NCBI GenBank assembly: GCA_035714365.1
Contig: DASTMB010000014.1
Location: 1-55,719, forward strand
Reading direction: 5' to 3'
DNA length: 55,719 nt
Source: Mycobacteriales bacterium
GTDB taxonomy: Bacteria > Actinomycetota > Actinomycetes > BP-191
Shown: positions 1 to 55,719 of the stretch, in pieces
Layout: the number at the start of each line of letters is the position of its first letter
How positions within the stretch are numbered: position 1 is the stretch's first letter
Made by a program: the position numbers and the translations under genes
The notes under the pieces: generated by a model
Database searches by the model: none
Told to the model about the DNA's origin: nothing
What the model saw: the letters and a program-made list of their open reading frames with translations, nothing else

Positions 1-1260
1 GCCGTCGTCGCCCTCGCCGCGACGGCGGCGACCGGCGCGCCGGCCTACCCGGCGGCGCCGGTGCGCGTCGCCGACCAGCCGTTCGCGACGGTCACCGTCG
101 AGAAGCGGATCCCGTACGCCGGCGGCACCGAGCTCGCGACGGACGGCCGGTACGTCTTCGCCGGGCAGTGGGCCGGGCGCACCGAGCGGTACGAGCTGCC
201 GCGCCAGGGCGGCGTGCGCATCCTCGACACGAGCGTGTCGCCGCCGAAGCTGGTCGGCACGATCCGCTGCGCCGGGTCCGACATGGACGTCGCGGTGCCG
301 CGGCCCGGGCTGCTCGTCGTCGCGCACCACCGCTCCGCGTGCGGCGTGCGCGGCAACGGCGTGACGACGTTCGACGTGAGCGACCCCGCGCACCCGAAGC
401 GGCTCGCGTCGATCGCGGTGCCGAGCGCGCACACGCTCACGGCGGTGCCCGGCACGAGCTACGTCTACGTCTCGCCCGGCGGCCTCGGCAACGGCGGGAG
501 CCTGACGACGGTCCTCGACGTGACGAACGCCCGCCGCCCCCGCGTCGCCAACTACTTCTACGTCGAGAGCCTCGGCTGCCACGACGTGACGTTCTCGACC
601 GCGCCGCTCGGGCGGCTGCGCGGCGTCTGCACCGGCTGGGACGGCGTCCACGTGTGGGACCTGACGGACCCGGTGCACCCGAAGGAGGTCGCGTTCCTCG
701 ACGCCGGCAAGGAGGGCATCCAGTTCGCCCACGGGTCGGCGATCAGCCCCGACGGCGGGCTGCTCGTCGTCAACGACGAGGCGTACCTGCACCACCAGTG
801 CGACGGCTCGGGCGAGGAGGGCGCGCTGCACCTCTACGACATCACGGCGATCGGCAAGCCGGTCCCGCTCGGCGTCATCAAGCCGCCGCGCGGGCGGCAG
901 CGGTTCTCCGGCGAGGACGCCGGCACCTGGTGCACGTCGCACCAGCTCAACTTCGCGCCGAACTCCCGCCGCCTGGTCAACGCGTGGTTCAGCGGCGGCG
1001 TCAGCGTGTGGGACCTCACGGTGCCGACGCAGCCGCGCGAGGTCGCGCACTACGTCGGCAGCGGCGCGGTCGTCTGGACCGCCCACTGGATCAACGACCG
1101 GATCTGGGTCAACGACATGACGCGCGGCCTCGAGGTGCTGCGGCTCTCCGAGCTGCCGGTCGACCCGCCGGTCTCGCCGTCGTGGGTGCCGGCGAGCGCG
1201 CCGCGGGCGCGGCTGACGTTCGACCGCGGCCGGCCGCCGAGCGCCGTCTGCCCCGCCTGA
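1..1260 (+). CDS. Secreted LVIVD-repeat beta-propeller protein (5' partial)
   Basis: The reading frame is open from the first base, so the true start lies upstream of the window. The first roughly 20 visible residues are an Ala-rich hydrophobic stretch ending near PAYPAAP, which looks like the end of a signal peptide. The rest carries about six LVIVD-type repeats: VRILDTS, VTTFDVSDPAHPK, TTVLDVTNARRPR, VHVWDLTDPVHPK, LHLYDIT and VSVWDLTVPTQPR. Each is followed by a short hydrophobic strand, as expected of a beta-propeller. The substrate or partner is unknown; such proteins are usually extracytoplasmic scaffolds or binding proteins. A GC-rich palindrome follows the stop codon, ahead of the histidine kinase gene. 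The fold class is confident, the function is not. Confidence 0.8.
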   Translation, partial: AVVALAATAATGAPAYPAAPVRVADQPFATVTVEKRIPYAGGTELATDGRYVFAGQWAGRTERYELPRQGGVRILDTSVSPPKLVGTIRCAGSDMDVAVPRPGLLVVAHHRSACGVRGNGVTTFDVSDPAHPKRLASIAVPSAHTLTAVPGTSYVYVSPGGLGNGGSLTTVLDVTNARRPRVANYFYVESLGCHDVTFSTAPLGRLRGVCTGWDGVHVWDLTDPVHPKEVAFLDAGKEGIQFAHGSAISPDGGLLVVNDEAYLHHQCDGSGEEGALHLYDITAIGKPVPLGVIKPPRGRQRFSGEDAGTWCTSHQLNFAPNSRRLVNAWFSGGVSVWDLTVPTQPREVAHYVGSGAVVWTAHWINDRIWVNDMTRGLEVLRLSELPVDPPVSPSWVPASAPRARLTFDRGRPPSAVCPA

Positions 1261-1298
1261 CCCGGTAACGCTCGCCGCGCGCGGCGCCGCGCGAGACG

Positions 1299-2642
1299 AT
1301 GCGGCGCGTGCCGACCCGCGCCCGCCTCACCGCCGCGTACGCCGTCGCCGTGGGCGTGCCCGCGGCGCTGGCGGCCGCGCTCTGGCCGGTGGGCGACCCG
1401 GAGGAGGCGGCGGTCGCCTGCGCGCTGCTGCTCGCGGTCGTCGTCGCGGCGGCGTGGGGCGGGCCGCTCGCCGCGGCCGTCGCCGTGCTGGCGGGCGTCA
1501 CCGCGTACCTCACGACGCTGGCCGACCCGCCGGCGGTGGTGGCGGCGTTCGCCGTGGCGGCGGTGGTGACGGGGTTCGTCGTGACGCACCGCCCGCCGCG
1601 CCCGGACGACGACGACGCGGAGCACCGGCTGCTGCACGCGCTCGACGCGGCGGCCGCGGACCCGGACGACCCGGGCGCGCTGGCGGCGGTGGCGGCGCGG
1701 GTGTTGCGCGCCCGCGCGATCGTCGTCGGCACCGGGCGGCCGGTGCTGCCGTTGCACGACGGCGGTCTCGGCGCGACGGCGGCGGCGTCGGCGCTGCGGT
1801 CGTCGGGGGCGGTGACGGTGCCGCTCGCGTCGGGCGGCACGGTGACGGTGGCGGCGGTCGGCGCCCCCGCGCACACCGGCGCGGCGCTCGCGGCCGTGGC
1901 CGGGCGGCTGGCGACGACGCTGGACCGCGCGCGGCTGCGTGACGAGCGGCACCGCGCCGAGATCCTGGAAGCCTCCGACGGCCAGCGGTCCGCGCTGCTG
2001 GCGGCCGTGTCGCACGACCTCCGCACGCCGCTCGCGGGCATCAAGGCGTCGGCGTCGGCGCTGTCCGACCCGCTCGTGCCAGAGGGCGACCGGCCGGGGC
2101 TCGCGGCCACCATCTCGGAGGAGGCGGACCGGTTGGACCGGATGGTGCGCAACCTCCTCGACCTGGGCCGGATCGAGAGCGGCCGCCTGGTCGCGCGGCC
2201 GGAGCCGGTGCCGGTGGAGGAGCTGGTCGGCAGCGTGCTGGCCCGCCTCCGCCCGGCGCTGACCGAACGCCGCCTGGAGCTGGACGTCCCGCCCGACCTG
2301 CCGCCCGCGCTGGTCGACCCGGCGCAGGGGGAGCAGGCGCTCGCCAACCTGGTCGAGAACGTCCTCGCCCACACGCCGTTGAACGCCGGCCTCATCGTCC
2401 GCGCGGCGCGCCGCGGCGACCGGGTCGTGGTGCGTGTCGCGGACGAGGGGCCGGGCATCCCGGAGCACGTGCGGACCCGGCTGTTCGAACGGTTCAGCAA
2501 GGGCGGCCCGGGCGGGTCCGGACTGGGCCTGACGATCGCCCGCGCCTACGCGGAGGCGAGCGGCGGGCGGCTGGACGCGGTGCCGGTCGACTGCGGGGCG
2601 GCGTTCGACCTGGCGCTGCCGGTCGCGGGGGAGCTGCCGTGA
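1299..2642 (+). CDS. Membrane sensor histidine kinase (KdpD C-terminal-like)
   Basis: A 447-residue histidine kinase. The first 100 residues hold several hydrophobic segments that should span the membrane. A GAF-like linker follows. The dimerisation/phospho-acceptor domain has the H-box SHDLRTPLAGIK with the phospho-accepting His near residue 239. The C-terminal ATPase domain shows the N-box (NLVENVLAHT), G1 (DEGPGIP), F-box (LFERFSKG) and G2 (GSGLGL). It overlaps the downstream response regulator by 4 bases (GTGA), so the two form one translationally coupled system. The catalytic half resembles KdpD, but the Usp/ATP-binding N-terminal part of KdpD is absent and no kdpFABC genes are visible, so the signal is unknown. 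The ATG was chosen as the first start after the preceding stop; a GTG nine bases later is possible. Confidence 0.9.
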   Translation: MRRVPTRARLTAAYAVAVGVPAALAAALWPVGDPEEAAVACALLLAVVVAAAWGGPLAAAVAVLAGVTAYLTTLADPPAVVAAFAVAAVVTGFVVTHRPPRPDDDDAEHRLLHALDAAAADPDDPGALAAVAARVLRARAIVVGTGRPVLPLHDGGLGATAAASALRSSGAVTVPLASGGTVTVAAVGAPAHTGAALAAVAGRLATTLDRARLRDERHRAEILEASDGQRSALLAAVSHDLRTPLAGIKASASALSDPLVPEGDRPGLAATISEEADRLDRMVRNLLDLGRIESGRLVARPEPVPVEELVGSVLARLRPALTERRLELDVPPDLPPALVDPAQGEQALANLVENVLAHTPLNAGLIVRAARRGDRVVVRVADEGPGIPEHVRTRLFERFSKGGPGGSGLGLTIARAYAEASGGRLDAVPVDCGAAFDLALPVAGELP

Positions 2643-3331
2643 CGCCGTTGGTGCTGGTCGTGGACGACGAGGCGGCCATCCGCAACGCCCTCCGCTCGCG
2701 CCTGGTGGCCGCCGGCTACCGGGTCGCGGAGACGGCGTCGGGGCTGGAGGCGGTCGCGCAGGTGGCGGCGACGGACGTGGCGCTGGTCGTGCTCGACCTG
2801 GGGCTGCCGGACCTGCCGGGGCCGGAGGTGGTGCGGCGGCTGCGGGCGTTCACCAAGGTGCCGATCGTGATCCTGTCGGCGCGGCAGGGGGAGCGGGACA
2901 AGATCGGCGCGCTGGACGCGGGCGCGGACGACTACGTCACGAAGCCGTTCTCGGTGGACGAGCTGATCGCGCGCATCCGCGCGACGCTGCGCCGCGCGGA
3001 GCCGGCGGCGACGGCGCCGACGCGGCTGCGGGTGGGCCGGATGGTGGTCGACCTGGGGCTGTCGGCGGTGACGGTCGACGGGGAGCCAGTGCGGCTCACG
3101 GCGACGCAGTGGTCGTTGCTCCAGCTCTTCGTCGCGAGCCCGGGGAAGCTGCTGACCCGCGGCCAGCTCATCACCGGCGTGTGGGGCGCGATGCACGGCA
3201 GCGAGGCGAGCGCGCTGCGCATCTACGTCTCGCAGCTCCGCCGGCTGATCGAGGCGGAGCCGGCGAACCCGCGCCACCTCATCACCGAGACGGGCGCGGG
3301 CTACCGCCTGGTCGGCGTCGAGCCGGCCTGA
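2639..3331 (+). CDS. OmpR/KdpE-family response regulator
   Basis: A 230-residue two-domain regulator. The receiver domain (about residues 4-118) has the acidic pair DDE at residues 9-11, the phospho-acceptor D53 in VLDLGLPD, the conserved Thr/Ser region (ILSA) and the Lys of VTKPF. The C-terminal winged-helix domain (about 128-228) has the OmpR-type recognition segment (LTRGQLITGVWG...LRIYVSQLRRLIE) and ends in the ITETGAGYRL hairpin. It starts at GTG inside the stop of the kinase gene. Its last 31 bases overlap the 3' end of the convergent ArsR-type regulator. It most resembles KdpE, but with no potassium-transport operon nearby the target genes cannot be inferred. Confidence 0.93.
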   Translation: MTPLVLVVDDEAAIRNALRSRLVAAGYRVAETASGLEAVAQVAATDVALVVLDLGLPDLPGPEVVRRLRAFTKVPIVILSARQGERDKIGALDAGADDYVTKPFSVDELIARIRATLRRAEPAATAPTRLRVGRMVVDLGLSAVTVDGEPVRLTATQWSLLQLFVASPGKLLTRGQLITGVWGAMHGSEASALRIYVSQLRRLIEAEPANPRHLITETGAGYRLVGVEPA

Positions 3332-3999
3332 GCCACCAGCCGCACGCAGCAGTCGGGCGGCGCGGGCGCCAGCACGGCGGTGACGCCGCGCCCGCCGAGA
3401 CCGTCGAGCAGCCCGGAGACGAAGCGCTCGTTCAGCCCGCAGACCAGCTCCGGCGCGACGTCGACGACGGCGTGGAACGGGCAGTTGCGCAGCCGGACCT
3501 CGCGGCCGTCCGGCTCCGGCTCGTACCCGAGGTCGTCCAGCGCCCGCCGCGCGCAGGCGAGCGTCTCGGCGCGGGAGCAGCGCCCGGCCGGGCGGCGCAA
3601 CGCCCCGACCCGCCGCCCCTCGTCGGCCGCGGCCGCGAGCGTCGCGGCGCGGGCGTCGCCGCCGGCCGCGTCGCGCACGCCGGTGGCGAGGATGCGCGCC
3701 GCCACGTCGTAACGCCGCGCCGGGACGCTGACCGCGACCTCGGTAACGGCGGTGTACCGCTTGGCGGGGCGGCCGGCGCCGGGGCCGGTGCGGCCGGGCG
3801 GGCGGGCGTAGTCGACGGCGAGCAGGCCGGCGCCGGCGAGCTGGTCGAGGTGGAACGCCGCGAGCCGCCGCGACACGCCCGCCGCCGCCGCGACCTCGTC
3901 GCGGGTCACCGGTGCGCGGGCGGCGCGCACCGCGTCGTGCACCCGCCGCCGGGTCGGCTCGGCCAGCAGGTGCAGCGCCTCCCACGCGGACGTTGACAC
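3301..3999 (-). CDS. ArsR/SufR-like HTH regulator with C-terminal Cys cluster
   Basis: A 232-residue regulator. Residues 1-80 form a winged helix (LLAEPTRRRVHDAVR, then VTRDEVAAAAGVSRRLAAFHLDQL). The C-terminal half carries Cys/His residues in the pattern expected of actinobacterial SufR-type sensors: a Cys near GRCSRAETLAC, the motif NCPFH about 30 residues on, then ELVCGLN and a late CC pair. In SufR relatives these residues bind an Fe-S cluster, so redox or Fe-S sensing is inferred. The GTG start is fixed by a good ribosome site (GGAAGGAGCG, 4003-4012). The gene is divergent from a DUF2231 membrane gene, with a 28-bp palindrome in the 78-bp gap, which suggests autoregulation and control of the DUF2231-folE pair. 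The regulator class is solid, the ligand inferred. Confidence 0.82.
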   Translation of the reverse strand: MSTSAWEALHLLAEPTRRRVHDAVRAARAPVTRDEVAAAAGVSRRLAAFHLDQLAGAGLLAVDYARPPGRTGPGAGRPAKRYTAVTEVAVSVPARRYDVAARILATGVRDAAGGDARAATLAAAADEGRRVGALRRPAGRCSRAETLACARRALDDLGYEPEPDGREVRLRNCPFHAVVDVAPELVCGLNERFVSGLLDGLGGRGVTAVLAPAPPDCCVRLVAQAGSTPTRR

Positions 4000-4014
4000 C
4001 GTGCGCTCCTTCCG

Positions 4015-4042
4015 TCTAAAACCAGCGTACGCTACTTTTAGA
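4015..4042. promoter_or_regulatory. Nested 28-bp palindromic operator between divergent genes
   Basis: TCTAAAA at 4015-4021 is the exact reverse complement of TTTTAGA at 4036-4042. Between them AGCGTACGCT (4024-4033) is itself a perfect palindrome with the same centre (4028.5). Twenty-four of 28 positions are symmetric. It is also the most A/T-rich patch in the neighbourhood. It lies just upstream of the ribosome site of the ArsR/SufR-like regulator and ahead of the divergent DUF2231 gene, as expected of a homodimer's operator that also covers promoter DNA. Confidence 0.75.
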
Positions 4043-4077
4043 ACGCTCGCACCGCGCGGGCGGCAGGGAGGGTGGCC

Positions 4078-4644
4078 ATGCGCCGTTTCACGTTCGGCCC
4101 GTCGATGACCGTCAAGGGCCGCAAGTTCAAGGGCCTGCGCGGGTGGGCGGGCAAGCCGCTGCACCCGCCGCTCACCGACGTCCCCGTGGTCGCGTACCTG
4201 TTCGCCGGCGCGTTCGACCTGCTCTCGCTGCTGCTGCACGACGGGCACCCCGAGGTCGCGCGCCAGCTCTTCGTCGCCGGCACCTGGACCATCCTCGGCG
4301 GCGCGGTCGTCTCCCTCGCCGCCGCGCTCACCGGCTGGGCCGACTGGCACCGCTCGTCGCAGCCCGGCACCCAGGCCCGCCGCACGATCAACGCGCACGC
4401 CATCACGATGATCGTCGTCACCGTGCTGGTCCTCCTCGACGTCGCGCTGCGGCTCGGCGCGGGTGACGACCCGTACACCCCGGCGTTCGTCGCGATCCTG
4501 TCCGTCCTCGCCGCCGTGCTCGTCATGCTCGGCGCCACCATCGGCGGCACGCTCGTCTTCGACTACGGCTTCAACGTCGAGACCGCCGGCGACTCGCCCG
4601 TCTGGCACGAGAGCGAGACCGACGTGTACCCGGGGCAGAAGTGA
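4078..4644 (+). CDS. DUF2231-family membrane protein
   Basis: A 188-residue integral membrane protein with four predicted helices (around VVAYLFAGAFDLLSLLL, WTILGGAVVSLAAALTGW, ITMIVVTVLVLLDVAL and FVAILSVLAAVLVMLGATIGG). The N-terminal GKPLHPPLTDVP motif is the hallmark of DUF2231 proteins, some of which have been linked to heme or redox processes; the reaction is unknown. ATG 4078 is preferred to the in-frame GTG at 4072 because GGGAGG (4066-4071) is six bases from the ATG. It shares a base with the folE start, so the two are cotranscribed, and it is divergent from the SufR-like regulator that probably controls it. Confidence 0.8.
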   Translation: MRRFTFGPSMTVKGRKFKGLRGWAGKPLHPPLTDVPVVAYLFAGAFDLLSLLLHDGHPEVARQLFVAGTWTILGGAVVSLAAALTGWADWHRSSQPGTQARRTINAHAITMIVVTVLVLLDVALRLGAGDDPYTPAFVAILSVLAAVLVMLGATIGGTLVFDYGFNVETAGDSPVWHESETDVYPGQK

Positions 4645-5255
4645 TGGCCGCCAACCCCTGCGACGCCGCCCCGCACCTGCGCGTCGTCCCGCCCGCCGGC
4701 ATCGACGAGGAGGCGGCCGAGCGGGCCGCCGCGGCGTTCCTCGAGGCGTTCGGGCTGGACCTGTCCGACCCGACCCTCGCCGGCACGCCCGGCCGCATGG
4801 TCCGCGGCTACGCCGAGCTGCTCACGCCGCGCGAGTTCACGCTGACGACGTTCCCCAACGACGGGGCGTACGACGAGCTGGTCATCGCGCGGGACATCCC
4901 GTTCACCTCGGTCTGCGAGCACCACCTGCTGCCGTTCACCGGCACCGCGACCGTCGGCTACCTGCCGGGGGAGCGCATCCTCGGCCTGTCCAAGCTGGCG
5001 CGGGTGGTCGAGCTGTTCGCCCGGCGCCCGCAGGTCCAGGAGCGGATGACGACGCAGGTCGCGGCGTTCCTGGACGAGCGGCTCGCCCCGCGCGGCGTCG
5101 GCGTGGTGCTCTCCGCCGAGCACACCTGCATGACGCTGCGCGGCGTCGCCGCGCGCGGCGCCACGACGGTCACGTCGGCGCTGCTCGGGACGCTGCGGGC
5201 CGACCCGAGCAGCCGCGCGGAGTTCCTCGCGCTGGCGCGTCCGGCCACCGGCTGA
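4644..5255 (+). CDS. folE: GTP cyclohydrolase I
   Basis: A 203-residue enzyme that converts GTP to 7,8-dihydroneopterin triphosphate, the first step of tetrahydrofolate (and biopterin) synthesis. Diagnostic motifs are GRMVRGYAELL, SVCEHHLLPFTG (zinc Cys and catalytic His), GYLPGERILGLSKLARV, and AEHTCMTLRGV, which holds the second zinc Cys. Length is normal. The ATG overlaps the TGA of the DUF2231 gene (TGATG); a GTG three bases earlier is an alternative start. No other folate gene is nearby, and its coupling to a membrane protein under a probable redox regulator is unusual. Function is secure from the motifs. Confidence 0.95.
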   Translation: MAANPCDAAPHLRVVPPAGIDEEAAERAAAAFLEAFGLDLSDPTLAGTPGRMVRGYAELLTPREFTLTTFPNDGAYDELVIARDIPFTSVCEHHLLPFTGTATVGYLPGERILGLSKLARVVELFARRPQVQERMTTQVAAFLDERLAPRGVGVVLSAEHTCMTLRGVAARGATTVTSALLGTLRADPSSRAEFLALARPATG

Positions 5256-5286
5256 CCTGCCCGCGCCACCGCACGCTCACCGGGTG

Positions 5287-5300
5287 GGTGAGGCCTCACC
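5287..5300. promoter_or_regulatory. GGTGA-N4-TCACC dyad upstream of the vWA gene
   Basis: GGTGAGGCCTCACC is a perfect 14-bp palindrome, 136 bases before the vWA gene and 32 bases after folE. The half-sites match those of the two dyads at 12828-12841 and 12860-12873. It could be an operator for the same regulator or, less likely, part of the folE terminator. A possible promoter (GTGACG at 5331, TAACCT at 5355) lies just downstream. Confidence 0.45.
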
Positions 5301-5435
5301 GCCCGCGCGCAGAAGGTGCCGCGTGGGGTGGTGACGAAATGTCCGGTGACGCGCTAACCTCGTCTTTCGCACAACGCGTCCTGCCGCGTGCGTGCAGTCG
5401 TAGCGGTCCCCTGCCCGCTCACGAAAGGGTTCCCT

Positions 5436-8201
5436 ATGCCCTCGGTCCGGCCACTCCGACCGGTCCTGGCGCTCGCCGTGGCGCTGGCCACCGCGACGCC
5501 GTTCGTCGGCGCGCGCGCCGTCGCCCCCGTCGGCGACGACATCCGCAGCTGCCGCACCAAGGGCCAGGTGACGATCCGCAAGGACGGCTGGGCCCAGATC
5601 AAGCCGCCGACGTACGACGACGGCTCGGTAGGGCCCATCAGCGTCCTCGCCGCGTCCGAGCGCGCGCTCGGCGTCGTGTTCGCGACCAACGGCAAGCAGG
5701 TGAGCGTCTCGCCCGACGGCGGCTGCATCTGGAACCACGTGTTCCAGAGCCAGCGCGACGTCGGCCAGGTCGGCGGCGTCGGCTCCCCCCAGGAGGCGAA
5801 CGAGGTCTTCAACGGCCTGGTCACGCCCGGCCTGACCAGCCTCTGGGTGACCAGCTACGACGGCAGCAACGGCGCGTTCCACCCGCACGTCTACTACTCC
5901 AGCGACGCGTCGCTGGACAAGGGCACCTCGCCGAAGAAGCCGTTCGAGTCGGTCGACGTCGGTCTCCCTGCCGCCGGCAAGCCCCTCCAGCTCGTCGCCG
6001 CCAACGACTCCCACCGCAACGCGTACCTGCTCGTCGAGGAGCCGCCGGACGCGACCACCGGCGACGTCGCCACCCCGGTGCGCCGCCTCTACCGCACGAC
6101 CAGCGACGAGAACCTCAGCCAGGCCGGCGTCAGCCTCTCCTGGGAGCGGGTCGCGCTCCCCGCCGGCCTCGAGCACGTCGAGGGCATCGCGCTCGACCCG
6201 TCCAACTCGGGCGGCGTGTGGGTGTGGGGCGGCAGCCAGTACGCCGCCTCCGGCGACGGCGGCACCAAGTGGACCGACCTGTTCACCGCGCAGGGCGGGG
6301 TCGTCGCGTCGATCCAGGTCGCGATGAACGGCGACGCGCAGCTCTTCCTCAACACGCCGCAGGGCTCGGTCCACCAGATCGTCGACACGCCCGGCCACGT
6401 CGTGCGGTCCGTCTCGCTGCCGGCGACCGTCGCGGTCGCCACGCGCGGCATGCGCGCCGGCGTGGTGGCGTTCAGCGACCCGGCCGGCAAGACGTTCGGC
6501 TACGACGTCGACCGCCGCAAGTGGGTGCCGCTCGGCCCCGTCGGCGGCCCGCCGTTCCAGCGGCTGTTCCTCGTCAACGTCACCGCCGGCCGCGCGCTGC
6601 TCGCGCAGACGCCGAACGGCATCTTCCGCACCGACCTCTACGACAACGAGACGTTCCTGCCGCCGGCGCACCCGCCGGAGGGCACCGGCGACCCGAACGT
6701 CGTCCCCGACATCCCGCACTCGCCGTACGTCAACGCCGTGCTCAAGACGCCCGTCCCGGAGGTCACCCTCCAGCCGGGCCGCGAGGGCAAGGTCCCGGTG
6801 GAGCTCATCGTCCCGCCGAAGACCACGCCGTTGAACGTCTACTTCCTCATGGACACGACGACGAGCATGGGCTCGTCGATCCGCAGCCTGAAGAAGAACC
6901 TCAAGCGGATCGCGCACCGCGTGCGCGAGGCGACCGGCAAGAGCGCCTGCTTCGGCGTCGGCGAGTTCAAGGACCTCACCGCCGTCGGTGTCGGCAGCAC
7001 CGCGTCGCCCGAGCCGAACTCCGTGTACCGCAAGCGGCAGGAGATCGACTGCAACGACTACGACCTGTCCAAGGTCTCCGCCGGCATCGACAAGCTGCAC
7101 GAGAGCGGCGGCGGCGACGAGCCCGAGGCGCACACGGTCGCGCTCATCGGATCGGTCGACCCCACGAACAACCTCGTCAAGCCGTTCGGCGTCGGCGCCG
7201 ACCAGGGCGCCGGCTTCGGCGACGCGTACCGGCTGATCGTCATGATCAGCGACGCGCGGTTCCACCGCGAGGCGCCGCACCCGCCGGTCGCCGACGCGAT
7301 CTCGGTCCTGAACGCGAACTACACGCAGGTCGTCGGCGTCACCGTCCGCAACGCGTTCAACGACACCGCGGCCGCGTACAGCGACATGCAGGAGGTCGCC
7401 GCGGGCACGAACACGTTCGCCCCGTCCGCGGGCGTCGACTGCGACGGCGACGGCAAGCGCGACCTCGGGGCGAACGAGCCGCTCGTCTGCCTGATCGACG
7501 GTTCCGCCGAGGAGACCAACCTCACGCCGGCGATCGTCAGCCTGCTGCTCAGCGTGCCCGACCCCGGCGCGCTCGCCGTGAAGGCGTACGACAGCCACAA
7601 GATCGTCAAGAAGATCATCGGCGAGAACCACATCATCAAGAACCTCAAGCTGGAGAACCACCTCCCGCTCACCCTGGACGTCGCGTGCGGCAAGGCCGAC
7701 GACGGCCTCGACGTCAAGATCCCGCTCGTCGGCACCGTGCGCGGCGTCCCGGTCGCGAAGAACTCGGTGACCGTCCACTGCCGGTCCATCCCGCTCCTCC
7801 CGCCGCCGCCGCCGCCGAAGCCGGAACCGCCGGTGGAGTTCATCCCGCCGCCGCCGCAGATCCTCCCGGTGCCGGCCGCCGTACCGCTCCCCGTCGTGCC
7901 GCCGGCGCCCGTTCCGGCCCCCAACGGCCCGAACCCGCCCGGCAACGCGAACGCCGGCTTCTCCAGCGAGGAGGAGAAGCAGTTCCAGCTCGCGCCGGCC
8001 GCCCAGGGCGGCGAGGAGCAGGCGGGCAGCGAGGTCGAGGAGGAGGAGAGCGACCTGGCGATGTCCGGTCTCGACCGCGACGACCCGGCCGCGATGCTCG
8101 TGCTCGGCTGCGGCATGCTCATGAGCAGCGTGGCGGCGGGCGGGTACGCGTACCGGCGCCGGGTGCAGCGGTCGCTGCGCGGCGCGTACGTGTCGAGGTA
8201 G
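5436..8201 (+). CDS. Membrane-anchored surface protein: BNR-like propeller plus integrin-like vWA domain
   Basis: A 921-residue exported protein. Residues 1-30 are a signal peptide (LALAVALATATPFVGARA). Residues about 35-430 have repeated Asp-rich turns (SPDGGCIW, SGDGGTKW) typical of BNR/sialidase-type propellers. Residues about 465-700 are a vWA/integrin-beta-like domain: VYFLMDTTTSMGSS carries the MIDAS residues D473-x-T-x-S, and the GEFKDLT and MISDARFH segments follow. After an Ig-like region comes a Pro-rich linker (PPPPPPKPEPP), an acidic stretch and one C-terminal helix (MLVLGCGMLMSSVAAGGYAY) with a basic tail, so the protein faces outward. ATG 5436 was chosen because it begins the signal peptide and follows GAAAGGG. 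An adhesion or polymer-binding role is inferred. Confidence 0.85.
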   Translation: MPSVRPLRPVLALAVALATATPFVGARAVAPVGDDIRSCRTKGQVTIRKDGWAQIKPPTYDDGSVGPISVLAASERALGVVFATNGKQVSVSPDGGCIWNHVFQSQRDVGQVGGVGSPQEANEVFNGLVTPGLTSLWVTSYDGSNGAFHPHVYYSSDASLDKGTSPKKPFESVDVGLPAAGKPLQLVAANDSHRNAYLLVEEPPDATTGDVATPVRRLYRTTSDENLSQAGVSLSWERVALPAGLEHVEGIALDPSNSGGVWVWGGSQYAASGDGGTKWTDLFTAQGGVVASIQVAMNGDAQLFLNTPQGSVHQIVDTPGHVVRSVSLPATVAVATRGMRAGVVAFSDPAGKTFGYDVDRRKWVPLGPVGGPPFQRLFLVNVTAGRALLAQTPNGIFRTDLYDNETFLPPAHPPEGTGDPNVVPDIPHSPYVNAVLKTPVPEVTLQPGREGKVPVELIVPPKTTPLNVYFLMDTTTSMGSSIRSLKKNLKRIAHRVREATGKSACFGVGEFKDLTAVGVGSTASPEPNSVYRKRQEIDCNDYDLSKVSAGIDKLHESGGGDEPEAHTVALIGSVDPTNNLVKPFGVGADQGAGFGDAYRLIVMISDARFHREAPHPPVADAISVLNANYTQVVGVTVRNAFNDTAAAYSDMQEVAAGTNTFAPSAGVDCDGDGKRDLGANEPLVCLIDGSAEETNLTPAIVSLLLSVPDPGALAVKAYDSHKIVKKIIGENHIIKNLKLENHLPLTLDVACGKADDGLDVKIPLVGTVRGVPVAKNSVTVHCRSIPLLPPPPPPKPEPPVEFIPPPPQILPVPAAVPLPVVPPAPVPAPNGPNPPGNANAGFSSEEEKQFQLAPAAQGGEEQAGSEVEEEESDLAMSGLDRDDPAAMLVLGCGMLMSSVAAGGYAYRRRVQRSLRGAYVSR

Positions 8202-8248
8202 CCGACCCTCTCCCGGCGTAGGCGCGGACCGCGCGCCCACGCGTCGGC

Positions 8249-8272
8249 AGGCCCCGGCCGGCGGCCGGCCTG
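8249..8272 (+). terminator. GC-rich hairpin after the vWA gene
   Basis: CAGGCC (8249-8254) pairs with GGCCTG (8267-8272), and the GGCC-rich middle extends the stem with a small bulge. It sits 48 bases after the vWA stop. There is no T tract, as is common in high-GC actinobacteria. Probable terminator. Confidence 0.4.
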
Positions 8273-8365
8273 CTCACGGCCGCCGCAACGGTGCGCCGCC
8301 CCGCGCGTGTCCGCGTGGCCCGCACCGCCTGAGCCCGGCCGCACCGGTAGCGCTCGCACAAACAC

Positions 8366-8390
8366 GCGTCGTGCGCGCTGCGCACGACGC
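8366..8390. repeat. Perfect 11-bp inverted repeat with 3-nt loop
   Basis: GCGTCGTGCGC (8366-8376) and GCGCACGACGC (8380-8390) are exact reverse complements around the loop GCT. The stem is very stable and is preceded by the only short A-rich patch of the gap (CACAAACAC). It is far from both flanking genes, so it is not an obvious terminator of either. It may mark the end of an unannotated transcript. Confidence 0.6.
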
Positions 8391-9068
8391 ACCAGCGCGG
8401 TGGACACCCCGAACACTCGACAGCGCCGGCGCGCGCCCCCGTCACGCGGCGCACGGCTGCCGGTGCGCGTCATTGCCCGCCGGTGCAGCCGTTCGTCCCG
8501 CCCGCTGCCGCGCGCCGTGGCGCCGACCCGCCGTCGGCGCGGGCCCCGCGCGCAGCGTTGCGCCCCGGCGGACACTCCGTGCGGTGGCGCCGCCGCCACG
8601 GTTGCCGGACGGGGCGCCCCCGGCGACGCCGTGCCCCTACCGGTGCGCCGCTGTCGCGCCGCGCCGCAGCGCGGCGGCGAGTCCGTCCCCCGTCCGGTGC
8701 GCCGCGCGGCGCGCGCCACGGCTGCCCGGCCCGCGTGGGGTGTGCCACGTGCGCCGCGTTCTCGTCGTCGCGGACACGGGCGCGAGCCGCGCACGCCGCG
8801 ACGGCGCCGGACGGCCGCCCCGTCACCGCCGACCCGGGGGCGCCGTGCCGGTGCGTCGCCACGCCGATGCCAGGGCTTGTCCGCCGCGCGTCAGGCGTGC
8901 CCGGTGCGGGCCGCCGAAGCGCGCCCTGGGTCGTGGGCCGCCGACCGGTTCGACCCGCTCGGAGTCCGGCGGCACGCGGCACGTCGTCCGGGCGGGCACA
9001 GCACAACGGCGGTGACCGTGACGGCCGGAGCCGCCGCGATCACCGCCGCGTGGTGCGTGCTGAGCGGG

Positions 9069-10283
9069 TCAGACCTTGACGATCGTGGAGTTGGTGGCCG
9101 CGTACTTGCCGGGCACCGCGGCGAACCGCGCCTGCACCGACTGGCCGGGCTTCGCGCTCTTGAAGATCGACCGGCCCCTGCTGTCGGTGGCGATCGTCGT
9201 GACCTTCTTGCCGTTGACGTACCAGTCGACGCGCTGGCCGGTGACGGCGTGCTTGTCGTCGTCCAGCAGCGTCGCGGTGACGACGCGCGTGGTGCTGGTC
9301 GGCTTCGCGACCGCGAGCGGCGCGAACTTTGTGACCTCGGTCTTGACGACCAGGGTGCCGGTCAGCTTGGTCTTGCCCGTCGTCTCGTCGCCGTCGAAGC
9401 GCACCGTCAGCGGGTACGAGGCCGCGGGCATCGTCGCCGGGAACGTCACCGTCGCGACGCCGGCCGCGTTGGTCACGGCCGACTTCGCCAGCACGGTGCC
9501 GGCGGCGAACTGCACGGTCTTGCCGGCGAGCGCCGCGCCGGCCTCGTCGACCAGCTTGGCGGAGAGGGTGCCGGTGTCGCCGAACTGCACGGCCTTCGCG
9601 ACCAGGGTGTTCAGCGCGGCGGGCGGCGGCCCGAAGCAGTAGTCGTCACCGACGACGTAGGTGGCCTCCGGGTCGGCGGCGCTGTCCGCGGACGTCTGCT
9701 TGAGGGCGATGTACTGCACCGTGCGGCCGGTGATGCCCTCGAACGTCGAGCCCTCGGCGAGCGGCTCGTCCAGCGCCGGCTGGAGCTTGTCCAGCGGGAT
9801 GCTGACGAACAGGTAGTTGTCCGCCCACTCGGCCGTCGCGCCGGTGATCGTGGTGCCGGCGCTCGAGCTGACCGTCGGGGTGCCGTTGGTGCTCGGCTGG
9901 CCGACCTGGTTCCACGTCGGGTTGCGGAAGATGTAGTTGACGGTGAACGTCTTCGACTCCTGGCGGAACGTCGTGACGTAGCCGTATGCGCTGTCGGTCG
10001 GCGGCGGCGAGGCCGGCGGCGCCGCCTTGATGCCCATGTAGATCTGCAACGCCGCGTCCGTCAGGCGCAGCCCGATGCTCTTGATGTCGAGCGCGTCCAC
10101 CGACGACCCCGGCCGGAGCTCCGGGTCGGTCTGCGGGTTGTAGTTGAGCTTCGCGTCGTCGGTGATGTCGTTGACGCGCCGGCTGCACACGTCGCGCGGC
10201 TTCTCCGGCACCGCCAGCGCCCCCGCGGCGCCGAACACGAGGCTGGTCGAGACCAGACCCCACCCCACCCTACGGCCTGACAT
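9069..10283 (-). CDS. Secreted protein: DALDI domain plus two Ig-like (Big-type) domains
   Basis: A 404-residue exported protein of unknown function. It has a short signal peptide (VGWGLVSTSLVFGAAGALA), then about 190 residues with C-x11-D near the start, the motif SSVDALDIKSIGLRL, and a late Cys (DDYCFGPPP). Residues about 225-400 form two Ig-like strands-and-loops units (LSAKLVDEAGAALAGKTVQF...AGVATVTF, and VTATLLDDDKHAVTGQRVDWYVNG), as in bacterial Big/invasin domains. The N-terminal half is similar to the next upstream gene (10392-10979), which has SSDALDI at the same place. The ATG follows GGGAG at good spacing. An extracellular binding role is inferred only from the architecture. Confidence 0.75.
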   Translation of the reverse strand: MSGRRVGWGLVSTSLVFGAAGALAVPEKPRDVCSRRVNDITDDAKLNYNPQTDPELRPGSSVDALDIKSIGLRLTDAALQIYMGIKAAPPASPPPTDSAYGYVTTFRQESKTFTVNYIFRNPTWNQVGQPSTNGTPTVSSSAGTTITGATAEWADNYLFVSIPLDKLQPALDEPLAEGSTFEGITGRTVQYIALKQTSADSAADPEATYVVGDDYCFGPPPAALNTLVAKAVQFGDTGTLSAKLVDEAGAALAGKTVQFAAGTVLAKSAVTNAAGVATVTFPATMPAASYPLTVRFDGDETTGKTKLTGTLVVKTEVTKFAPLAVAKPTSTTRVVTATLLDDDKHAVTGQRVDWYVNGKKVTTIATDSRGRSIFKSAKPGQSVQARFAAVPGKYAATNSTIVKV

Positions 10284-10321
10284 GACGACTCCCGATTCCG
10301 GCTGGACGTACTCGACAGAGG

Positions 10322-10340
10322 CGCGCGGGAATCCCGCGCG
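10322..10340 (-). repeat. Perfect 8-bp hairpin between two exported genes
   Basis: CGCGCGGG (10322-10329) and CCCGCGCG (10333-10340) pair exactly around AAT. It lies in the leader of the 9069-10283 gene, 16 bases beyond the terminator of the upstream gene. It may be a second attenuator-like stem. Confidence 0.5.
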
Positions 10341-10355
10341 AGAGGTGGAACCGAC

Positions 10356-10382
10356 GCGGGGCCGGCGGATCGCCGGCCCCGC
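10356..10382 (-). terminator. Strong terminator hairpin of the 10392-10979 gene
   Basis: GCGGGGCCGGCG (10356-10367) and CGCCGGCCCCGC (10371-10382) form a perfect 12-bp stem with a 3-base loop. It begins ten bases after the stop codon of the minus-strand gene. It has no T tract but very high stability. Confidence 0.75.
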
Positions 10383-10391
10383 CTCAACGGT

Positions 10392-10979
10392 TCAGCTGGC
10401 CTTGACGCAGCTCGGGTACAGGTCCGGGTACGTCTTCGTGGTCGACGCCGCGTCGGCGGACGTCATGTCGTAGCCGCTCGTCGCGGCGAGGTTGATGAGC
10501 GTCTGGCCGGACTTCTTCAGGCCGGGCACCGCGCTGCGCTTGACGCTCCACGTGATGGTGTTGCCGGCGACCTTCACGGTCGGCGTGGCGATCTGGGCGC
10601 TGTCCATCATGAACGCGGCCGAGGGACCGGCGTAGGCGCCGCGCCCGTCGGCGTAGGTGAATGCGTACGTCGTGCCCTTGATGGTGAAACGCAGGTTCCA
10701 GTTGAAACCGAGGTACGCGGCCGGGTCACTGTCGAGGTTGTAGCCCTTGAGGCGCAGGACACCGACGACCGTGCCCTTACCGGTGGCGATGTCGCCGCCG
10801 ACGATGTCGAGAGCGTCCGAGCTCGGCGCGCGGGTGACGCGGTTGCCGCCGTCACCGGTGCCGTCGGTGATGAGGTTGCACACCGGCTTCTTCTTCGCGG
10901 TGGCGGCGTCGGCGGTCGCGGTCAGGGACGCGGCGAGGCCGAGCACGGAAGCGGTCAGGACGACGGTTCGCAGTCGCAT
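10392..10979 (-). CDS. Secreted DALDI-domain protein, paralogue of the next gene
   Basis: A 195-residue exported protein. The signal peptide is MRLRTVVLTASVLGLAASLT with an ATADA cleavage site. The mature part begins with a Lys-rich patch, has VCNLITDGTGD, then SSDALDIVGGDIATG, a Tyr/Phe-rich beta region (YLGFNWNLRFTIKG, YAFTYADGRG), and ends with a lone Cys (YPSCVKAS). The same order (Cys, Asp-rich turn, SS-x-DALDI, beta region) is seen in the first 190 residues of the 9069-10283 product, so they are paralogues at domain level. ATG 10979 is preferred to upstream in-frame codons because GGAG sits five bases away and it starts the signal peptide. The function is unknown. A CCCCTAC motif lies just upstream of the ribosome site. 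Confidence 0.75.
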   Translation of the reverse strand: MRLRTVVLTASVLGLAASLTATADAATAKKKPVCNLITDGTGDGGNRVTRAPSSDALDIVGGDIATGKGTVVGVLRLKGYNLDSDPAAYLGFNWNLRFTIKGTTYAFTYADGRGAYAGPSAAFMMDSAQIATPTVKVAGNTITWSVKRSAVPGLKKSGQTLINLAATSGYDMTSADAASTTKTYPDLYPSCVKAS

Positions 10980-11097
10980 GGGGACTCCGGTAGGGGTGAG
11001 ACTCGGAACAGTGCTCTGATGATTCACAAGTTCGACGTCCGGTTCGCCAGCCCTGCCGATTCGGCCACGGATCTGCGCCGGAGAACGAAAAAATACG

Positions 11098-11111
11098 CGC
11101 TGTCGACAGCG
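11098..11111. promoter_or_regulatory. 14-bp perfect palindrome upstream of the 10979 start
   Basis: CGCTGTCGACAGCG is fully self-complementary, beside an A-rich run (AACGAAAAAATACG, 11084-11097) that stands out in this GC-rich DNA. It lies about 120 bases upstream of the start of the 10392-10979 gene. Operator or upstream promoter element is inferred. Confidence 0.4.
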
Positions 11112-11155
11112 GGTGACGGTACGGACGCGGCTTTTGCGCGTGTTCGTCCGGAACG

Positions 11156-11193
11156 CACCGAGGGGCAGCCGGTGGAACGGCTGCCCCTCGGTG
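11156..11193 (-). terminator. 15-bp perfect hairpin terminator
   Basis: CACCGAGGGGCAGCC (11156-11170) and GGCTGCCCCTCGGTG (11179-11193) pair without mismatch around an 8-base loop. It lies about 50 bases past the stop of the 11245-11847 gene and separates it from the downstream exported genes. Confidence 0.8.
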
Positions 11194-11196
11194 GTC

Positions 11197-11246
11197 GTAC
11201 CAGGTGGTGCTAGGTCGTACTAGGTCGTGCTAGGTGACCGTAGGTC
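11197..11246. repeat. Five-copy 10-bp tandem repeat overlapping a stop codon
   Basis: Five degenerate decamers occur in a row: GTACCAGGTG, GTGCTAGGTC, GTACTAGGTC, GTGCTAGGTG, ACCGTAGGTC. CTAG, rare in such DNA, occurs three times. The array fills the space between the terminator hairpin and the stop codon of the 11245-11847 gene and includes part of that stop codon. Confidence 0.7.
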
Positions 11247-11847
11247 AGCCCGCGGAGATCGCGAGGCCGCAGACCGGGGTCGGGGTGCTGTTGGCCGGGA
11301 CGAGGTTGCCCGTGGTCTGGCCGGTGTCCGGGTCGACCCAGTTGGCGTCGTACAGCCAGTCGTTGGCGCCGTCACCATCGACGTTGATCACCGCGGAGCA
11401 GAGGTACTGGTCCGCCGTGGTGGCCGCGTCGTACTCGACGACCGTGTGCGGGATGACCAGGACGCCGGTGCCGGACGCCGAGGCGCCCGCGAGGCCCGGG
11501 TAGCCGTACTTGCCGTCAGTCGCGGCGTAGTTGTACGTGCCGGTGAGCTGGATCCAGCAGAGCAGCGTGCCGCTGGACGCGTGCGGGGCCTGCGACGGGA
11601 CCGTCGGCGGGACCGCCGGCGGAACCGAGATCGGGAACGCGTCGCCGAGGTCGCCGACGGCCAGCGGGCCACCGTCGATCTCGCCGTAGTTGTGGTTCGG
11701 GTCCTGGTTCACGGCGCCCGACGGGTCGTTGGTCGACGAGTAGCCGCAGACCGAACCGATCAGGGGCTCGCCCTGGGCGTTCGACGACGCCGAGAGGCCG
11801 GAGAGCAGGGTGCCCGCCGCGATAGCGGCGATGGCAAGCTTGCGCAT
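11245..11847 (-). CDS. Small secreted protein of a tandem paralogue pair (copy 1)
   Basis: A 200-residue exported protein. The signal peptide is MRKLAIAAIAAGTLLSGLSA with cleavage near SSNAQG. The mature part has SVCGYSSTNDPSGAVNQDPN, then HNYGEIDGGP, a Pro-rich loop, LLCWIQLTG, YGYPGLAGASASGTGVL, a QYLCSAV segment, and ends CGLAISAG. Four Cys residues are conserved with the neighbour 12168-12704 and probably form two disulfides outside the cell. The two genes are a tandem duplication sharing the N-terminal, central and C-terminal blocks. A perfect AGGAGG ribosome site fixes the ATG. The leader folds into a two-stem structure (11861-11910). I do not recognise the family; a structural or surface role is a guess. 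Confidence 0.8.
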   Translation of the reverse strand: MRKLAIAAIAAGTLLSGLSASSNAQGEPLIGSVCGYSSTNDPSGAVNQDPNHNYGEIDGGPLAVGDLGDAFPISVPPAVPPTVPSQAPHASSGTLLCWIQLTGTYNYAATDGKYGYPGLAGASASGTGVLVIPHTVVEYDAATTADQYLCSAVINVDGDGANDWLYDANWVDPDTGQTTGNLVPANSTPTPVCGLAISAG

Positions 11848-11860
11848 GCTTCCTCCTACT

Positions 11861-11910
11861 CCACACCGACAGATCTCGTCTGGTGACGAGGTAGGGGGCT
11901 CTCGGTGTGG
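11861..11910 (-). promoter_or_regulatory. Two-stem structured 5' leader of the copy-1 gene
   Basis: CCACACCGA (11861-11869) pairs perfectly with TCGGTGTGG (11902-11910). Inside it CTCGTC (11875-11880) pairs with GACGAG (11885-11890) around a four-base loop. The outer stem ends four bases from the AGGAGG ribosome site (11851-11856). The larger bulge holds CCCTAC on the RNA strand, as in the paralogue's leader at 12722-12771. A role in translation or mRNA stability is inferred. Confidence 0.6.
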
Positions 11911-12105
11911 AACGGGGCGAAAGGTAGCGGACCCGGACAGAGGCCGTCAACGGGTCTGGCGACAGAAAGTTCGCGCGCTGTCACTGGCTGCCGCCGGACC
12001 TGGGCGGGCGCCGCGCGCTGACCTGGGGTGGTGTCCCGGTGCCTCCTCGGGTGGTGCCGCCGCCGGGTGGGGGTGGCGGTGGAGCGGGTCGGACGGGTCC
12101 GGAAC

Positions 12106-12138
12106 CGGGGAGGGGCGGGGTGCCGCCGCCCCTCCCCG
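12106..12138 (-). terminator. 13-bp hairpin after the copy-2 gene
   Basis: CGGGGAGGGGCGG (12106-12118) pairs exactly with CCGCCCCTCCCCG (12126-12138). It begins 30 bases past the stop of the minus-strand gene at 12168. Probable terminator, strongly strand-asymmetric in purines. Confidence 0.7.
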
Positions 12139-12167
12139 AATTGCCGGAGGAATTGCGTGGCGGTGCT

Positions 12168-12704
12168 TCAGCCGGCCGAGATCGCGAGCGAGCAGTGCGC
12201 GCCGTTGCCGGGCAGGACGAAATCACCGGTGGTGCCGTCGCCGTTGTCCTTCAGGTCGTCCCAGAGCCACGTGTTGCCGCCGGTGGCGATGGACGCGCAC
12301 TCGTAGAGGTCCGAAGTGACCGCGACGTCGAACTCGATCGGCGTCGGCGCGATGTACAGCACGCCGTGGCCGGTGACCGACGCGCCGGCGAGACCGGGGT
12401 AGCCGAAGGTCGCCGAGGTCTCGACGTAGAGCGGGCCGGCCTGGAGCCAGCACGAGAGCGTGCCGTCACCGAGGACCGGTGCGGCCGTGGGCGGGATGGT
12501 CCAGTCGCCGACCGTGATCGGGCCGCCGTCGATCTCGCCGTAGTTGTGCCCGGGGTCCTGGTTGACGGCGCCCGACGGGTCGTTGGTGGAGGTGAAGCCG
12601 CAGACGAAGCCGGTGTGCGGCTGCGACTCGGCGCTGGCCGAGCCGCTGAGGACGCTGCTCGCGAGGGCGCATGCCGCGACCGCGGCGATGCCAAGCTTGC
12701 GCAT
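12168..12704 (-). CDS. Small secreted protein of a tandem paralogue pair (copy 2)
   Basis: A 178-residue exported protein. The signal peptide is MRKLGIAAVAACALASSVLS with cleavage near GSASAES. The mature part repeats the landmarks of the neighbour at 11245-11847: FVCGFTSTNDPSGAVNQDPG, HNYGEIDGGP, TLSCWLQAG, FGYPGLAGASVTGHGVL, LYECASI and a C-terminal HCSLAISAG, with the Cys positions kept. Copy 2 lacks the Pro-rich insertion of copy 1. The ATG is chosen because it begins the signal peptide and follows GGAAGGAACGGAAG. Upstream lie a hairpin leader (12722-12771), a possible promoter (TTGACC/TACGTT read on the minus strand at 12809-12779) and the paired dyads at 12825-12876. The family is unrecognised. 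Confidence 0.8.
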   Translation of the reverse strand: MRKLGIAAVAACALASSVLSGSASAESQPHTGFVCGFTSTNDPSGAVNQDPGHNYGEIDGGPITVGDWTIPPTAAPVLGDGTLSCWLQAGPLYVETSATFGYPGLAGASVTGHGVLYIAPTPIEFDVAVTSDLYECASIATGGNTWLWDDLKDNGDGTTGDFVLPGNGAHCSLAISAG

Positions 12705-12721
12705 TCTTCCGTTCCTTCCGG

Positions 12722-12771
12722 CTGCGTTCGCGGCACCCGCCGTTCTCGGCGGGGTAGGGACCGCGTCGCAG
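12722..12771 (-). promoter_or_regulatory. Long structured 5' leader of the copy-2 gene
   Basis: Three stacked stems share one axis: CTGCG (12722-12726) with CGCAG (12767-12771), CGCGG (12729-12733) with CCGCG (12761-12765), and CCCGCC (12736-12741) with GGCGGG (12748-12753). The asymmetric bulge contains TCCCTAC on the RNA strand, directly 5' of the apical stem as in the leader at 11861-11910. It lies immediately 5' of the ribosome site. Confidence 0.6.
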
Positions 12772-12824
12772 ACCTCGGAAACGTACCGGCCAGGCATTTC
12801 GGCGGTCAACGGGACAAACGCGAT

Positions 12825-12876
12825 GGGGGTGACATCTCACCCATTCGGGTTACTATTCGGGTGAGATATCACCCCC
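12825..12876. promoter_or_regulatory. Paired GGGTGA-N4-TCACCC operators, centres 32 bp apart
   Basis: Two dyads, GGTGACATCTCACC (12828-12841) and GGTGAGATATCACC (12860-12873), each have exact GGTGA/TCACC half-sites. Together they also form a larger inverted repeat: 18-base arms at 12825-12842 and 12859-12876 with one mismatch. The spacer contains two ATTCGGGT direct repeats and the A/T-rich TACTAT (12851-12856), a possible -10 toward the STAS gene. A 32-bp centre spacing is close to three helical turns, so two dimers could bind one face of the DNA. The sites lie upstream of the copy-2 gene and the divergent STAS gene. Confidence 0.75.
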
Positions 12877-13032
12877 GCCGCGCGAGCATCACGTGGATCG
12901 ACCCTCCTCGACCACGATGCGGGCGGCGTCGCAGGGTGGACGCGGCGGCGGCGCGGGACTCATCGGTGGCGGACCGCTGAGTTCCGGCGGGCCGCGGCGT
13001 CTGCCCTGGGACGGCCGCGAGGAGGTGCGCCG

Positions 13033-13335
13033 GTGGGTCCCGACGACGCGCGCGCGGTGGTGGACGTGCTCGCGGGCGGACGCGCGCTCGCGACGCTGCG
13101 CGTCGACGGCCCGGGCCGCGACGTCGCGGTGGTCGGCGCGCTCGCCCGGCTGGGGCTGGCCGCGCGGCGGCGCGGCTGGACGCTGCGGGTGCGCTGCGAC
13201 GCGGGGCTGGCGGGGCTGGTGGAGCTGTGCGGGCTGTCAGGCGTCCTCGGCGTGGAGCTCGGGCGGCAGCCCGAACGCCGCGAACAGCCGCTCGGCGTCG
13301 AGGAAGTGGTGCAGCGCGACGAGCCGCCCGCCTGA
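13033..13335 (+). CDS. STAS-domain-like small protein
   Basis: A 100-residue protein with the beta-alpha pattern of a STAS domain (ATLRVDGPGRDVAVVGALARL, then LRVRCDAGLAGLVELCGLSGVL). STAS proteins act as anti-sigma antagonists or sensors; here neither the phospho-acceptor Ser nor a partner anti-sigma gene can be pointed out. The GTG is set by GAGGAGG eight bases upstream. The last 99 bases (tail VELGRQPERREQPLGVEEVV and following) lie antisense inside the 3' end of the convergent ECF sigma gene. The acidic, Gln/Glu-rich tail resembles tails of other actinobacterial STAS proteins as I recall them, so the overlap is likely real. Up to 330 bases upstream hold only regulatory sites. Confidence 0.7.
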   Translation: MGPDDARAVVDVLAGGRALATLRVDGPGRDVAVVGALARLGLAARRRGWTLRVRCDAGLAGLVELCGLSGVLGVELGRQPERREQPLGVEEVVQRDEPPA

Positions 13336-14208
13336 CGGCTCGACCACCTGCAGCGCGAACGGCGCCCACCGGCCCGGCCCGGACTGCTTGTACGCCGCGA
13401 ACGCCGGGGAGCCGTTGGCGCTGACGGGGATGAGCCGGGAGCCGCGGCAGCCGGCGCCCTGCCCGACGTACCACTTCGCGATGTCGGGGGTGCCGCGCAG
13501 CCAGAGCGGGAACGGCGGCATGGTGAACGTCGCGTCGTCGGCGATGAGCGTGACGAGCGACTCGACGTCGTAGCGCTCGAACGCCTCGACGTAGCGCGCG
13601 AGCAGCGCCCTGTGCTCGTCGTCCAGGGGCGCGGGCGCGCCGAGGTCGCGCTCGGCGAGGGCGGCCTTGGCGCGCTGCAACGCGCTGTTGACGGAGGCGA
13701 CGGTGCTGCCGAGCAGCTCGGCGACCTCGGCGGCCTGCCACTTGAGGACGTCGCGGAGGATCAGCACGGCGCGCTGGCGCGGCGGGAGGAGCTGCAACGC
13801 CGCCACGAACGCCAGGCGCACCGAGTCGCGCAGCTCCGCCAGCTCGGCCGGGTCGGCCTCGGCGGGCAGCACGCGGTCGTCGGCGATCGGGGAGACGAAC
13901 GCCTGCTCGGGCAGCGGCGGCGGCAGCGGCGTGTCGGCCGACCACGGGCCGCCGAGGTCCATCGGCTCGGCGCGGCGGCCGGCGGCGCGCAGCGCGTCGA
14001 GGCAGACGTTGGTGGCGATCCGGTAGAGCCAGGAACGCAGCGACGAGCGGCCCTCGAACTCGGTGGCGCCGCGCCAGGCGCGCAGCATCGTCTCCTGCAC
14101 GGCGTCCTCGGCGTCGAAGCCGGAGCCGAGCATCCGGTAGCAGTAGCCGGTCAGCTCGCGGCGGAACGGCTCGAGGTCGAGCGTCGCGTCGGTGGGGGCG
14201 GTGGCCAC
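13237..14208 (-). CDS. ECF sigma factor, SigG-like, with SnoaL-type C-terminal domain
   Basis: A 323-residue sigma factor. Region 2 is at about residues 10-80 (ELTGYCYRMLGSGFDAEDAVQETMLRAW and SSLRSWLYRIATNVCLD, each part typical of ECF sigma-2). Region 4 is at about 130-185 (LQLLPPRQRAVLILRDVLKW, then VAELLGSTVASVNSALQRAK). Residues about 200-320 form a SnoaL/NTF2-like extension (VEAFERYDVESLVTLIADDATFTMPP...), characteristic of the SigG/ECF41-like type, in which this domain modulates activity in place of a separate anti-sigma protein. The gene starts with GTG. Its 3' end overlaps the convergent STAS gene by 99 bases. Targets are unknown. Confidence 0.92.
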   Translation of the reverse strand: MATAPTDATLDLEPFRRELTGYCYRMLGSGFDAEDAVQETMLRAWRGATEFEGRSSLRSWLYRIATNVCLDALRAAGRRAEPMDLGGPWSADTPLPPPLPEQAFVSPIADDRVLPAEADPAELAELRDSVRLAFVAALQLLPPRQRAVLILRDVLKWQAAEVAELLGSTVASVNSALQRAKAALAERDLGAPAPLDDEHRALLARYVEAFERYDVESLVTLIADDATFTMPPFPLWLRGTPDIAKWYVGQGAGCRGSRLIPVSANGSPAFAAYKQSGPGRWAPFALQVVEPSGGRLVALHHFLDAERLFAAFGLPPELHAEDA

Positions 14209-14299
14209 GGGCCACGAGCCTACGGCGCGAGGAACGGCGCGTCGCGGCGTAGATCACCGACGGAGGGCGCGCGCGGGGCGCGCCGGGAGGAGCGTGTCC

Positions 14300-15163
14300 G
14301 TGAACAGGGTCCGGCTGGGTGTCGCCGCCGTCAGCGTCCTCGGCAGCGTGCTGCTCGCGGCGCCGCCGGCGCGCGCGGCGGGCGTGGTGCGGGTGTACCC
14401 GCTCGGCGACTCGATCACGTTCGGCAACACGGCCACCGCGAACACCCCAGGCGGCTACCGCGGCCCGCTGGACGCGCTGCTCACGGCGTCCGGCGTGACG
14501 CACGAGTTCGTCGGCGCGGTCGCCGACAACTCGACGCCGGTGCTCGACGCGGAGGGGCAGGCGCACCACGACGGCCACCCCGGCTACCGGATCGACCAGG
14601 ACGCGGCCGACCTCGACGGCGACGCGCACTCCTACTACGACGCCGGCGGCTACTGGCTCACCGGCACGGCGTCGCGCGCGCCGATCGTGCCGGACGTGAC
14701 GATCGTGCACCTCGGCACCAACGACATCGGCCAGCGGTGGGACCCGGGCACGGTGTACCCGACGGGCGACGGGCTGGTGAACTACGGCGACCCGGCGCAG
14801 CGGGCGGCGTTCGTGGCGCACATGACGGCGCGGCTGGAGGGGCTGGTCGACAAGCTCCTCGCGCTCCGCCCGGACTCGCGCGTGGTGCTGTCGAACGTCA
14901 TCCCGATCGGCCTGACCGGCGTCGACCTGGTGACCGGGGAGTACGGCACGGCGATCGCGGACCTGGTCGCGCGGGAGCGGGCGGCCGGCAAGCGGGTGGT
15001 GCTGGCCGACGTGTGGTCGCGGTTCGCGCAGGCGACCCCGGCGGGCGTCGTGCTGGTGCCCGGCCTGCTCTGCCAGGACGCGGTCCACCCGACGGTCGCC
15101 GGCTACGCCGTGATGGCGGCGGTGTACCGCGACGCGGTCCTGGCCGCGCTGGCGCTGCCGTAG
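14300..15163 (+). CDS. Secreted SGNH/GDSL hydrolase
   Basis: A 287-residue exported esterase-type enzyme. A signal peptide (VRLGVAAVSVLGSVLLAAPPARA) precedes the catalytic domain. Block I is PLGDSITFG with the nucleophile Ser, block III is HLGTNDIG with the oxyanion Asn, and block V is DAVHPTVAGY with the catalytic Asp/His pair. Such enzymes remove acyl or acetyl groups from polysaccharides or lipids outside the cell; the substrate here is unknown. GTG 14300 is chosen over the GTG at 14294 because GGAGG (14286-14290) is then nine bases away. It is followed after 15 bases by the amidohydrolase gene, so the two may be cotranscribed, and it is divergent from the ECF sigma gene. Confidence 0.88.
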   Translation: MNRVRLGVAAVSVLGSVLLAAPPARAAGVVRVYPLGDSITFGNTATANTPGGYRGPLDALLTASGVTHEFVGAVADNSTPVLDAEGQAHHDGHPGYRIDQDAADLDGDAHSYYDAGGYWLTGTASRAPIVPDVTIVHLGTNDIGQRWDPGTVYPTGDGLVNYGDPAQRAAFVAHMTARLEGLVDKLLALRPDSRVVLSNVIPIGLTGVDLVTGEYGTAIADLVARERAAGKRVVLADVWSRFAQATPAGVVLVPGLLCQDAVHPTVAGYAVMAAVYRDAVLAALALP

Positions 15164-15178
15164 CGGAAACTGGCGCCC

Positions 15179-16339
15179 GTGGCGCGGGTCGAGTACCGCA
15201 ACGGCCGCTGGTACGACGGCCGCGGCTTCGTCGCGCGCACCGCGTGGACGGACGGGCCGCGGTTCGCGGCCGGGCCGCTGCCGGGCGCCGAGATGGTGGA
15301 CCTGGACGGCGCGTTCGTCGTGCCGCCGTACGGCGACGCGCACGTCCACTGGCTGGAGCCGGACCTGGTCGACGCGTACGTCGCGCAGCACGTCCGCGCC
15401 GGCGTGCTCTACGTGAAGGACCACGCGACGTCGGCGGCGTTCCGGGAGGCGATGCGGCCGGCGCTCGGGCCGGTGGAGCTGGTCAGCGCGCACCGCGGGT
15501 TCACCGCGCCGGACGCGCACCCGGCGGGGCTGGTCGACGGGCTGGTCGGCCTCGGCGTGCTGCCGCCGTCGTGGGGGCCGGCGCGCGGCGACGGCGAGCT
15601 GTTCCACGCCGTCGCGTCGGAGGGCGACGTGGACCGCGCGTGGCCGCTGCTGCTCGCGACCCGGCCGGACTTCGTCAAGGTCTTCCTCGTCCGCTCGGCC
15701 ACCTACGGCCGCCCGGCCGCCACGCGCGAACGCGGCCTGGACCCGGCGCTGGTGCCCGGCATCGTGGCGCGGGCGCACGACGCGGGGCTGCGCGTCGCCG
15801 CGCACGTCGAGGACGCGCACGACGTGCGCGTGGCGGTCGCGGCGGGCGTGGACGACCTGGCGCACCTGCCGTTCGCGCTCGACGGCGACCCGGCGGCGTT
15901 CGCGATCGAGGAGGCGGACGCGCTCGCGCTGGGGCGGCGCGGTGGCACCGTCGCGACGACGCTGGAGTGGCTGGACGAGTCGCCGGCCGGGCTCGCCGTC
16001 ACCCGCGACAACGTCGCCCGGCTGCGCGCGGCCGGGGTGACCCTGCTGGTGGGCAGCGACGTGTTCCGCACCACGGCCGTCGCCGAGGCGGACCGCCTGG
16101 TCCGGCACGGCCTGCTGGCGCCGGCCGAGCTGCTGCGCGCCTGGTGCGTCGACACGCCGCGGGCGATCACGCGGCGGCCCGGCGTGGGCGCGCTGGTGCC
16201 GGGCGCGGAGGCGTCGTTCCTCGCGCTGCGCGCCGACCCGCTGGCCGACGTCGCGGCGACCGGCGACATCGCGCTGCGGGTCCGCGACGGCGAGCCGGTA
16301 GCGCCGGCCGACGTGCCGATGCCCGCGCTCCCGGTGTAG
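15179..16339 (+). CDS. Amidohydrolase-family metal-dependent hydrolase
   Basis: A 386-residue cytosolic protein of the amidohydrolase superfamily. It has the N-terminal metal-binding motif DAHVHW after a small beta domain (VDLDGAFVVPPYGDAHVH), FVKVFLV around the position of the bridging Lys, His residues in VAAHVEDAHDVR and DDLAHLPF, and GSDVF holding the final catalytic Asp. The C-terminal beta-sandwich (GALVPGAEASFLALRADPL) is typical of imidazolonepropionase- or prolidase-like members. The substrate is unknown. The GTG start has no clear ribosome site. It lies 15 bases after the SGNH gene. Confidence 0.83.
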   Translation: MARVEYRNGRWYDGRGFVARTAWTDGPRFAAGPLPGAEMVDLDGAFVVPPYGDAHVHWLEPDLVDAYVAQHVRAGVLYVKDHATSAAFREAMRPALGPVELVSAHRGFTAPDAHPAGLVDGLVGLGVLPPSWGPARGDGELFHAVASEGDVDRAWPLLLATRPDFVKVFLVRSATYGRPAATRERGLDPALVPGIVARAHDAGLRVAAHVEDAHDVRVAVAAGVDDLAHLPFALDGDPAAFAIEEADALALGRRGGTVATTLEWLDESPAGLAVTRDNVARLRAAGVTLLVGSDVFRTTAVAEADRLVRHGLLAPAELLRAWCVDTPRAITRRPGVGALVPGAEASFLALRADPLADVAATGDIALRVRDGEPVAPADVPMPALPV

Positions 16340-16401
16340 CGGCGCGCCCGCGCGACCCACTACGTTCCTGTCGTCCTGACGATCTTCGCGAAGGAGCCAC
16401 C

Positions 16402-16674
16402 ATGCCCCGGTACCTGGTCGAGCGCACGTTCCCCGACGGTCTCGACATCCCGCGCACCCCCGAGGGCGCGGCCGTGTGCAACACCGTCATCGGCAACAAC
16501 GCGCAGGAGAGCGTCACCTGGGTCCACTCGTACGTGACGACCGACAAGAACAAGACGTTCTGCATCTACGACGCGCCGAGCCCGGACGCGATCCGCAGCG
16601 TCGCGCAGACCAACGGGCTGCCGGTCGACAGCATCACCGAGGTCAGCGTCCTCGACCCGTACGCGTACCTGTAG
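16402..16674 (+). CDS. DUF4242-family small protein
   Basis: A 90-residue cytosolic protein matching the DUF4242 pattern: a start MPRYLVERTFPDGL, a central VTWVHSYVTTDKNKTFCIYD, and APSPDAIRSVAQTNGLPVDSI near the end. Members are small ferredoxin-like-fold proteins of unproven role; some are proposed to bind metal. The ATG is well placed behind AAGGAG. A -10-like TACGTT lies at 16361-16366, giving a leader of about 30 bases, so it probably has its own promoter. Confidence 0.85.
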   Translation: MPRYLVERTFPDGLDIPRTPEGAAVCNTVIGNNAQESVTWVHSYVTTDKNKTFCIYDAPSPDAIRSVAQTNGLPVDSITEVSVLDPYAYL

Positions 16675-16701
16675 CGGAGGCGGACCGCGCGGGCGGGGCG
16701 G

Positions 16702-16707
16702 TAGCCT
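16702..16707 (+). promoter_or_regulatory. TAGCCT -10 element for a leaderless start at 16715
   Basis: TAGCCT fits the TANNNT -10 consensus and is seven bases from the GTG start with no Shine-Dalgarno sequence, the geometry of a leaderless actinobacterial mRNA. Confidence 0.55.
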
Positions 16708-16714
16708 CGCCCGC

Positions 16715-17047
16715 GTGGACGCCGAGGACGAGAAGCTGGTGACGCTGGCGCGCAGCGCGTACGGCCGGGCGCTGGTGCGCACCTGGCCGCGCGCGGGGGC
16801 GGCGGTCCGCGACGACATGGGCCGCACCTACGCCGCCGCCACGGTCGAGGTCGACGGCGCGAGCGTCACGGCGTTGCAGCTCGCGGTCGCGTCGGCGATC
16901 AGCAGCGGCGCCCGCGCGTTCGAGGCGGCGGCCGTCGTGAGCGACGAGCCGGCCGCGCCGGACGTCGAGGGGGAGAAGGCGCTGGCGGCGTTCGGGCCGG
17001 TCCCGGCCCTGATCCGCGCGGCCCCCGACGGCACGATCGCCGGATGA
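16715..17047 (+). CDS. Cytidine-deaminase-like protein lacking zinc ligands
   Basis: A 110-residue protein with the cytidine-deaminase fold pattern (RTYAAATVEVDGASVTALQLAV then SGARAFEAAAVV). It occurs immediately upstream of era, as a cytidine-deaminase-like gene commonly does in actinobacteria. The expected zinc motifs (H/C-A-E and P-C-x-x-C) are absent; the protein contains no Cys and no His at all, so it cannot be a zinc-dependent deaminase. It overlaps era by four bases (ATGA), and a -10 element lies seven bases before the GTG, indicating the leaderless head of an era-containing transcript. The role is unknown. Confidence 0.8.
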   Translation: MDAEDEKLVTLARSAYGRALVRTWPRAGAAVRDDMGRTYAAATVEVDGASVTALQLAVASAISSGARAFEAAAVVSDEPAAPDVEGEKALAAFGPVPALIRAAPDGTIAG

Positions 17048-17934
17048 CGTTCCGCTCCGGCTTCGCCTGCTTCGTCGGCCGCCCCAACGCCGGCAAGTCG
17101 ACGCTCACCAACGCCCTCGTCGGCACCAAGGTGGCGATCGCGTCGAGCAAGCCGCAGACGACGCGGCACGCCGTCCGCGGCATCGTGCACCGCCCCGACG
17201 CGCAGCTCGTGCTGGTCGACACGCCGGGCCTGCACAAGCCGCGCACGCTGCTCGGCGAGCGCCTCAACGACGTCGTCCGCACCACGTGGAGCGAGGTCGA
17301 CGTGGTGGCGTTCTGCATCCCGGCCGACCAGCCGGTGGGGCGCGGCGACGAGTACATCGCCAAGGAGCTCACCGAGCTGAAGACGCCGGTCATCGCGGTC
17401 GTCACGAAGGGCGACCTCCAGCCGGACCGGCAGCGGATGAGCGAGCAGCTCGTGGCCGTCGCCGACCTCGGCGACTGGGCCGAGATCGTGCCGTGCAGCG
17501 CGGTGACGCAGTGGCAGGTCGACCTGCTCGCGGACCTGCTGGTGCAACGCCTCCCCGAGGGGGCGGCGCTGTACCCGGAGGGCGAGCTGACCGACGAGCC
17601 GGAGCTGGTGATGGCCGGCGAGCTGATCCGCGAGGCGGCGCTGGAGGGCGTGCGCGACGAGCTGCCGCACTCGCTCGCGGTGGTGGTCGAGGAGATGGTG
17701 CCGCGCGAGGGCCGCGCCGACCTGGTCGACGTGAGCGCGACGCTGTTCGTGGAGCGCGACAGCCAGAAGGCGATCGTCATCGGCCGCGGCGGCGAGCGGT
17801 TGAAGACCGTGGGCACCAACGCCCGCCGGCAGATCGAGGCGCTGCTCGGCAGCCGCGTCTACCTGGACCTGCGGGTGAAGGTCGCGAAGGACTGGCAGCG
17901 CGACCCGAAGCAGCTACGGCGCCTCGGCTTCTGA
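17044..17934 (+). CDS. era: GTPase Era
   Basis: A 296-residue GTPase that binds 16S rRNA and acts in 30S maturation. The G domain shows G1 GRPNAGKST, G2 around KPQTTRHAVRG, G3 DTPG and G4 TKGD. The C-terminal KH domain has VIGRGGERLKTVG and ends in the typical DLRVKVAKDWQRDPKQLRRLGF segment (quoted parts VKVAKDW, LRRLGF). Length is normal. It is translationally coupled to the upstream deaminase-like gene and ends 21 bases inside the convergent GNAT pseudogene. recO and uppS follow after the interposed minus-strand GNAT pair, so the usual era-recO-uppS order is preserved but interrupted. Confidence 0.97.
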   Translation: MTFRSGFACFVGRPNAGKSTLTNALVGTKVAIASSKPQTTRHAVRGIVHRPDAQLVLVDTPGLHKPRTLLGERLNDVVRTTWSEVDVVAFCIPADQPVGRGDEYIAKELTELKTPVIAVVTKGDLQPDRQRMSEQLVAVADLGDWAEIVPCSAVTQWQVDLLADLLVQRLPEGAALYPEGELTDEPELVMAGELIREAALEGVRDELPHSLAVVVEEMVPREGRADLVDVSATLFVERDSQKAIVIGRGGERLKTVGTNARRQIEALLGSRVYLDLRVKVAKDWQRDPKQLRRLGF

Positions 17935-18901
17935 CAGCGAGACCTCCCACGACTCCCACACGTGCTGGCAGGCGAAGCCGAGCTCGCGGTTGACGCGGAG
18001 CATGTGCCCGTTGGAGGCGGCGTTCCACGTCGAGATGACCCGCGCGGGCGTCTCGTCCAGCACGCGCAGCACGTTGAGCGCCTTGACCCAGCGGCCGAGC
18101 CCGCGCCCGCGGTGGGGGACGGCGACTGCGGTGTCCTCGTTCTCCACGACGTCCGGCCACTCCGGGTGCACGACGACCTGGTTGAACGCCGCCAGCTCGC
18201 CGGTCGCGACCTCGCGCGCGACGACCGTGAGCATGGTGTGGCCGCGCGCCGCGACGGCGTCCTCGAAGTCGCGCACGCGCTCCGGCGTGTAGACCCAGTC
18301 CTCCTCGGTGAGGTCGTCGCGCGGCGCGGTGTTCATGGTCGACAGCAGCGCCGTGTACGCGCCGGAGCAGCTCGTCGGGGCAGCGCGTGAACGTCAGCGG
18401 CTCGTACCCCGCCGGCGCGGCGACCGACGCGAGCCGGGCGCGGTCGGCCGTGTCGAGGCGGAGCACGTTGTGCTGCTCGACCGACCCGCGCCGCCCGCCG
18501 CGCGCCGCCAGCCAGCCGCCCGCCGGGTGCCCCTGGGGCAGGGCGACGGTGAGCAGCTCGCGGCCCAGCGGCCGCAACGTCGCGGCGACCGCCGCCAGCA
18601 ACGGCCCCGCCGCGTCGCCCCACCGCTCCGGCGGCACGTGCAGCTCCAGCCAGGCGCGGTCGCGGTTGTCCGCCGCCTCCCACCAGTACAGCTCGCCGTC
18701 GCCGGCGACCGTGCCGTCGTCGTCGCGGAGCAGCCAGACGAGGATGCGCCGGGTCGCGCCGGTGTGCCGCAGCCGGGCGGCGAGGTACGCCGGCGTCGGC
18801 GGCAGCCCGTCCGGCCAGCCGGCCGGAGCCGCGGCGACGGTGGCCGCGCAGTACGCCGCGACGGTGTCCGCGTCGTCGAGGTCGAGGCGTTCGGCGCGCA
18901 T
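17914..18901 (-). pseudogene. Double-GNAT acetyltransferase gene with a +1 frameshift
   Basis: This copy aligns along its length with the intact neighbour at 18901-19893. The first reading frame (18901 down to about 18360) gives the N-terminal GNAT half, including [20 protein letters not shown] and NVLRLD, up to the segment CPDELLR. The second frame, one base off, resumes at AYTALLSTMN and continues through [22 protein letters not shown] and [14 protein letters not shown] to the stop at 17914. The intact gene reads [17 protein letters not shown] across the join. The switch lies at about 18358-18365, where the GGCGC run has one extra base. The total of 988 bases is 3x329+1, as expected of a single insertion. 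A start inside the second frame at 18336 could still give a single-GNAT protein. A sequencing error is the main alternative. Confidence 0.8.
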
Positions 18902-19893
18902 CAGAGCACCGCGTCCAGCGTGGTCTCCCACGCCTCCCACACGTGCTCGCAGGCGAAGCCGAGCTCGCGGTTGACCCGGAGCATGTGCGTGTTGGAGACG
19001 GCGTTCCACGTCCGCACCGCCAGCGTCTCCGGGAAGTCGTCGCGGACGCGCAGCAGGTTGGCCGCCTTCACCCAGCGGCCGAGCCGGTGCCCTCGGTGGG
19101 GGACGGCGACGGCGGTGTCCTCGTTGTCGACCACCTCCGGCCAGTCCGGGTGCACGACGAGCTGGTTGAACGCCGCCGGCTCGCCCGTGGCGGACGACCG
19201 CGCGACGACGGTCAGCAGCAGGTGCCCGCGCCGCGCGACGGTCGCCTCGAACGCGCGGAGGCGTTCCGGCGTGTAGACCCAGTCCTCCATCGTCAGGTCG
19301 TCGCGGGGCGCGTCGTTCATCGTCGACAGCAGCCGCGTGTAGGGCTCCAGCAGGTCGTCCGGGCAGGCGCCGTCGAAGGCGACCAGCTCGTACCCCGCGA
19401 CCGGCGGGACCTCGTGCACCGCGCGCGGCACGCGGTCGAGACGGAGGACGTTGTTCTCCTCCGCCGAGCCGCGCCGCGCCCCGCGTGCCGCCAGCCACGC
19501 CGCCGCCGGGTGCCCCGCGGGCAGGTCGACGTGGAGCGACTCGCGCCCGGCCGCGCGCAGCACTCCGGCGCCCGCCGCCAGCAGCGCGCCCGCGAGCTCG
19601 GGGGAGAAGCGTTCGGGCGCGACCTCCAGGTGCAGCCAGGCCCGGTCGCGGTTGTCCGGCGCCTCCCACCAGAAGACCTCGAGCCCGCCGGCCGGCCGGT
19701 CGCCGTCGAGCGCGAGCCACAGGTGGTCGCGGTGGTCCGCGCCGACGTTGGTCACGCGGTTGAGCAGGAACGCCGCCGGCGGGAGCAGCCCGGCCGGGAA
19801 CGCCGGCCGCCGCGCCTCGTGCGCCACCGCGACGTAGGCCGCGTCCAGCGCCCCGTCCCCCGCGCCCGGGTGGTACCGCTCGATGCGCACCAC
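18901..19893 (-). CDS. Tandem double-domain GNAT acetyltransferase
   Basis: A 330-residue protein with two GNAT folds. The N-terminal half (about 1-160) is degenerate. The C-terminal half (about 165-320) has the acetyl-CoA motif A as [18 protein letters not shown] and the beta-5/alpha-4 region [19 protein letters not shown]. Such two-domain GNATs resemble mycothiol synthase and antibiotic acetyltransferases; the substrate is unknown. It shares a base with the start of the frameshifted paralogue (TGATG), so the two arose by tandem duplication and are cotranscribed. It is divergent from recO. The start may be either of two adjacent GTG codons. Confidence 0.85.
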
Positions 19894-19951
19894 GCCGTTC
19901 TACCGCTCGCGTCGCGGCCCCGCGAACGCATTACCGGAGGATGATGGGGCG

Positions 19952-20674
19952 GTGACGCTGTACCGCGACCAGGCCGTCGTCCTGCGCACGCAGAAGCTCG
20001 GCGAGGCCGACCGCATCGTGACGATGCTGGCCAAGCGGCACGGCAAGGTGCGCGCGGTTGCGAAGGGCGTGCGGCGCACCAGGAGCAGGTTCGGCGCGCG
20101 GCTGGAGCCGTTCGTGCACGTCGACGTGCAGAACTACCAGGGGCGCGAGCTGGACATCGTCACGCAGGCCGAGATCGTCGACCCGTTCGCCGCGATGATG
20201 AACGACTACGAGCGCTACACGGCGGGCACCGCGATGCTCGAGGCGGCCGACCGGCTGACCGAGGAGCGGGAGCCGGCGCTGCGGCTGTACCTGCTGCTCG
20301 TCGGTGGGCTGCGTTCGCTGGACTCCGGCGAGCACGCGCCGTCGCTGGTGCTCGACGCGTTCCTGCTGCGGTCGCTGTCGATCAGCGGCTACGAGCCGTC
20401 GCTCGACGCCTGCGCGCGCTGCGGCGCGACCGGCCCGCACCGGTGGTTCGCGGTGCCGTCCGGCGGCGTCGTCTGCACCGCCTGCCACCCACCCGGCTCG
20501 GTGACGCCCGGCGCGCCGGCGGTCGCGCTGCTCGCGGCGCTGCTCGGCGGCGACTGGCCGGCCGCGGACGCCGCCGACCACCGCACCCGCCGCGAGGCCA
20601 GCGGCCTCGTCAGCGCGTACGCCGAGTACCACCTGGACCGGCGGCTGCGCTCGCTCGCGATGGTCGAGCGGTGA
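19952..20674 (+). CDS. recO: DNA repair protein RecO
   Basis: A 240-residue recombination mediator that helps load RecA in the RecFOR pathway. The N-terminal OB fold begins [21 protein letters not shown] and includes [17 protein letters not shown]. The helical C-terminal part carries a zinc-ribbon-like Cys set (CARCG and CTACH). The GTG at 19952 is chosen since it begins the conserved N-terminus, and it is coupled (GTGA overlap) to uppS. Long hydrophobic and Leu-rich helices ([13 protein letters not shown]) are normal for the family. Confidence 0.95.
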
Positions 20675-21447
20675 AGCCCCGCCCGCCCACGCCGCACCCG
20701 TCCGGCGCGCGGCCGCCGCAGGTGGGCGACGTGCCGCGCCACGTCGCGCTCGTCATGGACGGCAACGGCCGCTGGGCCAAGGAGCGCGGCCTGCCGCGCA
20801 CCCGAGGCCACGAGGCCGGCGAGCACGCGCTGTTCGACTGCGTCGAGGGCGCCATCGAGGTCGGCGTGCAGTGGCTGTCGGCGTACGCGTTCTCCACGGA
20901 AAACTGGAAGCGCTCGCCCGAGGAGGTGCGCTTCCTCATGGGCTTCAACGAGAACGTCCTCGTCCGCCGCCGCGACGAGATGCACGCGCTCGGCGTCCGC
21001 GTCCGCTGGGCCGGCCGGCGCGAACGCCTCTGGCCGCGCGTCATCCGCCGCCTCGAGGAGGCGGAGGAGCTGACGAGGCACAACAAGGTCCTGACGTTGA
21101 CGATGTGCGTCAACTACGGCGGCCGCGCGGAGATCGTCGACGCCGTCCGCCGCATCGCCGCCGACGCGCGCGACGGCCGGCTCAACGCCGCCCGCGTCTC
21201 CGAGAAGACCCTCGCGCGCTACCTGGACGAGCCGGAGATGCCGGACGTCGACCTGTTCATCCGCACGTCCGGCGAGCAGCGGGTGAGCAACTTCCTGCTC
21301 TGGCAGAGCGCGTACGCCGAGCTGGCGTTCGTGCCGACGCTCTGGCCGGACTTCGACCGCCGCCACCTGTGGCACGCGATCGAGGAGTACGCCCGCCGTG
21401 ACCGCCGCTACGGCGCGGCCGAGCCGAACGAGGTGCCCGGCGCATGA
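20671..21447 (+). CDS. uppS: Isoprenyl transferase (undecaprenyl diphosphate synthase family)
   Basis: A 258-residue cis-prenyltransferase that makes the long polyprenyl carrier used for peptidoglycan and wall polymer synthesis. It has the signature [20 protein letters not shown] (the pyrophosphate-binding region), [29 protein letters not shown] and the C-terminal [23 protein letters not shown] 20671 overlaps the recO stop, and the gene's end overlaps the VOC gene by four bases, so recO, uppS and the VOC gene form one operon. Chain length (C50 or C55) cannot be told from sequence. Confidence 0.95.
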
Positions 21448-21809
21448 CCCGCCTCCAGCACGCCAACGTCGTCATCCCGCGCGGCGCCTCGGCCGAGGTG
21501 GCGCCGTTCTACGAGCGGGTCCTCGGGCTGCGCCGGGTCGAGAAGCCGGCGGCGCTGGACCCGAGCGGCGCGTGGTTCGACGTCGACGGCTACGCGCAGG
21601 TCCACCTCTCCGAGCGCGACGGCGACCGGCACCCGGACAGCCACTTCGCGCTCGTCGTGGACGACCTCGACGCGACCCTCGCGCGGGTCGCCGAGGCGGG
21701 CGCGCCGTGGACCGAGCAGGAGGACGTGTTCGGCGGCCGCCGCGGCTTCACCCGCGACCCGGCCGGCAACCGCATCGAGCTGCTGGAACGCGCCGGCTCT
21801 CTCCGCTAG
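21444..21809 (+). CDS. VOC/glyoxalase-fold protein
   Basis: A 121-residue single-VOC-module protein. It has the paired beta-alpha-beta-beta-beta units ([11 protein letters not shown]...[14 protein letters not shown], then [16 protein letters not shown]...[14 protein letters not shown]). The His at the start, the mid-protein His (AQVHL) and the terminal Glu (IELLE) occupy likely metal-ligand positions. Its start overlaps uppS (ATGA). Members include glyoxalases, dioxygenases and resistance proteins; the substrate is unknown. The 3' end overlaps the convergent DUF6703-like gene by 4 bases. Confidence 0.83.
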
Positions 21810-22261
21810 CGCGTCGCGCCGGTGAGGCGCGCGAGCGCGTAGGCGACGACCAGCGCGAGCACGACCAGCCGCACCGCGCGCCCGGGCAGCGGCACCCGCG
21901 GCCAGGACAGGTACACCAGCCAGCCCAGCAACGCCGCCACGACGAGCAGCGCGACGCCGCCCACCGCACCCGGCGCGAGCAGCCCGGCCGCGACCAGGCC
22001 CGCGACGAGCAGGCCGGGGACCGCGCGCGGCAGCCGCGCGAGGAACACCACCACGACCGCGCTGCGGCGTTCGACCGCGTGCCGGAACGGCGGCGCGCCC
22101 TCGGTGAAGAACGGCTTCGGCTCCGGCGCCGCCGCCCCGCCCCGGCCCGCCGGCCGGCCCGCCGCCGGTCGCGCCGCCCGCTGGCCGCCCTGCGGGCGGC
22201 CGCCCCCGGGCCGCGCGCCCGCACCTGTGCGCCCCGGCGCGGGACGCTTCCGCTTCGCCAC
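21806..22261 (-). CDS. DUF6703-like membrane protein
   Basis: A 151-residue protein. A basic, Pro/Gly/Ala-rich N-terminal tail (start AKRKRPAPGR) of about 50 residues is followed by PFFTEGAPPF and three hydrophobic helices (VVVVFLARLPRAVPGLLVAG, LLAPGAVGGVALLVVAALLG, LVVLALVVAYALARL). The motif YLSWPRVPLPGRAVRL resembles the actinobacterial DUF6703 family as I recall it. The GTG is preceded by TACCGG on the minus strand and no ribosome site, so the mRNA may be leaderless. It shares the short 18-bp gap with the divergent monooxygenase-like gene. Confidence 0.7.
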   Translation of the reverse strand: MAKRKRPAPGRTGAGARPGGGRPQGGQRAARPAAGRPAGRGGAAAPEPKPFFTEGAPPFRHAVERRSAVVVVFLARLPRAVPGLLVAGLVAAGLLAPGAVGGVALLVVAALLGWLVYLSWPRVPLPGRAVRLVVLALVVAYALARLTGATR

Positions 22262-22266
22262 GCCGG

Positions 22267-22272
22267 TAGCGT
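22267..22272 (+). promoter_or_regulatory. TAGCGT -10 element for a leaderless start at 22280
   Basis: TAGCGT lies seven bases before the GTG of the ABM-domain gene, with no ribosome site. It falls in an 18-bp divergent promoter gap. Confidence 0.5.
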
Positions 22273-22279
22273 TCCACAC

Positions 22280-22624
22280 GTGATCGTCGTGACGCGGTTC
22301 GTGGTCGCGCCGGGCGAGGAGGCGGCGTTCCGCGCCGACGCCGCCGCGGCGCTGGCGGCGCTGGCGCAACGCCCCGGCTGGCAGCGCGGGCGCGTCGCGC
22401 GCGCCACCGACGACGCCACCGCGTGGCTGCTGCTGACCGAGTGGGAGAGCGTCGGCGCGTACCGCCGCGCGCTGTCCGGCTACGACGTGAAGCTGCACGC
22501 CACGCCGCTGCTGGCCCGCGCCGTCGCCGAGCCGAGCGCGTACGAGGTGCTGGCCGAGGGCGCCACCGGCGACCGGGCGCCGGACGCCGACGTCACCGGC
22601 CCCGGCGAGTCCCCGCGCGGCTGA
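22280..22624 (+). CDS. ABM-domain (antibiotic monooxygenase-like) protein
   Basis: A 114-residue ferredoxin-like-fold protein. The pattern VIVVTRFVVAPGEEAAFRAD, then LAQRPGWQRGRVARATDDATAW, LLTEWESVGAYRRALSGYDV and a final strand SAYEVL is that of the dimeric ABM superfamily, which includes heme-degrading and quinone-forming enzymes. The catalytic type cannot be assigned. It starts leaderless from 22267. A long inverted repeat follows its stop codon. Confidence 0.8.
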   Translation: MIVVTRFVVAPGEEAAFRADAAAALAALAQRPGWQRGRVARATDDATAWLLLTEWESVGAYRRALSGYDVKLHATPLLARAVAEPSAYEVLAEGATGDRAPDADVTGPGESPRG

Positions 22625-22636
22625 CGCCTGCGAACG

Positions 22637-22737
22637 AGTAGGGCTTGGCGAGACGCGGCCCTGCGTCGCCGCGCCCACACGACGACCGCCGCGTGGATCG
22701 CTGCGCCGCGACGGCCTGCGTCTCGCCAAGCCCTACT
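22637..22737. repeat. 101-bp element with perfect 20-bp terminal inverted repeats
   Basis: AGTAGGGCTTGGCGAGACGC (22637-22656) and its exact reverse complement (22718-22737) flank a 61-base core that is partly self-complementary (CTGCGTCGCCGCG against CGCCGCGACGGC). It fills the gap between the ABM gene and the next membrane-protein gene, and its right end supplies the first base of the next gene's -10 element. It may be a bidirectional terminator, a palindromic intergenic repeat or a MITE-like remnant. I see no flanking target-site duplication. Confidence 0.75.
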
Positions 22738-22742
22738 AGGCT
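22737..22742 (+). promoter_or_regulatory. TAGGCT -10 element for a leaderless start at 22749
   Basis: TAGGCT lies six bases before the GTG at 22749 with no ribosome site, and its first base is the last base of the 101-bp inverted-repeat element. Confidence 0.5.
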
Positions 22743-22748
22743 GGCCGG

Positions 22749-23333
22749 GTGGCAGGCAGCCGGGGTCTCGGCGCGCTCGCCGCCGGGCTGGTGCTGGCCG
22801 GCGGCCTCCTCACCCACGCGCTGGACGAGGAGGGGCTGCTGCCCGGCGTGCACGAGGCGGAGCGGGTCAGGGAGTTCGCCGAACGCGGCGCCGCCCGGCC
22901 GCTGCTCCTCCTCGGCTGCGTCCTGCTCTCCGCCGCCACCGGCGCGCTCGTCGCGCGCCAGGCGCGCCGCCGTTGCGGCCTCGACCCGCGCGCGCTGCTC
23001 GCGCTCGTCGTCGCGGGCCAGGCGGCGCAGTTCGCGTCGTTCGAGGTCGTCGCGCGGCTCGCCGCCGGGCTGGACGTCGCGGAGGTGTTCGTGGAGCCGG
23101 CGTTCGCGACCGGCGTCCTCGTGCAGGTCCTCATCGCCGGGGCGTTCGTCGCGCTGCTGCTGCTCGCCGCGCGCCGCCTCGGCGCGCTCCTCGCGACCCC
23201 CGCCGCGCCGTGGCACCCGGCGCCCGCCAAGCCGCTCACCCGCACCGCGCCGCGCGCCGGCACCCGGCGTGCGGAGGCCCGCCCGCAGGGTAGGGCACCC
23301 CCGGGACCGGTCGTCCCCGTCCCGCAACCCTGA
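22749..23333 (+). CDS. Small multi-pass membrane protein, unknown function
   Basis: A 194-residue protein with about four hydrophobic helices (LGALAAGLVLAGGLLTHAL, PLLLLGCVLLSAATGALVA, LLALVVAGQAAQFASFEVVA, VLVQVLIAGAFVALLLLAA) and a long basic, Pro-rich cytoplasmic tail. I do not recognise the family. It probably starts leaderless. A small lipoprotein gene follows after 15 bases with its own ribosome site, so they may be cotranscribed and work together at the membrane. Confidence 0.7.
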   Translation: MAGSRGLGALAAGLVLAGGLLTHALDEEGLLPGVHEAERVREFAERGAARPLLLLGCVLLSAATGALVARQARRRCGLDPRALLALVVAGQAAQFASFEVVARLAAGLDVAEVFVEPAFATGVLVQVLIAGAFVALLLLAARRLGALLATPAAPWHPAPAKPLTRTAPRAGTRRAEARPQGRAPPGPVVPVPQP

Positions 23334-23348
23334 CCGGAAGGACCATCC

Positions 23349-23792
23349 ATGCGAATCCGCCGGCTCGTGGCCGCGGCAGCGGTGCCCCTGCTGCTCGCGT
23401 CCGTCGGCTGTGCCGACAAGGACAAGGAGGAGGAGGAGGGCGAGAAGGCGGCCGGGCAGTCGTGCGACGGCCTGCTCAAGCCCGACGACCCCTCCGCCCA
23501 CCTCCCCAGCACCATCCCGGCCGGCCTCACCGGCGCGACGTTCTACGAGGTGCAGACGCAGGGCGCGACCAAGCGCTACTTCGCCTACACCGCGGGGACC
23601 GACCTGGTGAAGACCCGCGACGACATCAAGGCGGCGTTCGAGGCCGCCAAGATCGAGATCGAGGGGACCGACCAGGAGGAGGGCGCCGAGGCCGAGTTCG
23701 AGTTCAAGGCCGGTGCCGAGGAGGGCAGCGTCCAGGTCATCCCGCTCTGCCAGGGGAACCTGCGCGTCCGCTACCGCGTCGGCCCGAAGTAG
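23349..23792 (+). CDS. Small lipoprotein
   Basis: A 147-residue lipoprotein. The signal peptide (LVAAAAVPLLLASVGC) ends in the lipobox ASVGC, so the Cys at about 21 should be lipidated. A very acidic linker (DKDKEEEEGEKAAGQ) separates the anchor from a compact domain with two Cys (SCDGLL and PLCQGN) likely to be disulfide-bonded. No enzyme motif is visible. The ATG follows GGAAGGACC. The upstream membrane protein is probably in the same operon. Confidence 0.78.
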   Translation: MRIRRLVAAAAVPLLLASVGCADKDKEEEEGEKAAGQSCDGLLKPDDPSAHLPSTIPAGLTGATFYEVQTQGATKRYFAYTAGTDLVKTRDDIKAAFEAAKIEIEGTDQEEGAEAEFEFKAGAEEGSVQVIPLCQGNLRVRYRVGPK

Positions 23793-23806
23793 CCGAACGC
23801 CCGCGA

Positions 23807-23837
23807 CGGCCGGTGGCGCACCACGCGCCGCCGGCCG
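23807..23837. terminator. Bidirectional hairpin between convergent genes
   Basis: CGGCCGGTGGCGC (23807-23819) pairs with GCGCCGCCGGCCG (23825-23837), with one G-T type mismatch and a five-base loop. It lies between the lipoprotein stop and the convergent peroxiredoxin stop. Confidence 0.75.
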
Positions 23838-23846
23838 TTCGCGCGC

Positions 23847-24314
23847 TCAGGCCGTGGCGAACGACCGCAGCACGCCGGTGAGGGTGTCGGCGTCCTGGTA
23901 GGTGAGGCCGAGCGCGGAGACGTGCCGCCACCGCACGACACCCTCCGCGTCGAGCACGAACACCGCGCGCTTCACGCCGAACGGCCCGGCGACGCCGTAG
24001 AGGCGGGCGACCGCCTTGTCGGTGTCCGCGAGCAGCGGGAACGTCAGGCCGCGCTTCGCCGCGAACGCCTCGTGCGAGTCGAGGTTCTGCGCCGAGATGC
24101 CGAGCACGACCGCGTCGAGCTCGGCGAACCGGCCCAGGTCGTCCTGGTACGAGCAGAGCTGCTTGGTGCAGACGGCGGTGTCGTCGCCCGGGTAGAACGC
24201 GAGCACGACCGGGCGGCCGCGCAGCTCGGAGAGCACGTAGTCGCGGCGCCCGTCGGGCGACGTTCCGGGGAGGACGAAGTCGGGTGCGGCGGTGCCGGGG
24301 TCAGGGGTGGCCAT
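23847..24314 (-). CDS. BCP/PrxQ-type peroxiredoxin
   Basis: A 155-residue thiol peroxidase. The thioredoxin-like fold begins APDFVLPG and continues [21 protein letters not shown]. The first Cys of VCTKQLC is the peroxidatic residue, and the second, five residues on, is the likely resolving Cys of the PrxQ type. The conserved Arg/Trp region ([14 protein letters not shown]) is present. It reduces hydroperoxides using thioredoxin-type donors in the cytosol. The ATG at 24314 lacks a clear ribosome site. It is divergent from glyS across 43 bases. Confidence 0.88.
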
Positions 24315-24343
24315 AACGGTTCTGCTTCGCCGCGACGGCCCGA

Positions 24344-24349
24344 TACCCT
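24344..24349 (+). promoter_or_regulatory. TACCCT -10 element upstream of glyS
   Basis: TACCCT is eight bases before the glyS ATG with no ribosome site between them; the same hexamer precedes the subtilase gene at 39506-39511. Confidence 0.5.
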
Positions 24350-24357
24350 CCACGGTC

Positions 24358-25737
24358 ATGGCCGCCGACCGCATGGACAACCTCGTCAGCCTCGCCAAGC
24401 GCAGGGGGTTCGCCTACCCCGGCTCGGAGATCTACGGCGGTCTCCGCGCGTCGTGGGACTACGGCCCGCTCGGCGTCGAGCTGAAGAACAACATCAAGCG
24501 GCACTGGTGGCGCTCGATGGTGCAGCGCCGCGACGACGTCGTCGGCCTCGACTCGTGCATCATCCTGGCGCCGCAGGTGTGGGAGACGTCCGGCCACGTC
24601 ACCGGCTTCACCGACCCGCTCACCGAGTGCACGTCGTGCCACAACCGCTACCGCGCCGACCACCTCGAGGAGCAGTACGAGGCCAAGCACGGCCGCCCGC
24701 CGACGGGCCTCGCCGACGTCAACTGCCCGAGCTGCGGCGCGAAGGGCCAGTTCACCGAGCCGCGGATGTTCAGCGGCCTGATGAAGTCCTACATCGGCGC
24801 GGTCGAGGACTCCTCCGCGCAGGTCTGGCTGCGGCCGGAGACCGCGCAGGGCATCTTCGTGAACTACCTCAACGTGCAGCAGTCGGCGCGGCGCAAGCCG
24901 CCGTTCGGCATCGCGCAGATCGGCAAGTCGTTCCGCAACGAGATCACCCCCGGCAACTTCATCTTCCGCACCCGCGAGTTCGAGCAGATGGAGATGGAGT
25001 TCTTCGTGCCGCCGGCCGAGGGCGACCGGTGGTTCGAGTACTGGAAGAACGAGCGGATCGCGTGGTTCCGCGACCTCGGCATCCGCGAGGAGAACCTCCG
25101 CTTCTACGAGCACCCCAAGGAGAAGCTCGCGCACTACTCCAAGGGGACGTTCGACATCGAGTACCGCTTCAACTTCCCGCGGACCGAGTGGGCCGAGCTG
25201 GAGGGCATCGCGTACCGCGGCGACTTCGACCTCACGTCGCACGCGAAGGCGTCCGGCGTCGACCTGTCGTTCTTCGAGCAGGAGTCGGGCGAGCGGTACA
25301 CGCCGCACGTGGTCGAGCCGGCGCTCGGCGTCGACCGCACCGCGCTCGTCGTGCTGCTCGACGGCCTCACCGAGGACGAGGCGCCGACCGGCAAGGGCGG
25401 CGTCGAGAAGCGCACCGTCCTCAAGATCGACAAGCGGCTGGCGCCGGTGAAGGTGGCCGTGCTCCCGCTCTCCCGCAACGAGCGCCTCTCACCGATGGCG
25501 CGCGAGCTCGCGCAGACGCTGCGGGAGCGGTGGAACGTCGAGTTCGACGACGCCGGCGCGATCGGCCGCCGGTACCGGCGGCAGGACGAGATCGGCACGC
25601 CGTTCTGCGTGACCGTGGACTTCGACTCGCTGGACGACAACGCCGTGACCGTCCGCGAGCGGGACACCATGACGCAGGAACGTGTCCCGCTCGCGGAGGT
25701 CGAGCGCTACCTCGGCGAGACGCTGCCGGTCTGCTGA
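24358..25737 (+). CDS. glyS: Glycyl-tRNA synthetase (dimeric alpha2 type)
   Basis: A 459-residue class II aminoacyl-tRNA synthetase that charges tRNA-Gly. Class II motif 1 lies near [15 protein letters not shown], motif 2 as [23 protein letters not shown] (key residues FRNE and RTREF), and motif 3 near [13 protein letters not shown]. The [14 protein letters not shown] segment, the zinc Cys pairs (CTSCHNRY and CPSCGAKG) and an anticodon-binding domain after about residue 360 ([14 protein letters not shown]) are all as expected. The ATG at 24358 is favoured by the leaderless -10; an ATG 15 bases later is possible. It runs convergent to the small-protein cluster with only 4 bases between. Confidence 0.96.
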
Positions 25738-25741
25738 CCCG

Positions 25742-25933
25742 TTAGCCGCAGATCGGCTGGGCGGGCGGGTGCGCGAGGATCCGGTCGAGCTGGTACCACA
25801 CCGCGTCGACGGGGCGGCAGACCGAGACGCAGTTCGGGTCCTGGTCGGGGTCGCAGGCCGAGGCGGAGGTCGACGGCAGCGCGACGGCGGCCACGGCCAC
25901 CGCCACCGCCGCGAGAGCGAGGGAACGACGCAC
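25742..25933 (-). CDS. Tiny secreted Cys-containing protein (1 of 4 in cluster)
   Basis: A 63-residue precursor. The signal peptide (RRSLALAAVAVAVAAVALPS) is cleaved near TSASAC. The mature part of about 38 residues is Asp/Pro-rich with four Cys: ACDPDQDPNCVSVCRPVD and a C-terminal PICG. Two disulfides are likely. The GTG is preceded by AAAGG. No enzyme motif is present and I do not recognise the family. It is the last of four similar small genes in a row on the minus strand (25742-26527), each with its own signal peptide and spaced closely enough for one transcript. Confidence 0.65.
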   Translation of the reverse strand: MRRSLALAAVAVAVAAVALPSTSASACDPDQDPNCVSVCRPVDAVWYQLDRILAHPPAQPICG

Positions 25934-25949
25934 GGGGGAGCCTTTCTGG

Positions 25950-26135
25950 TCAGCCCTGGGGGCACTCGATGAGGTCGAGCCCGGTGAGCTTGCGGACGAG
26001 CGCCGCGCGCTTGTCGCACTCGCTCGGGCCGCACGGGTTGGTCTCGTTGTTCTCGCAGTACGCGAGCGCCGGCGCGGCGGGCAGCAACGCCGCCACCACG
26101 GACGCCGCGAGGACGAGGCGGGTTACTGCGTGCAT
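25950..26135 (-). CDS. Tiny secreted Cys-containing protein (2 of 4 in cluster)
   Basis: A 61-residue precursor. The signal peptide is TRLVLAASVVAALLPAAPALA. The mature part of about 36 residues begins YCENNETNPCGPSECDKR, continues LVRKLTGLDLIECPQG, and has four Cys. The layout C-x7-C-x4-C, then a late C, differs from its neighbours, so the cluster members share size and export rather than clear sequence identity. The ATG lies within the 3' end of the upstream gene (13-bp overlap), supporting cotranscription. The function is unknown. Confidence 0.65.
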   Translation of the reverse strand: MHAVTRLVLAASVVAALLPAAPALAYCENNETNPCGPSECDKRAALVRKLTGLDLIECPQG

Positions 26136-26335
26136 GCCCAGATCCCGGTGGGGAGGTGCGCCTGCTCGGCGAGCGAGTCGTAGGTGCGGCTGAAGTCCTC
26201 GCAGCCGTTGGCGCAGCCGCCGGAACCCTCGAGGTCGAAGACCTGCGGGTCGCACTGCGCCGACGCGGGCGCGATCGGCGCGAGGGCCGCCGCGAGGCCG
26301 GCGACGAGGCCGGCGAGGGCGAGCTTGGAACGCAT
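26123..26335 (-). CDS. Tiny secreted Cys-containing protein (3 of 4 in cluster)
   Basis: A 70-residue precursor. The signal peptide is RSKLALAGLVAGLAAALAPI with cleavage near PASAQ. The mature part has CDPQVFDLEGSGGCANGCED, then FSRTYDSLAEQAHLPTGIW, and a final Cys three residues from the end. Four Cys are present. The second of two adjacent ATG codons (26335) is preferred as it is six bases from AGGAG; the first (26338) leaves only three. Its stop overlaps the next gene by 13 bases. The function is unknown. Confidence 0.65.
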   Translation of the reverse strand: MRSKLALAGLVAGLAAALAPIAPASAQCDPQVFDLEGSGGCANGCEDFSRTYDSLAEQAHLPTGIWACTQ

Positions 26336-26368
26336 CATGGTCTCCTGGTCAGATCGGGCAGAGGCACG

Positions 26369-26527
26369 TCAGTCCACGCAGACGAGCTGCGGCACGAGGA
26401 AGCACGGCGAGCAGTGGCCCGTGGCCTCGTAGAGCGGGGTGATGCAGACGGCCGACGCCGGCGCGACGGGGAGGAGGGCGGCGGCGGCACCGGCGGCCAG
26501 GGCCGCGGCGGCGAGCATCCTGCGCAT
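26369..26527 (-). CDS. Tiny secreted Cys-containing protein (4 of 4 in cluster, first transcribed)
   Basis: A 52-residue precursor. The signal peptide is RRMLAAAALAAGAAAALLPV with cleavage near PASAV. The mature part of about 26 residues is CITPLYEATGHCSPCFLVPQ followed by LVCVD, with four Cys and a hydrophobic surface. It is the promoter-proximal gene of the cluster and lies divergent from ppdK, about 205 bases away. It is too short for confident family assignment, but the signal peptide, ribosome site (AAGGA) and Cys content argue that it is real. Confidence 0.6.
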   Translation of the reverse strand: MRRMLAAAALAAGAAAALLPVAPASAVCITPLYEATGHCSPCFLVPQLVCVD

Positions 26528-26732
26528 GCGGGGAGTCCTTCCATGAGGGGTGGAGGGGTGGCGGGAACGTTCGCGACGGGACGCGCCCGCTCCTGCCTGG
26601 TGCGGGTGGCGCGCACAGTAGGACATACCGGCGCGTCCTGCCTAGGCCGACGCGCGTTCGGTCCGGCGCGGCGCGGGGAACGTGCTCGGGGATAGCCTCA
26701 GCCGGACCGCCAACGCCGTTCGAGGAGACGCC

Positions 26733-29402
26733 GTGCCGAAGTACGTCTACGACTTCCACGAGGGGAACCGCGACCTCAAGGACCTGCTCGGCGGCAAGGG
26801 CGCCAACCTCGCCGAGATGACCAACATCGGCCTGCCCGTCCCGCCCGGGTTCACGATCACGACCGAGGCGTGCAAGGTCTACCTGAACACCGGCGCGGAG
26901 CCGCCGGAGCTCGCCGCCGAGGTGACCGAGCACCTGGCCGGGCTGGAGCGGGCGATGGGCCGGCGGCTGGGCGACCCCGACGACCCGCTGCTCGTCAGCG
27001 TGCGGTCCGGGGCGAAGTTCTCGATGCCCGGGATGATGGACACCGTCCTCAACATCGGCCTCAACGACGCCTCCGTCGACGGCCTCGCGAAGCAGACCGG
27101 CAACGACCGGTTCGCCTGGGACTCGTACCGGCGGCTGGTGCAGATGTTCGGCAAGACGGTGCTGGGCGTCGAAGGCGACCTGTTCGAGCACGCGATCGAC
27201 CGGGTGAAGGACGAGCGCGGCGTCAAGAACGACCTGGACCTCGACGCGGGCGACCTGCGCGGTCTGGTGGAGACGTTCAAGGGGATAGTCCGCGAGCACA
27301 CCGGCCGCGACTTCCCGGACGACCCGCGCGAGCAGATGGACCTCGCGGTGCGCGCGGTGTTCGACTCGTGGAACGGCGAGCGCGCCCGCCTCTACCGCCG
27401 CCAGGAGCGCATCCCCGCCGACCTCGGCACCGCCGTCAACGTGCAGACGATGGTGTTCGGCAACCTCGGCATGGACTCCGGCACCGGCGTCGCCTTCACC
27501 CGCGACCCCGGCACCGGCGCGACCGGCGTCTACGGCGACTACCTGGAGAACGCGCAGGGCGAGGACGTCGTCGCCGGCATCCGCAACACGCGGTCGCTGG
27601 AGGAGCTCGAGCAGATCGACAAGGCCGCGTACGACGCGCTGCTCGCGAACATGACGACGCTGGAGGGCCACTACCGCGACCTCTGCGACATCGAGTTCAC
27701 GGTCCAGCGCAACAAGCTCTGGATGCTCCAGACCCGCGTCGGCAAGCGCACCGCCGCGGCGGCGTTCATCATCGCCAGCCAGCTCGTCGACGAGGGCGTC
27801 ATCGACCTGGACGAGGCGCTGACGCGGGTCACCGGCGCGCAGCTCGCGCAGCTGATGTTCCCGCGCTTCGGCGAGACCGGCGCGCAGCGGATCGCCAGGG
27901 GCATGAACGCCTCGCCCGGCGCCGCCGTGGGCGTCGCGGTGTTCGACTCGGACCGCGCCGAGGAGCGCGCGAAGACCGAGCCGGTGATCCTCGTCCGCCG
28001 CGAGACCAACCCCGACGACCTCAACGGCATGATCGCCGCGCAGGGCATCCTCACCTCGCGTGGCGGCAAGACCTCGCACGCCGCCGTCGTCGCGCGCGGC
28101 ATGGGCAAGACCTGCGTCTGCGGCGCCGAGGAGCTGGAGATGGACCTGGAGGGGCGGCGGTTCACCGCCCCCGGCGGCGTCGTCGTGCAGGAGGGCGACA
28201 CCATCTCCATCGACGGCTCCAGCGGCGCCGTCTACCTCGGCGAGGTCGAGGTCGTGCCGTCGCCCGTGGTCGAGTACTTCGAGGGGAACCTCGCCCCCGA
28301 CGCCGACCCGCTCGTCGCCGCAGTGCACCGGCTGCTCACCCACGCCGACGAACGCCGCCGCCTCGGCGTGCGCGCCAACGCCGACACCCCCGAGGACGCC
28401 GAGCGCGCCCGCCGCTTCGGCGCCGCCGGGATCGGCCTCTGCCGCACCGAGCACATGTTCCTCGGCGACCGCCGCCAGCTCGTCGAGGACCTGATCCTCG
28501 CCGGCGACGACGAGGCCGCCCGCGACGCGGCGTTGCGGGCGTTGCTGCCGATGCAGCGGGAGGACTTCGTCGGCATCTTCGAGGCGATGGACGGCCTGCC
28601 CGTCACCATCCGGCTGCTCGACCCGCCGCTGCACGAGTTCCTGCCGTCGCTGGAGGAGCTCGCGGTCGAGCTGGCCGTCGCGGAGGCGAAGGGCGAGACC
28701 GCCGACCCGAAGCGCCGGACGCTGCTCGACGCGGTCCGCCGCCTGCACGAGCAGAACCCGATGCTCGGCCTGCGCGGCGTCCGCCTCGGCCTCGTCATCC
28801 CCGGCCTGTTCCAGCTCCAGGTCCGCGCCATCGCCGAGGCCGCCAAGATCCGCACGGAGGCCGGCGGCGACCCGCGCGCCGAGATCATGGTGCCGCTCGT
28901 CGGCGCCGTGCAGGAGCTCGAGGTCATCCGCGAGGAGACCGAGCAGGTGCTCCGCGAGGTCGGCGTCGAGGCGTTGATCGGCACGATGATCGAGGTGCCG
29001 CGGGCGGCCCTCACCGCCGGGCAGATCGCCGAGAGCGCCGACTTCTTCTCGTTCGGCACCAACGACCTGACGCAGATGGGGTGGGGGTTCTCGCGCGACG
29101 ACGTGGAGGCGGCGTTCTTCGGCCGGTACCTCGACCTCGGCATCTTCGGCGTCTCGCCGTTCGAGACGCTCGACCGCGAGGGCATCGGCCGCCTGGTCCG
29201 CATCGCCGTCGAGGAGGGCCGGGCCGCGAAGCCCGGCCTGAAGCTCGGCATCTGCGGCGAGCACGGCGGTGACCCCGACTCCGTCCACTTCTGCCACGAG
29301 GTGGGTCTCGACTACGTCTCCTGCTCGCCGTTCCGCGTCCCCGTCGCCCGCCTCGAGGCCGGCCGCGCCGCCGTCGAGACCTCCGGGAGTGACACCCGGT
29401 GA
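26733..29402 (+). CDS. ppdK: Pyruvate, phosphate dikinase
   Basis: An 889-residue cytosolic enzyme that interconverts pyruvate, ATP and phosphate with PEP, AMP and pyrophosphate. The N-terminal ATP-grasp part begins YVYDFHEGNRDLKDLLGGKG and has SVRSGAKFSMPGMMDTVLN. The swivelling domain has the phospho-carrier His in GGKTSHAAVVARGMGK (near 449). The C-terminal TIM barrel has GLCRTEHMF, EIMVPLVG, FGTNDLTQ and ICGEHGGDP with the catalytic Cys near 840. Length and order match bacterial PPDK. The GTG is set by GAGGAG. A TAGCCT element (26693-26698) may be its -10. A strong inverted repeat follows the stop. Confidence 0.97.
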   Translation: MPKYVYDFHEGNRDLKDLLGGKGANLAEMTNIGLPVPPGFTITTEACKVYLNTGAEPPELAAEVTEHLAGLERAMGRRLGDPDDPLLVSVRSGAKFSMPGMMDTVLNIGLNDASVDGLAKQTGNDRFAWDSYRRLVQMFGKTVLGVEGDLFEHAIDRVKDERGVKNDLDLDAGDLRGLVETFKGIVREHTGRDFPDDPREQMDLAVRAVFDSWNGERARLYRRQERIPADLGTAVNVQTMVFGNLGMDSGTGVAFTRDPGTGATGVYGDYLENAQGEDVVAGIRNTRSLEELEQIDKAAYDALLANMTTLEGHYRDLCDIEFTVQRNKLWMLQTRVGKRTAAAAFIIASQLVDEGVIDLDEALTRVTGAQLAQLMFPRFGETGAQRIARGMNASPGAAVGVAVFDSDRAEERAKTEPVILVRRETNPDDLNGMIAAQGILTSRGGKTSHAAVVARGMGKTCVCGAEELEMDLEGRRFTAPGGVVVQEGDTISIDGSSGAVYLGEVEVVPSPVVEYFEGNLAPDADPLVAAVHRLLTHADERRRLGVRANADTPEDAERARRFGAAGIGLCRTEHMFLGDRRQLVEDLILAGDDEAARDAALRALLPMQREDFVGIFEAMDGLPVTIRLLDPPLHEFLPSLEELAVELAVAEAKGETADPKRRTLLDAVRRLHEQNPMLGLRGVRLGLVIPGLFQLQVRAIAEAAKIRTEAGGDPRAEIMVPLVGAVQELEVIREETEQVLREVGVEALIGTMIEVPRAALTAGQIAESADFFSFGTNDLTQMGWGFSRDDVEAAFFGRYLDLGIFGVSPFETLDREGIGRLVRIAVEEGRAAKPGLKLGICGEHGGDPDSVHFCHEVGLDYVSCSPFRVPVARLEAGRAAVETSGSDTR

Positions 29403-29425
29403 CACGTGGGCAGCAGAGGTGGTGG

Positions 29426-29493
29426 CGGGTGGGGGTCCCGGTCCCGCGACTAAGGGAGCGCAGCGGAACTAGCGGGACCGGGACCCCCACCCG
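29426..29493. repeat. 22-bp perfect inverted repeat after ppdK
   Basis: Arms at 29426-29447 and 29472-29493 (beginning CGGGTGGGGGTCCCGGTCCC) are exact reverse complements around a 24-base loop that contains GGGAGCGCAGCGGAAC. The right arm ends 12 bases before the next GTG start, so it may terminate ppdK or block the next gene's translation. Its size and palindromic form resemble dispersed intergenic repeats of high-GC actinobacteria. Confidence 0.8.
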
Positions 29494-29505
29494 ACGACAC
29501 CGACG

Positions 29506-30132
29506 GTGAGGCGGGTCGCCCGGTGGGCGCTCCGGGGCGTCCTCGTCGTCGTCGCGGCCGTCCTCGTGGTGGGTGGCTGGACGGCGTTCCGGGTGTGGCA
29601 GGTGGCGCGTCAGGACTCCCGTGGCCACGCGGACGCGATCGTGGTGCTGGGGGCGTCGCAGTTCGACGGGCGGCCGTCGTCGGTGTTCCGGTCGCGGCTC
29701 GACCACGCGAAGGCGCTCTACGACGGCGGCGTCGCCACCACCGTCGTCACCGTCGGCGGCAACCGCCAGGGGGACCGCTTCACCGAGGCGGGGGCCGGGC
29801 GGGCGTACCTGCGGGCGCAGGGGGTCCCCGCGGACGCCGTGACCGAGGTGGGGCAGGGCAACGACACCCTCACCAGCCTCCAGGCCGTCGCCACCGTCGC
29901 GCGCGAGCACCGCTGGCACGACGTGGTGCTCGTCACCGACCCCTGGCACTCGTTCCGGGCGCGGGCGATGGCGGGCGAGGTGGGGCTGCACGCCGAGACG
30001 TCGCCGACCCGGTCCGGGCCGGCCGTGCAGGGGCGCGGGCGGGAGCTCCGCTACATCGGGCGGGAGACGGTCGCGTACCTGTACTACAAGGTGTTCCGGA
30101 CGTCGTTCGGACGGGGCCCGAGCGCCGTCTGA
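29506..30132 (+). CDS. DUF218/YdcF-like membrane-anchored protein
   Basis: A 208-residue protein with one N-terminal helix (VLVVVAAVLVVGGWTAF), followed by a DUF218 domain: HADAIVVLGASQFDGRPSS, TTVVTVGGNRQGDRFTEAGA, then VGQGNDTLTSLQAVATVA and VTDPWHSFRARAMA. Relatives (YdcF, SanA, ElyC) act at the cell envelope, some in wall-precursor or permeability control. The substrate is unknown. The GTG follows the 22-bp hairpin directly and has no strong ribosome site. Confidence 0.85.
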   Translation: MRRVARWALRGVLVVVAAVLVVGGWTAFRVWQVARQDSRGHADAIVVLGASQFDGRPSSVFRSRLDHAKALYDGGVATTVVTVGGNRQGDRFTEAGAGRAYLRAQGVPADAVTEVGQGNDTLTSLQAVATVAREHRWHDVVLVTDPWHSFRARAMAGEVGLHAETSPTRSGPAVQGRGRELRYIGRETVAYLYYKVFRTSFGRGPSAV

Positions 30133-30193
30133 GGCAGGAGACGGGACCTTCCGGCGCGAAGGTTCACCAGTAGACCTTCCAGAGAGGCAACCC

Positions 30194-31855
30194 ATGAACC
30201 GAGTCCGACTGCTGGGCGCCGCGATGGTGGCCGCCTCGGCGACCGGCTTCGCCGCGCTCGCGCCCGCGAGCGCCGGCAGCACCGCCGACAACGGCGGCAT
30301 GACGTGGCGGCAGCGCGCCGTCGCCGACAACTCCGGCTACACCGAGCCGTCGTTGTCGATCGACAAGAGCGGCAACATCGTCGTCTGCTCCCCGGGCGGC
30401 CCGGGCACCGAGATGTGGATCTCCGAGGACGACGGGAAGTCGTTCCGCAACTCCACGACCGGTGTCGAGGAGGGCACCGGCGGCGGCGACTGCGAGATCC
30501 ACTTCCTGCCCGACGGCACGCTGCTCAACTCCGACCTGGCGATCTCGACGTCGTACATCCACACGTCGAAGGACCTGGGCAAGACGTGGGAGCGCGCGGA
30601 CGACGCGGGCCCGGAGCAGGACCGGCAGTGGTTCGCGTCCTACAACTCCGGCGAGCCGGTGGCGTACCACGTCTACCACGGCATCGCGGAGGAGGGTGAG
30701 TACTACGTCAAGAGCACCGACGGCGGGAAGACGTGGAGCGACGTCCCCACCCCGGTGAACTCGGCGGACCAGCTCGCCTGCACCCCGAACGCCGTCGCGA
30801 AGCCGGGCGACACCGCCTGCCTCGCCGACCAGGACTACAACACGTTCAGCGGCCCGATGCTCGTGGACCAGAAGACCGGCGAGCTCTACGTCGTCTACGG
30901 CATCAGCGACGCCGCCACCAACGGCACCAGCACCGGCGGCTTCGGCAACCCGCGCGGCCTGGTCGTGGCACACAGCACCGACGGCACCACGTGGACGAAC
31001 AAGTACGCGGTCGTCATCAACGGCATGGTCATCGACGGCGAGTACGTCGCGTCCGGCTTCCCGTGGGGCCTCATCGACCCCGACGGCAACGTGTACGTGA
31101 TCTTCAACTCGTCCGAGGGCGGGCACTACCACACGTACTACGCCTACTCGACCGACCACGCGGCGACGTGGAGCCAGCCGATCAAGCTCGACGACAACCC
31201 GCTCCCCGAGGGCGCCACGGTGTTCTCGACCGGCGCGTCGATCGCGCCCGGCGTCGTGGACTTCGCGTGGATCGAGAGCGACGACGCGGAGAACACCGAC
31301 GACCCGGACACCTCCTGGTACATCAACATGGCGCAGGTCCGCGACGCGGCCACGGCCAACCCGTCGATCACGCGCAGCCGGATCTCCGACCACCCGATCC
31401 ACCGGGGCGACATCTGCCTGCACGGCACGCTCTGCCAGCTCGCGCCGAACGGTCTCGGCGGCGGCAGCCGCTCGCTGGGCGACTTCTTCGAGCTGGCGAT
31501 CGGGCCGGACGGCATGGCGCAGGCGGCGTGGACCGACGACGGCCGCGTGGACGAGGACGGCAAGGCGCTGCCGAAGCAGGTCTGGTGGGCGAAGCAGTCC
31601 AGCGGCCCGGCGGCGTTCGTCTCGGCGCCGAACGTCCCCGACACCACGGGCGGCACCGGCTCGGGCAGCGGCTCCGGCTCGGGCGGCTCGGGCTCGGGCG
31701 GCTCCGGCTCGGGCGGGTCCGGCACCGGCTCGACCCCGCAGGGGCCGATCGCGGCCACCGGCCTCCCGTCGGCGCTGCCGACGGGCGCGCTGCTCCTGCT
31801 CGGGCTCTCCGGCCTCGCGCTGGCGACCCGTCGCCGCCGCGACGCGGCGGAGTAA
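30194..31855 (+). CDS. Sialidase-fold surface protein with possible sorting signal
   Basis: A 553-residue exported protein. The signal peptide is VRLLGAAMVAASATGFAALA. Residues about 30-470 contain BNR/Asp-box motifs (SEDDGKSF, SKDLGKTW, STDGGKTW, STDGTTW) of a six-bladed propeller. A Gly/Ser linker made of a nearly perfect nonanucleotide repeat (about 31668-31725) leads to PIAATGLPSALPTGALLLLG and a basic tail RRRRDAAE. IAATG followed by a hydrophobic helix and Arg tail looks like a variant of the LAxTG class E sortase signal, so wall attachment is inferred; without it the helix would anchor the protein in the membrane. The ligand is unknown. Confidence 0.82.
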   Translation: MNRVRLLGAAMVAASATGFAALAPASAGSTADNGGMTWRQRAVADNSGYTEPSLSIDKSGNIVVCSPGGPGTEMWISEDDGKSFRNSTTGVEEGTGGGDCEIHFLPDGTLLNSDLAISTSYIHTSKDLGKTWERADDAGPEQDRQWFASYNSGEPVAYHVYHGIAEEGEYYVKSTDGGKTWSDVPTPVNSADQLACTPNAVAKPGDTACLADQDYNTFSGPMLVDQKTGELYVVYGISDAATNGTSTGGFGNPRGLVVAHSTDGTTWTNKYAVVINGMVIDGEYVASGFPWGLIDPDGNVYVIFNSSEGGHYHTYYAYSTDHAATWSQPIKLDDNPLPEGATVFSTGASIAPGVVDFAWIESDDAENTDDPDTSWYINMAQVRDAATANPSITRSRISDHPIHRGDICLHGTLCQLAPNGLGGGSRSLGDFFELAIGPDGMAQAAWTDDGRVDEDGKALPKQVWWAKQSSGPAAFVSAPNVPDTTGGTGSGSGSGSGGSGSGGSGSGGSGTGSTPQGPIAATGLPSALPTGALLLLGLSGLALATRRRRDAAE

Positions 31856-31864
31856 CCACCCGGA

Positions 31865-31919
31865 CACGACGACGGCCCCGGGCCCGGCTCACGCAGCCGG
31901 ACCCGGGGCCGTTGTCGTG
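31865..31919. terminator. Bidirectional terminator hairpin
   Basis: CACGACGACGGCCCCGGG (31865-31882) pairs with CCCGGGGCCGTTGTCGTG (31902-31919) with one wobble position, and the inner GGCT/AGCC extends the stem. It separates the convergent surface-protein gene and the small secreted gene at 31922. Confidence 0.8.
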
Positions 31920-31921
31920 GG

Positions 31922-32101
31922 TCAGACCGCGCAGGCGATGAACTGCTGCACCGCCTGGTAGTACGTGGCGGTGATGCTGTGCGGGTCCGGCGGCCGGGGG
32001 GTGTTGAGCAGGTCGGACGTGCAGCCGGCGTGCGACGTGCCGGCGAACGGCATCGCGACGAACGCGACGGCCGCCGCCGCGAGGGTGATCCTGCGGACCA
32101 T
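31922..32101 (-). CDS. Tiny secreted protein with two mature Cys
   Basis: A 59-residue precursor. The signal peptide is RRITLAAAAVAFVAMPFAG with cleavage near TSHAG. The mature part of about 34 residues begins CTSDLLNTPRPPDPHS and ends YQAVQQFIACAV, so there is one possible disulfide. It resembles the four-gene cluster at 25742-26527 in size, export and Cys content and may belong to the same group. The ribosome site AGGAGGAG is excellent. The function is unknown. Confidence 0.65.
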   Translation of the reverse strand: MVRRITLAAAAVAFVAMPFAGTSHAGCTSDLLNTPRPPDPHSITATYYQAVQQFIACAV

Positions 32102-32205
32102 GCGGGGCTCCTCCTGTGGGGGGTTGGTGCGGGTGTGTTCACCTACGGCGAACGCCGGGGCGCCTCCTGCCGTTCGTGTCACACCCGCTGACCAGGATGA
32201 GAGCC

Positions 32206-33345
32206 ATGACCACGTCGGAACGTTCGCTCGCCTGGGCCGCGACCATGCGCGGCACGCCCGCCGGCGGTGTCGTGCTCGCGCACGAGAGCGGTCCCGGCGC
32301 GGTCCGCGTCGGGGCGGCGCGGCACGACCGGGCGGCCCGGGAGGCGGCCGAGGACGCGCTGCTCGCGCCGGGCGCGACGCGCGCGCGCGGGGCGGGGGAG
32401 CGGGCCGTGCCCGAGGAGCCCGACCCGGAGCGGACCTGCTTCGAGCGCGACCGCGACCGCGTCCTGCACAGCAGCGCGTTCCGGCGGCTGGCCGGCAAGA
32501 CGCAGGTGTTCGTGTTCCCGGCCGACCACCAGCGGACCCGGCTCACGCACGCGCTGGAGGTCGCCCAGGTCGCCACCAGCGTCGCCCGCGCCACCGGGCT
32601 CAACGTCGCGCTCACCGAGGCGATCGCGCTCGGCCACGACTGCGGCCACGGGCCGGGCGGGCACGCGAGCGAGGACGCGTTCGCGGCGTTCCTGCCGTTC
32701 GACCACGCGGCGTGGGGCGCCGACGTCACGCTCGCGCCGTTGAACCTCTGCGCCGAGACGCTCGACGGCATCCGCAACCACTCCTGGTCCCGCCCGGCGC
32801 CCGCCACGGCGGAGGCGGCGGTCGTGAGCTGGGCCGACCGGTGCGCCTACACCGCGCACGACCTCGAGGACGCCGTCCGCGCCGGGATCGTGGCCCTCGA
32901 CGACCTGCCGGCCGACGTGGTGGCGGTGTGCGGGCGGACGCGGCGGGAGCAGCTCCGCACGTTCGTCACCGCGCTGGTCGCCTGTTTGCGCGAGGAGGGC
33001 GTCGTGGGGATGCGGCCGGAGCCCGCGGCCGCGCTCGCGGCGCTGCGGGCGTTCGCGTACGAGCGCATCTACACCCGCCCCGCCTCGGTCGCGCAGGCGG
33101 CGTCCGTGGTGGCGGTGCTCCGCGCGCTGGTCGAGCACTTCGCCGACACGCCGGCGGCGCTGCCGGAGCCGGTGCGGGCGGCGCCGGGGAGCCCGGCGGC
33201 GGTGCGGGCGGCGGTCGCGTACGTCGGGGGGATGACCGACCGGTACGCGTTCGGCACGGCCCTGGCGCGGCTCGGCTGGGACCCGCGGCGGCTCCCGGTC
33301 GGCGTCGACGCGCCGTTCCGCGGGTTGACAGCGGAGCGCCCGTGA
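32206..33345 (+). CDS. dgt: dGTPase-like HD-domain triphosphohydrolase
   Basis: A 379-residue HD-superfamily enzyme expected to hydrolyse dGTP (or other dNTPs) to the nucleoside and triphosphate. The motifs are HSSAFRRLAGKTQVF, TRLTHALEVAQVA (metal His), GHDCGHGPGGHASED (the HD pair) and WADRCAYTAHDLEDA (final Asp). Location directly upstream of dnaG is standard for actinobacteria. ATG 32206 is preferred over the ATG at 32197 because AGGATGAG precedes it. A long non-conserved N-terminal region of about 70 residues with Ala/Arg-rich text precedes the core. Confidence 0.92.
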   Translation: MTTSERSLAWAATMRGTPAGGVVLAHESGPGAVRVGAARHDRAAREAAEDALLAPGATRARGAGERAVPEEPDPERTCFERDRDRVLHSSAFRRLAGKTQVFVFPADHQRTRLTHALEVAQVATSVARATGLNVALTEAIALGHDCGHGPGGHASEDAFAAFLPFDHAAWGADVTLAPLNLCAETLDGIRNHSWSRPAPATAEAAVVSWADRCAYTAHDLEDAVRAGIVALDDLPADVVAVCGRTRREQLRTFVTALVACLREEGVVGMRPEPAAALAALRAFAYERIYTRPASVAQAASVVAVLRALVEHFADTPAALPEPVRAAPGSPAAVRAAVAYVGGMTDRYAFGTALARLGWDPRRLPVGVDAPFRGLTAERP

Positions 33346-33352
33346 TTACAAT
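33325..33352 (+). promoter_or_regulatory. Consensus-like sigma-70 promoter for dnaG
   Basis: TTGACA (33325-33330) and TACAAT (33347-33352) are separated by 16 bases. The -35 is a perfect consensus match and the -10 has five of six. The promoter overlaps the dgt stop codon and is strikingly A/T-rich in this context. It gives a leader of about 130 bases before dnaG. Confidence 0.8.
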
Positions 33353-33492
33353 TATAGGAACGGCCCGCCAGGACCACGGCTTCCGCGTTCCCTTCCCCGG
33401 CGGGCCGCAGCCGTGTCACCCCCACCGGCCGCATCCGCACGGGCCGACGAGCGACCCGCTGCCAGCGACCCGTCGAGGAGGTGCACGGCCCG

Positions 33493-35415
33493 GTGGCCCG
33501 GATTCCCGACGAGGACATCGCGCGCGTGCGCGAGGCCTCGCCGATCGACGCCGTGGTCGGCGACTACGTGCAGCTGCGCTCCGCTGGTGGCGGCGAGCTC
33601 AAGGGGCTCTGCCCGTTCCACGACGAGAAGAGCCCTTCGTTCCACCTCACGCCCGCGCGCGGGCTGTACCACTGCTTCGGCTGCGGCGTCGGCGGGGACA
33701 CGATCGACTTCGTCATGCGGATCGAGCACCTGTCGTTCGCGGAGGCCGTCGAGCGGCTCGCCCAGCGGGCCGGCATCGAGATCCGCTACGAGCAGGGCGG
33801 CGCGTCGACCCGCGGCGGCAACGCCGGCCAGCGCACCCGGCTGGTCGCGGCGCACCGGGCGGCGGTCGACTTCTACGTCTCCCGGCTGGCCGAGGACCCG
33901 GCGGCGAAGCCGGCGCGCGCGTTCCTCGCCGAGCGGGGCTTCGACGACGCGGCGGCGGCGGCGTACTCCGTCGGCTACTCGCCCGACTCCTGGGACGCGC
34001 TCACCCGGCACCTCGCCGCGCTGGGGTTCAGCCGCGAGGAGCTGCTCGCGGCCGGGCTGGTGTCACAGGGCCAGCGCGGGGTGGTCGACCGGTTCCGCGG
34101 CCGGCTGATGTTCCCGATCCGCGACAACACCGGCGACCCGATCGGGTTCGGCGCGCGCGCCCTCAAGGAGGGCGACCAGCCGAAGTACCTCAACACGCCC
34201 GAGACGCCCATCTACAAGAAGTCGCACGTCCTCTACGGCCTGGACAAGGCGCGGCTGGAGATCGGCCGCCGCGCCCAGGCGGTCGTGGTCGAGGGGTACA
34301 CCGACGTCATGGCCTGCCACCTGGCGGGCGTGCCGACGGCCGTCGCCACCTGCGGCACCAGCCTCACCGCCGACCACATCCAGATGCTGCGCCGGCTGCT
34401 CATGGACCAGGACGAGTTCCGCGGCGAGGTCGTGTTCACGTTCGACGGCGACAACGCCGGGCAGCGCGCGGCGCTCAAGGTGTTCGAGGAGGACGCCCGC
34501 TTCGTCACCCAGACGTTCGTGGCGGTCGAGGCGACCGGGCTGGACCCGTGCGAGCTGCGCCTGGCCAAGGGCGACGGCGCGGTCCGCGACCTGGTCGCGC
34601 GGCGGGTGCCGCTGTTCGAGTTCAAGCTGCGCGCCGAGCTGGACCGCTACGACCTGGACACCGCCGAGGGGCGCGTCCGCGCGCTCGCGACCTGCGCGCC
34701 GATCGTCGCCTCGATCCGCGACCGGGCGTTGCGGCCCGAGTACGCCCGCCGCCTCGCCGGCTGGCTCGGTCTACCCGTCGAGGAGGTCACCCCGGCCATC
34801 GCCGAGGCGGCCGGGCGAGCCGAGTCCGCGCGGGCCACGGCCTCCGGCGCCGCGGGTAACGCCGCCGCGGCCGCCGCCGACGCGGCGGGGGCGCCGCAGG
34901 CGCCGGCCCGCCCCGCCTCCGACGACCCGGCGCTGCGCGTCGAGCGGGAGTCGTTGAAGTCGGTCATCCAGAGCCCCGGCCTGGTCGGGCCGGTGTGGGA
35001 CACGCTCGACCCCGAGCTGTTCACCCATCCGGCCTACCGCGCCTGCCACGCGGCGGTGGCGGCCGCCGGCGGCGTACGCTCGTTCGGCGCCGCCAGCGGC
35101 GGGGTGTCCGGCTTCGTGTCCCGGGTACGAGACGCGGCAGCGGACGACACGGTGCGCTCCCTCGTCACCGAGCTCGCCGTCGAACCGCTCCGCACCGACG
35201 ACCCGCAGCGCCCGGCCTACGTGCGTCAGCAGGTCGCGCGACTACAGGAGATGGGCCTGACGCGCCGAATCACGGAAACGAAATCGCGGCTCCAACGGTT
35301 GAACCCGGTGGAGCAGCCAGAGAGGTACAACGCGCTGTTCAGCGAGCTGGTCGACATGCAGGCCCGCCAGCGCGCCCTGCGCGAGCAGGCGATAGACCCC
35401 GGACCCGGGAGCTAA
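33493..35415 (+). CDS. dnaG: DNA primase
   Basis: A 640-residue primase that makes RNA primers at the replication fork. The N-terminal zinc-binding CHC2 domain has [20 protein letters not shown] and [11 protein letters not shown] (three Cys and one His). The catalytic core has [16 protein letters not shown] (Toprim Glu), [15 protein letters not shown] and [15 protein letters not shown] (Toprim Asp pair). The C-terminal helicase-interacting part is Ala-rich. GTG 33493 begins the conserved [17 protein letters not shown] segment; GAGGAGG ends 11 bases upstream, a slightly long spacing. The gene is driven by the strong promoter at 33325 and is followed by rpoD. Confidence 0.96.
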
Positions 35416-35461
35416 GGCGCGGTCGAGCCGCCGGCCGCGACCCACGACAGAAGGACGAGAG

Positions 35462-36631
<1,170 letters not shown>

Positions 36632-36641
36632 CACGCCCGAG

Positions 36642-36672
36642 CGCCCGGCCGCCGCAATCCGGTGGCCGGGCG
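36642..36672 (+). terminator. rpoD terminator hairpin
   Basis: CGCCCGGCC (36642-36650) pairs exactly with GGCCGGGCG (36664-36672), 10 bases after the rpoD stop. Confidence 0.65.
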
Positions 36673-36699
36673 GGCGGTGACCTGCCAGGCTGGCGGATC

Positions 36700-37452
36700 G
36701 TGACCGACGCGCTGCTGGCCGAGGGGCTGGTCAAGGACTACCGGCGTTCCCGGGCCGTCGACGGGGTGACGTTGCGCATCCGGCCCGGCGAGCGGGTCGC
36801 CCTCCTCGGCCCCAACGGCGCCGGCAAGACGACGACCCTGCTCATGCTGCTCGGCGTCGTCGCGCCCGACGCGGGCACCGTGACGATCCTCGGCCACCGG
36901 CTGCCGAAGGAGCGCGCCAAGGCGCTCGGGCAGGTGGGTTTCGCCGCCGGGTACCTGCCGCTGCCGGAGAAGCTCCGCGTCCGCGAGTACCTCACGATGT
37001 ACGGCGACCTCTACGGCCTGCCCGACCCGCTCGGCGCGGCGCGGGCGGCGCTCGCGCGGTTCCGCATCCCGGAGCTCGAGGTCGCCATGGGCACCGAGCT
37101 GTCCAGTGGGCAGAAGACCCTCGTCGGCATCGCCAAGGCCACGATGCACGGGCCGCGCCTGCTCGTGCTGGACGAGCCGACGGCCTCCCTCGACCCGGAC
37201 GTGGCGCTGCGCGTCCGCACCGGCCTGCAGAGCCTCTGCGACGACGAGGGGACGGCGTTGCTGGTCACCAGCCACAACATGGTCGAGGTCGAACGCCTCT
37301 GCGACCGGGTGGTCTTCCTCTCCGGCGGCCGGGTCGTCGCCGACGGGTCGGCCGCCGAGGTGGCGGCGCGGTTCGGGCAGGGCGACCTGGAAGAGGTCTT
37401 CATCCACCTCGCGGCCGAACGCGCCGCCGCGACGCGGGAGGTGACGCGGTGA
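36700..37452 (+). CDS. ABC transporter ATP-binding protein
   Basis: A 250-residue nucleotide-binding subunit of an ABC-2-type exporter. It has Walker A LLGPNGAGKTTTLLML, a Q-loop region (VGFAAGYLPLPEKL), the signature ELSSGQKTLVGIAKA, Walker B LLVLDEPTASLDPD and the switch His in LLVTSHNMVEVERL. The C-terminal part fits DrrA/NodI-like exporters of drugs or polysaccharides. The GTG has no ribosome site; CAGGCT (36686-36691) eight bases ahead may be a leaderless -10. It overlaps the permease gene by four bases (GTGA). The substrate is unknown. Confidence 0.93.
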   Translation: MTDALLAEGLVKDYRRSRAVDGVTLRIRPGERVALLGPNGAGKTTTLLMLLGVVAPDAGTVTILGHRLPKERAKALGQVGFAAGYLPLPEKLRVREYLTMYGDLYGLPDPLGAARAALARFRIPELEVAMGTELSSGQKTLVGIAKATMHGPRLLVLDEPTASLDPDVALRVRTGLQSLCDDEGTALLVTSHNMVEVERLCDRVVFLSGGRVVADGSAAEVAARFGQGDLEEVFIHLAAERAAATREVTR

Positions 37453-38240
37453 GGTGGCAGCCGGTCCGGGCGATGGCGGTCCGCCAGGCGCTGGTGCTGC
37501 GGCGCAGCCCGCACCGGCTGTTCGACGTGACGATCTGGCCGGTCGTGGACACGCTGCTGTTCGGGTCGCTGGCGGTGTTCTTCTCCCGCGCCGGCGGCTC
37601 GGGCGGCAAGGCCGGCGCGGCGTACCTCATCGCCGGCGTGCTGCTCTGGCACGTCGTCTACCAGTCGCAGATCGCGCTCGCGACCGGCTTCCTCGAGGAG
37701 ACCTGGTCGCGGAACCTCCTCAGCCTGATGTGCACGCCGTTGACGGAGGGGGAGTACGTCGCGGGCGTCGCGCTGTTCGGGCTGGTCAAGCTGCTGCTCG
37801 GCGTCGGTGCGGTCGCGGTGATGGTGGCGCTGCTCTACGCGTTCAACGTCACGTCGCTCGGCTGGGCGCTGCTGCCGATCGTGGCGGTGCTGCTGGCGGC
37901 GGGGTGGGCGGTGGCGCTGTTCGTCATCGGCATGGTGCTGCGCTTCGGCACGGGAGCCGAGGCGCTCGCCTGGGGGATCCTCTTCGTGGTCATGCCGCTG
38001 TCCGGCGTGTTCTACCCGGTGAGCGCGCTGCCGCGGCTGCTGCGGCCGGTGTCGGCGCTGCTGCCGACGACGCACGCGTTCGCGGCGGCGCGGGCGGTGC
38101 TCGACGGCGACCCGATGCCGTGGCACCAGCTCGGCGTCGCGGGCGCGACGACGCTGCTCGCGCTGGTCCTGGCCGTGCTGTGGGTGCGGGCGATGCTGCG
38201 GACGTTCCGCCGCCGCGGCTTCGTGACCCGCTACAGCTGA
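37449..38240 (+). CDS. ABC-2 type transporter permease
   Basis: A 263-residue integral membrane protein with six predicted helices (for example LLGVGAVAVMVALLYAF and LAWGILFVVMPLSGVFYPVS) and the ABC-2 signature area GVFYPVSALPRLLRPVSALL before the last loop and helix. It works with the ATPase encoded immediately upstream. The last 10 bases overlap the convergent subtilase gene. A drug- or glycan-export role is possible; nothing nearby fixes the cargo. Confidence 0.9.
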   Translation: MRWQPVRAMAVRQALVLRRSPHRLFDVTIWPVVDTLLFGSLAVFFSRAGGSGGKAGAAYLIAGVLLWHVVYQSQIALATGFLEETWSRNLLSLMCTPLTEGEYVAGVALFGLVKLLLGVGAVAVMVALLYAFNVTSLGWALLPIVAVLLAAGWAVALFVIGMVLRFGTGAEALAWGILFVVMPLSGVFYPVSALPRLLRPVSALLPTTHAFAAARAVLDGDPMPWHQLGVAGATTLLALVLAVLWVRAMLRTFRRRGFVTRYS

Positions 38241-39499
38241 CCCGCCCGCCGCCACGTCGCGGCGGTCCCGGCGCCCGTCAGCAGCACCAGCAACGCCGCC
38301 GCCGTCGCCGGCACCGCCCGCGACCGCGGGGTCGGCTCCGGCGCCGCCACCGGCGGCGTCACCACCACCGGGAACGGCTCCCCGGCGACGGTGGCGGTCG
38401 GCGTCGGCCTCGGCCGGGGTGTCGGCTTCGGCGTGGGCTTGGGGGTGGGCTTCGGCGTGATGCGGACCCGCGGCCGGGTCCGGACGCGCGGCCGGGCGGG
38501 CGGCGCGGTGGAGGCCCGGACGACCGGCGGCGCGGTCGCGGTGGGCGGTGGCGCGGCGGAGGCGCCGAGCGCGGCGGCGGCGTCGACGAGGCCGCTGCCG
38601 GCGTTGGCGAGCGGGTGGGCGGTGTCGCGCAGCCGCTTGACCACCTGGTCGCGCGTCCGCGCCCGCTGCGCGAACAGCAGCGCGGCCACGCCCGACACGT
38701 GCGGCGCGGCCATCGACGTGCCGGCGAGCGCCGCGAACTGGTGGTGCGTGCCGTCGCTCCACGTCGACACGACGCACCCCGCGACGGTGCAGGTGTCGGT
38801 GTCGGAGTCGCCGCCGGGCGCGGCCAGGTCGACGCCGGCGCCGTACTGCGAGTACGACGCGAGCCGTCCGTTGCGGGCGGTGGCGGCGACGAGCAGCGCG
38901 TCGCCGCCGAACGAGTCGGTCACCGGCAGGTCGGAGTTGCCGGCGGCGAAGACGACGAGCACGCCCGCGTCGGCGGCGGCCGCGACGGCCGCGTCGAGGC
39001 TGGCGTCCTTGCCGGCGAGCGGCACGGCGGCGCCGACGGAGACGTTGACGACCTGGGCGCCGTGGGAGACGGCGTAGCGGATGGCGGCGGCGACGTCGCC
39101 GGACATCCCCTTGCACTCGGCGCCGTCCCACTTCAGCACCCGCAACGGCAGGATGCGGGCGGCGGGCGCGACGCCGTAGGTCGCGGACGCGACGGTGCCG
39201 GCGACGTGCGTGCCGTGGGCGTCGCAGCCGTCCGGGCCGACGGCGCCCGCCTTGCAGGTCCCGCCGGAGCAGTCGGCGCCGGCGAGCACCCGGCCGCCGA
39301 GGTCGGGGTGGGCGCGGTCGACCCAGGTGTCGACGACGGCCACGGTGACGCCGGAGCCGTTGCGCCCGGCCGCCTGCGACCGGCCGATGCGGATCTGGTC
39401 GAAGTTCCAGGTGCGCGGCTGCGCCGCCTCGGCCCGGCCCGGCGCCGTCGCGACGCACGCCAGCACGAGCAGCGGAGCGGCGAGGCGGGCGCGGCGCAT
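38231..39499 (-). CDS. Secreted subtilisin-like serine protease (S8), membrane anchored
   Basis: A 422-residue exported protease. The signal peptide is RLAAPLLVLACVATAPGRAEA. The catalytic domain follows almost at once, without a large propeptide: D57 in VVDTWVD, H95 in DAHGTHVAG, N188 in FAAGNSD (oxyanion) and S262 in LAGTSMAAPH. Six Cys residues (CSGGTC, CDAHG, ECKG, CTVAGC) suggest disulfides. A Pro/Thr/Arg-rich linker (KPTPKPTPKPTPRPRPTP) joins it to a C-terminal helix (AVPATAAALLVLLTGAG), so it is membrane-tethered like mycosins, but no type VII secretion gene is nearby. The start at 39499 is six bases from a TACCCT -10. Confidence 0.9.
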   Translation of the reverse strand: MRRARLAAPLLVLACVATAPGRAEAAQPRTWNFDQIRIGRSQAAGRNGSGVTVAVVDTWVDRAHPDLGGRVLAGADCSGGTCKAGAVGPDGCDAHGTHVAGTVASATYGVAPAARILPLRVLKWDGAECKGMSGDVAAAIRYAVSHGAQVVNVSVGAAVPLAGKDASLDAAVAAAADAGVLVVFAAGNSDLPVTDSFGGDALLVAATARNGRLASYSQYGAGVDLAAPGGDSDTDTCTVAGCVVSTWSDGTHHQFAALAGTSMAAPHVSGVAALLFAQRARTRDQVVKRLRDTAHPLANAGSGLVDAAAALGASAAPPPTATAPPVVRASTAPPARPRVRTRPRVRITPKPTPKPTPKPTPRPRPTPTATVAGEPFPVVVTPPVAAPEPTPRSRAVPATAAALLVLLTGAGTAATWRRAGQL

Positions 39500-39505
39500 C
39501 CTCCC

Positions 39506-39511
39506 AGGGTA
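39506..39511 (-). promoter_or_regulatory. TACCCT -10 element for the subtilase gene
   Basis: Read on the minus strand, TACCCT is six bases before the ATG at 39499. The intervening GGGAGG abuts the start codon and is too close to act as a normal ribosome site, so a leaderless mRNA is likely. Confidence 0.45.
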
Positions 39512-39557
39512 CGGCCGCACGCCCCGGCGCACCGGGCGAACCCGGCGAAAGGCGGCG

Positions 39558-39914
39558 CTACCGGCCGGCGTCGATGGCGCTCTCGGCGCGGCGGTCCTCC
39601 AGCGCGGACAGCACCTCGTCGTGCTCGACCGGCGCGGTGGCGCCGTAGTGCAGCACGAGCGTGCCCTTGGTGCCGCAGCGCGGGCAGGTGACCGCGGCGA
39701 CCGCCGTCATGTCGTCGGGGTCGGACGCGCCCTCGGTGCGCAGCAGCGCGGCGAGCTCGACCTCGGCGGCCGGGCTGGTCTCGTGGCAGGAGAAGCAGAC
39801 GACGTTCGCGCCCTCCTGGGCGGCGAGCTGGCCGGTGTAGCCCTGCGCCTCGTACGTCTTCAGCGCCTCGCCCAGCGGGGTCGCGTCGGTCGCGTTGTCG
39901 GGTGTCGTCGGCAC
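39558..39914 (-). CDS. Small zinc-ribbon-like protein
   Basis: A 118-residue cytosolic protein with two Cys pairs, VVCFSCHETSP and VTCPRCGTKG, separated by about 35 residues, which should hold one zinc. The flanks are acidic and Ala-rich, and VLHYGATAPVEHDEVLSAL follows. It lacks catalytic motifs. A regulatory or adaptor role is inferred. The GTG follows GAGGAG. It lies 51 bases before the topoisomerase stop on the same strand. Confidence 0.72.
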   Translation of the reverse strand: MPTTPDNATDATPLGEALKTYEAQGYTGQLAAQEGANVVCFSCHETSPAAEVELAALLRTEGASDPDDMTAVAAVTCPRCGTKGTLVLHYGATAPVEHDEVLSALEDRRAESAIDAGR

Positions 39915-39965
39915 GGCAGGCTCCTCGTCTCGGCTGTACGGAGTCCTCCCCGGCCCGCCCGAGCG

Positions 39966-41012
39966 TTACACCGCCGTCTTGAGCGCGGTCGTCGGCGCGT
40001 CCGCGAGCAGGTCCAGCACCGCCCACTCGATCTCGCCCTGCGTGCCGAGGTGGCCCTCCTGCGCGTCGGCCCCGAGGCGTTCCAGCGCGGGCGCGACGGT
40101 GACGCCGGACAGGTAGCGGTCGACCACGCGCGGGTCGACGTACGACGCCCGGCAGACCGCGGGCGTGTTGCCGAGGTAGTGCGAGACCTCCTGGTACATC
40201 CGCGCCACCGCCCGCTTGCGGGCGGTCGCCGACCGCGCCTCCGCCGACACCGCGAGCGCGACCGCCGCGAGCACCGTCGCCGACCAGGTGCGGAAGTCCT
40301 TCGCGCTGAAGTCGCCGCCCGTCACGTCCTTGATGTAGGCGTTGATGTCGGCGCTCTTGACGTCGCACCAGGCGCCGTCGTCGCGCCGGTACGCGAGCAG
40401 CTCCGGCCCGCCGGACCGCCGCCGCTTCAACGCCGTCACGACCTCGACGACGACGGGGTCGACGATCGACTGGATCCGCTGCTTGCCGGACTTCGCGACG
40501 TAGTCGAACTCCACGACGCGGCCGCGGACGCTCACGTGCTCCTTGCGGATCGTGGCGAGGCCGTAGGTCTGGTTCTGCTCGGCGTACCCCTCGGTGCCGA
40601 TGCGGAAGAAGCCCAGGTCGAGCAGCCGCGTCGCGCAGGCCAGCACCCGCTGCCGCCCGAGCCCCGGCTGGTCCAGGTCGGCGGCGATCCGCTCGCGCAG
40701 CCCCGGCAGCGCGCGCCCGAACTCCAGCATGTGGTCGAACTTCCGCCTGTCCCGCTGGAGCCGCCAGTGGTCGTGGTAGCGGTACTGCCGCCGGCCCGCC
40801 GCGTCGACGCCCGTCGCCTGGATGTGGCCGTTCGGCAACGGGCAGATCCACACGTCGCGCCAGGCCGGCGGGATGGCCAGCGCCTCGATCCGCGCCAGCG
40901 TCTCCGCGTCGCTGATGGGGCGGCCGTCGAGGTCGGTGTACGCGAAGCCGCGCCCCCGGCGCCGGCGGTGGAGCCCCGGCGCGGAGCAGTCGACGCGGCG
41001 CAGCCGGGGCAC
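39966..41012 (-). CDS. DNA topoisomerase IB (poxvirus type)
   Basis: A 348-residue type IB topoisomerase that relaxes supercoils through a 3'-phosphotyrosine. The N-terminal domain has GRGFAYTDLDGRPISD, IPPAWRDVWICPLPNGHIQA and RRQYRYHDHWRLQRD. The catalytic domain has RIGTEGYAEQNQTYGLATI (first catalytic Arg), the KSGK Lys, DFRTWSATV (second Arg, followed by a Trp region) and NTPAVCRASYVDP with the active Tyr. Such enzymes are common accessory topoisomerases in actinobacteria. The GTG start has weak ribosome-site evidence. Downstream of it lies the zinc-ribbon gene, upstream the DUF5709 gene. Confidence 0.92.
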   Translation of the reverse strand: MPRLRRVDCSAPGLHRRRRGRGFAYTDLDGRPISDAETLARIEALAIPPAWRDVWICPLPNGHIQATGVDAAGRRQYRYHDHWRLQRDRRKFDHMLEFGRALPGLRERIAADLDQPGLGRQRVLACATRLLDLGFFRIGTEGYAEQNQTYGLATIRKEHVSVRGRVVEFDYVAKSGKQRIQSIVDPVVVEVVTALKRRRSGGPELLAYRRDDGAWCDVKSADINAYIKDVTGGDFSAKDFRTWSATVLAAVALAVSAEARSATARKRAVARMYQEVSHYLGNTPAVCRASYVDPRVVDRYLSGVTVAPALERLGADAQEGHLGTQGEIEWAVLDLLADAPTTALKTAV

Positions 41013-41021
41013 GTCCCGCCT

Positions 41022-41429
41022 CTACGCCTCGAACGTGTGCATCGCGGCTTCCTCCGCGCTGCGCTGCCCCTCGTCGCGGCCGGCGTCGTAGGCGACGTTC
41101 TCCTTCACGTCGTCCTCGCGCGCGCCCTCGTCCGGCTCGACCAGCCGGCCGGCCGGCGCGTCGCCGAGCCCCTCGGCCTCCGACAGGTACGGCACCTCGA
41201 CCTCGAGCGCCGGGTCCGGCTGCTCGCGGGCGAGGCGGCCGTCGAGGCTCTCGCCCTCGCGCTGCTCCTCCGCCGTGGTGCCGAAGTCGTCGACGGCCAC
41301 GGGGCGTTCGACCGGGCTGTGCTCGCGGTCGAGGATCTCCCCGGCCGTCATCGACTCGTCGACGTCGATGTCGATGCCGGAGACGCCGGTGTCGGCCTGC
41401 GTGGCCACGGGGGTCGCGTCGTCGCGCAT
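41022..41429 (-). CDS. DUF5709-family acidic protein
   Basis: A 135-residue highly acidic, hydrophilic protein without Cys. Its order DESMTAGEILDREHSP, then LDGRLAREQPDPAL, AGRLVEPDEGAREDDVKE and a terminal SAEEAAMH is that of the actinobacterial DUF5709 family, which is often found among stress-induced genes. Likely disordered. It lies between the topoisomerase and YtxH-like genes on one strand with gaps of 9-12 bases, so the three are probably cotranscribed. Confidence 0.8.
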   Translation of the reverse strand: MRDDATPVATQADTGVSGIDIDVDESMTAGEILDREHSPVERPVAVDDFGTTAEEQREGESLDGRLAREQPDPALEVEVPYLSEAEGLGDAPAGRLVEPDEGAREDDVKENVAYDAGRDEGQRSAEEAAMHTFEA

Positions 41430-41441
41430 GGTGCCTCCTCG

Positions 41442-41729
41442 CTAGACGCGGACCGACACGTCCGGGTGCCCGGTGGTCGCGGTGCCCGCGGCCGCGCCGA
41501 CCCGGTCGGTGACGTCCTTGCCGGCGAACGTGTCGGTGACGACGCGCTTCGCGGTGCCGAACAGGTCGCTCGCCTCGTGCTTCGCCGTGTCCGCGACGTG
41601 CTGGACCTCGGGCTTGCCGAGCAGCGAACGCCACTGCTTCATGATCAGCTCGTACCGCGCCCGGCCGGCCTTCGAGCCGAGGACGTAGCCGGCCGCGAAG
41701 CCGGTGACGAAGGTCGCCTTGTAGCGCAT
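41442..41729 (-). CDS. YtxH-like small membrane-associated protein
   Basis: A 95-residue protein with a Gly/Ala-rich N-terminal segment (KATFVTGFAAGYVLGSKAGRAR) of the YtxH type, which can insert in the membrane, followed by an amphipathic helical tail (YELIMKQWRSLLGKPEVQHV). YtxH-like proteins are associated with general stress. ATG 41729 is preferred, six bases after GGAGG, over an in-frame GTG at 41741 that would overlap that site. Confidence 0.75.
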   Translation of the reverse strand: MRYKATFVTGFAAGYVLGSKAGRARYELIMKQWRSLLGKPEVQHVADTAKHEASDLFGTAKRVVTDTFAGKDVTDRVGAAAGTATTGHPDVSVRV

Positions 41730-41859
41730 CGGTGCCTCCACGGGAGTGCCCGGCGCGGGCCGCGCCGGGGGTGGTCTCTCGCCGCGTGGCCTACCCGTGC
41801 GGGCCGCCCGGCAACCGCGTGCGGGGCCGCCCCGGCGTTGGTAAGGTGACCGCTGCCGA

Positions 41860-41932
41860 TCCCGCGTAGCTCAATTGGCAGAGCATGCGACTGTTAATCG
41901 CAGGGTTGCTGGTTCAAGTCCAGCCGCGGGAG
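41860..41932 (+). tRNA. tRNA-Asn (GTT)
   Basis: The acceptor stem TCCCGCG (41860-41866) pairs with CGCGGGA (41925-41931), with discriminator G and no encoded CCA. The D arm GCTCAATTGGCAGAGC, anticodon arm TGCGA-CTGTTAA-TCGCA (anticodon GTT, 41893-41895) and T arm GCTGG-TTCAAGT-CCAGC are all intact. TAAGGT at 41842-41847 may be the -10. Confidence 0.95.
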
Positions 41933-41941
41933 CTCGCAGGG

Positions 41942-42015
41942 TGGGGCGCCAGGGACTTGAACCCTGACGTGGCAGATTATGAGTCTGCTGCTCTGACCGG
42001 TTGAGCTAGCGCCCC
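41942..42015 (-). tRNA. tRNA-Met (CAT)
   Basis: On the minus strand the acceptor GGGGCGC (42015-42009) pairs with GCGCCCC (41949-41943), with discriminator A at 41942. The D arm is GCTCAACCGGTCAGAGC, the anticodon arm GCAGA-CTCATAA-TCTGC (anticodon CAT at 41981-41979) and the T arm CAGGG-TTCAAGT-CCCTG. The GGGGCGC acceptor lacks initiator hallmarks, so this is elongator Met or, less likely, Ile-CAT with modified C34. It is convergent with tRNA-Asn, 9 bases apart. Confidence 0.9.
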
Positions 42016-42761
42016 ACCGACGACGATAGCGACCGCGCGAGGACGAGGTACTCGCCGTCGCCCGCGCCGACGGGCTGGCGCAGCCAGCCGCCGTGGACGC
42101 GTTCGACGGCGAAGCCCGCGTCGGCGAGCGACGCCTCGATCTCCGCCAACGGGCGGAACCGCAGGGTCGCGCCGCTGTCGAGGACGGTGCCGTCCGGGAA
42201 CGCGTAGTGGTGCGTGAACGTCACCCGCCCGTCGCGCACCTCCGTCACCTCCGTCGCGACACGCACGACGCGGCCGTCGCCGAGCACGGCGTCGCGGCGC
42301 CGGCCGTGCCAGCGCGCCCACACCCGGTCGGCCGGGTCGCGGCTGTCGAAGACGACGCGCCCGCCGGGGACGACGGCGCGGGCGAGGTCGGCGAACGTCG
42401 CGTCCCACTCCTCGTCGGTGACGAGGAACTGCGCGACGTGGCTGGTCAGGAACGCCAGGTCGAACGCCGCGTCCGGCAGCACCGCGGACGTCCCGAGCGG
42501 CCAGGTGACGTCGGCGGCGCCGGGCTTGGCGCGGGCGGCGTCGAGCATCGCGGCGGCGGGGTCGACGCCGGTGACCCGGTGGCCGGCCGCCGCGAGCGCG
42601 AGCGTGAGCCGCCCGGTGCCGCAGCCGAGGTCGAGGACGCGCGGCGCCGGCTCCTCGGCCGCGACGGAGAGGAAGTAGTCGTCGTCCGGGCCCCACGGGC
42701 ACTCGGCGTCGTAGACCTCGACCAGCCGCGGGTCGCGGAACTCGGCGAGGTGCGCGGTCAC
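42006..42761 (-). CDS. Class I SAM-dependent methyltransferase (second of pair)
   Basis: A 251-residue Rossmann-fold methyltransferase. Motif I is RVLDLGCGTGRLTLALAAAG, then VTGVDPAAAMLDAAR (acidic residue binding the ribose), FDLAFLTSHVAQFL and RAVVPGGRVVFDSR. The substrate is unknown. The GTG start overlaps the stop of the upstream methyltransferase (GTGA), so the pair is coupled. The stop codon at 42006-42008 lies inside the tRNA-Met gene, so the last 10 bases of the coding region are the 5' end of the tRNA; the transcript must be cut if both products are made from it. Confidence 0.88.
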   Translation of the reverse strand: MTAHLAEFRDPRLVEVYDAECPWGPDDDYFLSVAAEEPAPRVLDLGCGTGRLTLALAAAGHRVTGVDPAAAMLDAARAKPGAADVTWPLGTSAVLPDAAFDLAFLTSHVAQFLVTDEEWDATFADLARAVVPGGRVVFDSRDPADRVWARWHGRRRDAVLGDGRVVRVATEVTEVRDGRVTFTHHYAFPDGTVLDSGATLRFRPLAEIEASLADAGFAVERVHGGWLRQPVGAGDGEYLVLARSLSSSVGR

Positions 42762-43498
42762 CGGCCCCACACGGAGACGTGCCGCACGCTGCGGCCGTCG
42801 AACGGCTCGCCGGACCAACCGCCCCAGCGCTCGCGCAGCCGCAGGCCGGCCAGCCGGGCCATCAGGTCGAGCTCGCTGGGCCAGGCGTACCGGGTGACGA
42901 TCGGCGCGAGCCGGATGCCGTCGCGGGTGAGCCGCACGTGCGTCTCCTCGAGGAGCTGCGTCACCGGGTCGAAGCGCCCGAGGTCGAGCCGCGCCTCGTC
43001 CACGCGCACCGCCTCGGCGTCGACGTACTGGTGGTCGCGCAGGCCGTACAGGTAGCCGGGCGTCATCGCCTCGACGACGAACACGCCGCCGTCGGCGAGG
43101 TGGCGGGCGACGTTGGCGAAGCAGCGGACCTGGTCGTCCTGCGTGAGCAGGTTGAAGATCGTGTTGTAGACGAGGAAGACGAGCGGGTACGCGCCGTCCA
43201 CCGGCACGTCGGCGAAGTCGCCGATCGTCACCGCCAGGTCGGCGCCGCCGGGCTTGGCGCGCAGGCGTTCGACCATCGGCTCGGACAGGTCGATCCCGTC
43301 GACGCGGACGCCGCGCGCGGCGAGCGGCAGCGCGACCCGGCCGGTGCCGATCGCCAGCTCGAGCGCCGGGCCGCCGCGGGCGTGGCGTTCGAGGAACGCG
43401 GCGGCGGCCTCCTCGTCGCCCCGCGGCTCGTCGTCGTAGCGCGCCGCGGTCTCCGCGCCGAAGCTGGTCATCGGGTCGTATCCGTCCACACCGCGCAT
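42758..43498 (-). CDS. Class I SAM-dependent methyltransferase (first of pair)
   Basis: A 246-residue methyltransferase. Motif I is ALELAIGTGRVALPLAARGV, then VDGIDLSEPMVERLRAK, GAYPLVFLVYNTIFNLL and NVARHLADGGVFVVEA. The pattern is that of small-molecule methyltransferases. It overlaps the next methyltransferase by four bases. The start is uncertain: ATG 43498 is used, an upstream TTG at 43501 and an ATG at 43471 (TSFGAETAARYDDEP) are alternatives, and none has a clear ribosome site. Confidence 0.85.
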   Translation of the reverse strand: MRGVDGYDPMTSFGAETAARYDDEPRGDEEAAAAFLERHARGGPALELAIGTGRVALPLAARGVRVDGIDLSEPMVERLRAKPGGADLAVTIGDFADVPVDGAYPLVFLVYNTIFNLLTQDDQVRCFANVARHLADGGVFVVEAMTPGYLYGLRDHQYVDAEAVRVDEARLDLGRFDPVTQLLEETHVRLTRDGIRLAPIVTRYAWPSELDLMARLAGLRLRERWGGWSGEPFDGRSVRHVSVWGR

Positions 43499-43583
43499 CA
43501 AGGCACGGAGCAGACCTCACCCGCAACGGGCTTTCCGCGCCGTTCCGGTGGCGCGGCGGCGCCGGAGTCCGGAGAGTAGGGGC

Positions 43584-44477
43584 GTGGACGAGCACGGGGG
43601 AACGGGCCGGCCCACGCCGGCGGAGCAGAGGGCCGGCCAGCGGTGGGCGGAGGCGTCGCGGTGCGCGGCGGAGCGGGCGTACCCGCTGCCGCTGGACCCG
43701 CACGACCCGACCGGGGACTCGGTGGCGCTCGCGGCGACGCGGGCGCTGCTCAACGCGACCACCCGCACGGAGGCGGCCGCGGTGCTGCACACCGCGGTCC
43801 ACGACCTCGGCGGGGCGGTGCTGCCGGCGCGGCTGGCGGGGCCGAACGCGCTGCCGGTCGACGTGTCGCTCGGCGCCGGGGAGCCGCACGTGGTGGCGGT
43901 CGACCCGGTGAGCCCGGCGGCGTCGCGGCTCGCGCAGCACCTGCCGCTGCTCGTGCGGGACGCGGGCATGGCGGCGGAGCGGGCCGAGCAGGTGGCCCGG
44001 GAGACGTCGCGGGCGGCGACCGACCCGCTCACCGGCGTGGCCAGCCGCGGCGAGATCGCGCGGCGGCTCGCGGCGGTGGCGCCGGGCGACGTGGTCTGCC
44101 TGCTCGACCTCGACGGGTTCAAGCGGCTGAACGACACCCGGGGCCACGCGGCGGGCGACGACGCGCTGCGCGAGCTGGGGGCGTTGCTGCGGGCGTCGGT
44201 GCGCGACGGCGACTTCTGCGGCCGGTACGGCGGCGACGAGTTCCTCGTGGTGCTGGCCGCGACGCCGGTGGCGTCGGCGTCGGAACGGATGGCGGCGCTG
44301 GCGGCGCGCTGGGCGGAGCACGGGCGGGGCACGTCGGTGTCGGTGGGCGTCGCGCCGGTCGACGCCTCCGGCGGCGCGGTCGCGACGGCCGCGGCGGACC
44401 GGGCGATGTACCGGGCCAAGCGCCTGGGCGGCGGCCGCGCCGAGTGCGCCCGCCGTGCCGACTACGACGAGGGCTGA
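43584..44477 (+). CDS. GGDEF-domain diguanylate cyclase
   Basis: A 297-residue cytosolic protein. Residues about 1-145 form a sensor-like region without recognisable motif. Residues about 150-290 form the GGDEF domain: DPLTGVASRGEIARRL, VVCLLDLDGFKRLNDTRGHAAGDD (metal and substrate residues DLDGFKRLND), FCGRYGGDEFLVVLA with an intact GGDEF active-site loop, and SVSVGVAPVD. It should make cyclic di-GMP. No RxxD inhibitory site is visible before GGDEF. The GTG at 43584 is an inferred start; ribosome-site support is modest. The 3' end overlaps the convergent GNAT gene by 16 bases. Confidence 0.9.
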   Translation: MDEHGGTGRPTPAEQRAGQRWAEASRCAAERAYPLPLDPHDPTGDSVALAATRALLNATTRTEAAAVLHTAVHDLGGAVLPARLAGPNALPVDVSLGAGEPHVVAVDPVSPAASRLAQHLPLLVRDAGMAAERAEQVARETSRAATDPLTGVASRGEIARRLAAVAPGDVVCLLDLDGFKRLNDTRGHAAGDDALRELGALLRASVRDGDFCGRYGGDEFLVVLAATPVASASERMAALAARWAEHGRGTSVSVGVAPVDASGGAVATAAADRAMYRAKRLGGGRAECARRADYDEG

Positions 44478-44935
44478 CGCAGGTCGATCGAGTACGCCGG
44501 GAACGTCGCCGTGTCGCCGGCCTCGTCGCCGGTGTGGCCGAGCGCGGCGTAGAACGCCGCCGCGTCGCGCCGCGCCTGCCAGTCGAGGATCAGCGGGTGC
44601 GGGCGCGCCCGGCACCAGGCGACGACGGCGTCCAGCAGCAGCCGGCCGGCGCCGCGCCGCCGCCAGGCGGGGTCGACGTAGAGGTCGTGCAGCCGGGCCA
44701 CGCCGAACTCCCGGCGCAGCCCCGGCCCGTAGTCCTGGACGAGCGCGTACCCGACCGGCTCGCCGCCGCACACCGCGAGCGGCAGCGCCCGGTCCTCGCT
44801 CGCGACGAGCCGGGCGAACCGCGCCGCGAACGCCGCGTCCGCCGGCGTCGCGGGCACGCGGTCGAAGCCGCAGGCCAGCCGCCGCACGGCCGCCAGGTCG
44901 CCGGGGCCGGCCGGGCGGCAGGTGAGCGCGTCCAC
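44462..44935 (-). CDS. GNAT-family N-acetyltransferase
   Basis: A 157-residue single-domain GNAT. Its order is LTCRPAGPGDLAAVRRLACG, PLAVCGGEPVGYALVQDYG, ARLHDLYVDPAWRRRGAG (acetyl-CoA motif A with R-R-R-G-A-G), then LLLDAVVAWCRARPHPLIL and DAAAFYAALGH. The substrate is unknown. The GTG lies 84 bases from the divergent secreted-protein gene at 45020. The 3' end overlaps the GGDEF gene by 16 bases. Confidence 0.87.
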   Translation of the reverse strand: MDALTCRPAGPGDLAAVRRLACGFDRVPATPADAAFAARFARLVASEDRALPLAVCGGEPVGYALVQDYGPGLRREFGVARLHDLYVDPAWRRRGAGRLLLDAVVAWCRARPHPLILDWQARRDAAAFYAALGHTGDEAGDTATFPAYSIDLRQPSS

Positions 44936-45019
44936 GCCGCGAAGCCTGCCCGGGTGCGGCCCCGTCACGCGCGGGCCGTCCGGTCGTTCGACAGGGCGAC
45001 CAGAGACCTGGGGGGACCC

Positions 45020-45868
45020 GTGCGCCGAACCGCCGCCGCCACCGCGCTGCTCTGCGCCGCCCTCGGCGCGCCCGCCGCGCGGGCCGCCGCGGCCACGTCG
45101 GGCGCGCTCGTCGTCACCGGCAGCCGCACCTCGGTGGTCGAGGTCGTGCTGCCGCGGGCCACGACCAAGCCGGTCGGCTCGCAGGGGTACTACTGCGCGG
45201 ACTTCGCCACCAAGGGGACGTTCGCCGCGTACATCCTGCGGCCGGTGTCCGGCCGCGGGCCGACGGCCAGCGGGATGCTGCTCAACGGCTGGCACTACGG
45301 CGGCAACCCGCCCTGCTTCCAGGACACCTCCGACTTCGCCAACCTCCGGGCCGGCCGGTACCTGCTCTACCTGGTCACCGACGGCGCGACCCGGCTGCGC
45401 GTGACGCTGCCGGGCTACACCCGCGACGTGGTGGCGCGGCCCACGAAGCCGTACCGCGCGGCGTTCGGCTACACCGAGCTCGGCACGCCGGTCAGCGCGG
45501 TGCCGTCGACGCTGACCAAGCCGTACACGCACACGCGGCGCACCTGGGCGGTCCAGGCCGTCTACGTCGAGAGCGCGCTGCCGGTGGGGGAGGAGACGGC
45601 GCAGATCTGCACGGCGCCGAAGGGGGAGCCCTGCCCCGACGACGACATCCGCAGCGCCCCGAACACCCTCTTCTGGGGTCCCGACCCGGAGCGGCCGGAC
45701 GCGACCGGGTGGTTCGCGATCGCGTCGTTCTTCCGGCCGGAGTTCGCGGACCGGCCCGGCGCGCGCGAGGCGCACTGGCTGGTGCAGGGCCTCGACGCGA
45801 CCCGGCGGAAGTCGGCGCTGTGGTTCCAGCTCGAGCTGAACGAGCCGGCGTACCCGCTCGGCAAGTAG
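45020..45868 (+). CDS. Secreted protein of unknown family
   Basis: A 282-residue exported protein. The signal peptide is RRTAAATALLCAALGAPAAR. The mature part is rich in beta-strand patterns (TSVVEVVLPRATTKPVGSQG, RYLLYLVTDGATRLRVTLPG) with Cys in YYCADF, PPCFQD, QICTAP and EPCPDD, so two disulfides are possible. No catalytic motif is recognisable. The GTG follows GGGGGGA. It is the first of five consecutive exported proteins and ends convergent with the large multidomain gene across a shared hairpin. Confidence 0.75.
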   Translation: MRRTAAATALLCAALGAPAARAAAATSGALVVTGSRTSVVEVVLPRATTKPVGSQGYYCADFATKGTFAAYILRPVSGRGPTASGMLLNGWHYGGNPPCFQDTSDFANLRAGRYLLYLVTDGATRLRVTLPGYTRDVVARPTKPYRAAFGYTELGTPVSAVPSTLTKPYTHTRRTWAVQAVYVESALPVGEETAQICTAPKGEPCPDDDIRSAPNTLFWGPDPERPDATGWFAIASFFRPEFADRPGAREAHWLVQGLDATRRKSALWFQLELNEPAYPLGK

Positions 45869-45880
45869 CGCGCGGGCGGG

Positions 45881-45919
45881 TTCCGGCCCGGGGACGCGCG
45901 CCACGCCCCCGGACCGGAA
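45881..45919. terminator. Bidirectional hairpin between two exported genes
   Basis: TTCCGGCCCGGGG (45881-45893) pairs with CCCCCGGACCGGAA (45906-45919) with a mismatch near the middle. It lies between convergent stop codons at 45868 and 45926. Confidence 0.7.
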
Positions 45920-45925
45920 GGCCGG

Positions 45926-48900
45926 TCAGGGCAGCTTCGCCCCGACGACGCCGCGGTAGGCCGGCTGGCCGCTCGCCTTCGGGTGGAAGCTGCCGGAGCC
46001 CGGGTTGTTGTAGCCGCTCCCGGACTCGCTCGACACGATGATCGCGTTGATCCACTCCTCGGCGGCGTCGGTGCACGCCTCGTGGGTGAAGAACGGCGAG
46101 CGCATGTCGGCGAACGCCACCCCGGTGTTCGCGGCGGCCGTCGCCATCTGCTGCGTCATCAGGTCGCCCATCTGGCCCATCCAGTCGGCGATCGGGTCGT
46201 CGATCTGCGCGTCGCAGCTCCAGGCCGGGTTGATCGAGCCGTTCCAGATGACGTGCGGGTACCCGACGAGCACGATCTTCGCGTTCGGCGCGAGCGCCTT
46301 GATGTCGCGCAGGACGCCTTCGAGCGGCGCCTCCAGGCCCGTGATCACCTTCGGCTCGTACGTCGTCATCGGCTCGGGGTCGAGCTGCCCGTCGCGCGTG
46401 AGGTAGTAGTCGTCCGCGATGCAGTAGTGGGTGGTCATGATGCAGCCCTTGAGCACGTCGGCGAACCCGGCGTCGTTGCCGCCGATGCTGATGCTGACGT
46501 GCGTGGTGTTCGCGTCGAGCCACCCCTGCTGGAGCTGCGGGACCTCGCCCCACTGCGGCACCAGCCCGCTGACGTTCTTCATCACGGCGCCGCTGCACGC
46601 CTGGAAGTGGAACTCCGAGGTCCCCGGGTGGCGCAGCCGGAGGTCCTGGTAGACCCCGACCGGGTACGCCTGCGGCGAGCGGTGGCAGGCGTTCTTGCGC
46701 AGCGGCGTCCGCCCGCCGATGTCGGCGTTCGGGTAGTACGGCTCGATGCCCTCGCCCGCCGAGTACGAGTCGCCGAACGCGACGTAGCTCACGACCGGCT
46801 TGGCCGACGGTACGAACGCCACGGCGTCCCACGCGATCGACGTCGGGTCGCTGATCTTCCAGTCGTCGTACGTCGTGTTGCTCAACGAGACGCTGGCGCC
46901 GGTGAGCAGGTTGAACGACCCGAGGTCGACCCAGGAGTTCTTGTTCCACCGCTGGTTCACGGTGCGGTGGAAGCTGCCGGTCCCGGTGAGCACGCGGTAG
47001 TCCGCCTGGAACGTGTCGGCGCCGTGGTCGGGGACGTGCACGAAGATGCGCTGCCACCCGGTCGTGGTCGCGGGCGGCCGCCAGGTGCCGGTGACGACGT
47101 TCGCGGTGCGCGCCGGGTCGGTCGTGTGCCCGAACCAGAAGTGCCCGCGGGCGCCGCCGCCGATCTGGTGGAAGTCGATCGCCGACAGCGCGTTGCCGCT
47201 GCTGTCGGTGCCGAACGTCAGCGTGAACGTGCCGCCGGAGGCGAGCTCCGGGCAGCCGACGATGTTCTTCGCGGTGGGCAGGTCGTCGACGATGGTGGCG
47301 TTCGCGGGCAGCGCGCCGAGGTCCGGCGACGTCGGCACCCCGGACTCGAAGCCGGTGCAGGACGGCGGGTGCGGGTTCGACGCGACCGGCTCGGGCGCGC
47401 CCTGCTGGTACGCCGCGGCGTTCTCCGGCTCGCCGGGGTCCTGCGACGGCAGCCAGCTCGACTGCCCGTGCCACCAGCACTTGCGGTCGGTGCGGGTGCA
47501 GAAGCTCTTGGAGAAGTCGGTCTGGTCGACATACGCCGGGTCGCACTGGTTGACGGTCTTGACGCAGAACTGCGACCAGACGGGGACGTTCACCCAGTCC
47601 GCGAGGTCGACGTACGAGCGCCGACCCAGGTAGTCGAGCTGCGCCGACTCGGCCCAGCCGATGACGCGCTCCTGGTACGGCCAGTCGCTCGGGTGCGCCG
47701 CGTCCTCGTACGTCGTGCGGAGGAACTTCTGCCGGTCGAGCGGGTAGTCGGCGTTCGCCGGGTTGTTGGTCCAGCCGACGCCGTAGGGGTTGGTGCCCGA
47801 CGGCGCGTAGACGCCGGTGTTGTAGCCCCAGATGGCGAAGTACCAGTTCTCGACGATCGTCGGCGTGCCGGTGTGCGCGTACGTGACCTGCGAGCGGAGC
47901 TGGTTCCACTTCTCGCCGAGGACGCGCAGGCCGGCCGCCATGTTCGCGGCGTAGTCGGTGGCGATCATCTTCCGCTGGTCGGCCGTGTAGTAGGTGTCGC
48001 CCGTGGTCATGTGGTCGGTGACCTGGGCGATGCCGTAGCCGCAGTCCGCCTTGGTGTAGTCCATGCCGATGATGGCGCCGCTGCTGCTGTACGTGACGCC
48101 GTAGTAGTCGGCGATCAGCGGGTTGCCGGCGGTGCCGGGCAGCGCGTGGTAGCTGGCCTGCTTGAGGTTCGCCTCCTGGGCGAGGATGCCGAGCAGCACC
48201 TGGGCCGGGACCCGGCCGCCGCCGGTGAGGACCGGCGCGGGGAACGTCCCCGGCGCCTGCGGCGCGTAGGCCGTGAGGCCGTTGTTGTTCCAGTTCGGCG
48301 GGCGCAGCGTGGTGAGCTCGCCGCGGACCGCGCGGTGGGCCGCCCACTCGACCTGGGCGGCGGTCGGCTGCATCACCTGGATCGACGGGTCGTTGCGCGG
48401 GACCGCGCACTTCGGCGGGCCCGAGGCGGTGGCGCCGGCCGTGGTCGCCGCGGGCAGCGCGGCGCCCGGCGCGTCCGGGAACGCCGGGCCGACCACCTGC
48501 GACGTCGACGGCGCCTCGTGCCCGCCGGGGACGGCGCTGGTCACGGTCGTCCCGCCGTCGCCGCCCGCCGCGAGGCCGGTGACGACCGCGGAGCCGTCGA
48601 GCGACACGGCCTCCGGCCGGCCCGTCGTGCGCAGCACGCGGACGCCGCGCGCGACGTGCCGCGGGTCGCCGGCGAGGGCGTTCGCCCCGCCGCGGCCGGG
48701 GGCGATCCGCAACGACCCGAGCGCGGCGTCGGCGAGCGCCGTCAGCGAGCCGTCGCGGCCGCGCCGGACGGCGGTCACCGTGTCCGGCGCCGCGACGAGG
48801 TAGTCGAGCGCGCCGCCGCTCGCCGGGTGCAGGTCGAACACCGGCCCCGGCGCCGCCGCCAGCTCGCGCACGTGCCCCGCCCGGTCGACCGCGACGACGC

Positions 48901-49522
48901 GGCGCCCGGCCGCGGCCGCGACGGCCGAGCCGAACGGCACCGCCGCGGTGAGCTGCCCGCGCACCCGCGGCCGCGCCACGACGCGCCGCGCCGCGGCGTC
49001 GACGAGCAGCACCTCCGTCGCCTCCTGGTCGCGGCCGAGGTGCCGGACGAAAGCCACGTCGTCGCCCGTGCCGCAGCCGGGCGTGTGGTACTTCAGCGCG
49101 ACCCGCTCGGGCAGCGTCCACCGGCTGCCGTCGCGCAGGTCCAGCACCGCCGCCCACGCGCCGCGGTCGCGGAGCACCGGGCGGTTCGCGGCGGCGCGCG
49201 GCGCGAACGTCACCGCGACGTACCGGCCGCTCCCGGTGACGCAGGAGTAGCCGGTCCAGCCGTCCGCCTCCATGCCTTCGACGGCGAAGTGCCCGGCGAC
49301 GGCCCACCCACCGGTGCCGGCGGGGGCGGGGACGAGGACCTCGACCCCCGCCGGCCCGGCGCTGGTGACGGCGAGGACGTCGCCGGGCGCCAGGGGCACC
49401 GGCGGTACGGCCGGTGCGTCGTGCGGTGCGGGCGGTCGCGCGGCCGGCGGCGCGGAGGCCGCCGGCACGGCCAGCGCGGTGGCGACCAGGGCCGCGGCCG
49501 CGGCAAGCAGGGACGTGCGCAT
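45926..49522 (-). CDS. Multidomain exported protein: propeller, transglycosylase-like, golvesin-like and SGNH esterase
   Basis: A 1198-residue secreted protein. Signal peptide: TSLLAAAAALVATALAVPAA. About 45-330 are short repeated strands that look like a beta-propeller. About 440-580 resemble a lytic-transglycosylase fold: RVPAQVLLGILAQEANLKQ (candidate catalytic Glu near 451), GIAQVTDHM and WNQLRSQVTYAH. About 790-905 resemble a golvesin C-terminal domain (GWQRIFVHVPDHGADTFQAD, WVDLGSFNLLTGASVSL). About 910-1198 form an SGNH esterase: YVAFGDSYSAGEG with nucleophile S919, ISIGGNDAGF with the oxyanion Asn, and SGSFHPKASGQPAY with the catalytic His. It lacks a C-terminal anchor. The ATG follows AAGGAACCCC. 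A joint wall-glycan cleavage and deacylation role is inferred from domain order. Confidence 0.85.
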   Translation of the reverse strand: MRTSLLAAAAALVATALAVPAASAPPAARPPAPHDAPAVPPVPLAPGDVLAVTSAGPAGVEVLVPAPAGTGGWAVAGHFAVEGMEADGWTGYSCVTGSGRYVAVTFAPRAAANRPVLRDRGAWAAVLDLRDGSRWTLPERVALKYHTPGCGTGDDVAFVRHLGRDQEATEVLLVDAAARRVVARPRVRGQLTAAVPFGSAVAAAAGRRVVAVDRAGHVRELAAAPGPVFDLHPASGGALDYLVAAPDTVTAVRRGRDGSLTALADAALGSLRIAPGRGGANALAGDPRHVARGVRVLRTTGRPEAVSLDGSAVVTGLAAGGDGGTTVTSAVPGGHEAPSTSQVVGPAFPDAPGAALPAATTAGATASGPPKCAVPRNDPSIQVMQPTAAQVEWAAHRAVRGELTTLRPPNWNNNGLTAYAPQAPGTFPAPVLTGGGRVPAQVLLGILAQEANLKQASYHALPGTAGNPLIADYYGVTYSSSGAIIGMDYTKADCGYGIAQVTDHMTTGDTYYTADQRKMIATDYAANMAAGLRVLGEKWNQLRSQVTYAHTGTPTIVENWYFAIWGYNTGVYAPSGTNPYGVGWTNNPANADYPLDRQKFLRTTYEDAAHPSDWPYQERVIGWAESAQLDYLGRRSYVDLADWVNVPVWSQFCVKTVNQCDPAYVDQTDFSKSFCTRTDRKCWWHGQSSWLPSQDPGEPENAAAYQQGAPEPVASNPHPPSCTGFESGVPTSPDLGALPANATIVDDLPTAKNIVGCPELASGGTFTLTFGTDSSGNALSAIDFHQIGGGARGHFWFGHTTDPARTANVVTGTWRPPATTTGWQRIFVHVPDHGADTFQADYRVLTGTGSFHRTVNQRWNKNSWVDLGSFNLLTGASVSLSNTTYDDWKISDPTSIAWDAVAFVPSAKPVVSYVAFGDSYSAGEGIEPYYPNADIGGRTPLRKNACHRSPQAYPVGVYQDLRLRHPGTSEFHFQACSGAVMKNVSGLVPQWGEVPQLQQGWLDANTTHVSISIGGNDAGFADVLKGCIMTTHYCIADDYYLTRDGQLDPEPMTTYEPKVITGLEAPLEGVLRDIKALAPNAKIVLVGYPHVIWNGSINPAWSCDAQIDDPIADWMGQMGDLMTQQMATAAANTGVAFADMRSPFFTHEACTDAAEEWINAIIVSSESGSGYNNPGSGSFHPKASGQPAYRGVVGAKLP

Positions 49523-49741
49523 GTAGGGGTTCCTTCGTAGGGGTGGCGGGGCGGGGACGTCAGCGGGAGCGGCGGTGGGGCGACCGTGGGCGGGCCGCCG
49601 CGCGGGCGTTACGGCGCGCGACGGAGCGCGCGTGCCGGCAGCCGGCGAACGACGTCATCCAGGACCCCCCTTGCGAGGGCGGAACCGTACGGCGGCCGCG
49701 CGGGCGTGTCCAGGGGGGTTCGCGCGACCGGAAAGCACGAC

Positions 49742-49771
49742 GCGCACCGGCCGGGGGCCCGGCCGGTGCGC
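49742..49771 (-). terminator. Terminator hairpin of the polyester hydrolase gene (repeat copy 1)
   Basis: GCGCACCGGCC (49742-49752) pairs exactly with GGCCGGTGCGC (49761-49771). It lies 11 bases after the stop at 49782. The surrounding sequence, from GGAAAGCACGA to CATCGGG, is almost the same as at 50669-50716. Confidence 0.8.
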
Positions 49772-49781
49772 ATCGGGGTGG

Positions 49782-50642
49782 CTACGCGTGCGGGCAGGTG
49801 GCGCGGTACTCCTCGATCTGGGTGCTCGGGGCGGGCGCCGGGCAGAGGAACTGGTCGTAGCGGGTGTCGTTGTCGACGAACCGCTTGAGCCAGGCGAGCG
49901 CGTACCGCGACGTCGCCGGGTTGTCGCTGTTGGTCGTGCTGTGCGAGGCGTTGTTCAGCTCCAGGTACGCCTTCTCCACGGCGTTGGTGAGGCTGGTGTA
50001 GAACGGCTCGGCGTGGTCGGCCACCGGCGCGACCGTGTCCTTCTCGGCCCCGACGATCAGCGTCGGCGTCACCGGCTCCGGCCAGGTCTTGTCGGTGTGC
50101 CACGGCGCGAGCGGCACGGCGGCCTGCAACGACGGCCGCGTCTTGATCGCCTCCAGCGAGCCGCCGCCGCCCATCGAGTGGCCCATGACGGCGAGCCGCG
50201 ACGCGTCGACCCGCGCCTTCACGCTGCTGCTGCCGGTGAGGTAGTCCAGCGCCGCGAGGAGCTGCGTGCCGCGCGCGGCCGGCTGGTCGAACGACGAGTT
50301 CGTGTTGAACGTGATGACGACGAAGCCGTGCGACGCGAGCCGCGGCCCGAGCCACGAGATCGCCGACTGGGTCTCGGTGTAGCCGGGGGAGACGGCGATG
50401 CCGCCGAGCGTCGGCAGCGTCGTGCTGGTCGGGTAGTAGATGGTCGCCGCGCCGAAGCCGGGGGTGGCGCTGTCGGCGACGGCGGTGGACGTCCAGGCGA
50501 ACGGGCCGTTCGCCTCGAGCGCGGCGACCGTCGGGTCGGGACCGACGCGGTACTCGGTCTCCGCGCCGGCGGGCGTGCCGAGCAGGGTGGTGGCGAGGGC
50601 GAGCGCCGCGAGGGCGGCGCCGAAGGGGGTCTTCCTGGTCAC
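49782..50642 (-). CDS. Secreted cutinase/PET-hydrolase-like polyester hydrolase
   Basis: A 286-residue alpha/beta hydrolase. A signal peptide precedes a mature start at AETEYRVGPDPTVAALEANG. It closely follows the fold order of Thermobifida-type cutinases: GFGAATIYYP, AVSPGYTETQSAISWLGPRL, ASHGFVVITFNT, LAVMGHSMGGGGSL, LAPWHTDKTW, IVGAEKDTVAPVADHAEPFY, KAYLELNNASH and the end segment WLKRFVDNDTRYDQFLCP. The triad is S156, D202, H234; oxyanion residues are Y88 and M157; W181 lines the cleft; C267-C283 is the conserved C-terminal disulfide. The residue after the catalytic His is Ser as in IsPETase, while the residue before the nucleophile is His as in cutinases. The family is secure; the natural substrate is probably cutin or another polyester. 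Confidence 0.93.
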   Translation of the reverse strand: MTRKTPFGAALAALALATTLLGTPAGAETEYRVGPDPTVAALEANGPFAWTSTAVADSATPGFGAATIYYPTSTTLPTLGGIAVSPGYTETQSAISWLGPRLASHGFVVITFNTNSSFDQPAARGTQLLAALDYLTGSSSVKARVDASRLAVMGHSMGGGGSLEAIKTRPSLQAAVPLAPWHTDKTWPEPVTPTLIVGAEKDTVAPVADHAEPFYTSLTNAVEKAYLELNNASHSTTNSDNPATSRYALAWLKRFVDNDTRYDQFLCPAPAPSTQIEEYRATCPHA

Positions 50643-50677
50643 GGTGGTGCCTTTCTCGGTAGGGGTCGGGAAAGCAC

Positions 50678-50713
50678 GATGCGCACCGGCCGGGGGTCCG
50701 GCCGGTGCGCATC
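50678..50713 (-). terminator. Terminator hairpin of the sialidase-like gene (repeat copy 2)
   Basis: GATGCGCACCGGCC (50678-50691) pairs perfectly with GGCCGGTGCGCATC (50700-50713). It lies 43 bases after the stop at 50756 and in the leader region of the hydrolase gene. Confidence 0.8.
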
Positions 50714-50755
50714 GGGAGTGCGCGCCGGTGGTGCTGGCGAGGTGGTGCCGCCGGG

Positions 50756-52111
50756 CTACGGCGTGATCGCGTCGTACGCCGCGTAGAGGCCCTTGCCGGT
50801 GCTCTGCCGCGAGATCGTGGCGTACGCCGACGTGGACTGCTTGGCCGTGCCGGAGGACGTGGCGCAGGTGGAGATGCAGCCGTCGGCGTAGCCGATGACG
50901 ACCCGGCCGTCCTTGGCCAGCGCGGTGTCCATGAAGTCGAGCAGGTTGCGGCAGGAGTTGGAGCCGCCGCCGTCCCAGATGCAGCCGCGCTGCACCGGGT
51001 CGGTGGAGACCTTCACCGTCTGCCACGTCACGCCGCCGTCGTAGGAGTACGAGGCGAAGAGGTTCCACACGCCGTTGTAGCCGTTCTCGAACGGCACGCC
51101 GGTGCCGGACTGCGAGCCGAGGAACGTCACCGCGACGCGGCCGTTGTCACCGGCGACGACGTTCTGGAACGTCGACGCGGTGATCGCCGGGGTCACGGTG
51201 TTCGAGAGGTCGGTGAGGTTCGTCCACGAGCCGTTGGCGCCGTGGTTGGTCGACTTCGCGACCATCGGGTGGTAGTTGCCGCCCTGCGCCCACGCCTCGT
51301 ACACCGTGTTGTCCGGCGTGGTCGCGACCGACGGGTCGAAGCCGCGGTCGGCCGAGACCGAGCCGTTGATCGTGTAGCTGCTCCACGTCAGGCCGTTGTT
51401 GGTGGTGATGCCGCCGCCGACCTGGCTGCCGCAGAAGTTGTTCGGCAGGTACGCGGTGCCGTCGGCCGAGACCTTCACGTGGCCGTGCAGGCTCATGCAG
51501 GCGCCGGAGACGACCATCGGGTTGCCGAACGTCAGGCCGCCGTTGAGGCTGGTCGCGCAGGCGTCGTAGCCGTTCTGCGCGCAGTAGTAGACGGCGCGGC
51601 TGTAGGTGGAGCCGATCGGCGCGCTGCCGTGCCACGGGCCGGACCCGATGGACTCGTGGTCGACCACGCCGGCGCAGCTGTTCGTCATCTGCTGCCAGCT
51701 CGTGCCGTCGTTGTCGGAGTACCAGAGGGTGCTGCACTCGCCGGCCAGGCCGCCCGCGAACGTGCGGCCGGTCACCGTGTCCGTCGAGAGGATCGGGTCG
51801 ATGTTGAGGATGCTGCCGGTGGGGGTGCGGTTGGTCCACGTCGCCGTGGCGGGGACGGTGGCGTCGTTGAACGTCACCTTGTAGGTCGAGGCGTATGCCT
51901 GGTACATCACCGCGCCGGTGTTGCGGTCGATGCCGATCGACGGCTCGCCGGCGTTGTTGGCGTTCGGCATCGACGACGGCGCGGCGTACGTCGCGAACGT
52001 CGGGGTGCCGGTGCCGGCGGTGGCGGTCGGCGAGGGGGTCGCGACGCCGACGACGGCCGCGGCGACCGCGACGACGCCGGCGAACACGGCGGCTCTGGTG
52101 CGCTTGCGCAT
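50756..52111 (-). CDS. Secreted sialidase-fold (BNR) protein
   Basis: A 451-residue exported protein. The signal peptide is TRAAVFAGVVAVAAAVVGVA. The body is a six-bladed propeller with Asp-box-like turns (YSDNDGTSWQQ, TNNGLTWSS, YSYDGGVTWQT) and GEPSIGIDRNTGAVMYQAYA. About eight Cys suggest disulfides (AGECST, TNSCAGV, CAQNGYDACA, GACMS, CIWDGG). Catalytic residues of true sialidases (Arg triad, Tyr/Glu) are not evident, so a binding or scaffold role is more likely. The ATG is eight bases from GGAG, with CCCCTAC just upstream. It is related in fold to the 30194 product but lacks the sorting tail. Confidence 0.83.
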   Translation of the reverse strand: MRKRTRAAVFAGVVAVAAAVVGVATPSPTATAGTGTPTFATYAAPSSMPNANNAGEPSIGIDRNTGAVMYQAYASTYKVTFNDATVPATATWTNRTPTGSILNIDPILSTDTVTGRTFAGGLAGECSTLWYSDNDGTSWQQMTNSCAGVVDHESIGSGPWHGSAPIGSTYSRAVYYCAQNGYDACATSLNGGLTFGNPMVVSGACMSLHGHVKVSADGTAYLPNNFCGSQVGGGITTNNGLTWSSYTINGSVSADRGFDPSVATTPDNTVYEAWAQGGNYHPMVAKSTNHGANGSWTNLTDLSNTVTPAITASTFQNVVAGDNGRVAVTFLGSQSGTGVPFENGYNGVWNLFASYSYDGGVTWQTVKVSTDPVQRGCIWDGGGSNSCRNLLDFMDTALAKDGRVVIGYADGCISTCATSSGTAKQSTSAYATISRQSTGKGLYAAYDAITP

Positions 52112-52138
52112 GACGGGGCTCCAGTAGTAGGGGAGGGA

Positions 52139-52155
52139 GTGAGACTGGTTCTCAC
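52139..52155. promoter_or_regulatory. Inverted repeat GTGAGA-N5-TCTCAC upstream of 52111
   Basis: GTGAGA (52139-52144) and TCTCAC (52150-52155) are exact reverse complements around CTGGT. It lies 28 bases upstream of the sialidase-like gene's start and may be an operator or a leader stem. The short A/T-rich stretch after it (52165-52190) could hold the divergent promoters. Confidence 0.4.
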
Positions 52156-52225
52156 GGTAGGCCCAAACCGGGCAAATCGGAAGATAGAGCGCGCTTACCC
52201 GCACGCCCGGGCGTTCCCACCCGTC

Positions 52226-52313
52226 GTGACGGTTGGGACCTAAGTCACAAGTTTCGGGAGACCTCGCCGGAAACGCCCCAGAGAGCCGGGATCCCGGAGA
52301 TGCTTCCGGGATC
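52226..52313 (+). promoter_or_regulatory. Structured leader of the repeat-protein gene
   Basis: GTGAC (52226-52230) pairs with GTCAC (52244-52248), and GATCCCGGA (52290-52298) pairs perfectly with TCCGGGATC (52305-52313). The stretch GGGACCTAAGTCACAAG at 52235-52251 looks unlike the surrounding DNA. It is a folded 5' UTR candidate for the gene starting at 52355. I cannot match it to a known riboswitch class by eye. Confidence 0.4.
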
Positions 52314-52354
52314 GCTGCCCGTGTTCTCGGGCGCCCTCCGAAGGGGGAAAGGCC

Positions 52355-55300
52355 ATGCTGGGTCGCACGACGAGCCGATCGGCGCGTACGGGCGCTAAGG
52401 GCCTTCCCGCCCGGGCACGGGCGCTGCTCGTGATCGCCGGGGTCGTGGCGGTCAGCGGCCTCGCCGCCGTCATCGCCGAGGCGGTGACGCCCCCCGCGTA
52501 CGCGGCGACCGCGGCGATCACGCCGAAGCTGTACTACATCGGCGACTCCGCGGGCTCGATCTACGAGTTCACCGTGAAGAACACGGGGACCACCGCGACC
52601 ATCGGCGCCGTCCAGATCAGCCGGCCCTCCACCGGCTGGTCGCTCAGCGGCTGCCCGACGCCCCCGACCGGGTGGACCGCCCAGCTCTCCGACCCGAAGT
52701 GCCGCTTCCGCAGCGCCACCGGCACCACCGACGACATCAAGCCCGGCCAGTCCCGCACGTTCTACGTCAAGGCCAAGACGGCCGCCGGCATCAACGACGT
52801 CGTCGGCACGTGGAGCGTCGTCGTCAGCAAGTCCAACCAGTTCGACAACACCAGCCTGCTCAAGACCGCGACCGCGGGCGGCGCCGGCCTGACGACCTAC
52901 CTCTACACCTTCGAGGTGAGCGGCGCGGTCGTCGCCGACCTCCCGTCGACGCCCAACGGCGCCTGCCCGGCCGTCAACAAGGCCGCGCTGGTCGGCTCCA
53001 CCAAGACCATCGTCGTCTGCGGCAAGAACCACGCCAGCTCGCCGCTCACCCCGACCGCCGCGCGCTCGACGCTCGGCGGCACGTTCGTGCAGACGCCGGG
53101 GACCTTCGCGTCCGCGCCGATCTCGGCCGGCAGCGGCACCGTCGTCCTCGCCAACTGGGTCGGCACCACCGTCAACGGCACCTACGGCAACGGCTACAAG
53201 GTCATCGCCGGCATCGGCTCGGCGGTCAACCGCACCTCGCCGCTGCGGACGTTCACCGGCTACTCGGCGACCAGCCACCCGCCGGTGGCCAACAACGACA
53301 CGTACTCGACCGACGAGGACACGCCGCTGACGGTGACCGCGCCGGGCGTGCTGGCCAACGACACCGACGCCGACGGCGACCCGCTGACCGCGTCGCTGAC
53401 CACCGCGCCGGCCAACGGCACCGCCACGGTCAACGCCGACGGCTCGTTCACCTACACGCCGAACGCGAACTTCAACGGCACCGACTCGTTCACCTACAAG
53501 GCGAACGACACGCACACCGACTCCGCCGCGGCGACCGTGTCGATCACGGTCAACGCCGTCAACGACGCGCCGGTCGCGGCGGCCGTCACCGACACCACCG
53601 CCGAGGACGCGCCGAAGAGCGTGACGCTGTCGGCGACGGACGTGGACGACGACGCGCTGGCGTTCTCGATCGTGACCGGGCCGGCGCACGGCTCGCTCGG
53701 GGCCGTCGGCACGCCGGACTGCACCGCGGCGAACTCCTGCACCGCGTCGGTCACCTACACGCCGGACGCCAACTACCACGGCGCCGACTCGTTCACCTAC
53801 AAGGTCAACGACGGCACCGCCGACTCGAACACCGCGACGGTCACGCTCACGGTGACCACGGTCAACGACACGCCGGCCGGCAGCAACGACGCGTACTCCA
53901 TCGACGAGGACACCGCGCTGCCGGTGACCGCGCCGGGCGTGCTAGCCAACGACACCGACGCCGACGGCGACACGCTGACGCCGGTGCTCGAGTCCGGCCC
54001 GGCCAACGGGTCGCTGACGCTGAACGCCGACGGGTCGTTCACCTACACGCCGAACGCGAACTACAACGGCACCGACTCGTTCGCCTACCACGCGACCGAC
54101 GGCACGGCCGACTCCGCCAGCACGACCGTGACCATCACCGTCAACGCGGTCAACGACGCGCCGGTCGCGGCGCCGGTGTCCGACTCCACCGCCGAGGACG
54201 CGCCGAAGAGCGTGACCCTGTCGGGGAGCGACGTGGACGACGACGCGCTGACGTTCGCCATCGTGACCGGGCCGGCGCACGGCTCGCTCGGCGCCATCGG
54301 CACGCCGGACTGCACCGCCCCGAACGCCTGCACGGCGACCGTCACCTACACCCCGGACGCGAACTACCACGGCGCCGACTCGTTCACCTTCCGGGTCAAC
54401 GACGGCACGGCGGACTCCAACGTCGCCACCGTGACGCTGACGGTGACGACGGTCAACGACACGCCCGCCGGCAGCAACGACTCGTACTCGACCGACGAGG
54501 ACACCCAGCTCGTCGTCTCGGCACCGGGTGTGCTGGGCAACGACACCGACGCCGACGGCGACACGCTGACGCCGGTGCTCGAGTCCGGCCCGGCCAACGG
54601 CTCGCTGACGCTGAACTCCGACGGCTCGTTCACCTACACGCCGAACGCGAACTACAACGGCACCGACTCGTTCGCCTACCACGCGACCGACGGCACCGCC
54701 GACTCCGCGAGCACGACCGTGACGATCACGGTCAACGCCGTCAACGACGCGCCGGCCGCGGCCGCGGTCTCCGACTCCACCGCGGAGGACGCGTCGAAGA
54801 GCGTGACCCTGTCGGGTACCGACGTGGACGACGACGCGCTGACGTTCGCGATCGTCACCGGCCCGGCGCACGGCTCGCTCGGCGCCGTCTCGGCCGCCGA
54901 CTGCACCGCGCCGAACGCCTGCACGGCGACGGTCACGTACACGCCGGACGCGAACTACCACGGCGCCGACTCGTTCACCTACAAGGCGGACGACGGCACC
55001 CTGGAGTCGAGCGCCGCCACCGTCACGCTGACCGTCACCTCGGTCAACGACGCCCCGGTCGCGACCGACGACTCGGTCGCGACGAACGAGGACACGCCGG
55101 CGTCGGTGAGCGCCGCCTCCGGCGTCCTCGCCAACGACACCGACGCCGACAGCGACCCGCTCACGGCGGTCCTGGTGACCGGCCCGGCGCACGGCACGCT
55201 GACGCTCAACGCGGACGGGTCGTACCTGTACACCCCGGCCGCCGACTACAACGGCCCCGACTCGTTCACCTACAAGGCGAACGACGGCACCGCCGACTCG

Positions 55301-55719
55301 AACGTCGCGACGGTCTCGATCACGGTCAACGCCGTCAACGACGCGCCGGTCGCGGCGCCGGTGTCCGACACGACGCTCGAGGACACCGCGAAGCCGGTCA
55401 CGCTCTCCGGCACCGACGTGGACGACAGCGCGCTGACGTTCGCGATCGTCACCGGCCCGGCCCACGGCTCGCTCGGCGCGATCGGCGCCCCGGTCTGCGC
55501 GACCGGCTGCACCGCGAGCGTCACCTACACGCCGGACGCGAACTACGCCGGCCCCGACTCGTTCACCTACAAGGTCAACGACGGCACCGTCGACTCCTCC
55601 GCCGCCACGGTCAGCCTGACCGTGACCGCGGTCAACGACGCGCCGGTCGCGGCCGACGACACGTACCAGACCATCCAGGACGCCGACCTCGTCGTCGCGG
55701 CGCCCGGCGTCCTCGGCAA
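52355..55719 (+). CDS. Giant secreted tandem-repeat (VCBS/cadherin-like) adhesin (3' partial)
   Basis: The coding frame is open from ATG 52355 to the window end (1121 codons) and continues beyond. A long signal region (ALLVIAGVVAVSGLAAVIAE, cleavage near AYAAT) precedes a 280-residue N-terminal part with YYIGDSAGSIYEFTVKNTGT and several Cys. From 53279 onward there are alternating Ig/cadherin-like repeats of 96-101 residues. Type A has DEDTPLTVTAPGVLANDTDA and DGSFTYTPNANFNGTDSFTY. Type B has EDAPKSVTLS, DVDDDALTF, GPAHGSLG, a Cys pair and YTPDANYHGADSFTY. Such arrays occur in calcium-stiffened adhesins and matrix proteins. The ATG follows AAGGGGGAAAGG. The C-terminal anchor or secretion signal lies outside the window. 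Confidence 0.88.
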   Translation, partial: MLGRTTSRSARTGAKGLPARARALLVIAGVVAVSGLAAVIAEAVTPPAYAATAAITPKLYYIGDSAGSIYEFTVKNTGTTATIGAVQISRPSTGWSLSGCPTPPTGWTAQLSDPKCRFRSATGTTDDIKPGQSRTFYVKAKTAAGINDVVGTWSVVVSKSNQFDNTSLLKTATAGGAGLTTYLYTFEVSGAVVADLPSTPNGACPAVNKAALVGSTKTIVVCGKNHASSPLTPTAARSTLGGTFVQTPGTFASAPISAGSGTVVLANWVGTTVNGTYGNGYKVIAGIGSAVNRTSPLRTFTGYSATSHPPVANNDTYSTDEDTPLTVTAPGVLANDTDADGDPLTASLTTAPANGTATVNADGSFTYTPNANFNGTDSFTYKANDTHTDSAAATVSITVNAVNDAPVAAAVTDTTAEDAPKSVTLSATDVDDDALAFSIVTGPAHGSLGAVGTPDCTAANSCTASVTYTPDANYHGADSFTYKVNDGTADSNTATVTLTVTTVNDTPAGSNDAYSIDEDTALPVTAPGVLANDTDADGDTLTPVLESGPANGSLTLNADGSFTYTPNANYNGTDSFAYHATDGTADSASTTVTITVNAVNDAPVAAPVSDSTAEDAPKSVTLSGSDVDDDALTFAIVTGPAHGSLGAIGTPDCTAPNACTATVTYTPDANYHGADSFTFRVNDGTADSNVATVTLTVTTVNDTPAGSNDSYSTDEDTQLVVSAPGVLGNDTDADGDTLTPVLESGPANGSLTLNSDGSFTYTPNANYNGTDSFAYHATDGTADSASTTVTITVNAVNDAPAAAAVSDSTAEDASKSVTLSGTDVDDDALTFAIVTGPAHGSLGAVSAADCTAPNACTATVTYTPDANYHGADSFTYKADDGTLESSAATVTLTVTSVNDAPVATDDSVATNEDTPASVSAASGVLANDTDADSDPLTAVLVTGPAHGTLTLNADGSYLYTPAADYNGPDSFTYKANDGTADSNVATVSITVNAVNDAPVAAPVSDTTLEDTAKPVTLSGTDVDDSALTFAIVTGPAHGSLGAIGAPVCATGCTASVTYTPDANYAGPDSFTYKVNDGTVDSSAATVSLTVTAVNDAPVAADDTYQTIQDADLVVAAPGVLG
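53279..55719 (+). repeat. Alternating A/B protein-coding tandem repeat, 591-bp period
   Basis: The repeat end motif VND(A/T)P begins at 53561, 53864, 54152, 54455, 54743, 55046, 55337 and 55634. Spacings alternate 303, 288, 303, 288, 303, 291 and 297 bases, so an A+B pair spans 591 bases, with one 594. The second and third pairs are nearly identical at nucleotide level, indicating recent duplication. The array continues past the window. Confidence 0.9.

Follow-up and report, generated by a model that had tools for sequence, protein, structure and literature searches.

Position 238 of IsPETase (S238, equivalent to F243 in LCC and F209 in TfCut2) is a main engineering hot-spot in PET hydrolases. 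A hydrolase encoded on a 55,719-nucleotide stretch of DNA from a Mycobacteriales bacterium (the window) carries the IsPETase serine there together with the histidine that cutinases place ahead of the nucleophile, which raises the question of whether this enzyme stands between the type I cutinases and IsPETase or belongs with the type I enzymes themselves. The evidence favours the latter: the protein probably belongs to the type I side of the cutinase/PET-hydrolase family, as a stand-alone carboxylic ester hydrolase that an actinobacterium secretes, and it is a useful but ordinary family member, whose residue pair is already known from a laboratory-made cutinase mutant. The gene and its leader are placed as follows.

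49782-50642, minus strand: putatively secreted hydrolase of 286 aa, PF12740 (PETase/cutinase-like), with S156-D202-H234, H155, S235, E90 and C267/C283.
50565-50642, minus strand: putative Sec signal peptide, residues ~1-26 (VTRK, a hydrophobic run, then TPAGA followed by E), from sequence reading and low pLDDT at 1-26.

The initial annotation gave no strand for this open reading frame, which is a real gene of 286 codons on the minus strand, starting at GTG with GAGAAAGG about 8 nt 5' of it; the translation opens VTRKTPFGAALAALALATTLLGTPAGAETEYRVGPDPT and closes EYRATCPHA before the stop codon. The typical hydrophobic N-terminus ending in AGA before E suggests that the product is secreted. The match to the Pfam family PF12740 (PETase, PET hydrolase-like) has an E-value of 1.1e-108 and 363.1 bits against a curated cut-off of 28, and so lies well outside chance, while the equivalog model NF051441 of NCBIfam (bis(hydroxyethyl) terephthalate hydrolase) scores the protein at 428.9 bits, under its curated cut-off of 520. 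The gene is single-copy, with one match above cut-off in the whole genome assembly, and its composition gives no signal of horizontal transfer (GC 72.7%, GC3 99.7%, window 74.1%). A search for an MHETase-like tannase partner found no match in the genome, yet the controls gave none either.

The nearest kin are actinobacterial type I cutinases and lipases, with roughly 60-64% identity to those of solved structure, the best PDB matches being the Thermomonospora curvata hydrolase 7YKQ, the ancestral PETases 8ETX-8EU1, the S. exfoliatus lipase 1JFR, PET40, and PHL7. Identity to the hydrolase is 63-64% for 7YKQ, 61% for 1JFR, 55% for TfCut2 and 46% for IsPETase, the reference letters of IsPETase, Moraxella lipase 1 and the Acidovorax depolymerase having been confirmed or corrected against the PDB, and those of 7YKQ, 8ETY, 7Z6B and 8AIS having been copied from PDB alignments. 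The description of the protein as following Thermobifida cutinases nearly block by block is thus right as to family but loose as to closest relative. An AlphaFold2 model computed from 40 aligned homologues reaches a mean pLDDT of 89.5 and a pTM of 0.86, confidence being low in the signal region, and its top structural match is again 7YKQ, at 63% identity and TM 0.97 by target length. The T. curvata alpha/beta hydrolase (7YKO/7YKP/7YKQ) shares the fold, the triad, the histidine ahead of the nucleophile and the lack of a second disulfide, but 7YKQ has a His-Phe-Phe-Pro-Gln loop and an Ala where the present enzyme has His-Ser-Thr-Thr-Asn and Glu90. The assignment to the PET-hydrolase family is borne out by Pfam, PDB matches, predicted fold and tree alike.

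Alignment to IsPETase confirms the proposed triad S156-D202-H234, which corresponds to that of IsPETase, as well as its numbering. The nucleophile lies in the block GHSMGGGGSLEA (motif GHSMG) and the catalytic histidine in NNASHSTTNSDNP (SHSTTNS). IsPETase W159 becomes H155, the type I histidine ahead of the nucleophile, and S238 is retained as S235 after the catalytic histidine, a departure from the Phe/Tyr expected of type I; both residues had been read correctly. The Trp159 plus Ser238 signature of type IIb is therefore present only in its serine, the tryptophan being replaced by histidine. As had also been noted, the second disulfide of IsPETase is missing, C203/C239 being A199/T236 and the only cysteines C267 and C283; the extended loop is absent too, with a three-residue gap at N244-S245-N246, so that neither the second disulfide nor the loop of type II is found. 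The Trp-wobble positions S214/I218 are the cutinase-like H210/F214, and subsite I (Y88, M157, W181, V204) is within the family range. The idea of a mixed cutinase/PETase site is literally right for H155 and S235, but the type-diagnostic features are type I at all positions except S235. The GGGGSL after the nucleophile, pointed out alongside the serine, is present but carries no IsPETase signal, as 1JFR shares the GHSMGGGGSLEA block including GGGGSL, along with a single C-terminal disulfide; 1JFR differs in having Phe after the catalytic histidine, in keeping the loop proline, and in having Ala at the Glu90 position. Type III PETases of the HaloPETase1 group have a G-H-S-Q-G motif and Tyr for the clamp Trp (PMC13396203), neither of which occurs here (GHSMG, W181).

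Two other features, overlooked earlier, are more unusual than the pair of histidine and serine. IsPETase Ala89 is replaced by Glu90, at a position that is Ala or Gly in most of the family and Glu in only 8 of 177 homologues, and the loop of the catalytic histidine has lost the conserved proline at 237, unlike the reference enzymes aligned. Both traits are common to the congener and two other genomes.

How often the His+Ser pair occurs was counted in two samples. One comprises the 80 homologues nearest to the query, taken from genomes of named species and biased in its favour; the other is an evenly drawn class sample of 395 genomes, 78 with the gene, giving 98 sequences with the window. Position 238 among the closest homologues is F in 49, S in 22, L in 5, M in 3 and N in 1, the serine being paired with His in 20/80 and with Tyr in 2/80; class-wide it is F in 70, L in 15, G in 6, S in 3, M in 2, N in 1 and I in 1, with the His+Ser pair in 3/98. 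Because the first sample leans towards the query, its 25% is an upper figure for the pair, and the 3% of the class sample is less affected by bias. Among the bearers are Actinoplanes, Winogradskya, Saccharothrix, Kibdelosporangium, Umezawaea, Lentzea, and Luteipulveratus. Joo et al. 2018 found His with Phe/Tyr in all 57 type I enzymes they examined (PMC5785972). Some 29-39% of the homologues in the two samples break the Phe/Tyr rule, which is too narrow and not generally valid for type I. The pair is thus recurrent in soil actinobacterial type I relatives and is not a demonstrated intermediate.

The Ser-bearing type I homologues L053, L037, L021, L055 and L049 (Actinoplanes, Winogradskya, Saccharothrix, Kibdelosporangium and Umezawaea) likewise combine His and Ser with no type II marks, but differ from the present enzyme (~60-63% identity) in a SAPT/SAPS loop that keeps the proline and in Ala or Gly at the Glu90 position. 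No solved structure with the pair is found among the PDB matches listed, and PDB searches with L053 (Ser) and L030 (Phe) returned no near-identical chain; an enzyme from Actinoplanes sp. DH11, DP043, has been crystallised (PMC12455559). CaPETase (7YM9; PMC10382486) is also actinobacterial, loop-less and limited to one disulfide, and also deviates from the type I cleft residues, but at the other residue of the pair, with Trp168 ahead of the nucleophile. Elsewhere among the homologues, L185 (G208, 1-714; 38% identity) combines His ahead of the nucleophile with Cys at the two positions of the second IsPETase disulfide, an actinobacterial instance of the type II cysteine pair, and L182 and L183 (G080) are very divergent copies on long branches, in which Tyr or Trp precedes the nucleophile and HLLP/HLRP follows the catalytic histidine.

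That the enzyme is a true intermediate on the way from type I cutinases to type IIb IsPETase, with its Ser238 acquired before the tryptophan, the disulfide and the loop, is a reading to which we give very little credence. It shares with IsPETase the triad and the serine after the catalytic histidine, but lacks Trp159, the C203-C239 disulfide, the three-residue loop, S214/I218, and any other type II mark. The proposed intermediate pattern is not supported, in view of the recurrence of the pair in type I relatives and of A199/T236, the missing loop and H210/F214. An earlier tree in which IsPETase was the sole type II row did set it alongside the Ser clades, at low support (48/0 and 66/85); since this placement was unstable, five type II references were used instead in a maximum-likelihood tree of 81 rows from which the diagnostic column was omitted. 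In the best tree type II splits from the remainder at 100/98 and attaches near LCC and TfCut2, away from the Ser clades, while the hydrolase lies among Phe-bearing and Ser-bearing type I enzymes rather than outside the polyester-hydrolase clade, where the initial annotation would have counted its reading as refuted. The hydrolase joins its congener at 100/92 and, with Luteipulveratus and a Frankiales MAG, forms a set of four rows at 100/96, near a second Ser clade (Actinoplanes/Saccharothrix) within a 27-row group (93/91); both Ser clades could form a single one (79/52). As type IIa rows have Phe/Tyr at position 238, the serine of type IIb appears to be derived within type IIb, and independent origins in the hydrolase clade and in IsPETase are the simplest reading, though not a proven one. 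The deep placement is not firm, since trees that join type II to the hydrolase clade survive an AU test (p 0.397).

With the enzyme placed on the type I side, two further readings concern what it does. One, rather improbable in our view, makes it a lipase or esterase like that of S. exfoliatus, lacking any polyester activity of note: 1JFR counts among its closest relatives of solved structure and E90 may hinder flat aromatic substrates, but the fold closely matches polyester-active relatives, and the family includes PET40, a PETase by its PDB title, and SM14est, PCL-degrading by the title of its paper. The other, which we hold to be quite unlikely, makes it a PET-active enzyme better than TfCut2 at ambient temperature through its natural His+Ser pair, a natural TfCut2 F209S. 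This engineered variant, a laboratory mutant of a thermophilic cutinase, has the same pair, His129 and Ser209, but Gly62 at the position of Glu90, and hydrolyses low-crystallinity PET film at 5.4 instead of 2.5 nmol min-1 cm-2, roughly a doubling, while the F209S and H129W double mutant is less active than either single mutant (Furukawa 2019, PMC6831586). In IsPETase, one study saw activity fall with W159H and with S238F as single changes, while another reported a slight improvement for the double variant W159H/S238F (PMC8745736). Together these data argue that His+Ser makes a chemically competent cleft, and the listed elements of the functional motif proposed for PETases are present in the hydrolase (PGY, GGGG, Met after Ser, the triad, and DxDxRYxxFxC at 257-267). 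Set against this, TfCut2 was assayed at 65 C; the hydrolase departs from the aligned reference enzymes in E90 and the lost Pro 237; and its pI is 5.2 against 9.4 for IsPETase and 9.3 for LCC. Glu and His at the back of the cleft were described as unfavourable for PETase activity in marine variants (PMC12224614), which, with Glu90 so rare among homologues, counts against strong PET activity, and Glu90 with the Pro-less loop may lower it.

On the preferred type I reading, catalysis would follow the standard serine-hydrolase route, with Ser156 attacking the ester carbonyl, His234/Asp202 relaying the proton, and the oxyanion hole provided by backbone atoms of Tyr88 and Met157. The substrate would be held in an open cleft flanked by Tyr88 and Trp181, where Ser235, replacing the usual Phe, would widen subsite II and Glu90 would put a charge into it. 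By analogy with its relatives, the natural substrates are most likely cutin- or suberin-like or other aliphatic polyesters and lipid esters, and the most probable role is to break down natural polyesters or lipid esters outside the cell, any PET activity being incidental or promiscuous.

The gene is present in 2/3 genomes of the genus examined, no full homologue being found in the congener G001, and a conserved operon was rejected, as the neighbours are not kept in the congener G002 or in L002, L003, L004 and L007. The gene lies between those at 45926-49522 and 50756-52111, all three on the minus strand, and is flanked by a direct repeat of about 46 bp (49731-49776 and 50670-50715) with a near-perfect GC-rich hairpin (two mismatches), whose 24-bp core occurs at these two places only in the 3.8-Mb assembly.

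49739-49774, minus strand: strong hairpin 7 nt past the hydrolase stop codon (RNA fold -39.4 kcal/mol, z -5.2), which probably terminates transcription of the hydrolase gene.
50678-50713, minus strand: hairpin almost identical to the first, in the gap that separates the upstream gene from the start of the hydrolase gene (RNA fold -39.8 kcal/mol, z -8.5), which probably terminates transcription of that upstream gene.

The paired repeats look like matching terminators, or else they may be the trace of a local duplication or cassette. The 45926-49522 gene encodes a secreted protein of 1198 aa, in which Pfam finds a GDSL hydrolase domain at the C-terminus and a golvesin-C domain, and which has paralogues at 63% and ~45% elsewhere in the genome and none in the two congeners. 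The 50756-52111 gene encodes a secreted protein of 451 aa, with nine copies in the genome and 3-5 in congeners; by eye it is apparently a sialidase/BNR-type repeat protein, and Pfam returned no match when the region was scanned. Across 52300-55700, long antisense frames whose translation is repetitive and R/V/G-rich suggest a gene with internal repeats.

Actinobacteria vary position 238 widely, and the recurrent combination of Ser with His is the one that helped TfCut2, so that the census points to scaffolds worth assaying. That the small subclade of this genus, the Frankiales MAG and Luteipulveratus has a distinct subsite II, with Glu90, His155, Ser/Asn235 and the Pro-less histidine loop, and that this gives a substrate or pH preference different from other type I polyester hydrolases, and possibly a useful polyester activity at ambient temperature, is a doubtful but conceivable proposal. 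In an otherwise ordinary enzyme, it is this Glu90/Ser235 subclade that offers the target for assay.
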